From Pelodera strongyloides (lineage: Eukaryota; Nematoda; Chromadorea; Rhabditida; Rhabditidae), in the NCBI GenBank assembly GCA_036852015.1, contig JAANDG010000507.1, positions 43,334 through 107,333 on the forward strand: a stretch of DNA of 64,000 nucleotides. Reading direction: 5' to 3'. Both the position numbers and the translations under genes were made by a program. Of this stretch, positions 1-64,000 are shown one piece after another. A model generated the notes under the pieces. That model saw nothing but the letters and a program-made list of their open reading frames with translations, did no database searches and had not been told where the DNA came from. The first letter of the stretch is position 1; the number at the start of each line of letters is the position of its first letter.

Positions 1-9
1 ATACGGGTT

Positions 10-870
10 ATGGATTTCAGTAGTCTTTTTACCAACTTACCACACGATTGCGTCCTTAAAAATATGTATGAACTACTCGAATTATGTTTCAAAAATGCTG
101 GTAAAACATACATAAATGTTGCATTTAAACACTGCTTCTATACTGATACATACTCTCAAAATTGCTACACACTAACAGAGGTTAAACATATAATACATTA
201 TATTGTCACAAACAGTTTCTTAATCTTCAACAACGAAGTATTCCATCAAACAAAAGGTGTACCCACAAAGAGGTAACGCCTCACCACTCTTGGCAGATCT
301 CACTCTATCAATTATAGAATTCAATTTTTTCAAAAGTAACAACAACTCACATCTAGTTTACAATACACGCATGTTTAGGTATATGGATGATATTGCCATA
401 TTTTATAATAATATTTGTGACTTTGATCAACTCATAAATATGTATCCTACATCTCTTAGTCTTGAGCCTGCAAATGATAGTGAAAATTCAGCAGCTTTTC
501 TAGACCTTCAAATTACTCGAGTTAATGATAAGTGGGCTATAAATTTATATAACAAAACAGACGACTACACATTCGACGTCATTAGATTTCCAATGTACGA
601 TTCTCATATCTCAACAAATATCAAACTAAATTGTATATGGGTGAAATAATACGAATATACCGTTGCACTTCTTCTTTAGAGTTTTTCAAAGACAAGGTTT
701 GTCAACTTACACGCAAACTTATTCGTAATAAATATCCCGTTTCAAAAATCACTCAAATATTTCGGAAAACTATTCACCGACACCCATGTATAGCACTAAA
801 ATATAATAATGACAGCAAAAGACTGACTGATTGGTACAACAGTAATTCAATTTTAACATATAATATCTAA
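10..870 (+). pseudogene. Reverse transcriptase relic with two frameshifts, 5' truncated by the window edge
   Basis: Three overlapping open frames (10-276, about 262-649, about 631-870) read on as one protein if two frameshifts are allowed, near 262-275 and near 630-648. The order of motifs is that of a reverse transcriptase palm: DFSSLFTNLPH at the start, then a G-x-P-Q-R-G-N-A-S-P-L-L block across the first frameshift, then RYMDDIAIFY with the YMDD catalytic pair, then FLDLQI and a KTDDYTFDV block. No integrase, protease or endonuclease is visible. The single-ORF layout and the hammerhead-like core 470 bp downstream would suit a Penelope-like or similar non-LTR element, but the class is inferred. 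It is inactive as it stands. The start lies outside the window. Confidence 0.8.
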
Positions 871-1330
871 CTTAACACATTCACTATATTTCATATCATT
901 AAGCATACTACTCAACTAATATATAATTATTATTTCAAAAATCCAACTAATGCATAACTATTTCACATGAATCTCCCCATCACATCACACTCCATCTCAC
1001 TAAACACACATAACACACACAACACACACAACACATACACACACACACATAATCTCACACCACACTACAAACTAAAAAACACAACCTCACATCACACTAC
1101 AAACTACAAAATAAATATATTGTACTCTAACATTAAAAACCAAACAATTAATTAATTGCAATAACAATTGCACTCAACACAAAATCGAACATACACATAA
1201 TCACACACAATCTTCTTCCAAACTGTTAATTCTCTTGTTAATTTTCTTTTTACATAATTATTTTATATCTTGCTTGTATTCATTCCCTTCTATTTTTTAT
1301 TTTTTTATCTCCTATCCCATCAAGCTGTGG
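871..1330. repeat. AT-rich and CA-rich 3' flank of the retroelement
   Basis: AT-rich DNA with a degenerate ACACAC/ACACAT tract at about 1000-1055. The words CACATCACACTACAAACTA recur, as an imperfect short tandem. No coding frame is credible here; the small ORF at 967-1155 is this low-complexity tract. It is probably the non-coding end of the retroelement. Confidence 0.6.
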
Positions 1331-1418
1331 TCATCGTACTGATGAGACCCAACTACAGCAAAATCCTCGTATACGATCTAGGGTCGAAACGGGGTGTCGT
1401 GTTATTATAAAGACACGA
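1331..1418 (+). ncRNA. Hammerhead ribozyme-like core
   Basis: CTGATGA (1339-1345) is followed by GACCC (1346-1350), a 30-nt loop, the complementary GGGTC (1381-1385) and GAAAC (1386-1390), then a GTC triplet at 1396-1398. This is the conserved box order of a hammerhead with a 5-bp stem II and a minimal stem III. Stem I is less clear: GTGGTC upstream can pair with GATCAC at about 1416-1421, leaving a large internal loop, and the nucleotides next to the core do not pair well. Penelope-like elements are known to carry hammerhead motifs, which suits the upstream reverse transcriptase. A diverged or inactive copy is possible. Confidence 0.45.
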
Positions 1419-1638
1419 TCACTTTCTCTACATTTAATATATTGATATATTAAATGACTCCTTTACGCTGTTTTCCATTCTTCAAAATTCCTTTTATTTT
1501 CTCTTTATTAGCTGTTTAACATATGGCTGTCGTGTCATATGACAGCCTGCTCATTTCTGTTCACGTTAGTTAACAATTAAACTACCAAACTAACGTGCCT
1601 TTCCGGACAAAAATGATTTTTTTTATCTTTCGTTTCAG

Positions 1639-2470
1639 AACTCCGACTAGATCCACTATATGCTTCGAACACTGAACTCCGATGCCCCTACTTTCCTCGT
1701 TCAAACCAGGTACTTATTTTTATTTATTTTCTTTAATTGTAGTAGTATTCAATATAGCGCCTTAATTTATGTGAAAAGGTTTCGGGGATCACATATTGTT
1801 AATTCGCTGAAGGTATGTACACATTTATAACCTTGCTAAAAATAACACTGATTATATATGTGCATCAGAGATACTGAGTTGTCTCATTTGTATGTAGATC
1901 TCGCTCTGCAATATTGATATGTTGCTTGATAAATTTATATTCAGCTCGTTTATTGTAGGTCAGCCGTGTTCATCCACTCTTCTGCGGAAACAAAACGTAA
2001 GATGTTCTGCACGTAAACCAACATAAGCCTGGTTAGAAGCTCGACCGCTCGACCTCTACCCAGTGAATCATTATGAACTATCGAGGGATATATGGGTAAG
2101 AATATATGTTTTATTTTTCTGTTAAAACATGCACAATTTTTCTAACATTGTATACGTATATACGTTGCACCGTATGTGATAATATCCTTAGCCATATTGT
2201 GAAACTTATGATAAGTGATGCATAATCTTGGCAGTAGCATGCTAATTACTCTATTTTATTTTCGAAACAAAAACTTTCTTCTGCATATGTAGTATTTTGC
2301 TTCCACAATAAATGATCTGTATCCTCTGGTGAATTAAAATTAATACACATGAATTTTTATTTCCAGAATTGAACTTAATTGTAAGTGTTATTTTTCAGCT
2401 GCGTGGGGACGGGATGATTTCCGGACACTATTACAAAGTAATCCACAACCTGGAGAGGAAACCGTCGTAA
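1639..2470 (+). CDS. 3' end of an unidentified gene (four exons)
   Basis: Four exons join in phase: 1639-1709, 1945-1996, 2037-2095 and 2399-2470, ending at TAA (2468-2470). Acceptors are TTTCAG, TTCAG, GGTTAG and TTTTTCAG; donors are GTACTT, GTAAGA and GTAAGA. The product includes LRLDPLYASNTELRCPYFPR, then a stretch with LDLYPVNHYELSRDIW, and ends ISGHYYKVIHNLERKPS. The first exon begins in phase 1, so at least one exon lies upstream; none is recognisable between the retroelement and 1639, so the retroelement may sit in an intron of this gene. An AATAAA at 2654-2659 is 184 bp past the stop. I do not recognise the family. Confidence 0.5.
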
Positions 2471-2653
2471 TGTGGCTAAATGACTAATTCGTTTTCGAAT
2501 CATGTGTTTCTTGTTCTCCCCTGCTTTCGTAACTTAGCCATTAGTGCCTTATTGTTTTGCGTTGTAGGAGTAGCGCTCTTTTGAAATGACGAGTATTTTG
2601 CTTCACTGTTAGCATTGTTTCTTGCTCTTGAATGACTTTCTGGGTGTGCTCCG

Positions 2654-2659
2654 AATAAA
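2654..2659 (+). terminator. Poly(A) signal AATAAA of the 1639-2470 gene
   Basis: Canonical AATAAA hexamer 184 bp after the TAA of the preceding exon set. No competing hexamer was seen between the two. Confidence 0.4.
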
Positions 2660-5320
2660 TGATTGATGTATTATTGTTTTATTGGTGTGGTTTGCATTGT
2701 TTTATTGTTATAGTGCTTTATTTGTTGTTATTTTTATATGTAGGGGGTAGGGGGTGCCTGTGCAAAATATTCGTTTTCCGCACGTTTACGGCACTATGCA
2801 TAAATAGCTGCGGCACGCGTGACCGGGACTGTTCTGGTCACGCATGCAGTCCGTCGGACTGCACGCCAGCGGATTGGATGCCGCACGCGTGCTTCATAAA
2901 TGACTGCACGCCAGCGAAGCGTGACCTGAGTAGATAGGAAATGGGCGAATCTATTTGGTGACGGTTCACTAGTTTTTTTTTCGCCCATTGTTCCAATTCG
3001 TAACCAAGTTTGATCGAAAACCGTCATCAGGTGGTCACGAACCAGTCGCCGGATGGTATTTTTCGGTAAAAACCATTTGGGGGATGAGCCAACGACCATT
3101 TTTCTGTGGTTTCGGCAATTATTTCCTGTCTCCTGTCTAGTCTCACTTTCTTTTTTTTTATGTGTGTAAACAGTAAGCTCCGTTTACTGTGTAGGCTGTA
3201 CCAAGTGCCAACCTTTGAAGGGATATTAAAACATTATAAAAATTATTGGGAGTGAGGTCGGTGCAATAACTCAGAACAAAAGCGGTCTTTTGGTTTATTG
3301 CTGGTTTCACTTTTCACTTCCTGTTGGGGGAGCATAACTCAGCGCTAGGGTACTTTAAATGGATTTGTCGTTTGAATTTCACTGCCTACGGAGGTCGAGC
3401 ATCACTTGCGTAGTTTGGTGTGTCAAGGTCATTGGAGGGAGGGGCGTTGTACTGGATATGTCTGGAACTCATGTTTGCAGCTTTCGTTTGATTATGCATG
3501 TATTTACTCATGTTAGTTATTAAGTGGTGGTAAAACTTTTTGTTGGCTGTTCTTCTGTTCAGTGTGTCGTTTGGTTGTTGCATGTGAAGTTTCTCAAAAT
3601 ACGTCGAGCCCAGCCTTTTTTAATCGCTTCTCTTAGGGATCGTGCTCTCGTCAAGCAGGTCTGCGGTCCCTGGGCCTGGATCAGGACTTGGTTGTGATCG
3701 ATGTGTCGATGTCAGGTTGTCTCTGACGTGTTGACGACTCTCGGGGTTGTCTGTTGTCTCTGACCTTCCGCTGGAGAGTTCTTTCAATTTTTGAGGGAAA
3801 CAGTTTTGATATGTGCATCGTATCAAGTTGATTGTTGAAACGTATGGCTCCTCCGTCACCGTCACTAAGTTAAATGAATCACATCACTAACGTTGCTGAT
3901 CTACCGGTACTGCAGCTGAGTGATTCCGAGTCAGGTCAGGGTGTCGTGTCAGTTTGTCAGCTGGGGTTGTATAACTGCCCTCTTCGTATAACTTCATTTC
4001 TGCCAGGCATTGTCCTGTCGATTATCGCAAACAGTTCTCGTCTCTCCTGTGGTGTGTTCCTGTTGTCAACGGTGTGTCTGGGGAGGTCGGTGTGCGGGTG
4101 CTTACGGTTCTCGCGGCGCACTCGTCTTCTCTCTCTCTCCCGCTCTCTCTCTGTGCTTCCAACAGGGCAGCACACACCGAGCACATCCATGTGTGCAAGC
4201 CGAGTCGCCCCGGCGGCCGGACAGTGCTTGTCCCGCTCCTCTTCTTGGTGGGAGTTCTAGGATCTCCCCGCTCTTTAGACGTTTGCCCCTCCCCGACGCT
4301 GTCCTCTCGTCTGGTGTCTCTTCCGTTTGATTCGTGTCTTCCATCTCTTTCGTCGAGACTCTCTCATTTGCCCTCATCACCACTCGATTTCTGATCTCTG
4401 TCGTCGCGTCTCTCTCCAACTCGCACTATCGTCACTCGGTTTCTGGTCTCCAGCATCCGGGCGCGATCCGTTGTCTCTTTGGTCTCTAGTCTTGAGTGAT
4501 GTCTGCTGTCTCTATGAGTCTGTTCGCTATCTCGATCCCTTTCCAGCTCTCTCCCTCTGCGTGGGGTGTTGTATCTCGCTGTCCTAAACTCTACCCTGCT
4601 TCCGAACCCCCAAAACACCAGCACCGACCAGCTGCTGAGTTTTGGGGAATTGTCCTCATGATTTGAAGTTGTATTGAACTTGTAGCTTGTAGTTTTACTT
4701 TATGCTCTTGCTCGATCAATATCATTTTGTTAGTGTTTATCTTCTGATTGTTTTGTGCCGTGTTTGCGAGTATTACTTGAAAAGTTAGCTTATTCTCGTG
4801 ATTGTGCTTAGTTACTCGTTGGTTGGCCGATGCTTTACTGGGGTTTCTTTTTTTGGAGGCTCATCTTATTAATCTTCGTAGAAACGGGATTTGTGTTTTA
4901 TAACTACCGCTTGTGATCTTGAATTGATGAGAAGTCCGTTGAGTCCATTTTAAGGATTTACTTCTGGATTAATTCGCAGAATACACGAGATTACAGTAGA
5001 TTTCTTATCGTATTTTAACTCCCCATCCCCATGGATCGCAGTTGAATTTCTGAAACCGTGAAGTGGCCTCACGACTGTGCAAAGATCAAAAGAGCACACG
5101 ATTTGTGTGTGTAGTCTCGAAATTTGGATTTTGGTTTTCATCTTTCTTTATCTTATTTTATTCATTTTTTCGTCGTTTAATTTAGCCAATTTTGCGGAAG
5201 TAAATTTGCTAAATGGGATGTGATTCAATGAAGTATGTTTTAAGGGTTGACTACTTTGTACCGTACCGTAACCGTGACTTACCGCTACCGCACTTTTTGA
5301 TGTATGACTGCATATGTTTA

Positions 5321-5361
5321 GTTTAATGCGAAATGCCGGCCGGTTTTTGAAACGCACTTAT
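5321..5361. repeat. Solo end of inverted-repeat family A
   Basis: GCGAAATGCCGGCCGGTTTT followed by TGAAACGCA matches the terminal inverted repeat of family A. No matching second end is found nearby, so this is a fragment. Confidence 0.6.
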
Positions 5362-8300
5362 TGCTGAAAGTGATGCCTTGGTTTCATGTTTGTGCTTCGT
5401 CCAAATCGACATTCATAAGGAAACTAACATCCAATTTTGTCGTGCAGGCGCTCCTTCTGTTTCGGTTCACCCGATTGTTTCAGTCGCTCAATATTCTATT
5501 TTCGGAATTGTATCTCTTCTTCCTGCGTCCTTCCTTTGTCCCGTTTTCCGGAGTTTCGACTGATTGAGAATCGTATTTTCGTTTTTGAATGTTTGTGAAG
5601 AAACGAGATGGAAAAGGGGAAGGGAACGCCACACCTGTGTGGTTTGGTTGTGTTTACATTAAGTGAGCACCATGAACTGTAGAGGGACCATGTCCTCCTT
5701 TTTGTGAAATATTGTTTGTTTCATTGTTATAGGAGGTTTATTTTTATTATGGGAGGTTTATTGATTATTTGTTGTATGGATCTGTTGGATGGATCACTGT
5801 ACTGTTTTTCCCTTAATTCTGATCTTCACTTCAAATGATGTTTTTGTTTGAAAAATGTTGGACCCTAAGGCCTGCAGCCTAGTCCCTTACCTCTAAGGTA
5901 CTCACTTATGGAGAAAAGTTGGTGTGACGGTTTTTTTGGTAATGAACGTAAACGGTTACGGTTCCACCTTTCTTTGTGGTTTCTTGTAACCCATCACCTC
6001 GTTGACGTAACTCTGGTTACTTTTTTTGGAGAGCGTGACAACGCTTAACTATTTCTTTTAAGGGGGCAAGATAGTGGGTTTTTGAGCTATTGTGGGTTTT
6101 GGCTATGTTTTTGATGATTATTTATCGGTTTATCATTTTAGTGCTTTTCGAGCCAAAACACAAAATCACTGCGCACTTAACCTTTTTAGACATGAGAATG
6201 ACGAATGACGGCGAGAGAGCGATATAATAAAAGTTTGAGTCTTATTGTTGTGCGTCGGTGTGTGAATGTGGGTGTGTGTGTCCGTGTGCCAGTGTTTGTG
6301 TGTATCCGTGTGTGTCCACATAAGCTGGGTAGTTGACTTGACAGACAGCGAGAGTGTGGCGAACTGTGAGCTAGTCTAGTTAGTGCTAGTGGAAGCTAGA
6401 ATCTATGATGTGATTGATCAAATCGTTTAGTTCAGTTTTAGGCTAATAGCCCAATGCTTCGGGGGGAGCGGGTTTGTGCCTTTTGCGCGAACTGTGCAAA
6501 CAGTTGCAGATCGAAATTGCTGGGATCTGGGACTAGAAACTTTGAGATCTGATCTGTTTAGGAAAGAGCTAAAGTTTAGTCGACTGAGGGGTTTGAACCT
6601 TTTTTGTATCCTGTCTTATTATAGTGGATTGCAGAGTTTTTTTGGCACTGAGATATTATTATTGCTATAGCCCTGTCTGCTTGTTTAAATATGTGACTTT
6701 GAATTTGGTTGGATAGGTAATGTGATGCGTAGAAAATGATAAATAATCGTTATAATAGTCAGGATTTCTGGATATTTTTAGATTATTTATTCCATTTCAA
6801 AATGGACTCCGCCTAAAACTTACTTGTTTTCTTTTTTTGGATGCGAATTTTTATTGTGTTTTGAGGGTTCCTGATGATAGCGATAACAAGAAGGGTGGAA
6901 TATTTACTGAAGTTTTTACTGTTTGGAATACCTTATCATTGAACAGCTTTACAGCGTCTCGAAGGTGTTTTCCTCTACTGCCGGTGCCGATCTGTTTTAT
7001 TTGTCTTGTGGCGAAAAGGTGGGAAATATTTGTGTTGTTTGAAGTTCGAGGCATAATAATATAAGTTTGCGAAATATAGAATGGGTATGGTTGTCTTGTG
7101 ACTAGTTATGAGCCTTTTGACCACCTAAATGATGAATTGACCCTTTTTGTTTACGGCGTATGGTGTGTATTTAATTCTGAAGAAGGGCGTTATTTATTAG
7201 TATTAGTTATTAGTATGTATGAGATATGAAAAGTTAAGCTTTAGAGCAAGTTTTCCACTTCTTGCTTGATTTCCAATTTCAATTTCTGTACTCTAATGCT
7301 GCTATTGAAATTTTTGTAGGAATTCATGTTTTACGACGTTCAGTTGTAGTTGAAGCTTATATTCATCGCTACATCATTCGTATTTTTTGTGTTTTAGTTC
7401 AGCTCTAGGACTTATACGTTTTATTTGGGGCATATCTATTGAGAGTTTTGTGACAGTAATGATTTGGTTTGACGATTACGGCTGATTACAGCAAATGTTA
7501 CAAATTATTAGTTTAGTATGGAGTGTAGGGAATTGGGGTGGCTCAGGTGGCTGATTGCTAATTGTAATGACTGAAACTCGAAACCTGGTCTTGTTTCCAA
7601 TTTGACAATGACAATTGACAATTGACAATTTGTCCGAATAGCAATAGTGACCGCTTGCTGGTCTCTCGACGTCACACCCGCCCGTCTTGTCTTGTCACTA
7701 CTTATTTGTCGCGGTTAATTATGTTGCTTGAGCTTTGATGTGTGCCATCTGTTTCTGATTTACTTTCGACGTTCGGCTTGGCTTTCGCTTTCGGGCATGT
7801 TTCGAATTTCACTAATTTATTTTCAGATGTTTTCAGATGTTTGACAATTATAGGCTACTTTATTTTCTGTAACTGCTTCACTTTTGAGTTTCGTCAACTT
7901 TTGGATTGCGCCCATTTTTTTTTTCAAATTCAGAAAATTTTTACAGTTTCAGACGAGTTTCACATGTTTTGGCACAGTTTAATGTGACTTGTGACTATGG
8001 AGTTGTTTATCAGCTGTGCCAATTTCATATTTTATTTGAACGAGACTGTTGTTTGAGAATGGAATATATGGTGGTTTTAATAATGGGCGAAATGTGAATT
8101 TGTGAATGACCGGAAGTTGTCTTGTTATAAATTGATATTGGTATTTATGGCGTTGGCGTCTTTGTGATTCTGGTTCCCTTATTCACATTCCAGCAACTAG
8201 TTGTTAGTGACCTGTCATCTCTATGGCGGTGACTGGGAACTTGATAATAGTTGTTTAATAAGTTATCAAACTAATTAAATGCCATAAAAAGATAAAGTAG

Positions 8301-8466
8301 TTATTCTTATTATTGGGAGTTTTTTAAGTTTTCTGTTTTCATTGTGCGTTGTGCGGCAATGAGCTACGGAATGAGAATGTCCTTGGGGCCCACAAACTTT
8401 GTAATAACACGATTCAAACTAAGTTCCTACCTTTTTAAACCCTTTGTTTCCTAAATTGCTGCCTTT

Positions 8467-8607
8467 TTAAAGCGAAGTAACATCCGGTGCAAAGTTGCTC
8501 GAATTTAGCTCGATTTTTTTATTCTAATTTCTGTTCATTTGCATAAGCTGCATAAGAATGCTGGTGTACTCAATGCGTTTCAAAAACCTGCCGGTAATTC
8601 GCTTTAA
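8467..8607. repeat. Family A inverted-repeat element, internally shortened
   Basis: It starts at TTAA (8467-8470) with AGCGAA and ends with GGTAATTCGCT and TTAA (8604-8607). The right half (CATTTGCATAAGCTGCATAA and ATGCGTTTCAAAAACC) is intact. The left terminal arm is diverged and partly deleted. Confidence 0.75.
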
Positions 8608-9895
8608 GCTTTTGAACCATCGAATTTTTACTCTTCATTCCTGTACATTATTCCTTAATCCTTTGCGTAACAGTATTATGCATGCGTTTTATTATGATAT
8701 GGTGTCTTGTGATGGGATATTTGGATTCTTGATACTTGGAATTCTCTCTGTCTGTTTGTATCATGCTTGTTTTGACCAGTCTTATTAATTAAACGTTGAT
8801 ATGCTTTAAGTGGACTGGTTATACTTTTAGTTTTTAGAATAGTATACTCTTAAAAGGATTTGTTTTACTGTTTTACTGTTATCTATTAGTGCTTGAATTA
8901 CTTGAATACTTTACTTGCTTTATTCAAGAGAGACGCGTTGTTACACCGGTTATACTTTCTTTTTATTAAGATTATGCTAACACAGAAACATTACGTTTTA
9001 TGCAAGTCTGGTGATTTTGTATTTGGAGTTTTCTTTCTAAACCATTGGTAGAGTAGAGCCAAATAATGTAGTATCGTGTTTCTAAACTTTTAGTAGAGTT
9101 CCAAGTACCGTAGTATCGTATAGTTCTTACGATTAGTAGTCAGCTGTAGCACTTGATGACGTCACCACTCATATGTCATTGTTTAAGGAAACGGTTTAAA
9201 ACTTGGGTTCAAATTGCAGAACAGCTGTTTTGTGGCGCTGTTTTTGTGTGGTAGGGTAGGGAGTGACCGCGGCCCGGCGGTTAGCTTTTAGTGGAATGAG
9301 TTATCGGGTTTCCAAGTATGCTGAAAATTTACCATATCTTGGACTGCACGAGAATATTTTTTAATTTTTCATATTATGTATGCAAGTTTCGTGCAGAAAT
9401 ACGGTACTTTTGACAGAATCATAGCGAATTTTTGGAATACTTGGAAACCCCATTAGGTTTAGGTATAGTCGTTCTGTCGGATATTTATTTATTTATTTTA
9501 CTATGCTCAATTGTATGGGAGGTCGAAGTTTCAGGTTTTGGTACTATGTTTACAGTTTTAGTTTGCTCGATCATATCGGCCATGGAGAAATCCGCATTTC
9601 TTGAACCTTAATAATAATTTCTTATATTTGCTACTATTACTTTATGAATTCTCTGACATATCCATTTGACGAATATATTTTCGTTTTTCCTTTTCACTCC
9701 CTTCTCCCTTTCAACTGATGTTGTTTTGATTAACTGATTTTGTAAGAGTCGAGACTGCTAGTCAGCCGATCCACTCGGTGATTATTTTGCGTTTTTGTTT
9801 TTGTGGTGTGATTTCACTTGCAGACATACAGATCCTTGATATTGAATTGTTAGTGATATCTATTCTTTGCTTTGTTGTTTGATGTCTTATGATCT

Positions 9896-10039
9896 AAGGC
9901 CGTATTCACCAACACGTAAGGAGCCCTCCCTGCCCTCCCCAGGGAGCTAAAGAGTGCGTAGACAGTGCGAGAGCAGAAGAAATTCAGAGCGCTCGTCAGT
10001 CTAGGGAGGGTTCCCTATGTGTTGGTGAATACGGCCTCT
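9896..10039. repeat. Family B inverted-repeat element
   Basis: AGGCCGTATTCACCAACAC at the left and GTGTTGGTGAATACGGCCT at the right form a terminal inverted repeat. The interior has GGGAGCTAAAGAGTGCGTAG and a second, weaker pairing (GGAGCCCTCCCT with AGGGAGGGTTCCC). It is a short non-coding MITE-like element just upstream of the SPOP start region. Confidence 0.85.
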
Positions 10040-10104
10040 GTCCTTCCTAGATCGTCACTAATTTTGTTGGCAACGATAATTTCCTGCTATATTTTTTTGT
10101 ACAT

Positions 10105-10110
10105 TTTCAG
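10105..10110 (+). promoter_or_regulatory. Candidate trans-splice acceptor of the SPOP gene
   Basis: ACATTTTCAG ends at 10110, 154 nt upstream of the ATG, after a T-rich tract. It is the nearest good 3' splice site and has no obvious upstream donor partner. Unlike the other genes here, the gap to the ATG is not minimal, so this call is weak. Confidence 0.25.
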
Positions 10111-10264
10111 GACACGAAAGGAGAGTAATTCACTGATTCGTTGCATGTGTATTCTGTATTCCGTGGGTTTTTGACTACGACTGTGCTAAAAGCTGTTCCA
10201 CTTGATTATTGATTGATTGGTGATAAGAAGAAGGAAACAGGAGTTGAGAATATTAAAAGGAACC

Positions 10265-17035
<6,771 letters not shown>

Positions 17036-18208
17036 GTGTTGAGTCTGAGAGCAGCTTGGCAGTAGGCAGTGTATAACAAGAAGTCATATTCACCACTTGG
17101 ATTCCCCAATAGTGAGAGTTTCACTACTCGGATTCCCCAGGGAAAAGACAGAAGCCCCCTCACCCTCAGGCCACCTCAGGGACTTGAGTGGTGAACGTGG
17201 CATCGGAGCATGAATCTTGGTTTTGTCTGTATAGTCTGAGCGTCAAAGTCATCCTATTCTGTGACTGAGTCTTGTATGGGTAGGTTTCTGTCAATTCAAT
17301 GTTATGCTCGTTTGTGACTTTGACAAAGCGGTACGACATGTGATTTGTGAAATTTATGAACAACTGCATTCCCTTGTATTATATGCAAATTTTGTTCCAT
17401 CTGCGGGGAACTAGAAATTAGTCACCATGCGCCAGCCACCACGTGTCGTGCCGCTTTAGCATTGTAAACGTCGAGGGTATATAATCATTATCGTTTACGT
17501 AAACAGTGATTCTGTTGATTAATGAGAGTGGCAGCCCACCAAACCATTTCGTGATTTGCATGTACGGGTCATTGTGACACTAGTTCTTTTTTTTTCGCTT
17601 CCACATTTGTTTCTTGTCTTTGATGGATATTACTTTTTTTGAGTTTGTGCAGGTGACAGTAGCATGTGGGACAGTGGGACTATGATATCAATGATGCTTA
17701 ACTTGGTCCTTGGGCCTTAATTTGGGTCTTGGGTAAGGCGAGTTGTACTGTACTATGTACTTTCACCTATTCCGAGGCAAACAAATGATCATAGTATCGA
17801 TTGTGAGTTTCAAATGACACTTTAGTACTTGACCGTGTCCGCACTGGGAACCTTTCCGTATGACGAATATCTTGGTAAGGTAAGAAGTACCATTGTACCA
17901 TTTTTTGCACCAATGAGTTCGTGGTACTATTTTGCTATTTGCTACTCGTTATAAGCCGCTGTCACTTGTAAACTCTGAAAGATTGTATGTTTGTAAGTAT
18001 CCAATTTAGCAATTATGTTTGGCCTTGAAGCATGCAAAGTATTGTATTTTTTAATGTAAAAAGGGTTTTTGTGAATTTTCCAGTCATTTGAAATTTTTCG
18101 AGTTGTGATTTAGCTTCTTGGAGTGCTTTACGCATACTTTCTATATTTCTTTGCGTGTGTAATGATTAGATAATGATTATGTGTACTTTTTTATATAACT
18201 GAAGTTCT

Positions 18209-18350
18209 GAGGTCGTATTCACCAACACACAGGGAGCCTTCTCTAGGGTCACGAGCGCTCTGAATCTCATGTTCCCGCACTATCTACATATTCTTTAGCT
18301 CCCCGGGGAGGCCAGGGAGAGATCCCTGTTTGTTGGTGAATACGGCCTCT
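18209..18350. repeat. Family B inverted-repeat element
   Basis: GAGGTCGTATTCACCAACAC and TTGTTGGTGAATACGGCCTC ends, with the family interior ATCTACATATTCTTTAGCTC. Confidence 0.85.
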
Positions 18351-19052
18351 GTACTCTCTGCTTCTGTTTTGAGATTTATTTTCGTGAATTATCAGGCATG
18401 GCCTATAATGGCAGCCAATAAGTGCTTTCAAAATTGAAGTGTTCATATTAGGTGTATTTTTTCAATCTTGATTTTTGTTTGGTACCATGTGCGCGAGTTG
18501 ACGACCTGCCAGGTTTTTGTGAAATTTGCATATGGAGTATGGTAGCTTTTTGTGACTATGTTATGGTAGTGTAGTGATAATTGCCAATGATACTGTCGTG
18601 CACATGGTACTTGGCCACACACTGGTAATCTTTCCGATTGAGTATCGTGTAGATTGAAATTTTTTTTATAATTAGCGGTTTTCTTTGGAAGGAGTATCCG
18701 TGGTATTACATTGCACTTTTGTGTCAACCAAGAAATATCTTTTTTTGTAGTTTGTATCTGGAGAGCATTTACGTATTTTTTTTTGTAATTTTCTAATGAC
18801 TCTTTCGTATAATTAGCTAGTACGAACTGACCTGTATGTTTTTCTTGTATTTTTGTAGTCACAAGTGTTTTTTTTTACCTTTGTTTTTGAGATATAATTG
18901 TGTTGAATGAGCTCAATTTTGAATTTTATTTGTAGGATTGCGAGAAAGTTTCATATGATGTTTAGGGAATAAAAGTGAATTGTTCGGAAATATTGCATGA
19001 ACCGTAACCTGTGTATTTTTTTCCTGTATGTACGTTGCCGATATTTGAACGC

Positions 19053-19058
19053 AATAAA
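19053..19058 (+). terminator. Candidate SPOP poly(A) signal
   Basis: AATAAA in GAACGCAATAAAGTTTGC, 2 kb after the SPOP stop. An earlier hexamer at 18966-18971 is an alternative; neither is tied to a transcript. Confidence 0.25.
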
Positions 19059-20512
19059 GTTTGCTTCTTATTTGGGTTTTTGTTATATGGTCCAATTTGT
19101 CGGTGTTAATGGTACATTGGTGATATATTAAGAATTCTTATTTATCTTATTTATTACTATAAACTGAGGCTGTAATTGGTTGTTATATGAATTGTGAGAG
19201 GGGAACGGTTTTATGATAAAGAATATTTTGATAAAAAAAGTACTTTTAATCTTATCTTTTATCTTTTGTCCCTGATGACGGTAGTAGTTGCAGGCTTGAG
19301 ACAAGGGACAGTGTTCACCCCTTTAGAGAGAGAGAGAGAGAGAGAACCGGAGTATCAGATATTGTGAATGAGTCACGTAATTACACCATGCATCAAAATG
19401 TATGCCTGTGCGCGAGCGTGCGCCAGGTGTGTGCGAGTGTCCAATTTCAATTCGCGCGGCTGGCGTAATTGGTAATTGCCCTGGGCACCTTCCATTCTCT
19501 CCCCGCCGAGCTGCTAACGATCAATAACGGTATCATGTACTTTGCCCTCTTTGCTTTGCTCACGTGACTTTGGCAGAGTCATCGCTGAATGAGGCACTGC
19601 TGACGAGACGCAGATGTGATTGTGTGAGGTAGTAATGAATCTGAAGAGGAGCAGGCATGTATAGGGAGGATATAGTACATAGGTTGTGGAGGGAGGTGAT
19701 GCTGAAGTTGTGAGATATCACGTCCTAAGAAATGCATAGAATGGCTAGAGTGAATGAGATAGTGTTGCTTATAGTGGAACCGAGACGGGCAGAGGGTTCT
19801 TTTTGGGCTAGAGCCAAACTCAAAACGACCTTTTCGCTCGCGTTTTATGCAACGTTGACGAGAGGTTTGCCTTTCCGCCCTTTTGGGTGATTTGAGCCTT
19901 ATTGAGTTTTAAGAGAAATCATTATTTTAGTGTAATTAGTCTTGTTAGTGTAAATTAGCCTTGTTAGAGTAATTAGCCAGGAAAAGTATAGAGTATATTC
20001 TTTTCTTAGGGTAAAGAAATCATTCGCTCAAATTTTTTCTAATAAGCTGAATTATAGTACGTGTTCTACGATCCGTTTTTGACCCCGAAAGAATATGCAG
20101 ATGGTTTAGTATACTGTAATATCTTATCCTTTGTTTATGTACAGCGCAGTCACACGCCAGGTTTCTACTTTCGCCTTTTTCATTTTATTTTAATATTGTA
20201 AGTCTTTAATTATAAAAAAAACCATTCGGAGTTATTATATAACCAGTTTGTAGAAAAGTATCACTCTTTCTCTTTGACCTAAAAGCATCAGTTTTTGTCT
20301 TCGGGGCTTACGGAACTTTTCATTCCATTGGAGAACAGCTGGACAGCTGCTCCGTTAATTAATACCTAACGGTAACATTGTGTACCAGATGTATAAGATA
20401 TTGTTGCGTGCGCTGACGCCACGAACATATGCTGGGTATTGCATGGGTATCTTTATCCTAGAAAGGCGGTGCCATACTCAGGTCACTCCTGTACCCGTCA
20501 ACATACCTACTG

Positions 20513-20698
20513 CTAAGTTCTCAGGCGCGCAGCGCCGAAATGCGTAACCGCGTTTGCGGAAAAGAGATTGCTTTTTAACATGGGAAAGGCGGAATGCAGA
20601 AAAGAGGCTTCTTTGTGTTTCGGATTTTTCAATACCAATTTGCAATCTTTTCCCGCGGACACGGCTACGCATTTCCGCGCTGCGCTCCTGAGGACCAG
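20513..20698. repeat. Single inverted repeat with GC-rich ends
   Basis: TCTCAGGCGCGCAGCGCCGAA then ATGCGTAACCG at the left pair with CGGCTACGCATTTCCGCGCTG then CGCTCCTGAGG at the right; inner arms AAAGAGATTGC and GCAATCTTTT continue the pairing. No related copy was noticed elsewhere in the window. Confidence 0.6.
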
Positions 20699-21150
20699 AG
20701 TAGTACTCTATTTAATAATGTTGCCTTTGACTTTTTAATAATTGGGTTTAAGTTATGATTCCCCTCTTGTAGTATCCGTGAGTCTGCCCGTATCTACATA
20801 TTTTGCACGGTTTTTTTTATTTGAAAAAGGACCGCGTGTCCAAAATTGCAAAATTTCACGTCTGTTTGCACAAAGCAAAAAAAATGTTGCGAAATGTGAT
20901 TAATGTGAATAAGCGTTTATGATACAATTTTTGTATGAAGTTTGTTTGCTTTTTTTATTAGCAGTGACGTAAAGTATGAGGGGTTTGCTTAAATTTTATA
21001 TGTGGTGTATACCAACATGATGTGTATACCAACGTACGATGCGCATTTGATGTAATACACATGACATTTGCGCTTACGCGTTTCGTTGATTAGCAACCGT
21101 GTTTTCTTTATGCGATGATTTTTTGAGTCTCTTGGGAATTTGCATTTCAT

Positions 21151-21173
21151 TTTTTTTTTCAGAATAAACAAAA
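21151..21173 (+). promoter_or_regulatory. Candidate spliced-leader acceptor and 11-nt 5' UTR of the N4BP2-like gene
   Basis: A run of ten T residues and CAG (AG at 21161-21162) is followed by AATAAACAAAA and the ATG. A strong 3' splice site 11 nt before the start with no donor in view is the usual sign of trans-splicing in nematodes. Confidence 0.5.
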
Positions 21174-23923
21174 ATGGTCAAGGACCATTATCAATGCTTT
21201 GCTCATGACGCCGATTTGCCGAGTATTCGACGCTGTATCCGAGAGGGACATAGGTATTTATTTTGGTTTTTATTATTTAGCTTTTAATGTAGCTACCGTA
21301 GGTCATATCATTTACGTCGCTTATAACTACCGTAGTTATATCATAATGAATAGGTATCCGTGCTTAGTTTATTTTTTTTTTGGTAGGTATCCATTTGTTA
21401 CGTTACTTGAATCTTGCAATGACTACACATGACTATGATTTTCCGATACCTCGTTATCGGAAGTGAAGTGCCGAACACGGATTTCTAACGAACTTCTATA
21501 CTTGATGGAAAAAGAATAAGCTAATTAGCGTGTATATACTGTGTTTTATTTTAGGACGTTAATCATATACTTGTGCGAAAAGAATAAGCGAATATACTCT
21601 GTTATTTTAGGACGTTAATCTTGATGCGTGGTATCCCGGGTTCAGGAAAGAGTACTTTAGCTAAGTGAGTTTTGATTTAAGCAGTTATAAATAAATTAGT
21701 TGATAAAACTAAACTGGTGTTGTGTATACGCAAATATGCTAATACCTTACCTGATGACGCATGGATTTCGAAATGAATGAAGCTGGAAGCTTTCTTGTAT
21801 GGTGTACTCACCTCTTTAAAGCGAATTACTGGCCGGTTTTTGAAACGCGTCGTGGACAACTGCATTCTTATGTATTTATGCGAAATGGGGTCTAATTGGG
21901 GTCTATTTTTTATGCTCATTTGCGTATGACGCATAAGAATGTTGGTGTACTCGATGCGTTTCAAAAACCGGCCGGTATTTCGCTTTAACGTAACATTCTT
22001 TCATTAATAACTTGTATAAATTGTAGGATATCCATTTTTAGGGAGTTGGCCGCTCACAGTGAAGAAAGTCTTATCTACTCGGTAGATGATCTGTTTACTG
22101 TAAATGGACAATATCAATTTAATCCTCAATATTTGGATAATCATCATAACACAGTGAAAACTAAAGGTGAGAATTACTTGGTTTATGTTTTTGGTTGGAT
22201 GTTTTTTTGTTTATGTGAGCTTGGTAGTTGGCAACATAGCCTCAGTAATTCATAAGGTGAGCTTAACTCACATGTGAAGAACCGCGAGATTCTAGCTTAT
22301 TGAGTTCTGATACATATTTCGGTCGAGTAGAGTAGCTGACCCCGTGCGTGACTACTTATTAGGCGTAGGCTTAGGCTTTTAGTCTGGTTTAATATATTTT
22401 GTGTGAGTTGTATGTTTTTTCTTAACTTCCTTATTAATATAACTCCCCTTTAACAGTGAAACAAGCTTTGGAGGATAGTGCCCCACTCGTTATCGTCGAT
22501 AATACCAATCTTCATATTATGCACATTAAACCGCCTATTCAGCAGGTTAGCTAACTTTTGGTTTTTGTTTATCGAATTATCTATGCTTTTAATTGCGCGC
22601 AATCAAAACAATTCCTTTGTAGTCTAAGTTGGCCTAAAGATGAAACTAGGTTTCATTCATCAATCAAGCAGCTTTATTTTACGTGTGATACATTTGGTTT
22701 TTCGCGTGCAAGATTTATCTACGAATTGCTACTGCCGTAGATTTGCCGTTCGGAATGTTTCTCTTGTGTCCTTTGCTTAGTTTTGTCGAGTAAGGAATAT
22801 CATTCTTGCATATTGTATATGTAATCCATTAGTTTAATTATGATTATAATTGCCATGCACCTAGCGTGTTACTTATATGAAAATGATCGACTTTATTTTT
22901 ATTATACGTAGTTAAATTCCAGGCGCTCCGTCATTCCTATGAGATTTATATCGTAGAGCCGAATACTGCTTGGAAATACAAACCGGGAATGTGTGCAGGG
23001 TGAGTAGCATTTCTCTACATTGGTTTTCATAATTACTGATGTTATAATTGTACTTAGGAGTTTTTCCTCTATGTTTGATTGGTATGTAAATTGGCCTTTC
23101 GCTTTGTGATGATTTTACTGTAAGCGTGATTACTGTAATATTTCATTTGCTCTGATTATCTCTTATTAAATCGTAATACATGACATAATGGTATCGATTG
23201 ACTGGTTGACTCTTATCTACCGGGTAAATAAATAACCTTATTATTTTTTTTTAGTAAAAATCAACACGGTGTGCCGAAATACGCAATCGAACGTAGCTTA
23301 GAAATTTTGCAAACGGAAAGAGTGGACATTAACAAGATTTTACAGGATTTTGGATATCAGCTTTGGTCAGTCAATTTTCATTCTTATTCTACTGTAGCAC
23401 TACATAGATACTTAGGTACTTCACTTCCATTTAGTCTCTAGTTGTATATAAATAAATTATAATAAATCTTTTACGCTTCAAGAGCGTGCACCTTTATTCA
23501 AGGGTGGAAATACAGTTTGAGTGTTTGCTTGTGACATGTTCCGCAGATGTCCTGAGCAGTAGGCGACGAGTTCCAGATGACAAATAGCGGGATCGCCCAT
23601 GATTCATATATTCAGTTACAAATGCATTAGATGATCAAAAATGGCGAGCTACAAGCTACTGTCTTGTTTTAGAATTTTCATGGACTTGAGTATAAACGTG
23701 TACACGTAAATATGGTAATTGTGAATAGTCCGAGGTTTTGTAGATATTTATATTTCAGTATTCAACCGCCAATGCTTGACGCTGAAGAGATCGAAGACTT
23801 GAATGAAAGTTTTGCGTCTGGTTCGGCGTCTTCTGGAGCCCGAAGCTCCCGATCTACAGATGTGACTTCTGACCGTGGATGTGAGTTTGCATCTTTCTAT
23901 TTATACCGTAGATCTCTCTCTCA

Positions 23924-23961
<38 letters not shown>

Positions 23962-26900
23962 GCTTTTGTATGAGCTTCACCCCGTCTGCATTATTGCACA
24001 TTCGAGATTGGCGGGTTCCGGAAAGAAAGTGAGCAGTGTGGTTTGAGATGTTTTTCATTTCTGGTTGTTGTTGTTGTTGTCCTAACCTAACTGCTGCATC
24101 AACTGTAAGAAATTATTTTGTTTAAAAGAAATGGTGTCGCTGAAACACTTTGTATTTTCCACGTGTCAAACGGAAATTATGGTCCATGCGTCCAGGCCGT
24201 TGTGAAACCCTACTTCAGATCACGGGATAAAGTCCCATCTCACATCAGCTATGTTACAGCGAAATACCGGCCGGTTTTTGAAACACCGAGTACACCAGCA
24301 TACTTCTGCAGCTTATGCAAATGAACTAATGAACATAAATTAGAATAAAAAAATCTCGAGAAACAACATAAATACGTAAGATTTCAGTTGTCTACACTGC
24401 GTTTCAAAAACCGGCCTGTATTTCGCTTTGAGGATCTTGAGTTGACAAATGATATATCTTAGTTTTCAATTTCAGCACGCGCCGGTTCCTCTTCGGTACC
24501 TGGCAGTGGTTCCCCTCCTAGTAGTCGTTATGCGACACCTACACCACCTGATGATGTGGTGGAACTTGAAGAGGTATTCTTATGAATTGTTGCTATGAAC
24601 ATAAAATAGCTACCTGTATCAGGCGCGGGACCCGAACGGAGTTCAGAGGCCGTATTCACCATTACACATGGAGCCCTCCCTAGGCTCACGTGCGCTCTGA
24701 ATCTCCTCTGCTCTCGCAATCTCTACGCACTATTTAGCTCCCTGTTGAGGGGAGGCCAGGGAGAGTTCCCTGCGTGTTGGTGAATAGACGGAAGACGGGT
24801 CTAAACTGAACTTTTTTTACCAATGAAGAGTAAAGCAAACGAGTAATAAAGGCTTAAATTGTAGTGTTGTGTACCAAACTTTTTTTCATGTCATTGTCAT
24901 ATGTCATTGGCTTTTATGCTTTACGATATTTGTGATTGGTTCATTATACAGTCGATTATGATCAGGCATAATTGGGGCCATACTATTTTGTTACTGGGTG
25001 GTATGCTATACGGAATATTAAATAAGTGTTAGATAAGTTGCCGTATTTTGTAGAATTGCAACTTACTTCAGGTCAAGCGTATTTGAGTCGAAACCGATTA
25101 TCGGCTTAGATTCTAGCTGTCCAGTTTGTTTATTTGTGCCAATTTTTGAGGTAGACGATGAAGAAGTGGTGGATAGAATTGTGACCACCGTCAGTCAGAT
25201 CTCTTTGAGTTCTGAGTCTGTACACGCTGCGGCGGCATCACAACAGAAGGCCAAAGGACCACTGTTCACGATGAAGCCGATGCAGATTGCTGTTAGTGGT
25301 GAGTAGATTTGATATGATAAAGATTTATTTATTACACTCAAAGTGCTCAAAAGTCAAAAGGCAACCCTAAGACGGCGTAACAAACTGACCGCTCTGTGTC
25401 GGGTTAGAGGGGTTGAATTTGAATGGATATGAGAAAGGAAAATGCGAACATTTTACTCGCAGTGTGGACATTGTGTGTGTTGGTTATGAGTGTGGTTTCG
25501 GGGTGTTACCTTTATTGCCTGACGCGCCCTGCGCTCTCTAGACAACCTGCATGGCGCGCGCTTTTGCGGATTTGGCACTGCGTCTGCGCGGTACTGCCAA
25601 GTTTATGGATTCGTTGTTGGGCAGACGGGTGTTATTCTTTACCTCTATGTACTATGTGTATGCTTTCAGCCGCTCCTCCTCCTGGCTTGAGCTTCATTTC
25701 TCTGTCTCCGGTAACTGAGCGTCCAAAAATTAGCATACCGTCGCGAGAGTGCTCTACACAGTGTTCAGAAATGTTAATGTGAGTGATCCTGTTTGTGTTC
25801 TCTACTGTTCATTTTGTCAGTGCGACGTGCTACTGTACCGCACCGTATGTTTCGTGAAGTTCGTTTTGATGGGTATCGCTAAGTGTGCAAAGTTAATTGT
25901 GACTTACGCACTAAAGAACGCAACTGCTCTGAATGGTACCTTTTCCTGACGGAAGCTACGTTAGATATACTCGAAAGGTATGTTTCACTGACCTTTCAAA
26001 ACACACATGTTTGGAATTGACGTGATATGTATCCTTCACGCAGTAGACTAGTAACAGTAGCCTTACCGTAGTTGAACGCGGAACAGCTGAACTGTGTTTC
26101 AGATACGTTACTGCACGTTAGTATTTTGGTTTTGTTTTAGTTGTATGACTTCTTTCCAACACCCGGTTGACTTCAATGAATGGACCTTGGGCTGTGAAAA
26201 GAATGTGGAGAGAATTAAAGATGAACGGCCTCATATGACTGATAGAGTATCGCAAACCTCGTGGGTTTATTGATTTTTCGGTTGTTTATTGATTATTTAG
26301 ATTTGACAATGAGATTTATGGTATGAGTATGGTATGAATACTGTAAGGATTATGGTTATTGCTCATCGAAAGTACTGTAAGAATAATGGTTATTGCTGAA
26401 CTGTGTTATAACATGGTTGTGCCTAGTCCCTATCTGTACGCTCAATGGAACATAAAATTGGCCAATTCTATCCACTCTGTTTATGAAATGTAGTTGAAAC
26501 ATCGGTATTACACTCCTTATTTTTCGAATTTAAATTTACAAAATTAGTAGCAGTCATCTCTCACTCTCATCAGTCATATAAGTCATATTCAACAAAATTT
26601 GTGTACTTTAAAGCGAGTCTGACCTTTTATTTTAGGACATTCTAATTGTAAGAAGTGAGATATTTGACTGTCCGAACGAATTCGAGGCAACTGGCAGCTC
26701 TCTTTATTCCTTTTTTTCTTTCTGAATTCTGATTTTGCTTCAGAATAGCCAACATCCCGCCCACGCAAATGGATCTTTTGGTTGCAATGTTTCCTGAGGA
26801 ACCACAACAACATCTGTTACATTTTGTGGAGAACTTTGGGTGAGTGGGTGGATTTTGTTTTGGGAAATTATTGGGGTTTGGGTTATTCCTGCTTTCGATT

Positions 26901-29900
26901 TATACTGTAGCCGTATGCACGAACTGCGGGAACCTCCCAATATGGGAGAATTTGTTCTCTCACCTCCCACTGGGAGGCTGGGAGCATATTCCCAGTGTTC
27001 GTGCATACGGGCACATTTTTATGCGAATTCAGTCATTGAACATTGAACATTTATTAGCAGTGAAGCACACACCATCAGGTGGAAAATGAAACATAACATA
27101 TAAAACAACACCCAAACTAAAATGATAAGTTATCTGTGAGTATGAGCAAATGTATGATTTTATATGTGGAAAAGTGCTAGAGAGTGATCACAATAGACAG
27201 CGTAATCGTAGCTAAAATAGTTGACGTTGCCAGATTTTTCACAATATTTTTCACAAAGTTAGGGTTTGCTAATTTTTGGAATGAGCAGGGAAGTGAAGTA
27301 ATATCCAGCCAGGGTAAACATGGCACTCCTGAGCACTCAAGATAGTAGTTAATTTATCGATTAGATGTAATTATGTATTTCAGATTTGAAACGGCCGTCA
27401 GAGTGTTGATCGAAATTGGCGCTCGTGTACAATTGGTTGGACTGGTAGAGAGGGTAAGCTTTGACTTTAATTGGTTTTCTCGTTTTCTAGTTGATTTACT
27501 GATGTTTCCTAGAGAAATTCTGATTGGAGGGGGGGGGTAGCTTTCCTTTAATTTCCGAGAATTTGTTTTATCAATCAGCCGGCAAGGTTTCCTTGCTTTG
27601 CGTCTCTTAACTTTAACTATGCGAACTGGGAATATCGATTGGATTTTTGATTACTTGCATATCTTATTATATAAAGTTGGGAGCTTTGTTTGTTTGTTTG
27701 TGCGTTTGTTTGAATGTACGTTTGGATGATGTGCGTTACGCTCAGGTTGTAGGATTGGTTCAGTAGTTCACGTTCCCGTGCACTGAGCCATCTCACTTCC
27801 CGAGCGCCCCTCTCACAAACGTCCAAAAAAGGCTGCATATGTGGAATATGTGTGCTGTATCGTTCGGGCGTTTCTGCGGCACAAAGGGTTCAAAGAACAC
27901 TCACAGCACAAAACTCAAAGAACGACCAATTTTGAAAACTTGAAATCACGCTTTTTCGTCTAATGCTTTATTTACTCTTATTTTACAAAAATTTTCCATT
28001 GCCTTTCAACGTGAGATTATCCTCACCTTGGCAACCTACGAGAATCCAGCCCTGAGCTACGCACTCGCAGACTGCATATACTCACCAACGCCATTGCGGA
28101 TGGCTCACACGAATGCCACACAAAAGGTTGCATTATACTCCAAGGAAGCGGAGTATCGGCCGAGCGATAATGTTCAAGGAACATCCACTTGCTGTGCAAC
28201 GCCATTGTGGAGCGCTCACATGAGCACCACACAAAAGTTTGCATGTACACCAAGGGCGCGGAGTACATGCCGAGCGATAGAGTTCAAAGAACACCCACTG
28301 CAGGGCACCTCCACTGCGGAACGCCCAGTGAACGCTACAAAGGCTGCCATATACAGAATGCTTGCGGGGTATCGTTCGAGCGATTGTGCGGCAAGTAGGC
28401 CGAGATCCCTGTTCCATGCAATTCAAGAAGCATATTCGCAATTATAATAATTCCCTGTCAATGGCATCGATGTGTGCTCAACTTGATGTTCCCCGTGGCG
28501 CCGGTCCTTATTTAGGAGGAATATAGTCAACAGAAACTAAGTTATATCCCCGTGTTTGATATTGGTGTAGGTTTCAAAAGGAAAATAACAAAAGTGAAAC
28601 CATTTCCTTCAGACAAATGTTTGCTTCTAACTTATATAGCCCAGCGAAACATTGGGACGTATCATCCAGGCACATTCTTTTTTTTTAGGATTTGAAATTT
28701 TTTCGATATTGTAGAGTCCAGCAAGCTGCAGACAATTTAGGAGGAATACAGTCAACAGAAACTAAGTTCTAACCCGTGTTCAATATTGGTATGGGTTTCA
28801 AAAAGAAAAAGAAAGACTGGAGACTCTTTGGATCGAAATGTTTCCTCCTAACTTATATAGCCCAGAGAAACATTGCGGCGTATCAGCCACGCGATATTAA
28901 GCTGCTTTTAGGCTTTGGCAATTTTTTCGATGTCCTAGAGTAGAGCAAGTTGCAGACAATTTAGGAGAAATATAGTCAACAGAAACTAAGTTCTTTCCCC
29001 AGGAAACTATTCTTGCGAGAAAGAGTTGCCTCTACTTATAGATTGAGCCCAGTGAAACATAGCGACCATCAGCGAATATTGAAAAGACGCCTCAGGCGGC
29101 GGTAGCCGACTGGTTGATTGAATAATTGAACTTCCGTGTTTGTTCAGGGTCTATTCTCCATTGATGTAGTGCGCGATGAAGTGAGCTCGTCTGTTCCGGA
29201 AGGTGGGTATTTTTTTCAAGCAAAGTAATTGTTAGAATTTAGAATGGATTGATAAAAACAGACCTTGCATTCTGTAGCTGTAGTATGGTTCAAATTGTGG
29301 GCTTTTGATATACGCGGCGCAGTACGCATAGGCAACTGGTGCCGGAGCGCAAATCGTTGACTAACTTTCTGTGCGCATTTACCTGACAATACCGGGGGCC
29401 TGCAAGCTATGGATTATATTTCGTCGCTGAAACGTAGGCAAATATTGTCTTCTTTTAGCACCAGTGCCTGCGACCCGGGTGGTCGACCACGCCTTCGAAA
29501 GACTGCACGTGTTTGGTACGAACTCATTGACTGATGCACCGTCCAGCTCGTCAACTAGTCGGTCGTCGGAAGACAACCAGATTCCTGTGGACCCCAAGAA
29601 CCAGACGTACAACGTTGATATTGGAGCCACCCTGGCCACGCAGCTCGCGATTATGTTTGGTGAGTTTTGAGTTTTTCGTCCTTCTAAATTAGCTCATTTT
29701 GTACGTGGTTGATCCTGCAAGTCGTGATAAGCTTGTGGTGCTGATCCTCATTGGTTTTGACTATTCATTATGATGGTCAATTTGCTAGTCGGATTACTGT
29801 ACCAAATTCATTTAAGTGTGATCGCGAGAAGGGTGCCGGCTTGCCGTATAAGTGGTTAGTTTGCTTGGAAGTTGCTGACGTTTGCAACATCTTTTCTGTC

Positions 29901-32900
29901 CTTACAACCTTATCGTTTAGGCGAAGATGATGAGGCCGACCTCCCGCCCGGTGATTATATGATCCCCAAGTGGGCACTGGAGACTCTGTTCAAGGCGTGC
30001 AAGCGAACTCTGGGCGATATGGACTTCGTGCCCTTCGTGGAGGCCCATGGTGGTAGCCTTTCGTCGGCCGAGAGTCAGGGTTCGTCCATTACTTTCATAG
30101 TTTATCTTTGTCTTGCGTAGTGTGGTACTGTAGTTGAAGTTGTCTTAGTCGGAAGACGGAATTAAGTCTGTGAGGGGTATGATCGCCTGTAAATCGAGCG
30201 TATAATGCATAATCATGCGAGCAGGCTTGCCTCTGCGGACTCCCGTGGGAGCAATGGGGATGGTTATTGCTAAACCTGCTGGCGTTGTCGTACTGACGTA
30301 ACTCGGTGATTGGCTGCATGGCCACTGCTATTTATTGTAATGATACCTAGTCAGCACCCTTTGACTGACTTCTTTGATACCACGGAGGGTGCCCAATGGT
30401 GCGCTTCCCTTCTCCACCCTTAGGGGCTCAGTACAAATAATTTGGTACTCTGACGAGACGAGCTATGTCAGAATGTTACAAGTTTATAAGTTGCATTTTT
30501 AGTTGACTCGTCTCCATCAGAAGACGGTCAGTCTACTACGGGTGTTGAAGAAAGTGTAGCGGAAACGGATGAGGAGCTGGCCGCCCGCTTACAGGCTGAG
30601 ATGGATAGGGTAAGGCACTTTGGTTTATGGATTTGATATTGATTTATTATTAATTATTATTGATTGTTGGATGGGGTATTACTCCTATTGGGTTATCCGT
30701 TTCTTGGTTACTGTAGCACTATTGAACCCTTGTTTACTGTAACAAGTATGGGAGCACTATTGAAACCTTGACTAGTTGATCATAGCTGCTCTGCTCAACA
30801 AGAAATCCGTGTTCTTTTCTGTTTTGTAGTCTGCAGGCTTAAGTTTGATGGATTGTACAGATATAGGGCGCTCTCCCCTTAGGGGACGTCCGTCCTTAGG
30901 TAATGATATTTGTGCGTACTGTAGTGTATTAAATACGATTCTTCCAATTAGGTCTGGATGCTGATCTAAAATATATACTTTGTTCGTTGTTGACGGTTGA
31001 CCAATCGACGACAAAATTGATTGTTTCGCATTTTATGTAGTTATTGATTTAGGAAGACGAGCTCGCGCAGTTGGAACGCGCTGATATGCAGGAGGTTAGT
31101 TTTTCTTTGTTTTTCTTACGTGTGAAGTTGATCGATGAAGTTCTGACTGTTCTGAATTATTATGTCGTAGTAGGTTACGTGATCGATTCGGCCCTTCTTG
31201 GCCCTTTTTAGGTCATTATTCATTGTCATATTCTTTAAGTTTGACGTGTGTTGATTTCCGAAAAGACGCGATTTTTCGACTTACCAATTAGTGGGTTTGA
31301 GCACGCTTTCTACATGCTTTCTATATGATTTCATTTCCTATACAGAAATTCCACTTAAACGGGGCCGACATCATCAAAATTCGTCATCTTATGGAAAAAT
31401 ACAGAAACGTGGCGCCCAAGGAGGTCGTTGAGATTTTCTTCCAGTGCGAGTGAGTGGATTGATTGTGTTTAGTGTCTTAACTGTTATTATAATTAGGCAA
31501 TTAAGCAATTAGGCACTTAAGCAATTAGGCAATCAATCAGGCTCACGCCTAACCCACTTTCCCTTCAAAATGAAATTAGCTTGGTCAGTGCTCTTTATGT
31601 ATTCAGTGTTGTAATTATGGGTGTATTGCATATCAATTACTGCCAGTGGTTCTCTAGTAGTATAACGTTGCTGGAACCTTCGCTTTGCGTAGTAATTTCG
31701 ATTGAACAGGGTACAGATAATGACTATGTTTCATTGACGGTTTAAAGCGAAACACCTGACGGTTTTTGAAACGCGTCGAGTACATCCGCATTTTTATGCA
31801 GCAATGCAAATGAACTTAAATTCAAATTCGAGCAAATTGGCATAAATACGTAAGAATTCAGTTGTCCGTGATGCGTTTCGAAAACCGGCCGGTATTTCGC
31901 TTTAACGTTTTTGCTGCAGCAATCGTGTATGACAGGCTCGCCTCTAAAAATAGGGTGCATGGGTTTTTTTCGTTAACGAAGTATAGACTTTTTCCAGAAA
32001 GAACTCCACAAATGCTGACTCGCATCTCAAGTTAGTCTACGGCGATCCGGATAACTATGAAATTAAGGTGAGTTTTTCTTTTTCTGAATCTTGCTAAAGC
32101 TACTGAAGTTCGGTCCCTAAGGGACTGCCAAGGTTAGGCTTGGGTTTAGCTGCTTTGAACATGTTAAGTCTAATGTGTAGGCTTAGGCTACTGTGTATAT
32201 TAGTTACGTCGTGCATCGGGTTCTGGTAGTCTTATGGTTATGTTGTGCCTCTAGGCTTAAGTTTAGCTAACTTAGCTAACTGTAAGGTACACTATGTTAG
32301 GTACGCCATGCGTCGGGCGCTAGTAGCACGGGATCTGGACCACAGACACAGAAGTTGAGACCAAAGACAACGCATACGAAGCGAGGAGAGACGAGTAGGA
32401 CTAGTAGGGCGAGATCAGGATATACGAAGGATAATTATGAGGTGAGGTGGATTTGGAGTACTGTAGTTTGGAGTACTGTAGTATGGAGTACTGTAGATTT
32501 GGAGTACGGTTGCATGTAGCAAGTTAATATTACTGATTGTGATATTAACTTCGAGTAAAATATTCCGGGGGTTACAGTAAACAATCGTATCGCATGTACT
32601 GTATTCATATATTCCAATGAAATGGTTAAGCTAAACATATAGCACCTCATTTTTTCTGTTCTTTAGGGCCTAGATGACTTCGGGCAGGCTCACGCTCTAG
32701 TGCGCCCTCTTCGCGAGAAGGCAAACCAACTGAACGAGAGGTCTCAGAACCAGTATTTTAGTGCTAAAAAGTGAGTCAGATTAAAAAGATAAAGAGTTAT
32801 GTCAACCGAATCCGCAGAAACGGTGCACCGGGGTCCAGCTCATTTCCGAACCCGGACATACTTGCCTTTAAACTTCCGGGAGGCCATTTTTCTCGGGAAG

Positions 32901-35362
32901 CCAAATCTCCGCCAGTTTTACCCAGCTACCAACTTTTACACCGTTGGTGGTGAAGGGGTTCCGGGTCGGGATCGAACCAGCGACCGGCGGCGTGTAGTGA
33001 GTCAGATTTTATTGTCAATTCTTGCTCTTTTGAACGGCATGTGGGTAGATGCCTATTAGATCACTCTGAAACCAGTAGCATCTTATTATAGGGCGTGGTT
33101 CGTGTTTGGTTTACTTGAGAGTGCATTCACATGTATTATATGCAAATTTGTATGGTATTTTGTGCTTCACAATTTGCATATAATACATGGAAGATAGCGC
33201 GAGTTTGTATCCCGAAGATTTCTAGTAATTCTTTTTTTTTCAGATGTATGAATGGTACACCGCATGCAAAGTTGACAAATTCGCACTATGTGAGGGAGGT
33301 AAGGATGTTATTCTATTATATGAAGTTGTCCAGATGTAGTCATGATTTTGAAATTCACCCTTTTTACATAGTTTTTTTTTTGCGGGTTACGTATCCTCCT
33401 TTAGTTTGTTATCCACAGAAATTGCTAGTTCTTTACCGAGTTTCGAAAAATTTCAGGGACAACGGTTTAAGCAGGAAGCGAATGACCTGATCCAACAGGC
33501 CGATGATATATTGGCAGAGTGAGTCTTGCTTATTTTTGTGTTTCTCTTCTTTTTTTTGCGTGCGGAAACTTTAAAGCGAAATGCCGGCCGGTTTTTGGAA
33601 CACATCGAGTTGACCAGCATTATTATGCTGCTTACACAAAAAAAAATCGAGCTAAATTTGAGCAAATTAGCATAACTACGTAGAAATTCAGTTGTCCACG
33701 ATGCGTTTCAAAAACCGACCAGTATTTCGCTTTAATCAAAACGTGCGCACCTTTACCACCGTATGTATGGCACAACAAGGGTAGGGTCGTTTGCCAGTTT
33801 GTCTTCATAATATGAGTTGGCTGAAACATTTTTGTTTTATGGAGTGGATTTGTGCTCTAGTGTAACTCGTTGCCCATCGTACCTTAGTTTTTAGTTGTAA
33901 AAAAGGGTTCTGTTAGTTGTTCACCATTGCTCTTCACCTGTTAACGATTCAACTTAAAGCGAACTACCAGCCGGTTTTTGAAACGCATCTCAAATATCAG
34001 CATTCTTAGGCAGTTATGCTAAAAAGGGTCTATTGGGGTCTATTTTTTATTCAAATTTATGCTCATTTGCATATGAAGCATAGGAAAGCAGGTGTACGAA
34101 ATGCGTTTCAAAAACCGGCCGGTATTTCGCTTTAACTGTTTCCATTCTCAGGTGCAACAGGAACAACAACTTTCTCGATTTGCATCTGATGTCTTTGTCG
34201 GGAGCGATGCAAGTTGTACGCGAGAGATTGAAGAAGATCAAATGTGGTCAATGTCTTATTTATTATCGTTTGGATAATTAGGCAATTACTGTGGGAATGA
34301 GATAATTAGGCCATTACTGTAGGAGTGAGAGAATAGTTAATCATTGTTCGGAGTTACCAGTTGGGCAATTATTAATAGTGGATGGTGTTTTGTTGTCGGG
34401 GAGGTATCAAAAACACGGAATATCGTGCGCCACTAAGGCCAACTAATCTTGCGCGGCAAAGTTAAAGCCGTATTGTACTTTCTTTGAGAAATTTGCATAT
34501 GATACGCAAATCCTATGTATCCTGTGCAAATTTGGTGCTCGTTCGGCAAGCTTGGGCACCAAATTTACATAAGGTACAGTACATAGGATTTGCGTATCAT
34601 ATGCAAATTTCCCAAACAGGTACAATACTGCTCTACGCTTTAATCTAAGCTTTAAACTTATTTTAGTCTTCTGTTTAGAGCGGCGCGGTGCGTCGGGCGG
34701 CCGCGAACTTCGAATCATCACCGGTTACGGTAAGGAGGATGGAATCGGAAGGCTCAAGGAGTCCGTGGTCGCCCATCTCACACAGCATCGATATAAGTGA
34801 GTTTTACTTGATCAGACTACAAACTATATTCTACAGATACAGATGCGCTGTAAGGCTAGACTACGTAGCCAGTAGATTACCGGCTAAAACTTCATTATTA
34901 GACTAATGTGGTAGCTATGCTTAGCGGTGAATATAGAACTGTATCTATACTCACTAGACTCTAGTTAATGCGTATTTGGCTAGAAGCTGAGCATTGGGAA
35001 TCATCGATACCAACTACCATTCTGATCGATCGGCCGATATAATAATAATAATAATAATTTATTACGCACACATAAAATTCATGAGAAAAATATATGCAAC
35101 GTACAGTTTTGTCGAGTAAAGCAACAGTGCTACTGTTGACTGTTGCTTTACTCGACAAAACTGTACGTTGCATATATTTTTCTCATGAATTTTATGTGTG
35201 CGTAATAAATTATTATTATTATTATTATATCGGCCGATCGATCAGAATGGTAGTTGGTACGTTGTTAGTCAAACTTCTATGTAATTAACGTTTTTATTTA
35301 TTTAATTGCTTTTCAGTTTCCACAGCAGCAACCAAGGAGAGCTGGTGGTGAAGTTTGCTTGA
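21174..35362 (+). CDS. N4BP2-like protein: polynucleotide kinase P-loop, CUE-like regions, DUF1771 and Smr
   Basis: Twenty-seven exons join in phase to 880 residues: 21174-21253, 21611-21664, 22042-22166, 22457-22545, 22923-22999, 23255-23365, 23759-23880, 24476-24573, 25151-25298, 25884-25977, 26141-26260, 26744-26839, 27384-27453, 29148-29202, 29459-29659, 29921-30079, 30503-30609, 31053-31094, 31346-31449, 31998-32067, 32301-32441, 32667-32770, 33244-33298, 33457-33518, 34152-34246, 34679-34796, 35317-35362. The N-terminal kinase-type domain has Walker A (LMRGIPGSGKSTLAK), SVDDLF and VIVDNTN. A CUE-like stretch is at about 373-430 (MDLLVAMFPEEPQQHLLHF), another near 620-650 (VAPKEVVEIFFQC). 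The end is DUF1771 (REKANQLNERS) plus Smr: NNFLDLHLMSLSGA, LRIITGYGKEDGIGRLKES, GELVVKFA. The family combines 5'-kinase and Smr (nucleic-acid nicking) activities. The usual Smr LDLHG reads LDLHL here. Exon 10 and the exon 25 donor are the least certain. Confidence 0.9.
21500..21620 (+). repeat. Local duplication of the exon 2 acceptor
   Basis: GAATAAGC, a TATACT word and TTATTTTAGGACGTTAATC occur twice, the first acceptor copy ending at about 21554 and the second at 21610, which is the one used. The upstream copy offers a decoy 3' splice site. Confidence 0.7.
21816..21988. repeat. Family A inverted-repeat element in intron 2 of the N4BP2-like gene
   Basis: TTAA ends (21816-21819, 21985-21988), AGCGAATTACTGGCCGG left arm and CCGGCCGGTATTTCGCT right arm. 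It ends about 50 bp upstream of the exon 3 acceptor. Confidence 0.85.
23469..23608 (-). mobile_element. Truncated SINE, tail part only
   Basis: ACGCTTCAAGAGCGTGCACC, then TTTATTCAAGG and GAGCAGTAGGCGACGAGTTC match the body of the SINE at 39199-39457 in the same orientation. The tRNA-like head is missing. Confidence 0.7.
23925..23958. repeat. CT microsatellite
   Basis: Uninterrupted CT dinucleotides just after the exon 7 donor of the N4BP2-like gene. The plus ORF at 23712-24032 runs on into it and is not coding past 23880. Confidence 0.8.
24254..24430. repeat. Family A inverted-repeat element in intron 7 of the N4BP2-like gene
   Basis: CAGCGAAATACCGGCCGG at the left and CCGGCCTGTATTTCGCT at the right. 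The flanking TTAA has decayed to TTAC and TTGA. The right end is 45 bp from the exon 8 acceptor. Confidence 0.8.
24646..24790. repeat. Family B inverted-repeat element, right end damaged
   Basis: GAGGCCGTATTCACCATTAC on the left; the right end reads TGTTGGTGAATAGACGG, with the last bases lost or rearranged. It lies in intron 8 of the N4BP2-like gene. Confidence 0.8.
26911..27010. repeat. 100-bp inverted repeat
   Basis: CCGTATGCACGAACTGCGGG at the left pairs with GTGTTCGTGCATACGG at the right; the inner GGGAGAATTTGTTCTC and CCTCCCACTGGGAGG form further hairpins. It lies in intron 12 of the N4BP2-like gene and the ORFs across it are not coding. Confidence 0.8.
28030..28405. repeat. Tandem repeat, about 110-bp period, about three copies
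   Basis: CCATTGCGG (28091), CCATTGTGG (28202) and CCACTGCGG (28311) mark the same position in consecutive units, each followed by a GCTCAC- or GCCCAG-type word, CACAAAAG-type words and CGAGCGAT. Overlapping ORFs on both strands here are products of the repeat. Confidence 0.75.
28514..29020. repeat. Tandem repeat, about 223-bp period, two and a half copies
   Basis: AGTCAACAGAAACTAAGTT recurs at about 28528, 28751 and 28976, each time after TTAGGAGGAATA or TTAGGAGAAATA. The spacer repeats CTAACTTATATAGCCCAG and GAAACATTG. Together with the preceding array it fills most of intron 13 of the N4BP2-like gene. Confidence 0.8.
31742..31905. repeat. Family A inverted-repeat element in intron 19 of the N4BP2-like gene
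   Basis: TTAA at both ends, AGCGAAACACCTGACGG left arm and CCGGCCGGTATTTCGCT right arm. It sits about 90 bp upstream of the exon 20 acceptor. Confidence 0.85.
32771..32998 (-). mobile_element. tRNA-like SINE whose target-site duplication copies a splice donor
   Basis: Read on the minus strand, GGTCGCTGGTTCGATCCCGA is a good Pol III B box. The insert is flanked by AGTGAGTCAGATT at about 32770-32782 and again at about 32997-33009. The left copy is the exon 22 donor of the N4BP2-like gene. There is no clear A box, so the head is diverged. Confidence 0.6.
33131..33192. repeat. Short inverted repeat related to family C
   Basis: TGTATTATATGCAAATTTG and CAATTTGCATATAATACATG form a hairpin with a 20-nt loop, 50 bp upstream of exon 23 of the N4BP2-like gene. 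A half copy occurs at about 17376-17395. Confidence 0.6.
33571..33735. repeat. Family A inverted-repeat element in intron 24 of the N4BP2-like gene
   Basis: TTAA ends (33571-33574, 33732-33735), AGCGAAATGCCGGCCGG left arm, ACCGACCAGTATTTCGCT right arm. Confidence 0.85.
33954..34135. repeat. Second family A element in intron 24 of the N4BP2-like gene
   Basis: TTAA ends, AGCGAACTACCAGCCGG left arm, CCGGCCGGTATTTCGCT right arm. Its right TTAA is only 16 bp from the exon 25 acceptor at 34151. Confidence 0.85.
34462..34645. repeat. Family C inverted-repeat element in intron 25 of the N4BP2-like gene
   Basis: TTAAAGCCGTATTGTACTTT at the left, GGTACAATACTGC and GCTTTAA at the right; inner arms GAAATTTGCATATGATACGC and GCGTATCATATGCAAATTTC. 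It ends about 30 bp before the exon 26 acceptor. Confidence 0.8.
35007..35260. repeat. About 250-bp near-perfect palindrome in the last intron of the N4BP2-like gene
   Basis: Left arm ATACCAACTACCATTCTGAT onward and right arm ATCAGAATGGTAGTTGGTA are complementary along about 115 bp each, through CGGCCGATATAATAATAATA, TTTATTACGCACACATAAAA and GTTTTGTCGAGTAAAGCAAC, with a short centre at about 35130-35145. The same peptide reads out on both strands, confirming near identity of the arms. Confidence 0.9.
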
Positions 35363-36890
35363 CGAATTTTGTGTAAAAAGGAACATTTTCTGTGAACATA
35401 TGGATATGGAATGTGTGCTAGAGTCAGTATAGTAACGTTATATTGTAGCGTAGTACCAGTCGGGTGAAGAGCCCTTACTGTAGCTTGGCAGCTTGGCTAG
35501 ACCTAGAACCACACCGCTAATTGGTCATTAGAAATTGTTACTTAGGATGACTGGCGTCTGTGTACGAAATTTGATCGCTTCCCCTTATGTAGATTTACAG
35601 GGAGTAGATGGCAGGTTAACGGTCGGTAACCGTTTGTTATCAGCACCCTAAATCGGTATGGAATCATAACTGTGAGGCTACTCCCTTTAATGTCGCGCTA
35701 GGTATTCTAGCTCTTTTGTTTGTCGTTGTAACTTTGCCATAAGTCACGGATGTGCTATTTCTTTGTATTTAAGTTCGTTGGCAATTTTTGATTCACATTC
35801 GTTGTTTTATTCTTCTTTGTTGTTCTCTGTTACGTTAGCTGCAGTTTCACCTTTCGAGAATGTTGTGCTGCTGCTGCTTTTGCTTTTTTCTCTTTTTTTC
35901 TTTAGGTTTCCTGCCCGCTCAACGATATATCAAAAATTATCTTATGAATCTCGGAATTGTTTATGCGTTTAGTTGATTGCTTAGTGAGAATCTTGGCGCG
36001 CAAGCCGCGCGAAAATGGCGTCAAACTGCGCGCGGCTTATCCTTGTCTTGAAAATGTGCGCGCCGTTTGTGCGCCACGTAGTAGCTAATGCTAATTGAAT
36101 TTGGAATCAATTGTAACATTGTGTGTGCGATATCTGAGTATCAGTTTTTTTGTCGTGATCTGTTCCACTAATTTAGTGGATTTCAGTTATACAGTAAGGG
36201 TTCGTACTAGCTAATTATGAGAATAATGCTAAAATGGTAGTGTTTATTTTTTTTTTGCTAATTGTTTGTGCGTTGGCTTAGGCTTAGGCTTCGTTTATTT
36301 GAATCTGTGTAACTTTGTCTTCAGTGTAGCGTATTGTTGTCTTTTTGGATATGAATTGTTTTCTTTCTCATCTTATTCATTGTTTTCTTGTTATAACTTT
36401 ATTTCATTTTCTCTTTTATTAGGCTATGTTTATCTTTAGGGGTCCAAATGAGAAATAGGGGTCCGAATGAGAAATAAGGTTCCAACCCGTACGTTTTTGG
36501 ACCCTTCGGACCCCATTTCTCATTTGGACCCCTAAAGGTAAATAGAGCCGCACATTACTCTGTATTATTTTCTAATTCCGGTTTCTGCCTCATTTTATGT
36601 TTTCTTGCTCACTTATTAATGCCTCGGTTTATTACTTTTACTTACACCGTCTTTTTACTTTTTACTCGGTGATTTTACTTGAATGGTTTAAGTTTAACTT
36701 GCCTAACCTAGCGCCTAGCTTACGTCGATGTTATATTCTTAGCGTGAACCGTTATTATCTGCTTATAACGGTAGGCATTAATTCGCGGGCTCCTAGGCCA
36801 TGCTAGTTGCGGAAATTTCAAATGTACTTGTACTGTGAGCGATAGCGGCGCCGTAGTATAGCCGCGTAGCCGCTAGAAGTTCGCCGCACA
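35363..36890. other. Intergenic DNA between the N4BP2-like gene and the RGG-tail gene
   Basis: No exon chain is supported. It contains T-rich DNA, CGCGCAAGCCGCGCG at about 35996-36010, a tandem TTAGGC pair at 36278-36289 and a palindrome at 36422-36549. Confidence 0.5.
36422..36549. repeat. 128-bp inverted repeat
   Basis: GGCTATGTTTATCTTTAGGG then GTCCAAATGAGAAAT pair with ATTTCTCATTTGGACCCCTA and AAGGTAAATAGAGCC; the left arm also carries a second copy of GGGGTCCGAATGAGAAAT. Confidence 0.75.
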
Positions 36891-36903
36891 TTTTGCTGCA
36901 GAA
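36891..36903 (+). promoter_or_regulatory. Candidate spliced-leader acceptor of the RGG-tail gene
   Basis: CATTTTGCTGCAG ends at 36901 and the ATG begins at 36904, leaving a 2-nt leader, as is usual for trans-spliced nematode messages. Confidence 0.4.
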
Positions 36904-39900
36904 ATGAATGTTGTATCATCAAGCGTTGCATACGACGCGCCACAATTTCGCTTGATCGTTTGCAGCTCTCTTTGCTCAGTTTCTTTGGTTTTCTTTTTTC
37001 TAACTATAAGAATCTTTTTTTTTTTTTTTTTTTTTATTATTCTATCTCTTCATTTTATTTTATTCCATTTATAACCTACGACATTTGACTACCTATGCAT
37101 TTAACGATCTGACGATTTAAATTGTGCCTCGCTAAGGTTCCGTTTATTTTTCTTGTAAGCAGTTTTATTTGTAAGCAAAGAAGTAAAGTTGTTTTAATAC
37201 CGTGTTTGAATTGTTTGTGATGGGGGTTTGTTGGTTTGTTCCTGTTGGAGAATATTTCTTCGTTCATAATTTGCCATATAATCCCAAATTTCTTTTGCGC
37301 GGCGGGATTCTGATTCTGGCGCTATATCATACCACATAAAAGTGGAAATTAAGTGGAAACATACAAGTGATTAACTTATGCGTAAAAGAATGAATATACC
37401 ATATATAATATGGTAACCCCGTTTCGACCCTTCGCAGACGGGGATTTCACCGTAGGCGGGTCTCGTCAGTGCGTACCAAGCAAAATACCAGCCGATAGTT
37501 ATAAACGCCGGGGCCGGGCGAGAATTGCATGCATCACAGTTCAGAACATACTGCTGTATATTTGGTAAGTGCTTTCGCATTGTGAAGCGCGGGGTCTTAG
37601 GATTCCCTTTGGTTGACGTTCTTTATTTGTATTGATTGTTAACCAACAAAGCGTTTTTATGAATTAGGGGTCGGCGATTACTGGGCGCATTGTTGTTCGC
37701 GGCGCACCGTGAAAGTTCACCTTTCAGGTATGCCATGCATTGTTCTGAATGCGCAACGGGATCCCAACTCGGGTGTAACTGGCGTTGAGTTGATCACTTC
37801 GTTGTCAGCCACGGCTTTACACACCCAGTGCGAATTTCTATTCAACGATTACGAGAAGATATTGCTCGGATTGGAAGTGCAACACTATGGAATAGGCGCC
37901 GATGAGAGATGGTTAGTTGTTTCATTTTGGTACGGTAGTTTTCGTACTGTAGTTGCGTACTGTGGCTTCGTAGTGAAGTGTTCCTACTGTATGCTAAATG
38001 ATTACGGTAGCAGAGTTAACGGTGAGCGGAAACCCTGGCCTGGCATGAGAATTGTGTGGCGGAATGGTTTCTTGATTAGTTACTTTTAATTATCTTATGT
38101 TCAGGTTTCGCCTCCAGTTTGTGGTTGCAGCCGCCAAGGATGTCAGCTCTCTTAGTGAGTCCATGCTAAAGGTTAGGCTTAGGCTTATTGAAAATTAATA
38201 TACAAATACTCATAAAAAATGTTAAAGTTAGACCAATGTACTCTTATGAGAAGGCTTGGTCTGCCCGGGACATGAGCCGAACCGACGAGCCGCAATGTCT
38301 GCGCTGCTCTTGAGATAGCGACTTAGGCACTGCGCCACCTGACCCCACATTCTATAATTTTTACGAGACGCTGACGATACACTAGAATAGAACGACACGC
38401 AATATATTAGGCGGGGGTCACATGTTTACTTAGTAGCCTTCATCTATGGTAGATGACATTCGTGATTTAGTTTTTAACTGCTCCCGTCCGTGACACAATC
38501 AAATGGAGTGGATTGAATCTGAATGACGCGCCGTCGACATCTGCTGACAAGACTCTTTTAAGGTGAGATTTAGTCCCTTATACCTTGCCCGTGCATTTGG
38601 AATTGTGCGGTCTCTTTCGAAATACCGGCCGGTTTTTGAAACGCATCGTGGACAGCCTAATTCTTACGAACTTATGCTAATCTGCTCGAATCTAGCTCGA
38701 TTTTTTATTCAAATTTGTGTTCATTTGCATAATCTGCATAAGAATGGTGGTGTACTCGATGTGTAGCAAAAACCGGCCAGTATTTCGCTATAACCCTTGA
38801 GCGGGCTCGACCGTGCACTAGTTATCTGCCCTGGACCGTGTGTTGAGTTAGAGTTCGAATAGAAGACGGGAATTCGGTTAAGTACTCTGGTTGGAAAGAT
38901 TACGTGACCATACTCAGTTTAGTGGCGGTAGCGCCGCGGATGGTTCGATGAGTGCGCGCGAAATAGCCGCCGTTGGGATGATTCGCCTAAGGAATGCGCA
39001 GGAAATTCTCCTGGGAAATGAGTGCATACGAGCGGCTGAGGAAATTGAGGTGAGGGAGGGAATACGTTGTGAGCGAGGAGGGGACGAGAGATGGAGAGAG
39101 AGAGGTAGAGAGGGAGAGATTTGTTATGTACTGGAGGGAATACGTTGTGAGAGAGGAGGGTACGAGAGATGGAGAGAGAGAGGAAGAAAATTTTAAAATT
39201 GTTTTTACGCTTCAAGAGCGTGCACCTTTATTCAAGGCTTCAAGGGTGAAAGTACAGATTCATTGTTTGCTTATGACATGTTCCGCGAGGTCCTGAGCAG
39301 TAGGCGACGAGTTCCAGATGACAAATTGCTCGAAGTCTTCGGGCTAGGGCCAGGAGGGATCACCCATGATTCCCTCGCCTGGTGGTGGTTTCAAAGGTGT
39401 CACGGGCCGGAATCGAACTCGGGTCGATTGCGTTAGAGACGAACGCGCTGCCACTGGATTTGTTATGTACGGGAGGGAATACGCTGTGAGAGAGGAGGGG
39501 ACGAGAGATGAGTGAGAGAGAGCGGGGTAGAGTGAGAGAGATAATGCCATTTGTTATGTACCGCTAATGTCTCCAGAAACAATGTGGCGAGCTGAACGAA
39601 GCGCATCTATTGATGTTGGCGGAAAAGTACGGATTGAAGTCGGGCTCATGGATGTGGTTTAGTACGAGATCGTCATCGGTAAGTTTTGTACTAATTTATG
39701 ATGTGATTGGTGTAATTAGGATATAAACGTTTACGTGGTATGATGACCAAGTCCTCTAGCGCTTGTGGTAGCTTGTTTGGGAAGCCTTTTGTTGTTTTCA
39801 CCGACAATCTATTTGTGCCAGTACATCTATTCGACGTTAGCACCTTAGTACTGTCATCCGCGCTCGTTATTCTGTCGCATTCGGCATTTCCTAGTTTTTT

Positions 39901-42900
39901 CCACTTCTTGGTTTATTGATGGAAGGTCTAGATATAGGAATTTCGTTATTCTTTCGCCTGGAAAAAATTTTTTTATTTTTATTTGGCATTTCAGGACGCA
40001 ACAACATATGAAGGAGACGCGCCATGGAATGTGAAAACCAGGGAATCATTTCGGAAAGTGATGGAAAGTAAGTATTGAAGCTGGATAGGGAAAGTAAAAC
40101 AATTTGGAATAAGCTATTTGTGGAGAATGTGTAGAGTTACTTAGGCATCTGTCCTCAGGTTGATGTACATGTATGTAACTAGCAGTGCTGTTCGGCGTTC
40201 CTACTTACTACCCTTATAGGGAGGGATCTGCCCTTACTTAGGGTGAAATACATGTGTATTACTGCCAGTCAGTGCAGCTATTCGACGTTACTACCGTAGT
40301 ACCGCAGTACGCGCTAGTCTTCCTTCTCGCATTTTACTATTTATTCTCGAATTCTGTATTTTCTAGTCTTTTTCACCGTCACACACCGTGGAGAGAGACT
40401 TTGGTAGAGTAATATACAAATACGTATATATCATATCTTCGATATATATGTATCGTCGAAGGTACAGTTAGTTTCCGACCCCTTTTGACGTTTTATATAG
40501 GTTTCTAGTTTTTGTTTATGAGTTTTTTTAGGTTATTTCACTGGGGCGCTCTCCAAATTGGAATATGTGTTCAAGATTGTGTACCGTAGGAACACAAATG
40601 GTTCCCTGATGATAAGGGTGTATAATAATGTTAGTTGTATTTTCTCGTCTAACTTGTAGCTTGTAGCTTGTACCCTGGTACTCGCCGTGTACTATTTTAA
40701 GAAGCTGGTCCGTTATAAACTTGTATTGGATCACCTTATAAAAATGAGCATGCTTATTGTGTTTAGACAAATTATTAATTATTAATTTATTATTTACAGA
40801 AGTGCGATTATCTTAAATTCGCACTAGAAGATTCAAGTCTGAAGAACGCCGATCTATTGCAAAGGGATGAAGAAGTGCGGGAGGTAAAATTGTTTTAAAG
40901 CGAAATACCGACCGGTTTTTGAAACGTATCGAGTACTCTGCTTTCTTATGCTTCATATGCAAATGAGCATAAATTAGAATAAAAAATAGACCCCAATTAG
41001 CATAACTGCATAAGAATGCAGATATTTGAGATGCGTTTCAAAAACAGGCTGGTATTTTGCTTTAAGGAAGATCGTGTTCTTGATGAATACTGTAGCTGAA
41101 AACCGAGAAAGGACTTCTGTGTCACGCCACAATGACGGACATTGAGTGTCAATATTGGTGAGCCGCTGGTGCGCCAGGAACACGCTACGGGTCCGCGAAC
41201 AAAATTTTTCCTTTCCTATACTCGCTTGACGCTGGCGTTCGCGTGGCACACCCTGGTTTGTTTTGCGCCGTATGTATTTACGCTGCGATATGGTGCGTTG
41301 TACCTATGACGTTCTCTTTTGCCGATTTATTTCTTTTATAGACACTGAAAGAACTCGAAGTGCTGTTGGAGGGACGTCGATTCCGCCTGTGTTATAAGTA
41401 TTTCTTGAAGACGTAAGTGCTTAGTTGTGATGTACTGGTTTCGTTTCTCATGTGTCTGGTTCTTTAGTGAAGGATTCGTGATGTCATGTATAGGGTTGAA
41501 GTATTGGTTTACATTAATAATAATAATTTATTGGTGATGAAACAACACAAATAAGAACATGCACAATAATTCACAGAGTACATAAAACAATGGTTATCCT
41601 AAGACCGTAAGAACAAATGGCCTTACGACACATACATACTAATAAGTGACCAATATAGAAAAATATTCATTGCTGAGCACGGAAAATTTAGGAATCATAT
41701 TCGAAACATAAACCCTTTCTGTGCAATCAAAACAATTTGAAACTTGTTTTTGTTCCAGCGTTCTCGGCATCAACCAGTTTACGAGGAAAGCGCAAATTGC
41801 ATTCTACAACAAGGGCATTGGGTTTGATGTGAGCTTTTATTTTTCAGCCTGTCAAGCAGTGAAATTATAACTATAGCTTCTGGGTTTGGAATATGATTTC
41901 GGTGCCTTGGCGTTATGAAGCTGGTCTAATATCAATAAATACTGTTTCCGGGTCTTTATCTCTTGGAATGGTTAAAGCGAAATACCGGCCGGCTTTTGAA
42001 ATGCATCGTACTTACGTATTTATGCTAATTTACTCGAATTTATATTGATATTTGATGTTGTTGATTGTGATTTGATTGTGTTACGCTACTATTGTGACTT
42101 CTGTGCTATTGAATTATTTCGGTTACTTTATAATATCATGTATACTAATGGTATTTTTCGATGTATCTACTATTTGTATTCGTAGTTCTTTTTATTTTAA
42201 TTTATGTTCCCCGTAAGTAGTAAAGGACTTGAACCCTTTACTCTGTGGGACCTGGTTATTATTTTCTCGCTTACCTTGTTATTTTGTACTTGTCGTTTTT
42301 ATCAATAAACCTTTATTAAATTTAACTCGATTTTTTATTCTAATTTATGTTCATTTGTATAAGCTGCATAAGAATGCTGGTGCACTCGATGTGTTTCAAA
42401 AATCGGCGGGTGTTTCGCTTTAAAATTGTTAGATAATTAAAATCCATATATATTCCTCATTTGCTTTAGGATTCTGGTCCAAATCAGCATTATGGTAATC
42501 GTGGTCGAGGTGGCGGTAACAGAGGATTCGGGTACCGTGGCAGGGGCACTGGAGAACGGGGAACTTACCGAGGAGCTAGGGGAAGGGGTGGATCGAGCTA
42601 CCAGCAAGGTATGTTTTTGTCTTGAAGGCAATATAATATAAGGTAATCTTGTCACCTCATTATTATTAACTGATTGAACATGCTATGGTTTAGTATTAGC
42701 ACAAGAAGCTATATGCCAAACCCGATCTAAATTGAGTGTGTCTATGACGAACAATAAAAAATGCCACTTTTTTTATCACAGCTACGATGCATTGAGAAAA
42801 TTGAGAGTATAAAAAGACTTTTCTCGGGGCGGTTTAATAATTTTACTGTAAAAAATTGTTTCTAGGTTATGGAAGATCGAACGCGGAAACTAGTAGCACA

Positions 42901-42972
42901 GCTGCCGCAGAATCTTCTAAAGGGACTGCAGGAGCGCGTGCTCCTGTGGACGCGACTAGTGGCGGGATGTAG
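36904..42972 (+). CDS. Possible DUF1917/C11orf68-like protein with RGG-rich C-terminus
   Basis: Fourteen exons join in phase to 473 residues: 36904-36978, 37456-37564, 37728-37911, 38105-38171, 38471-38562, 38899-39049, 39577-39678, 39995-40067, 40532-40629, 40800-40883, 41342-41412, 41759-41828, 42470-42608, 42866-42972 (TAG). From exon 6 on the chain is firm. The order LMLAEKYGLKSGSWMWF, then a WNVKTRESFRKVMESYFTGA stretch, then VYRRNTNGSLMIRVYN, then CYKYFLKTVLGINQF resembles the eIF4E-like DUF1917 fold (SGKW, W, VY, YK-x-T-x-LGI). That match is from memory and weak. The last 80 residues are an RGG/RG box (YGNRGRGGGNRGFGYRGRG), typical of RNA-binding proteins. The first two exons are the least sure; an alternative exon 3 start is 37668. 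Confidence 0.6.
37015..37035. repeat. Poly-T run
   Basis: About twenty T in a row inside intron 1 of the RGG-tail gene. Confidence 0.8.
38240..38346 (-). mobile_element. tRNA-derived SINE head or tRNA pseudogene
   Basis: On the minus strand GGTGGCGCAGTGCCTAAG resembles an A box and CGTCGGTTCGGCTCATGTCC a B box at tRNA-like spacing. It lies in intron 4 of the RGG-tail gene. A tRNA cloverleaf cannot be completed, so a SINE is preferred. Confidence 0.5.
38615..38794. repeat. Family A inverted-repeat element, ends decayed
   Basis: TCGAAATACCGGCCGG left and CCGGCCAGTATTTCGC right, with the outer TTAA degraded. The interior keeps AATCTAGCTCGATTTTTTAT and TTCATTTGCATAATCTGCAT. Confidence 0.8.
39056..39192. 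repeat. GA-rich minisatellite, about 81-bp period, first two units
   Basis: GAGGGAATACGTTGTGAG begins units at 39056 and 39137, each followed by GAGGAGGGG or GAGGAGGGT, ACGAGAGATGGAGAGAGAGA and a GGTAGAG or GGAAGAA end. A third unit lies beyond the SINE at about 39470-39555. Confidence 0.8.
39199..39457 (-). mobile_element. Full tRNA-derived SINE inserted in a minisatellite
   Basis: On the minus strand CCAGTGGCAGCGCGTTCGTC carries an A box and GACCCGAGTTCGATTCCGGC a B box at tRNA spacing, followed by a body ending CCTTGAATAAAGGTGCACGC and TCTTGAAGCG. A second, headless copy is at 23469-23608. The element separates units of the GA-rich minisatellite in intron 6 of the RGG-tail gene. Confidence 0.75.
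39470..39560. repeat. GA-rich minisatellite, third unit
   Basis: ATTTGTTATGTACGGGAGGG, AATACGCTGTGAGAGAGGAG and GGGACGAGAGATG match the units at 39056-39192. Confidence 0.75.
40895..41065. repeat. Family A inverted-repeat element in intron 10 of the RGG-tail gene
   Basis: TTAA ends, AGCGAAATACCGACCGG left arm, CAGGCTGGTATTTTGCT right arm. It starts 12 bp after the exon 10 donor. Confidence 0.85.
41515..41600. repeat. Partial copy of the ATAATAATTTATT repeat (family E)
   Basis: AATAATAATAATTTATTGGT followed by GATGAAACAACAC resembles one arm end of the palindrome at 35007-35260. Only one end is present. Confidence 0.35.
41972..42422. repeat. Family A element interrupted by a nested insertion
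   Basis: TTAA ends (41972-41975, 42419-42422), AGCGAAATACCGGCCGG left arm and ATCGGCGGGTGTTTCGCT right arm. It is 451 bp rather than the usual 165-185. The family interior breaks after CTCGAATTTA (about 42040) and resumes at AATTTAACTCGATTTTTTAT (about 42317), so about 275 bp of unrelated DNA has been inserted. Confidence 0.75.
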
Positions 42973-43647
42973 GTGGAAGAGCGCGAAATGGGTCGCTAAA
43001 TATGATACTCCGCGCAGAAAACTGCCGCGGGATGCGCTGAATGTGTGCAATTCCAGTTGTGTGATATTGAGCGCGCGGATTGTGCGCCAGGGGAGAGCCA
43101 AAGGAACTGCACAAGTTTGGCGCATTCCTCGAGAATTATAGGATTCGGTCATCTCGTGTTGCTGATCCTCTCTTACTCTTTGGACACTTTGCTATCGAGA
43201 GCATGAGTCATGAGTTACACGTATTATTATTTACGCATCGGTATCTGTTTGTATGATATACATTTTTTGTGTGTAAAACTTGTACTTGTCATATTTGCGT
43301 AGTATTTTGTATCAGGTGCACAGGGTGGTGTGCTGGAACAGTTTTAAGTATATTAGTTTTTCGATTCGCTTTTGAACAGGGTACCCTTTGATTCGCTTTA
43401 CTGATTGTGAGGACTATTATTTTTCCGGTGATATTTTAGTCGTACGATTTTCCGTTCTTGTCGTTCGCGCTTGCCCTGGCCCTGCATTCAGTTTCATTTT
43501 GCTCATCTGATGGTGTAATGAAAGTACGGTGTAGTAGTATTTTATTATATTTTTTTTTGTGGCAAGGACCACTTTACTTACCAAGTAGTACCTTTTAGTT
43601 ACGAATTAACTTGTTTAGAATTACTTTTGAATATTTGGAAAGTATGC

Positions 43648-43696
43648 TGGTTGGAATACTACAGTATTCTGAACATATTACAGTATTCCAACCAGT
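43648..43696. repeat. Short inverted repeat
   Basis: CTGGTTGGAATACTACAGTA at the left pairs with ACAGTATTCCAACCAG at the right, separated by about 12 bp. Confidence 0.7.
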
Positions 43697-44096
43697 AGAG
43701 CGTTTTTACTAACTACAGTGGTACATAAATAGTTTATACAATTTACGATTAATGGTTTTGGGTTGCTTAATTGGAAGAATAAAGAATGAAATAAAAAAGA
43801 ATGGAGGAATGTTTCAGTGTGATTTTTTTTCTACGGTGATGGATTTCGTTTCGTTGCACGTAAGTATAGTTATTGCGGTCACTGCCGAATGAAGTAAGTA
43901 TAATAAAAAAAACGGATCCACAATGTGATTTTACAAAAAAACGTGGAGTTATGTGTAACATCAGAAAATATTTATAGAAACAAGCCTTGTGGGCCTTGCG
44001 CAGGTAATTTTCATAAATGATCGTATAACGTACACTATTTTTTTATTATTATTTGAAAATGTAGGGAGTCATGAAACCAAGGCTGCGACACTCTGG

Positions 44097-44243
44097 AGTT
44101 GACACCCTAAGACACTCTCCGACGGCTATCGGCCACACGGACCTATACTTGCAGTGTGGGCCTGAACCTCGGGCAGGATGCGAACCCGCGTTGTGAGCAC
44201 GGTAGACAAGAGCTATGGCACTGCGCTACGCGGCTATTGCTGC
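44097..44243 (-). mobile_element. tRNA-derived SINE or tRNA pseudogene
   Basis: On the minus strand GCCGCGTAGCGCAGTGCCAT gives an A box and CAACGCGGGTTCGCATCCTG a B box. A tail of about 75 bp follows. The 3' half does not complete a tRNA acceptor stem. Confidence 0.5.
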
Positions 44244-44781
44244 ATGGGAGAGAAATGCACATCAATGCAGAGAGCTGCTGAACTTAGAACTATAAATACC
44301 TTCTTGTGAAAAATACATGAACATTAACTTTATTAATGCAGTGTAAGAATAAATATTTATTATTCGTTGAGCAACACATAGTGTCCAAGGTTGACAGAAA
44401 ATAAAATTGTTGTGAATTGTTCAAATATTTCCAAAACTTTTGTGAAATTCATAAGCTAGCCTTGACGAAGCAAGGCTATTTTATACAGTGAATTTGAGTA
44501 GATGAATTATGATTATTTCTTGGGTTTTCTCGGATTTCCATCCTGAAAAAAATATTGAATGAAAGTTGCCAAAATTCGCTGTATTGAAAGCGATGCAACA
44601 TCAGGTTTTTGATACGTTTTTTGGACGTTCTTCCCACGGGAAACAGGAATGCGTTTTTTTTTATGACCGACTGTTTTATGAACGTTTTTTTATGAGTGTC
44701 CCTAATGTATCCCTAATGCCCCTTCCCACATGTATGCAAATAGGTGCGCGATACTGCGCGAGTTCTTTTCATTAGTCAAAT

Positions 44782-44787
44782 TTTATT
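44782..44787 (-). terminator. Candidate poly(A) signal of the cysteine-pair receptor gene
   Basis: AATAAA on the minus strand about 190 bp past the stop at 44976. Confidence 0.35.
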
Positions 44788-44975
44788 CATTTGCAAACAG
44801 CAGCAGTTGTTCAACCTGTGCTTCAAAAACCGACCCTTATTGGAACTATCATTGACTAGGGAATTTAGGAGCGTGATGCAAAGTCCTTTTGTACGACATC
44901 TAGAATTAAAAGCGAACCTCACCTTTTTGGTTAATAAACAACGCGAAAATGGAAGAAATATTGGCACAATACACT

Positions 44976-47900
44976 TCAAAACTTCAAACGGTGACTATCT
45001 GAAAGAATGGTATATAGCCAATTTTCGCACTCACCCTGGCGCGCCGCGCATAATGGGCACATAATGAGTGCCGACGGTGGGCCAGAAAGAAATATGCCGA
45101 TGGTGCGCGAACGGATACAAACCTCGCAAGGTGGATTTGAGGCCTGACTCTTGGGCCTCTTTTCGGCTGAGTTCCTGCCTTGCATTTCCAGACTGGGCTG
45201 GGGTTGGAGACTTCGTAAACTGGCAGATGCCGTAGTCGACAAAACAGAATTGACGGTAGACATGGATGTTGAAGGGCTTGTGATCGTGGATGCACTCGAT
45301 AGGCAGCTCTTCTGAAATGCACGCGCATACACACCCATAAACACACGCAAGCACGTACACACGACACGCACAAAACACACACGGACACACATATACACAT
45401 ACACACCGCACGCACGCACGCACACACACAAACAAAAACGTACATACGCACACACGTATGCACATACACACACACGCACATGTGTACACACACGCACATA
45501 CTTACATCGAGCTCTGCCAACTTGAGCCTTGCACTCGGTGTGTCCTGAGCCCTCAGGTCATCCTTCATCTTCTCAACTTGCCATTGACGTCTTATAAGGA
45601 GGAACCAAAAACCGGCGCCCAATAAGACGACAATGATTCCAAATATCATTCCAGCCAGGGAAAAGATGCTGAAATAGTAAAATTGCGACTTCCCTGTGTA
45701 GATTTAGCATACAATTGACAGCTTTCTCGATTCTCCGGCTTACATTTATAAGTGCCGAAGAAACTAGAAAATACGCGGGCATGTATGTCCTCCCCATATT
45801 TGTAATTGCGTACCATATAGAAACTGTAGACAAAATGCTCCGCCTACCGTATGTTTGCCGTGTACGCATGAAGGACGCGTTCACATCCTTCCTCCTCAAC
45901 ACGTTGACAGAACGCATGGATTCGCTGAAAGCACAATTCCCTGTCAAAGAGTCTTTTCCCGCAATATTCAAAACAGAGCCAGCGTCACCTACCTACGCGA
46001 CAGATTATAAAATCATCCCGTTTCCGACGCTGCATTATTTTTCTGCATAAAATACGAAAGAATTTTGTTCATTTGCATGTGCCATACGTGTTCTTCAAGT
46101 GAAAGGAAAGGAAAGCGAAATAAATTTGCTCATCAATACTTTGCATTCCATTGAGTGAAGATCCCGACCCTTTTCGCACCACGTCGCAAACGTTTCCTTG
46201 ATTCCATTCAGCTGGCGTATCTTCTGGAAGATAGGGAAGTAAATAGTGCTGTTAGGTAGCTAGTGATGACATGTTGTAAACTGTGTGGTGAAACTCCGCG
46301 CCATCGCCGAGCACAAAAAAGGGGCCGCCGCTGGTGCGCGGTGGGTGCGCCACAGGTGTTTAATTTCACTTGGCACACCATTTAGGGAAGGCGCGGCAGG
46401 TGCGCCAGTGGTGCGGCGCCGCACGTGTTTCACGTTGATGTTGCAAATGTTACTAAATCCTTCCTTTGCAATTAATCTATAACCTTTTTTGTGCGCCTAA
46501 AATGATGTTATTCTCATAGGACGGGAGTAACCAACCATGCGGTCATAATAAAGCAAATAAAATTCACATTCAGTAGCCTTTCGCATGCTCGTTCTCCTTG
46601 AACCGCGTGACACCGTGAGTGAAGATTTTTGGCGGTATTCTATGATAATTTAAATTACATTTATAAAATAATAGTATTATCTAAGAACCTAAATTTCTAA
46701 TCTCTCTTATCTTACGTTCAGTATTACTGCCACACGAAGGCATCTATACAATATCTGACAACATTTTTGGTAGCACAAACTAATTATATTTTACTGATAA
46801 AAAAGTCGGAATATACATAATCAAAATAAGCCTAAATGGTTTCATAAATCATAAAGAACTCACCAGGGTCATCTTATCATACAACTGATTGCAGTTGTCT
46901 AATTGTCCACTTGTCGGGAATTCTACGTCGCAGTTCTTCTCCAGAGCGTCGATGCACGCTTCTTTTCCTACACCACAAAAAATAAGGCCATTAAATAAAC
47001 TATTATATTATATTAATTTATATTTTGCATATAAATATTATATACTACATTACATTATATATTATATTGTATTATATTAATTAATTAATTCATCAGGGAT
47101 AAAATTTCAATCAGAAATACTCACTGTCAGAAATACTTCCTGGTTTCCTAAAAAGAGACAAACAAGGATACGGATACGGTACTTTATTATTCCGTAGTTA
47201 ATCACAAACTACAAACCATCTTCTGTGGAGCACACTTCCGGATCAAGTTTATTTAGGAATTGTTCAGTAATCCGCTTGCAGTCGCGCGTGTTGGACAACT
47301 TTTCGCAGCGCTCGAAAAAGGCCTGGAATTTAGGGCCATAACCATAACTCCATGAAAATTCGTGAAGATTGCGATGCTTAAAGTGAAACGCACGATGCTT
47401 TGGCGATTTGTGCCAGCTTTGCGTGAACAGTGAGTTGTTTCCTGTTAAAGTGCGAAAATAACTTTGGTTGTACTTATTATAGTAATTCAAGAAAGTACAA
47501 CTTAATTATTAGTTTCCAAAAAAATCGTGGCGAAGGCGCAAATAAGCTTACCTGACATCCTGGCAAATCCAGTGTTTTTGAGCACCAAATCTCAAAAACG
47601 ATCTCGCCACGACCGACGAGCAGTGATGCCTATAACACTGCTGTGGATAAAAGATAAAATTGAAGAATTAAGTTCATGTGCATTTGAAAATATGTCTGAA
47701 ATATGCGAAGTGCCTAATGTTGCTGACATTGATAACGTTGACTTTATTTGAATTCACCTGGGCTAGCGATTCACAAGTGTGATAGTCCCTTTCACAAACT
47801 GTCCCGAGTCGTTCAATTTTTGCCTGAAAAAGCGACAAGTGTATTTTCTAAAATGCGCGCCCAGAGAGCGCTTCGGGATTCACTGTTACCGTAATCACTC

Positions 47901-49396
47901 GCACATGTTGTTTTTATTTTTTTTTGGGATTGTCTGCAAGAATGATTACGTCAATTACTATGTCGTTTTTAGTTCCTTAGTGTGTTTTATTATCGATTTG
48001 TTTATATGTTCCATTTGTGTTGTCAATAATTTTCCACGTAAGCCGTATATGTTTGGGGTGATGTTGTAATATATATATTCTTTAGGCTGTATATCGGTAC
48101 AAGAAATGATATATCTCTCGCTAAGAGCCACATCAATTTTGTTTGTATTCGTGTTACTATTCCGAACACTGAGGAAACTTGGCCGGTGCGCGGCCTACAC
48201 CAGGCCCGAAAAAGGTGGGCCGCCTACACCTCGCCTACACCAGGCGCACGTCTCGCCCAGAGAAGGAGAGTAGCTCCGTGTGACATGAAAAGGTGGGCGG
48301 CTCGTGGGCCTGAGGTGCGCCTGGTGTAGGCCTGGTGTAGGCGAACAAAAAGGCACGTTATACTAAAGTTACACAGGGAAGGGTCCCTCTATTGATCGTT
48401 TCTACGCAGCCAAACGAGACGTCGCACTTCTCGCAAGCAACCGTTCGAAATTAACTTATTTATGTTTATACTTGTCTTCATTTTTCATTGTGGAGTTATT
48501 TCTTTTATAGCTTTATTGTTGCCCATTCAATTAAGTTGATTAACTGTGCTATCCAGCTATTGGTTGTTGTTAATTGCACTATGTTTAATATTTGTTTGCG
48601 GAATTCGTTCTTACACCTGATTTTGTGGATTATAACTAAGTGTAAGATATGAACGAATTCCACAAACCAATATTAAACATAGTAAAATGGTAAAATCAAA
48701 AATTAACGGTAAAATCATGAGGTCAACACATGTTTGTTTTGTTGCTCTATTCTATTACTGACATACTGTCATAATATTACTGACATACGCTTCAAGTTTG
48801 AATTTAGGGAAATAATCTACATATACCATATACCACAGGATCGCGAGTGCCGTACTTTCGACAAAAATGCAGGAATACAAGTAGTGTAAAGGTAAGCGTT
48901 TGATTCCGAAAATGATAATGCCGCTTTTCTTTTTTTCTAGCATGAATAGAGTATTCTTTTATTCAAGTAGGTTCGGTTCAAATATGCTTAAACGACATGA
49001 ATATGAAAACCTTTTCGTGTCACACGCTTGCCACTTATTAAATCGAATCAATCTTCAGAGAGACATTGCACTAACGCCACGCATTCTTGATTGACTGAAA
49101 TTATGGTCCGTCATACTGTAAAGGTGAGCTTTTCTAAAATATGTTTTTAATGCTAACTAATGTTGAAGCCTATGATCCTTTTAAAAATGTGCGTATTCAT
49201 CGTTTAATTTCTTTTTCTACCGCAGTTCTTTTCAGGTATTGGAGAAAATTGTGATCAGAACAACGAAGGCTAGCTACTTTACTTTGGGCCAAACTAAATA
49301 TGAGCCACAGGACAGGAAAATGAACATGCAAAAGGAACTTGAAAGTTAGTTTTTATGAGTAGTATTTTTAGTTATTTGTTATTATTATTGTTATAC

Positions 49397-49467
<71 letters not shown>

Positions 49468-51263
49468 GTATAATTTAAAAGAACGCAAAGCAATCCGGAA
49501 TATGGTGTGGCCAAAATGTGTGAAGCGTCCATATCTGAACAGTTCTTGACTATTCTTAGTCATAGGCTTTAGTATTAGGTTTTAAACAAGTGTTATTTTT
49601 ATTGCATTTCAGTGGTAATTCGTGGCATCAACGAGGAATGGTGTAGCACATAGAGAAGCAACAAGCAGTTGCAGGCCCGAAGATACTCTGAAGCTGAAGG
49701 AATACTTCGCTGCTGCGACCAAGATTTTCGTTATGTAATGGTTTTCGATATTCTATTTTGTTGTACATGGACACCGCTCCCTAGAATTTGTTTTGCTTGC
49801 TTCTGTATATAAGAGTATATAAGCGCTCATCGTGAGTGGTCATAGTTTACCTTGCACAAATTACTGATTTTATGTATGGATTAGTAACGATTAAAGAGCT
49901 CTGCGATTCAACATTACTCTCTTGGATCATTGCACTAGAAACAAGCGATGTAGATGCGTATAGTGTATTCAAACGATATATATGTGTCTTATAGATGTGT
50001 TCTAAACAATCTAGTTATCGTTTTAGCTCTGATAGTTAGGAAAACTCTTTCTACGAAAGTCGTGTTTTTATCTAGTAGGTTAGACTCCTGCCAAGTAGCC
50101 AATTATGTCCTATTACAAATTGCAAATTTTATACATTTTGCTTATTATATTTATATACATAGAGACAATTTTATGTTTTTTTATGACCGTTGTATTTTAT
50201 TGTAAAATAATAAACATACTTTAAAATGTTTTGTGTCGATTGGTGGCTGTTTCTGTTTTAATGTTTATTAATTTTTATTTAAGCTAATAAGAAGTGGGCG
50301 GGGCGGGTCACGCCCATTTTTTCCAAAGTTCGCCTACACCAGGCCTACACCAGGCCCACACCAGGCGCACCTCGCGCCGGCACCTGGCCTACGCTGCGCC
50401 CGAAATGGGTGGGCCGCCACGTCTGGGCCCACACATTTTTTGTAGGCCGCGCACCGGCCATATGCCGGCTGCGCACGCGCCAAAGTATCGCGTTGAAAAG
50501 ATGGTTTCCCGGCTGTTTTGCATCCTTTGTTTGAAAAATTCGACGAGGCTGTTCCATCTGGATATATTTTCAAGAGCTGGTATGGTCTGTCGGAAATATA
50601 ACGGAAAACGGGACGCGGATATTGTCGGCGGAAACATTAAATAAACAGGTTCGTGAATATTACCTTCGAATCGGTAGCCAACCCGATTAGGTCGCGACAT
50701 CGGTCGCTGATCGTAGAATATTCCTTGCCCTCCTTTATAGCACAACTCTTGCTCAAACGGTCCACGCATGTGTCAAACTGAAAAGGCTTCAATAGGGAAA
50801 GAGCAGGGGAAGCTGAAGGAAAGCGAGGGAAAAATTTCAAGAGGGTAGTGGAGAGAGAGAGAGAGAGAGAAAGGACATATTACATCAGGTTGATGATTTT
50901 CCTGAGCATGCTGAGCATGGTAACTGCGCATAAAAAACCCTCAAAATACTGTGTTTTGTAATTGTGGCCCATGAAGTACTCTAATTGTAAGAGATAATAA
51001 CCAACTACCTCATCTCTTCGCCTGCAGGCTGCATTCTCAATTTTGATGCACTGATCACTGTGAAACTCTTTGCACTGGTTGTCGATCATCTGTAAGATCA
51101 ATTTGTTAGCCATACCGGACCCATAATTCCAATAACAACAAGCACAAGTATTGTGAAACATTAAATCAGCTAATCTCTTCTGGCTATTAAACTGGCGAAT
51201 TTCGTCTCGATTTATGGTCGCATGCGCTTTTATTTGTCATATGTAAGTCCATTTCTAAGGTAT

Positions 51264-51322
<59 letters not shown>

Positions 51323-54300
51323 TATATATATAATAGTCGGCTTGATATGAGAGCGCGCACACTAGAATGGTTACCTCACAAATAATTGTGCTATTTGCCG
51401 AGAGGCAGTACGTATCATAAAGGTTTTCTAGTAGGTTGTCACTCATTGTCGACGCCTCCTGGAAGTGGAAAAAAAATTGAAGAACCGTTATTGTTTCACT
51501 CTGTGGAAATCATCAACTGCTAAAATTACTATCAACAAATAACAAACCTGGAATAGATTCCGACAAAGAGTTTGATCCAAGTCGCAAAGGGCACCCAGGT
51601 CTGCGGCAAAGAGCGCCTAGAATACAAGCGGTGATCACCGCGCAGTATACCGACCGAAACCATGAAAACGAAAATTTAGTGCGGGCTACCAAGAAAGTAT
51701 TTGCATCATGCAAACTTTAGTGCAACGTATTGTGGGCGGAGTCACCATGATTTTACGCGGAACAAAGTTAAGTACATTCAATGAACTCTGGTACCACGGC
51801 GTTCAGCCTTCACCACAGTCGAAAGTTCAATTTCGACTTCACAAGGCAAGTACCGGGATGAGCCCCAAAGACCCCTAACGAAGTTATATCCATATGTTGC
51901 AGCTAATGAATACCTGGTCGGATGTCAGAGTGGCCTTGGCAATGGAGCAAACATGGGAATCTTGTTGATCCTGAGCATCCTTCAAGCAGTAGCCTTCAAT
52001 CATTTCCAGACTCAGTTTTGGATTTCGACGCAGTGTCTCGACTTCTTCTTCATCTTTGACATATTCGAGGAGCCGATTGCATGCCTTGATGTTTGCGTGT
52101 ACTTTGCACTGATCGACGTATGTCTTAAAATAATAATACGATATCATTAAACACAATGACAAGAAGAAATTGGTGAAACAAAAACAATATTTACTCGATG
52201 CGGCTAAACCCGTGCCTGAATTTATCCGGAAACTGAGCAATGTTCGAATTTCGAATTCCAATTTTTCAAGAAATGAGAAATTGTCTATCAAACATTTTGT
52301 ATGACAAATAGGGGTCACCTTGCATAAATTTGTAATGGTATAGTCTCTACCACACGATCCACCCAAATCCTCTGCTATTTTGGTAACATTATCGAACAAA
52401 TGCTGAAAATAGCAATCCTGTATTGCAGCGTACCAATGTTACGCTACGCTACAACTACACATTGAACGAATAGGAAACATTAACTTCAACACGTAAACAC
52501 CATTCATAAATAGTTCTCAGCATTTCCGGTATTCAAGGTAACCTGATTATTACAAACAACTAAGTACCTGTACCAAAAAATTTTGAGTGAACCATGACGA
52601 TTATTACCTTGACAATGCGCTGGCAACGTTTTTCACTGAGAGATACCCTTTCGGAGCACAACTCTTGCACCGCCTTTGTCTTCACAACATACGTGGACTG
52701 AATGCAGAAGATTTAAACGATAGCGTGACTCAACATAATAAATGGAAACTTGTTGAGAGCTGCTATATACGTCAACGGTCACATACCATTTGTATTACTC
52801 AAAATTTACGGTTAGAAAACGACCTACCTCTTCTGCGGACAAAAACTCAACGCAAATGGCCGTTGGACTTTTAATGCCACACAACTTTTCCAAATTATTT
52901 AAAGTATCTTCAACATCGGTGCCATTCAAATTATCCATTGCCAGTCGCAAGTTGTACCTGCCAACTTTTTTAAGAATAATCACCCGAATTTCTTCCCGGC
53001 CGACGCAGGTGCCCGGAATTCTAATTCTTAAAGCGAAATGCCAGCCTCTTTGGAAAATTTGCATATGATCAGCAAATCCTATGTATCCTATGCTAATTTT
53101 GTACGATTGCCGTGGACGATCGTACAAAATTAGCATAGGATACATAGGATTTGCTTATCATATGCAAATTTTCCAAAGGAGCTAGCATTTAGCTCTAATC
53201 CGGCATTGTGCAATATTTTATTTTGCACATGACTAAAATCAATAATCGCCGACCGTCGAAAAAGGCGGTTTGACGCACACCGCGCGAGAAGCTCACCCAC
53301 AGCTTCGCAACTATGAAGCCTGTTTTCCTATGTCTCTTTCAGGGAAGTTACACTTGGCTGACACACATTTAATAATAATGGTTACTTCCAGGTTATCTCC
53401 ACACTAATCTGACTATCACGAAAAACTTGGGGGACTCAGAGGCACTCGTGCACGCATAGACAATAAATCGTACAAACGCGCAACGAAAACAAGCTTGGCA
53501 TCAACAACAATCGGCACATTATTCGGAAGCGAGAGGGAGGAAGCACAGGTCAGTTCTATAGGATCAGAGTACTGCTTTATAACTACTTTAATGTCGTCAA
53601 TTTTGTGGTCTTTATGAATTCACCAGACGGTCTAAACGAACTGCCATGTTTTTTCCCCTGATATCTCTCACTGATTCTTGAGGTAGCCGGATATTTATTC
53701 GCTCCCTTCTAGTACTGGATACACATGTACAAATTCGTTTGGATAGAGGGTTCATGTCGCCAATTGCTTTATAAAACTAGACACACCTGCTTTTTACATC
53801 ACCGCAACCATTCGACCCGTCCGGAAAATATTGTTCGCATAACTCGGCCAACCACAAAATTTGTTTGTCAGATCGCTTTATATACGCTTGATATCTATTC
53901 ACAATTTGCCTGACAGAACTTTATATCAAGCAACTGCCAAAAACGCAAACAGAAAGTGGAAATAGTAAACTGCGACAAAGTTAAACAGGGAAAATCTTCT
54001 GTGAACCATTTCAATTGTAATACCTAACCGAATGAATTGAAACGTCAAAATATTGACTCACACTACATCCTGGCACAAGTTCCGTCAAACATGCTTGCAT
54101 ATACGTCGGAGAAACCAAGGCGTCTTGGAAAAGACGCTAAAAGTTTCAGAAATTATTATGTGAAAGCAAGTATAAACATATGAAAGCAAATATCCACTGG
54201 ACGATATTAACATCTAATTTTATGAATTCGAACTCGCATTTTCGCCTATCCGGGCCAATGCGTAGACAATTACGAAAAGTCAAACCTTTTCGTAAAGTTG

Positions 54301-57300
54301 ACAGAGCTGGTGTTCTGTCACATTTTCCCCATTTTCTCCAACACACGCTGCGGCGATCAACGGGACAAGGTGGTTCTGAAACGAAACATCGATCTCGATT
54401 CTCGAAACTCGATCACAAATCTCAAGTGCACTTTTCCAGTGCAGCTATTGTAGAAAATCCTTTCGCTGTCATTCAATGACGAGAGAATACTATTATGTTT
54501 TTACTTTACTGATAGAAGTGACCAATTTCCCACAATCCACGGGAAACTTGAGAAGCAATCCCTCCGTGGTGCAGTACTCTTCCATAATTCGAAGACAAGA
54601 ACCTAGAAATTAGGTTTTCTTTGTTTAGTGAGCGAAGCATTATTAAAACTGTACGAATTATTGTCCTATAATGTTGATAGCTAACTATGTAACACTAAAC
54701 GAGATTGCCCCGTAAATGAGTATTTGAAATTTCTATGTTTAAAAACACCCACTGTATGAAGCAGTATGCCCGCATTTGGAGACATCAAATCGCAGTCGTC
54801 TGGTAATATCAAGTATTCGTGTACATTCTTCTTTGTGTTTCTTGCATACGTCGAGCTTATAAGCTGTCGAAAACTTCTAAAACAAGTCGCACTGCATACA
54901 TATGCCAATAACAGCTTTCGATAACAACCGTCTTCCTAATAAACATTAACTATTAGGAGCATTTTGGAAGACTGATACTTACTTATTGTTAGTACAAAAC
55001 ACTCACCAGGCACAACTCGGATGTAAGCAGATCTTCCAAAGATGTGCAAATCTCGTCGTAAATTCTTGAGAGAACACCATTCCGAATAGCGAGCTAAACG
55101 TAGTTCTGGCTTTTTTCAAACATACTAGTGAAAGTAGCAATACATATTGTATGTACAGTACTAATCATGCTTTTCGTAGTGTCAAATCCGATACTGATAT
55201 TTTTTGGCCAAGAAATGGCCAAACAGTTCATTTTCAGAGTCTAACATCCGGTGGGGCGCAAGAAATCCTTACCTCTGGGTAAATTTCGAAGCAAAACTTT
55301 GTCACCCGCCAATCGCGCGCTTCACCGAATAATACCGCACAACGTCCACGAAGGAAGTTAACGAAGTTCTAAATATATGGAAAGTATTACAGCGCCAACG
55401 GTAAGGATAGTTCTAGTCATTTATGTAAGTATCCATATGTGAACAACTAATGTACTGTTTCAAATTAAATTGGGAATTCAGCACTCACATCGTCGCGGAC
55501 AAATGCTTCGGCTATAATTTGCGTATCGTTTAAATGTTCGAGCATCAACTTCCAACAGTAGTGATCCTAAAACATAATTCTTTTAATTAAAGAATTTTTT
55601 TCAGACGTGGTGACAAGGAACGGGCAGAAATGTGATCTATTTTTTTGAACTTCGCCTGGTTGGTACAAATATATGAGACATACTCTAAAATAAGCCGAGG
55701 GACACAACTTCTCGACCGCAGATTTACATTGCCCAAGGATCTCGATCCGGAAGTCCGCCAGACAAGTCATACCAAATTGCTCAAAAAGATATATTATACA
55801 TCTGTTAACGATTGCATTTATGCTAACTACCAAAGTTAGTAACATCATCGTGTAAGCGAGTCGAGTGTACTCGATCTTCTGTCTTATGCCTCATGCTTGA
55901 AGCTTGTATTCATGGAGTAACGAGATTATTCAATACAGGACAGGCACGCGTTCGAATAGCCAACCAGACACAAGGGTCCATTCCGGTGATCGGTGCATTG
56001 TTGTTTTGATACATCCAGCACTGTAGAGAGAGGGAAATCATTCACAGTGGTAAACTGAAATGAAAATGTTTTATAAAATGAAAGTGCAGGTGAATCTCAT
56101 TGCGAAGATGAAGATAATAGTTAGTCTTTCTCGAATCACGAACCGCAATTTGCATGCATAACTCTTCGGACTTTTCGCACGCGGTTGGGAAAATCAGATC
56201 CTGAAATATTTCGCCTGAGTGCTAAGATTCCAGGGTCGTGTCTTCCATGATGTTTTAGTATCGCCAGAATTACGGATATTGATCTAGTTTGGTCTACAAA
56301 TAGCCAACGGGTTTGGCTTATATTTGGGCAACCTTCAAGTGAAAGTCGGTACCAAGAAGGAGAAACCTCCCTACCGTTACTGTAGAATTTTCCAGCAAAC
56401 GCAGGAATTCTCCAACTTGAGCGCATTCAGTTCTGTCGTCGCATCGACGTTCGAGAATCTGTACGTATATGTACTAGAAAGAAACTGACGCTTGGTACAA
56501 CCTCCGTAACTGTCCTGCGACCGTGAATTAAAAAGAGGTGAAAAATCAATATGGCAAACGAATAACAGATACATGCTATCTTGTTCAGTCTACACATACA
56601 TACATCGTTAATCACTATTTAAAAACGTAAATAATAGCTGAGTTACAACCTCAATCTGCTTAGAGATGGAACTGTCCGGAAACTTCTGATAGTCGATGAC
56701 GAAATCACGACTTTTTCTCAGCTCATCACATCTCCAATTATTACGCATGCAGTCAGCTAACAGCACCTAAATTGAAAACGTGTAACTGCGTGGGCAAGTA
56801 CCTGAACACCACGTGAAGCGTGGCAGTCCACCGAACGAATTTGTGATCAAATTATTTTTTTAAATAATGTTATCACTCATGTCAGTCGATGGAAAACATT
56901 CTCGAACACAGGAAATTTTCGTGAACAGGAGCCTAAAGGAAACTAACTTCGCAAAATAGCAGCTCTCGGTGTATCCAAATTCCGCGCTCGCAGAGTGACA
57001 TAGTCGAGTCTCTCGTTAGCTAAAAGTTACTCTACAAAAAAGATTAGCACTACACTCACATCCAGAATAAAGGGGTGACATTGTACAAAATGCATGCAAC
57101 ATAGTTACATAGTTGCCAAGGTGATAAAAAGAAAAATAACAATGATTGTGCAAAAATGATTAGTAACTGTCTCGGAGATAAACTAGATATAAAACTATAT
57201 AAAAAAACAGAGCAAACCTCTAAAACATTCTGACACTGCAATTGATACTCCTTACACAACATATTTAGTACTTCGATCTTTGTTCCCTAAATATTGGTTG

Positions 57301-60300
57301 GTAAGTATGTGCTATGTACAATTAACGTTTTTTTCTGTAAAAACATTATTAGGCTTCATTGAAAGTTCTTTCAAAAATTTCAAATGAGAAAGTGCAGTGA
57401 AGCTAATGTTTCATTTTCTCACAAAAAAATAGGAGCGCAAAAACACAAACCTTAGAAATTGACCCAAAATGTTCGTCGACAAACTTGGTGCATCTTGATA
57501 TATCCTTACATGCTCGAGCAAAACTCTGTACAGTGTCCTTGTTGGTTGCCAAACCATATTTCAACTGCATACTTTCTGAATAAAACTAGTTGCCATTCAT
57601 GGACTAAGCAACCGGACCAGATGTGGGTACAATAATGGTTTTGAAATTTGTACACATTGTACTAGTCGAAATGCAATCCAACTATGCCTACTCTGCCTAA
57701 TAAATAATCTAGTCGCACCTGCTTCGAAAATTATCGTTTCACAGCGATATTTTGACGGCTTCATGTAGCAGAATTCACGGGTGCGCTGCAATGGCAAAGA
57801 ACTAGCAAACACCGCGTGAACCAAACCAAACTAGTTGACAAGCAAAAATTACTGTACCTGACAAGTGATTTTTGGATTCGCAATAAACACATAATTTTAA
57901 CCGACCACGCAAATTGGGTGTACGAAGAGTTCTTTGATGTCGCACATATCCCACAGGCTGGTATCCTCGCCCGCCACCGGAAAAAAAATCAATACGTAAA
58001 TTTATCCAACAATTCTACCCAAAGTAAAAAAATTTACAATGCAGTGATATGCTAGCCAAGCTGTACCACTGCATGGTATTTATTTTCAGCCTCAATTCGA
58101 ACAACTGCATATGTGCCGTCTTATAATCCCGTATTTCCCATTGTTAGTGATTCCTCACCCTGGAGTCAGCTTGTCTATAACTTGATATACCCTTTCAAGG
58201 GAGAGGCTCACGAGAAATATGTTTCCTTCACTTTACCTTGCATAGAATGTCCGGAATTTCAGAAATATTACTGTGAAAACCGCCTAGAAAGGATCAATTT
58301 TTGCGCTTTTAGGGCTTTCCTGTGTTGGAAACGCCTCTTTATAATTGTAGGAATGATCTCTATTCATTTGAACATTATTGCGCTGAACAAGAATGCAATT
58401 GCACGGATATAAACCGTAAAAACTAATTGCTGTGTTGCTGACTACGGTCTACGGTCGAACGGGGGTCGAACGAACCTGGTCGAACTGCTTTGCATAGAAT
58501 ATCTATGCGAGTTCGACATGCAAATTAATGCGGTTTTCACAGTAAATTTCTGAGATACCGGACATTCCGCCCAAGTAAATTGAAGAAAAAATTTTTCTCG
58601 TGAGCCTCCTCCCTTTAAGGAAGTGATTATTATTTTTTTTGTAATTATGAATGCAAATTCCTGAATTTAGCAACAGGAAACTTTTACTGTAGTTTTCATC
58701 GTTTATTTTACGTAAAACAATGAAAAACAGTGTGTTTCAGCAATATCTCTTAGCTTCCCTATTTTATTTTGTTGCACTCTTTTCATCGGAAGATCGATCA
58801 ATACTCACCTTTTTTTACCAAGTATCTTTCCAAAAATCTTTTTTTAATGCTCTTTGCTTAAGGTTACTATTGCACAATCAAAATAAAGCATAAGAACAGG
58901 GTGATTTTCTAGTGAACCCATCCCTCTAAAATACTTGCTTAACTAATATGTACCACTTAGCAGGGCTGCGGTAGTTGTTTTATAAATTCGCGGTAGCTAA
59001 GCTTTTTGAGCATGCTCTCCTGCCTCGGGGGGCAAAGGTAATTTAATATAATTTTTCCATTGTGAATGTTTTCCGCCATACTATCAATATAAAATATTCA
59101 AACAGGTGCACATCTTAGTGAACCTATCCTTCTAAGCTAAGGATAATATGAAACATGCATAACCTGTGCAGTCACCAAACATAAAATAAAAAAATCCCAC
59201 AGAAAACATGACTGTTTCATCCACAAGGAAAGTAAAACTCACCGAAGTAAGTGCGTTGCAGAATGTTCTGTTATGGAGACATGCATATTTGGCTACAGGA
59301 ACTAGCTGAAATTCATGATCATAGTCGTATGAAAGGATGGGCTCTATGCTGAAAGAATCTTTATATTTATATGATCTTTGAGCGGAATTTTCGGTGTAAC
59401 AGGGGTGAATCGTTTGGTTTGTATACATTGTTAAAACCGTTAATACCCCCCCCCCCTTAGCTACGTTATTGAGTACTAATGAAATGGGCATAATATTTTT
59501 CGTGGACCGACCCTTTAACATGCATAACGGAGCTGTGAAAAGCTCCAAACACAAAAACTTACTTTTTCTTTAATAGATAATAATCCAAAAATGCAGCGCT
59601 GTTCACTTCGCAGAAGATCGGCCAAATTTCCGTCAATTTTTGGAATAAAAGTTATCAGATCAAAAGCACCGCAATATTTGTCGTACGCAGCTGATATTTC
59701 CGCGGGACTAGCTTTAGAATAGTTCCCCACGGTTTCGCAATACAACATTTCTTCGTCCAAAGTGGAGCAGTTGGATTTCAGCTTCCTATCGCAAGCTGCT
59801 TTGTAAATCTAAAAAAAGATTATTTCTCTATTCAGTTTCGCGAGTTTTGTTGTGCTCTTGTGTAGTTTTCGCAGTGGATCATTGACAAAAAAAACCTATA
59901 CTTGCAAAATATGACAAGGCTGCGATGAGCGTCCATGAAAAAGTAAAATTCTATATTCTAAATAGCAAGCACGTTCTATTGGCATGATGTGCCTTTCTGA
60001 GTTAATATGACGTTGTGAGCACAGAGTATGACGTTGTGAAATTTTTTAAACGTACGAGGCACGGTGTTGGCCAGACTTCATCGCCAGCGCACAGAAATGA
60101 CTTAGTCAAACAATGTTTCTCAAACCATTCGTCCTGCTCAGAAACATGCTAAAGATACTCCTTTTTATTCAGTACAAACAAGTACATTTATTTGTATTGC
60201 TCGCTTGTCATGAATTTATATCACTACAGTGCAAACAAACAAAGCTAGATTGCCATGCACGCAAAGTTTGACTATCTATCATTGTCATGGCCACGTCCTA

Positions 60301-63269
60301 GAATGTAAACATAAACTATATGACTATGATAAAACTTTAGCAGTTAAAAAAACAGGGAAAAATTTGAAGGGGGGTATGTAGAATGGAGGTAATTGCATTT
60401 ACATGTAACTTATCCAAAGTTTTCTACTTATGGTATGATTGGAAACAACGCCATGATAAATGAGAATGATGTTAATGACCAAACTCAATTTCGCAAAGCC
60501 TTGCAACAGCAACTACATTTCAATTTTGCTACATCTCAATTTTACAAACCAAACTCAATATCTCAGTTTTTTCATAAATATACCTGCTGGAGTGCTGTAC
60601 AATACGCCGCCGGAGTCCCATCAGCGGTTGCGCACCTTTTCGTCGTTAGTGCTAGTGCAGTGCGCACGTGCTGGAATATTTAGTTGCAAACATGAAACGG
60701 GTCTTACGAATCGTCCCGATTCGTCCCGATTTGAATGTATGCAACTTACTTAAGCTAATGCATGTCAACATCAAACTCGTACTGGTAAAACTTGAAACTC
60801 GTACTGGTTTAAGGCGGCATGGCCGGGGTGACTATCATAGCCGGGGTGACTATCATAACAAAATTATGGATTCTCCGAACGCTAAAGCGAAATACCGTCC
60901 GGTTTTTGAGACGCACCGTGGACAGTTGAAATCTTGCGTATTTGTTAATTTGCTCGGATTTCGCTCGTTTTTTTATTGTAATTTATGTACATTTGCATAA
61001 GCTGCATAAGATACATGCGTACTCGATGTGTTTCAAAAACCGGCCGGTTTTTCGCTCGCGTAAAGGTCCACACTAGACGATGGTGACTTACCGGTGGAGT
61101 ATAATTCCAAAACAGCTGGCACCAATATTCGTTTGTAGAACATTCTTCAACCATCAACTCGTCGCAAACCGGGCCATCGCCCAGATAAAGACACGGCTTC
61201 ATCTGGCAATATTATATAGAAAATGAAATATATATATCTCGTATCGTAGAAAAATCACTGCCTTAATATAATAATATAATATTTATTACGCACACAAAAA
61301 TGTACACGCACAGTTTGTCGATAAAATACACAAAGACATAAAAAGCGAACAAAAAAGAAATACAACAATATACAGGAGATCATAACTGAAGACTACGAAT
61401 GTGAAAATATTGTCGGATTGCTCTCAATCATTAACGAGGTTCGATGTACGAATGAGTGTCTGCGTACCATTTTAATTACTCTGGAAATAATGACCTTTGA
61501 TCTACCTCTACGTGTGATAGAAACTCGAAACTTGTACATTGTTTGTAAGTGTATTCCACACTTACCGGCCAATATTTTCCGGAGCATTTTAGCATCAGCA
61601 CTCTTTCTTCGATCTACTAGTGAATCCAAGTTTAAAGCAACATTTCTTTCATTACTAGAGGGAGTTTCGTTATACTTAAATATAAACAAATAAACTTCGA
61701 CAAATAAACTTCAATACTAATGAACAAATACAACTGTTATTCCCGCTAAAGACAGGCCAAAGCAGTCTCAAGTTATGGGGTAGTAAAAATTCACGACCTT
61801 CTCTGTGATCCAAGGAGCTCTTCTTTCCAGGCAGGCCTCCATGTACCACTGAATGCAAGTGAGTTAACCTCGAAAATTAGTTCCGTTGAACAATTTCCGT
61901 TCCTCTCTTCGGAGTGAGTTATTGCTTTGGCTTTGAGACAAATCAATGAAACCAGTTTGGAAAGCAGGGAATATTTGCAGATGGCGATGTCTGATTGCGC
62001 AATTGAAAAATGTGCCGTACCAATATTGAAGTACCAGACTTCTTGTTTACGGGCGAGATTATCTGAATCAAACTATGCAAGAAGAAGCTACCATGCAACC
62101 TCGGCCCATTTCCTTTGAGATCGGAGACACCTCCAGTTTACATGAGTTCCATAGCACGCGGTCGAAAGGCAAGGTTAGCGTCTGGAAGCAATATCTATTC
62201 GAAAAGTACGCAAGAACATTAAAGGGATAGGTTCACTAGGATTTGCACCTTTTTGGATATTTCCTATTTATTGATAGTATGGACGAAAACATTCATTCGA
62301 ATTTATAAAACAACTGGGGTACCACAGCCTAGCTAACAATAAGTGGTGAAATAGCGTGACTGGGTTAGAGATGTAGATATTGTTGTGATAGACAGATGGT
62401 GATAAAAGGGCCTGAATCTTCTACTGTCTCCAGTCCTGGTACGCTATTTCCCACTTATTAAATGAATACAAAACTTGCAATTGCAAAATGGCACGCGAAT
62501 TCAGAATACTCGAAATACACTTTAGTGCCGTTCCAGTGATCGAACCAGAATCGTCCCGGTGTCGTCTCGTACCAATCGAACGCCCGACATGTTTTCCAAA
62601 AATACACTCTTCCTCTCCAACCACTGCCTCCCTAAAAAGTTACTGGATAAGAAGTCGGTCACGAAAAAAAAACGCCGCGTCCGCACGTATACTTGCCTCG
62701 TTGACTTTTTCGATCAATATTTTCCGACAAGCTTCATGTGATTTATTTCGTCTCTCATATTCAGCCACACTGCATCCACCTTCAGCAATTTCCCAGCCAA
62801 CCCCTGACTCTAAAGCAGAAATATAACAGAATTCTAGCGAATGTTGACGTGGTCGTATCAAAATCATAATCCCTCGGGTGAGCAGGAATGTTCGCACTGT
62901 TTTGTCCATAGAACTTTATGAGGTAACCCTCACCTATTCCTGTAAATCTTCAATGTTTTTGTTTGTGCTTTTACTTTAGTCAGAATTGCATTTTCACGTT
63001 TCATAGTTATTCAATGTGGTATTAATTGAAAAAACTTGTGCGACATTTTGTGTTCGTATGTTATGTTATGTTGATGATCCAGGTAATTTTTTTTCGTTGA
63101 TGATCCAGGTAATTTCACCACCTAATCCCCAAGGGACTCTTGTCTTATTATTTTTCCCAAAATTCCCAATTTGTATACTATATAACACCCAAAAATGCAC
63201 AATACTTAACCTACCTGCCGCAACGTAGCCGCCGAGGAAAACTATCGAGAATGCGACAACAAGTTTCAT
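44976..63269 (-). CDS. Giant type I membrane protein with cysteine-pair repeats, 44 exons, no named family
   Basis: Exons, descending: 63269-63215, 62809-62693, 62627-62475, 62062-61869, 61848-61798, 61613-61566, 61202-61092, 59808-59563, 59455-59243, 57785-57719, 57575-57451, 57286-57218, 56766-56650, 56458-56375, 56200-56144, 56020-55937, 55779-55684, 55566-55489, 55368-55273, 55093-55007, 54876-54753, 54602-54505, 54375-54286, 54136-54064, 53886-53787, 53020-52828, 52697-52608, 52402-52319, 52123-51914, 51616-51548, 51458-51375, 51089-51009, 50777-50664, 47640-47552, 47441-47390, 47322-47217, 47139-47125, 46967-46864, 46223-46140, 45924-45848, 45763-45713, 45668-45502, 45311-45123, 44998-44976. 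All phases agree and the sum is 4,515 nt (1,504 residues plus stop). Signal peptide MKLVVAFSIVFLGGYVAA; ectodomain of about 1,360 residues with recurring close Cys pairs such as CKDISRC, CKEYQLQC, CMRNNWRC, CKKHKEEC, CKVHANIKAC; one membrane helix; cytoplasmic tail. The helical cysteine-pair pattern recalls nematode DUF19/T20D4.11-like domains, unproven. The acceptors of exons 3 and 9 and the donor of exon 42 are the weakest points. Confidence 0.75.
45123..45311 (-). other. Cytoplasmic-tail exon open in two frames (exon 43)
   Basis: With the donor after 45502 the exon reads KELPIECIHDHKPFNIHVYR and the protein ends DSHRLKF. With the stronger-looking donor four bases earlier (after 45506) it reads a Ser/Thr-rich chain (KSCLSSASTITSPSTS) and ends IVTV at 44984. 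Both frames are free of stops over 189 nt and both meet a stop in exon 44. I prefer the first because its codons look more like the neighbouring exons. Confidence 0.5.
45333..45501. repeat. CA/TG microsatellite
   Basis: Imperfect CA-rich repeat filling the intron between exons 42 and 43 of the cysteine-pair gene. The long minus ORFs rich in Cys and Val here are this repeat and not protein. Confidence 0.9.
45502..45668 (-). other. Transmembrane exon (exon 42) of the cysteine-pair gene
   Basis: It encodes IFSLAGMIFGIIVVLLGAGF followed by WFLLIRRQWQVEKMKDD. The hydrophobic run of about 24 residues is bounded by RR on the inner side, so the C-terminus is cytoplasmic. The 44-nt intron upstream is near the nematode minimum. 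Confidence 0.85.
46310..46430. repeat. GC-rich imperfect inverted repeat
   Basis: GCCGCCGCTGGTGCGCGGTG and GTGCGCCAGTGGTGCGGCGC with TGCGCCACAGGTG and CACTTGGCACACC between. The words resemble those of the elements at 48181 and 50331. It lies in the intron between exons 38 and 39. Confidence 0.45.
47125..47139 (-). other. 15-nt micro-exon (exon 37) of the cysteine-pair gene
   Basis: Between CCAG and GTGAGT only 15 nt remain. Using it, the phase 1 end of exon 36 joins the phase 1 start of exon 38 and the reading frame is kept (GSISDR). Without it, or with the acceptor 8 nt further upstream, exon 38 reads into a stop. Confidence 0.6.
48181..48346. repeat. GC-rich inverted repeat built on CCTACACCAGGC
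   Basis: GCCTACACCAGGCCCG, CGCCTACACCTCGCCTACAC and CAGGCGCACGTC at the left pair with AGGTGCGCCTGGTGTAGGCC and TGGTGTAGGCG at the right. The same words occur at 50331-50460. It is in intron 33 of the cysteine-pair gene. Confidence 0.7.
48570..48692. repeat. AT-rich inverted repeat
   Basis: ACTATGTTTAATATTTGTTT and GCGGAATTCGTTCTTACAC pair with GTGTAAGATATGAACGAATTC and CACAAACCAATATTAAACAT. Arms are about 45 bp with a loop of about 30. Confidence 0.75.
49103..49653 (+). CDS. Possible small nested gene (three exons, 56 aa)
   Basis: Exons 49103-49123, 49236-49344 and 49613-49653 join in phase from ATG to TAG. The donors are GTGAGC and GTTAGT, the acceptors TTTTCAG and ATTTCAG. The peptide begins MVRHTVKVLEKIVIRTTKAS and ends VIRGINEEWCST; it is charged and has no signal or membrane segment. 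I do not recognise it. It lies wholly within intron 33 of the minus-strand cysteine-pair gene. The ATG exon has no clear upstream acceptor. A chance chain of this size is possible. Confidence 0.35.
49391..49467. repeat. ATT microsatellite
   Basis: About 23 uninterrupted ATT/TTA units. Confidence 0.9.
50331..50460. repeat. GC-rich repeat with CCTACACCAGGC words
   Basis: GCCTACACCAGGCCTACACC and CAGGCCCACACCAGGCGCAC at the left and GTGGGCCGCCACGTC, TGTAGGCCGCGCACCGGCC at the right, related to 48181-48346. Arms are less complete than in that copy. Confidence 0.6.
50852..50871. repeat. GA microsatellite
   Basis: Run of about ten GA units. Confidence 0.8.
51261..51332. repeat. TA microsatellite
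   Basis: About 70 bp of nearly pure TA in the intron between exons 31 and 32 of the cysteine-pair gene. Confidence 0.9.
53028..53198. repeat. Family C element with a family A-like outer end, 8 bp from an exon
   Basis: TTAAAGCGAAATGCCAGC (the start of family A) leads into CTCTTTGGAAAATTTGCATA and CCTATGTATCC (the body of family C); the right side is complementary and ends with AAAGGAGCTAGCATTTAGCT. On the minus strand it lies directly upstream of exon 26 of the cysteine-pair gene, which starts at 53020. Confidence 0.7.
58113..58640. repeat. Inverted repeat of about 500 bp, imperfect
   Basis: AAGGGAGAGGCTCACGAGAA, CATAGAATGTCCGGAATTTC and ATTACTGTGAAAACCGC at 58196-58285 have inverted partners GCGGTTTTCACAGTAAAT, ACCGGACATTCCGCC and TTCTCGTGAGCCTCCTCCCT at 58530-58615. 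The plus ORF at 58113-58412 falls on this repeat and is not supported as coding. It fills the intron between exons 9 and 10. Confidence 0.7.
60883..61060. repeat. Family A inverted-repeat element in the cysteine-pair gene
   Basis: TAAAGCGAAATACCGTCCGG left end and CCGGCCGGTTTTTCGCT right end; the flanking TTAA is decayed. It ends about 30 bp past the exon 7 donor. Confidence 0.8.
61265..61345. repeat. Copy of the TTTATTACGCACACA repeat (family E)
   Basis: ATAATATTTATTACGCACAC, then CACAGTTTGTCGATAAA, match the arm of the palindrome at 35007-35260, one end only. Confidence 0.55.
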
Positions 63270-63276
63270 TCACTAA
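63270..63276 (-). promoter_or_regulatory. Candidate spliced-leader acceptor of the cysteine-pair gene
   Basis: On the minus strand ACGTTATTTAG ends 3 nt before the ATG at 63269. A minus-strand AATAAA at 63319-63314 precedes it by about 40 bp. Confidence 0.5.
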
Positions 63277-63313
63277 ATAACGTGAAAATGGTGAGTTCAG
63301 CATTTTTACTAAC

Positions 63314-63319
63314 TTTATT
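63314..63319 (-). terminator. Poly(A) signal between two minus-strand genes
   Basis: AATAAA on the minus strand, 112 bp after the stop at 63431 and 40 bp before the acceptor of the next gene. Confidence 0.4.
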
Positions 63320-63430
63320 ATGTTGAGCGTATATAATTCAGACTTTCACCAGTAGTCGTAGAACAAACGTTACGCCAGAAAAAATATAGAGGAGGTAGCA
63401 TAAATTGGAACTTACAATTTACAACGAAGA

Positions 63431-63583
63431 CTATCCTATGCAGCGGCGGAACAGAAGGACAATACTTGTGCCGGAGGCACGACCACATTTTAGAAAGTTT
63501 TGCATGCAGTTGACATTGAACAAGTCCAGCTGCGTTTCAGTGACGTTTTTTACAAAGACATCGTGCCGACAAACTCCCAAGTC
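63431..63583 (-). CDS. Last exon of an upstream gene of the same cysteine-pair type
   Basis: On the minus strand TTTGGACAG (AG at 63585-63584) is followed by a 50-residue open frame and TAG (63433-63431). It contains VCRHDVFVKNVTETQLDL and the close cysteine pair NCMQNFLKC, then CIG before the stop. The style (short phase-0 exon, paired cysteines, NVT glycosylation site) matches the ectodomain exons of the gene that starts 162 bp further on. The rest of the gene lies beyond the window. It could instead be an unused exon. Confidence 0.5.
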   Translation of the reverse strand, partial: DLGVCRHDVFVKNVTETQLDLFNVNCMQNFLKCGRASGTSIVLLFRRCIG

Positions 63584-63644
63584 CTGTCCAAATTTCTTTA
63601 TTAGAAAAAAAACATGGATAAGATTATTGACAAACGGTAAACCA

Positions 63645-63672
63645 AATACGATGCCACTAGTGGCATCGTATT
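63645..63672. repeat. Perfect 28-bp palindrome
   Basis: AATACGATGCCACT followed directly by AGTGGCATCGTATT, with no spacer. It lies about 60 bp upstream of the 63583 exon start, on the gene side facing the cysteine-pair locus. Confidence 0.9.
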
Positions 63673-63979
63673 CATAGTACGCTCCCCCAAGACTCAGTAG
63701 TTGGTTAGTCGGCTACATACACAAAGCGTGTTCGCTGGGTGATTATGAGACACTGTACTGGTTCCCTCGGAGGTAGTAAATTTAATGCACAATAAAGAGT
63801 AAAATGGTTTGATTATTCAGACGAAGAACCGGAGTTTCTCGTGTCATGGTTTTGTTTTGTCACACAAAATCGTAATAATTGCACAGAATACTGAAAACCC
63901 TTCGCCAGTTCGTCACCGAATGTTCCTCACCAATTTCCTATGAATCGAGGTAATTCATGCACGAATTTGAATTTTTTTC

Positions 63980-64000
63980 GTTTTTTTTTTTTTTTTTTTT
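63980..64000. repeat. Poly-T at the window end
   Basis: Uninterrupted T run reaching the last base; nothing can be said about its extent. Confidence 0.8.

Follow-up and report, generated by a model that had tools for sequence, protein, structure and literature searches.

A candidate undescribed family of large type I membrane proteins in the nematode Pelodera strongyloides, apparently built from a four-exon, eight-cysteine module

Among described proteins, the closest in outline to the gene analysed here is GLG1 (also ESL-1 or MG160), which has a signal peptide, a single C-terminal membrane helix and a short tail, and which resembles it in its long cysteine-repeat array, many small exons and C-terminal hydrophobic stretch. 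A second point of reference is DUF19, the T20D4.11-like domain (PF01579), a cysteine-rich domain of nematode secreted proteins. There is also precedent for a new nematode cysteine domain in CCD-aECM (PF23626), which is described as nematode-only and helical, with conserved cysteines, forming the C-terminal region of secreted matrix proteins and carrying the four-cysteine motif C-x22-C-x7-P-x3-C-x9-C (PMC11925461). The major surface glycoprotein of Pneumocystis (PF02349) is described as a surface protein family with serial cysteine-rich domains (PMC7940399).

The gene lies in a window of 64,000 nucleotides (the whole stretch of DNA analysed; assembly GCA_036852015.1, contig JAANDG010000507.1, positions 43,334 to 107,333), the right end of which is the end of the contig (C507; 107,333). 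Its predicted protein has the GLG1-type signal peptide, single C-terminal membrane helix and short tail, and kinship with GLG1, our first guess from this outline, was abandoned after profile comparison. Against an alignment of 14 of the 120 listed GLG1 proteins, hhalign gave probabilities of 0.6% (modules) and 3.1% (window protein plus its paralog on contig C453), near the 0.7% and 1.7% returned by reversed inputs (column shuffles, 0.1%). Pfam lists for the protein, for pieces of it, for the paralogs and for the module consensus all lack the Cys_rich_FGFR repeat of GLG1 (PF00839), which spans 58 positions, as against approximately 115 residues with eight cysteines in the window module. The genome's own GLG1 is a separate gene on contig C493, predicted in part and closest to Mesorhabditis belari and M. 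spiculigera (60%), then to other nematodes, which places the genome probably close to Mesorhabditis. It too has many small exons, several of them phase 0 at both ends, and is hydrophobic over a stretch near its C-terminus. A Golgi glycoprotein of the GLG1/ESL-1 type, binding cargo or growth factors within the secretory pathway, would account for the similar outline, but given these profile results and the separate GLG1 gene we consider that identity quite improbable.

The original prediction had also hinted at a DUF19/T20D4.11-like relationship, and a distant array of this kind, with many copies fused and tethered to the membrane, would suit a nematode genome and cysteine-pair modules that are probably helical. 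DUF19 is nevertheless absent from every Pfam list for the protein, pieces, paralogs and module consensus, in lists filtered of most matches above about E 0.1; a six-frame genome scan also found none, which carries little weight because the same scan was blank in every control genome. We regard a DUF19 origin as unlikely. CCD-aECM resembles the window module in being nematode, helical (a prediction in our case) and pinned by cysteines, but it has four cysteines, whereas the window module has eight and is arranged in tandem with a membrane helix. Its motif is absent from the first aligned module, which is spaced C-x6-C-x20-C-x8-C-x6-C-x8-C-x32-C-x12-C, and PF23626 occurs in no Pfam list here, its presence in the searched Pfam copy being unconfirmed. 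One window module drew a non-significant match to PF02349 (E 2.3) that neither the family consensus nor the paralogs reproduced; the Pneumocystis proteins are fungal, and their likeness to the window protein is functional at most.

No named family had been recognised in the original prediction, and wider searches agree. Nothing scored above the Pfam cut-off for the protein, pieces, paralogs or module consensus (lists requested to E 5-10, with filters that remove most matches above about 0.1). The NCBIfam search, confined to the consensus and the last 433 residues, gave best E values of 0.008 and 0.01, under the cut-offs, and in the PDB one module consensus reached E 0.29 at best and the module profile matched nothing. 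From a protein database of 5.8 billion sequences, scores were computed for the 7,988 candidates with the most words in common, none of them at E<=1, in a word-seeded search that is weak for distant relatives; residues 128-275 yielded 107 candidates, none at E<=10. This database contains Mesorhabditis, Pristionchus and Caenorhabditis proteins, as a GLG1 control established. Among the matches listed in the open-licence literature, none describes this module family by title or abstract start. On these sequence comparisons, the family appears to match none that has been described, although distant relatives could be missed.

Gene model and protein architecture

The original prediction of one gene with matched phases (44 exons, about 1,500 residues, ending at 44976) is confirmed, with close agreement in size: a single minus-strand gene is predicted at the locus. 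The curated model runs from the ATG at 63269 to the stop codon at 44986-44984 in 47 exons (4,566 nt, 1,521 residues), with all phases matched and no internal stops. By phase, 34 exons are 0-0, four 0-1, four 1-0, two 0-2, two 2-0 and one 2-2, and two introns have GC donors. The features are listed below, each resting on the curated model and, where given, on the further evidence in brackets.

63215..63269, minus: exon 1, ATG and signal peptide, MKLVVAFSIVFLGGYVAA (C453 counterpart; hydrophobic windows 1-4)
62697..62803, minus: exon 2, GC donor (C453 pair)
62479..62631, minus: exon 3, GC donor (C453 pair; paralog homology)
62092..62181, minus: exon 4 (C453 pair; paralog homology)
61798..61848, minus: exon 5 (C453 pair; paralog homology)
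61566..61613, minus: exon 6, doubtful (counterpart absent from aligned paralog models)
61092..61202, minus: exon 7 (C453 pair)
60584..60670, minus: exon 8 (C453 pair)
60056..60148, minus: exon 9 (C453 pair)
59563..59808, minus: exon 10 (C453 pair; folded alone)
59243..59305, minus: exon 11 (C453 pair)
57906..57965, minus: exon 12, weakly supported (C453 pair, 25% identity)
57719..57785, minus: exon 13 (C453 pair)
57451..57575, minus: exon 14 (C453 pair)
57218..57286, minus: exon 15 (C453 pair)
56948..57019, minus: exon 16 (C453 pair; paralog homology)
56650..56766, minus: exon 17 (C453 pair)
56375..56458, minus: exon 18 (C10 alignment)
56144..56200, minus: exon 19, weakly supported (paralog alignment)
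55965..56054, minus: exon 20 (C453 pair)
55684..55779, minus: exon 21 (C453 pair)
55489..55566, minus: exon 22
55273..55368, minus: exon 23
55007..55093, minus: exon 24 (module/intron alignment)
54753..54876, minus: exon 25, phase 0 to 1 (module/intron alignment)
54505..54602, minus: exon 26, phase 1 to 0 (module/intron alignment)
54286..54375, minus: exon 27
54024..54136, minus: exon 28, 3' end uncertain (C10/C625 predictions)
53787..53909, minus: exon 29, 5' end uncertain (C10/C625 predictions)
52828..52957, minus: exon 30, phase 2 to 0 (C10/C625 predictions; paralog alignment)
52608..52697, minus: exon 31 (module/intron alignment)
52319..52402, minus: exon 32 (module/intron alignment)
51914..52123, minus: exon 33, two cysteine pairs (folded alone)
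51548..51616, minus: exon 34, cassette position A (module/intron alignment)
51375..51458, minus: exon 35, cassette position B (module/intron alignment)
51009..51089, minus: exon 36, cassette position C (module/intron alignment)
50664..50777, minus: exon 37, cassette position D (module/intron alignment)
47758..47823, minus: exon 38, cassette position A (module/intron alignment)
47552..47629, minus: exon 39, cassette position B (module/intron alignment)
47217..47322, minus: exon 40, cassette position C, phase 0 to 1 (module/intron alignment)
46864..46967, minus: exon 41, cassette position D, phase 1 to 0 (module/intron alignment)
46568..46639, minus: exon 42, last module position A (paralog alignment)
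46140..46223, minus: exon 43, last module position B (paralog alignment)
45848..45924, minus: exon 44, last module position C (paralog alignment)
45506..45668, minus: exon 45, membrane helix with GMIFG and start of tail (hydrophobicity; paralog alignment)
45123..45311, minus: exon 46, Ser/Thr-rich tail
44984..44998, minus: exon 47, terminal IVTV and stop TGA
44782..44787, minus: AATAAA, possible poly(A) signal of the gene (sequence scan)

The gene finder combined splice matrices, codon scores and intron lengths and was self-trained on the window, on both strands. On the minus strand its uncurated output was one 44-exon gene from the ATG at 63269 that ran to 44776; several of these exons were wrong and the end was overrun, and both faults were corrected by paralog homology and reading by eye. 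The same self-trained finder returned no gene from the opposite strand of the locus, and none of 30 dinucleotide shuffles, likewise self-trained, yielded a gene. The true exon count may be 45-47, and at the junction of exons 28 and 29 an alternative reading by eye fits the C10 paralog better. Several candidates of early models were dropped in curation on grounds of paralog homology, repeats, or phase and cysteine pattern by eye: 58283-58237, which reads like an interspersed repeat and lies in a query region that also matched five other contigs; 50576-50340; a merged 52417-51914; 53026 as the start of exon 30; and other C-terminal exons.

The original description of a signal peptide, one membrane helix and a tail holds for the curated protein, in which the only 19-residue windows to exceed a hydrophobicity of 1.6 are those that begin at residues 1-4 and 1396-1409: the ectodomain comprises approximately 1,380 residues, the membrane helix lies near residue 1400 and the tail has approximately 95 residues. 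Cysteine pairs do recur along the whole ectodomain, 98 of the 100 cysteines lying N-terminal of the membrane helix, and the predicted abundance of phase-0 exons with one pair each is likewise borne out (23 of the 47 exons are both 0-0 and hold exactly one pair). That the product is a type I membrane protein with an array of modules is, on this evidence, very likely.

Paralogs in the same genome

The 159.9 Mb genome holds at least four further genes of the family: the N-terminal half of one on contig C453, two in tandem on C10 and one on C625. The C453 gene (minus strand, about 15879 down to 2389) is curtailed by the contig start and by repeats. It pairs with 18 of the first 21 window exons over 534 aligned codons, with 40% amino-acid identity, 39 cysteines in common, one confined to the window protein and five confined to the paralog. 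Nucleotide identity is 0.56 at the first codon position, 0.64 at the second and 0.37 at the third, and the third position being the least conserved points to selection on the protein.

Two paralogs are predicted at full length, that on C10 (515936-529738, 42 exons, 1,368 residues), reached by searching with the second half of the protein, and that on C625 (33937-10021, 49 exons, 1,669 residues); both models are uncurated, the finder's parameters having been learned from the window gene. The two signal peptides were read by eye and fall below the hydrophobicity cut of 1.6 that the window's passes. A second C10 copy lies just upstream (predicted at 500518-511134) and probably extends past the segment analysed, and contig C606 carries a copy of the end of the C625 gene. 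At C342:121881-122030 one exon of the C625 gene recurs alone, in a copy of 65-66% identity; minus-strand prediction gave no gene around it, and no family neighbours were found.

Identity over aligned columns is 41.9% between the window protein and C453, 29.1% between C453 and C10, 25.0% between window and C10, 23.3% between window and C625 and 21.5% between C10 and C625. At this level of divergence, 80 of the window's 100 cysteines are matched by a cysteine in C10, 8 by a different residue and 12 by a gap; for C625 the corresponding figures are 78, 12 and 10. Introns identical in column and phase number 26 of 46 between window and C10 (mean 0.9, maximum 5 in 500 random placements), 17 of 46 between window and C625 and 17 of 40 between C10 and C625 (random maximum 4 in each case).

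These comparisons bear on the possibility that several adjacent genes, or a decaying gene, were joined into one frame by chance splicing, a reading to which the unsure exon 6 and exon 28/29 junction and the repeats within a 2,840-base intron lend some room. The C10 and C625 genes, however, keep the exon order of the window gene from the N-terminus to the membrane exon, with common introns, no stop interrupts the 1,521 codons, and the shuffled sequences gave no gene; we consider chance joining extremely improbable.

The eight-cysteine module and its four-exon cassette

The internal repeat register called for in the original prediction was recovered by profile, as a repeated module of approximately 115 residues, a length first indicated by the spacing of cysteines, with eight conserved cysteines in four pairs. 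A module profile built from the window protein alone scores 62.7 bits on C10 and 54.1 bits on C625, against at most -26.8 and -18.3 bits in 50 full shuffles of each, in which cysteine positions were free. With cysteines fixed, support is less even: in leave-one-out comparisons within the window protein (ten units, 80 shuffles), four units outscored every shuffle, three were reached by one, two and three shuffles, and three by eight, nine and 23. In an earlier register (nine units, 60 shuffles), five outscored every shuffle, one was reached by a single shuffle and three by 18, 23 and 31. This unevenness marks the N-terminal units as the weaker ones. An iterated profile, trained on its own matches, finds 33 units across four proteins, including ten in the window protein. 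The module alignment, anchored largely on cysteines, takes in 19 of the 33 (the 14 omitted include short, weak and several well-scoring units); seven cysteines are invariant in it and the eighth is almost invariant, identity per column averages 22%, and some units have an extra cysteine pair. Gaps between cysteines showed no significant simple alternation of short and long (p 0.18).

Introns were mapped on 18 of the 19 aligned units (window, C10 and C625). A phase-0 intron lies between cysteines 2 and 3 in all 18 (columns 39-40, within one column), between cysteines 4 and 5 in 17 (column 83) and at the leading edge of the module in 14 (columns 2-4), and the intron between cysteines 6 and 7 varies in position and phase. 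Pairs of introns coinciding in column and phase number 309 (random mean 14.5, maximum 31), and in the window alone 28 (random mean 1.5, maximum 8). Since introns recur at equivalent positions of the module, the ectodomain appears to have grown by duplication of four-exon cassettes and not exon by exon. The proposal of growth by exon duplication thus stands as to duplication, but not as to the single exon as the unit: judged from intron positions, the multiplied unit is a four-exon cassette, usually with one cysteine pair per exon.

Proposed role and genomic surroundings

On the sequence evidence, much of the ectodomain consists of about ten modules in tandem, each from a four-exon cassette bounded by phase-0 introns; we propose that each module would be an all-helical bundle pinned by disulfides. 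Exons 10 and 33, folded singly, came out all-helical at low confidence (mean pLDDT 53.2 and 48.9). An array of such bundles would form a stiff rod at the cell surface. The membrane helices of the three full-length proteins contain G-M-I-x-G (GMIFG, GMIIG and GMIVG), an instance of the GxxxG pattern that favours helix dimers, and may likewise favour dimers here. The surface that diverges between the fixed cysteines would bind a partner, whether a ligand, the matrix or another cell. The tails differ, the window's being Ser/Thr-rich and ending in IVTV, which we take to be a possible class II PDZ ligand, and those of C10 and C625 being lysine-rich; family members might thereby be coupled to different inner partners.

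Of all parts of this proposal, surface recognition or adhesion is the one we hold with least certainty, and it is put forward tentatively. The favoured explanation as a whole, a type I, cassette-built and putatively dimerising recognition or adhesion glycoprotein, we rate at somewhat below an even chance. Conservation of most cysteines, the helix and many introns at 21-25% identity within one genome is what would be expected of fast-changing recognition rods. An unlikely alternative, on a par with a DUF19 origin, is a fast-evolving reproductive or self-recognition surface protein (sperm-egg or mating) whose paralogs are lineage-specific versions. It would fit a family at 21.5-41.9% identity in one genome with its cysteines kept, and a search that found no relative although Mesorhabditis, Pristionchus and Caenorhabditis proteins are in the database; but the divergence may simply be old, the database search misses distant relatives, and the codon positions indicate constraint on the protein on average, not positive selection.

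That these genes form an undescribed nematode family of giant type I receptors, with a new eight-cysteine helical module and a gene structure that records its growth, we judge evenly balanced between true and false. If true, it would add a large cell-surface protein family and a new disulfide module to nematode biology, and the intron record would show cleanly how a giant ectodomain grew cassette by cassette. With tiny exons and a fast-drifting sequence, such a family would easily be fragmented by automatic gene prediction; the module alignment offers a profile for finding relatives in other worms.

All four family members examined have a splice acceptor within 15 bases before the ATG, scoring 2.6 in the window, 5.0 in C453, 8.2 in C10 and 5.0 in C625 (28.5% of 1,003 ATGs score >=2). 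From the sequence it is a possible trans-splice site, weak in the window. SL1-like RNA genes stand in tandem arrays on C26 (approximately 600 bp apart) and on C857 (approximately 1.5 kb apart, beside a 5S-like gene); we take the C857 unit to carry the 22-base nematode SL1 leader and its neighbour to be a 5S rRNA gene. For these arrays the Rfam SL1 model gave 49 matches, the best at 47.7 bits, below the cut-off of 75, and matched two bacterial or archaeal controls as well. Approximately 160 bp before the window gene's ATG, an exon-like minus-strand stretch with cysteines (63431-63600) ends in TAG at 63431, and an AATAAA lies at 63319, between that TAG and the ATG at 63269; the stretch, where the contig comes to its end, may be the final exon of an upstream gene in the same operon.

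A mobile element may lie in the largest intron (2,840 bp), where 43-nt inverted repeats with many GCCTACACCAG units (48304-48346 and 50328-50370, 91% complementary) are separated by 1,981 nt. The exon 29/30 intron holds an 80-nt inverted repeat that is MITE-like (53028-53198; 93% complementary, 11 nt between arms). Elsewhere in the window the gene finder calls, for instance, 19 exons on the plus strand at 22001-42099 and a 3-exon gene on the minus strand at 2001-22099. A rough joined prediction on the plus strand (10278-33522) probably merges several genes and presumably includes a MATH/BTB (SPOP-like) protein, and plus-strand reading frames at 1-870 resemble what we take to be a mobile-element reverse transcriptase.
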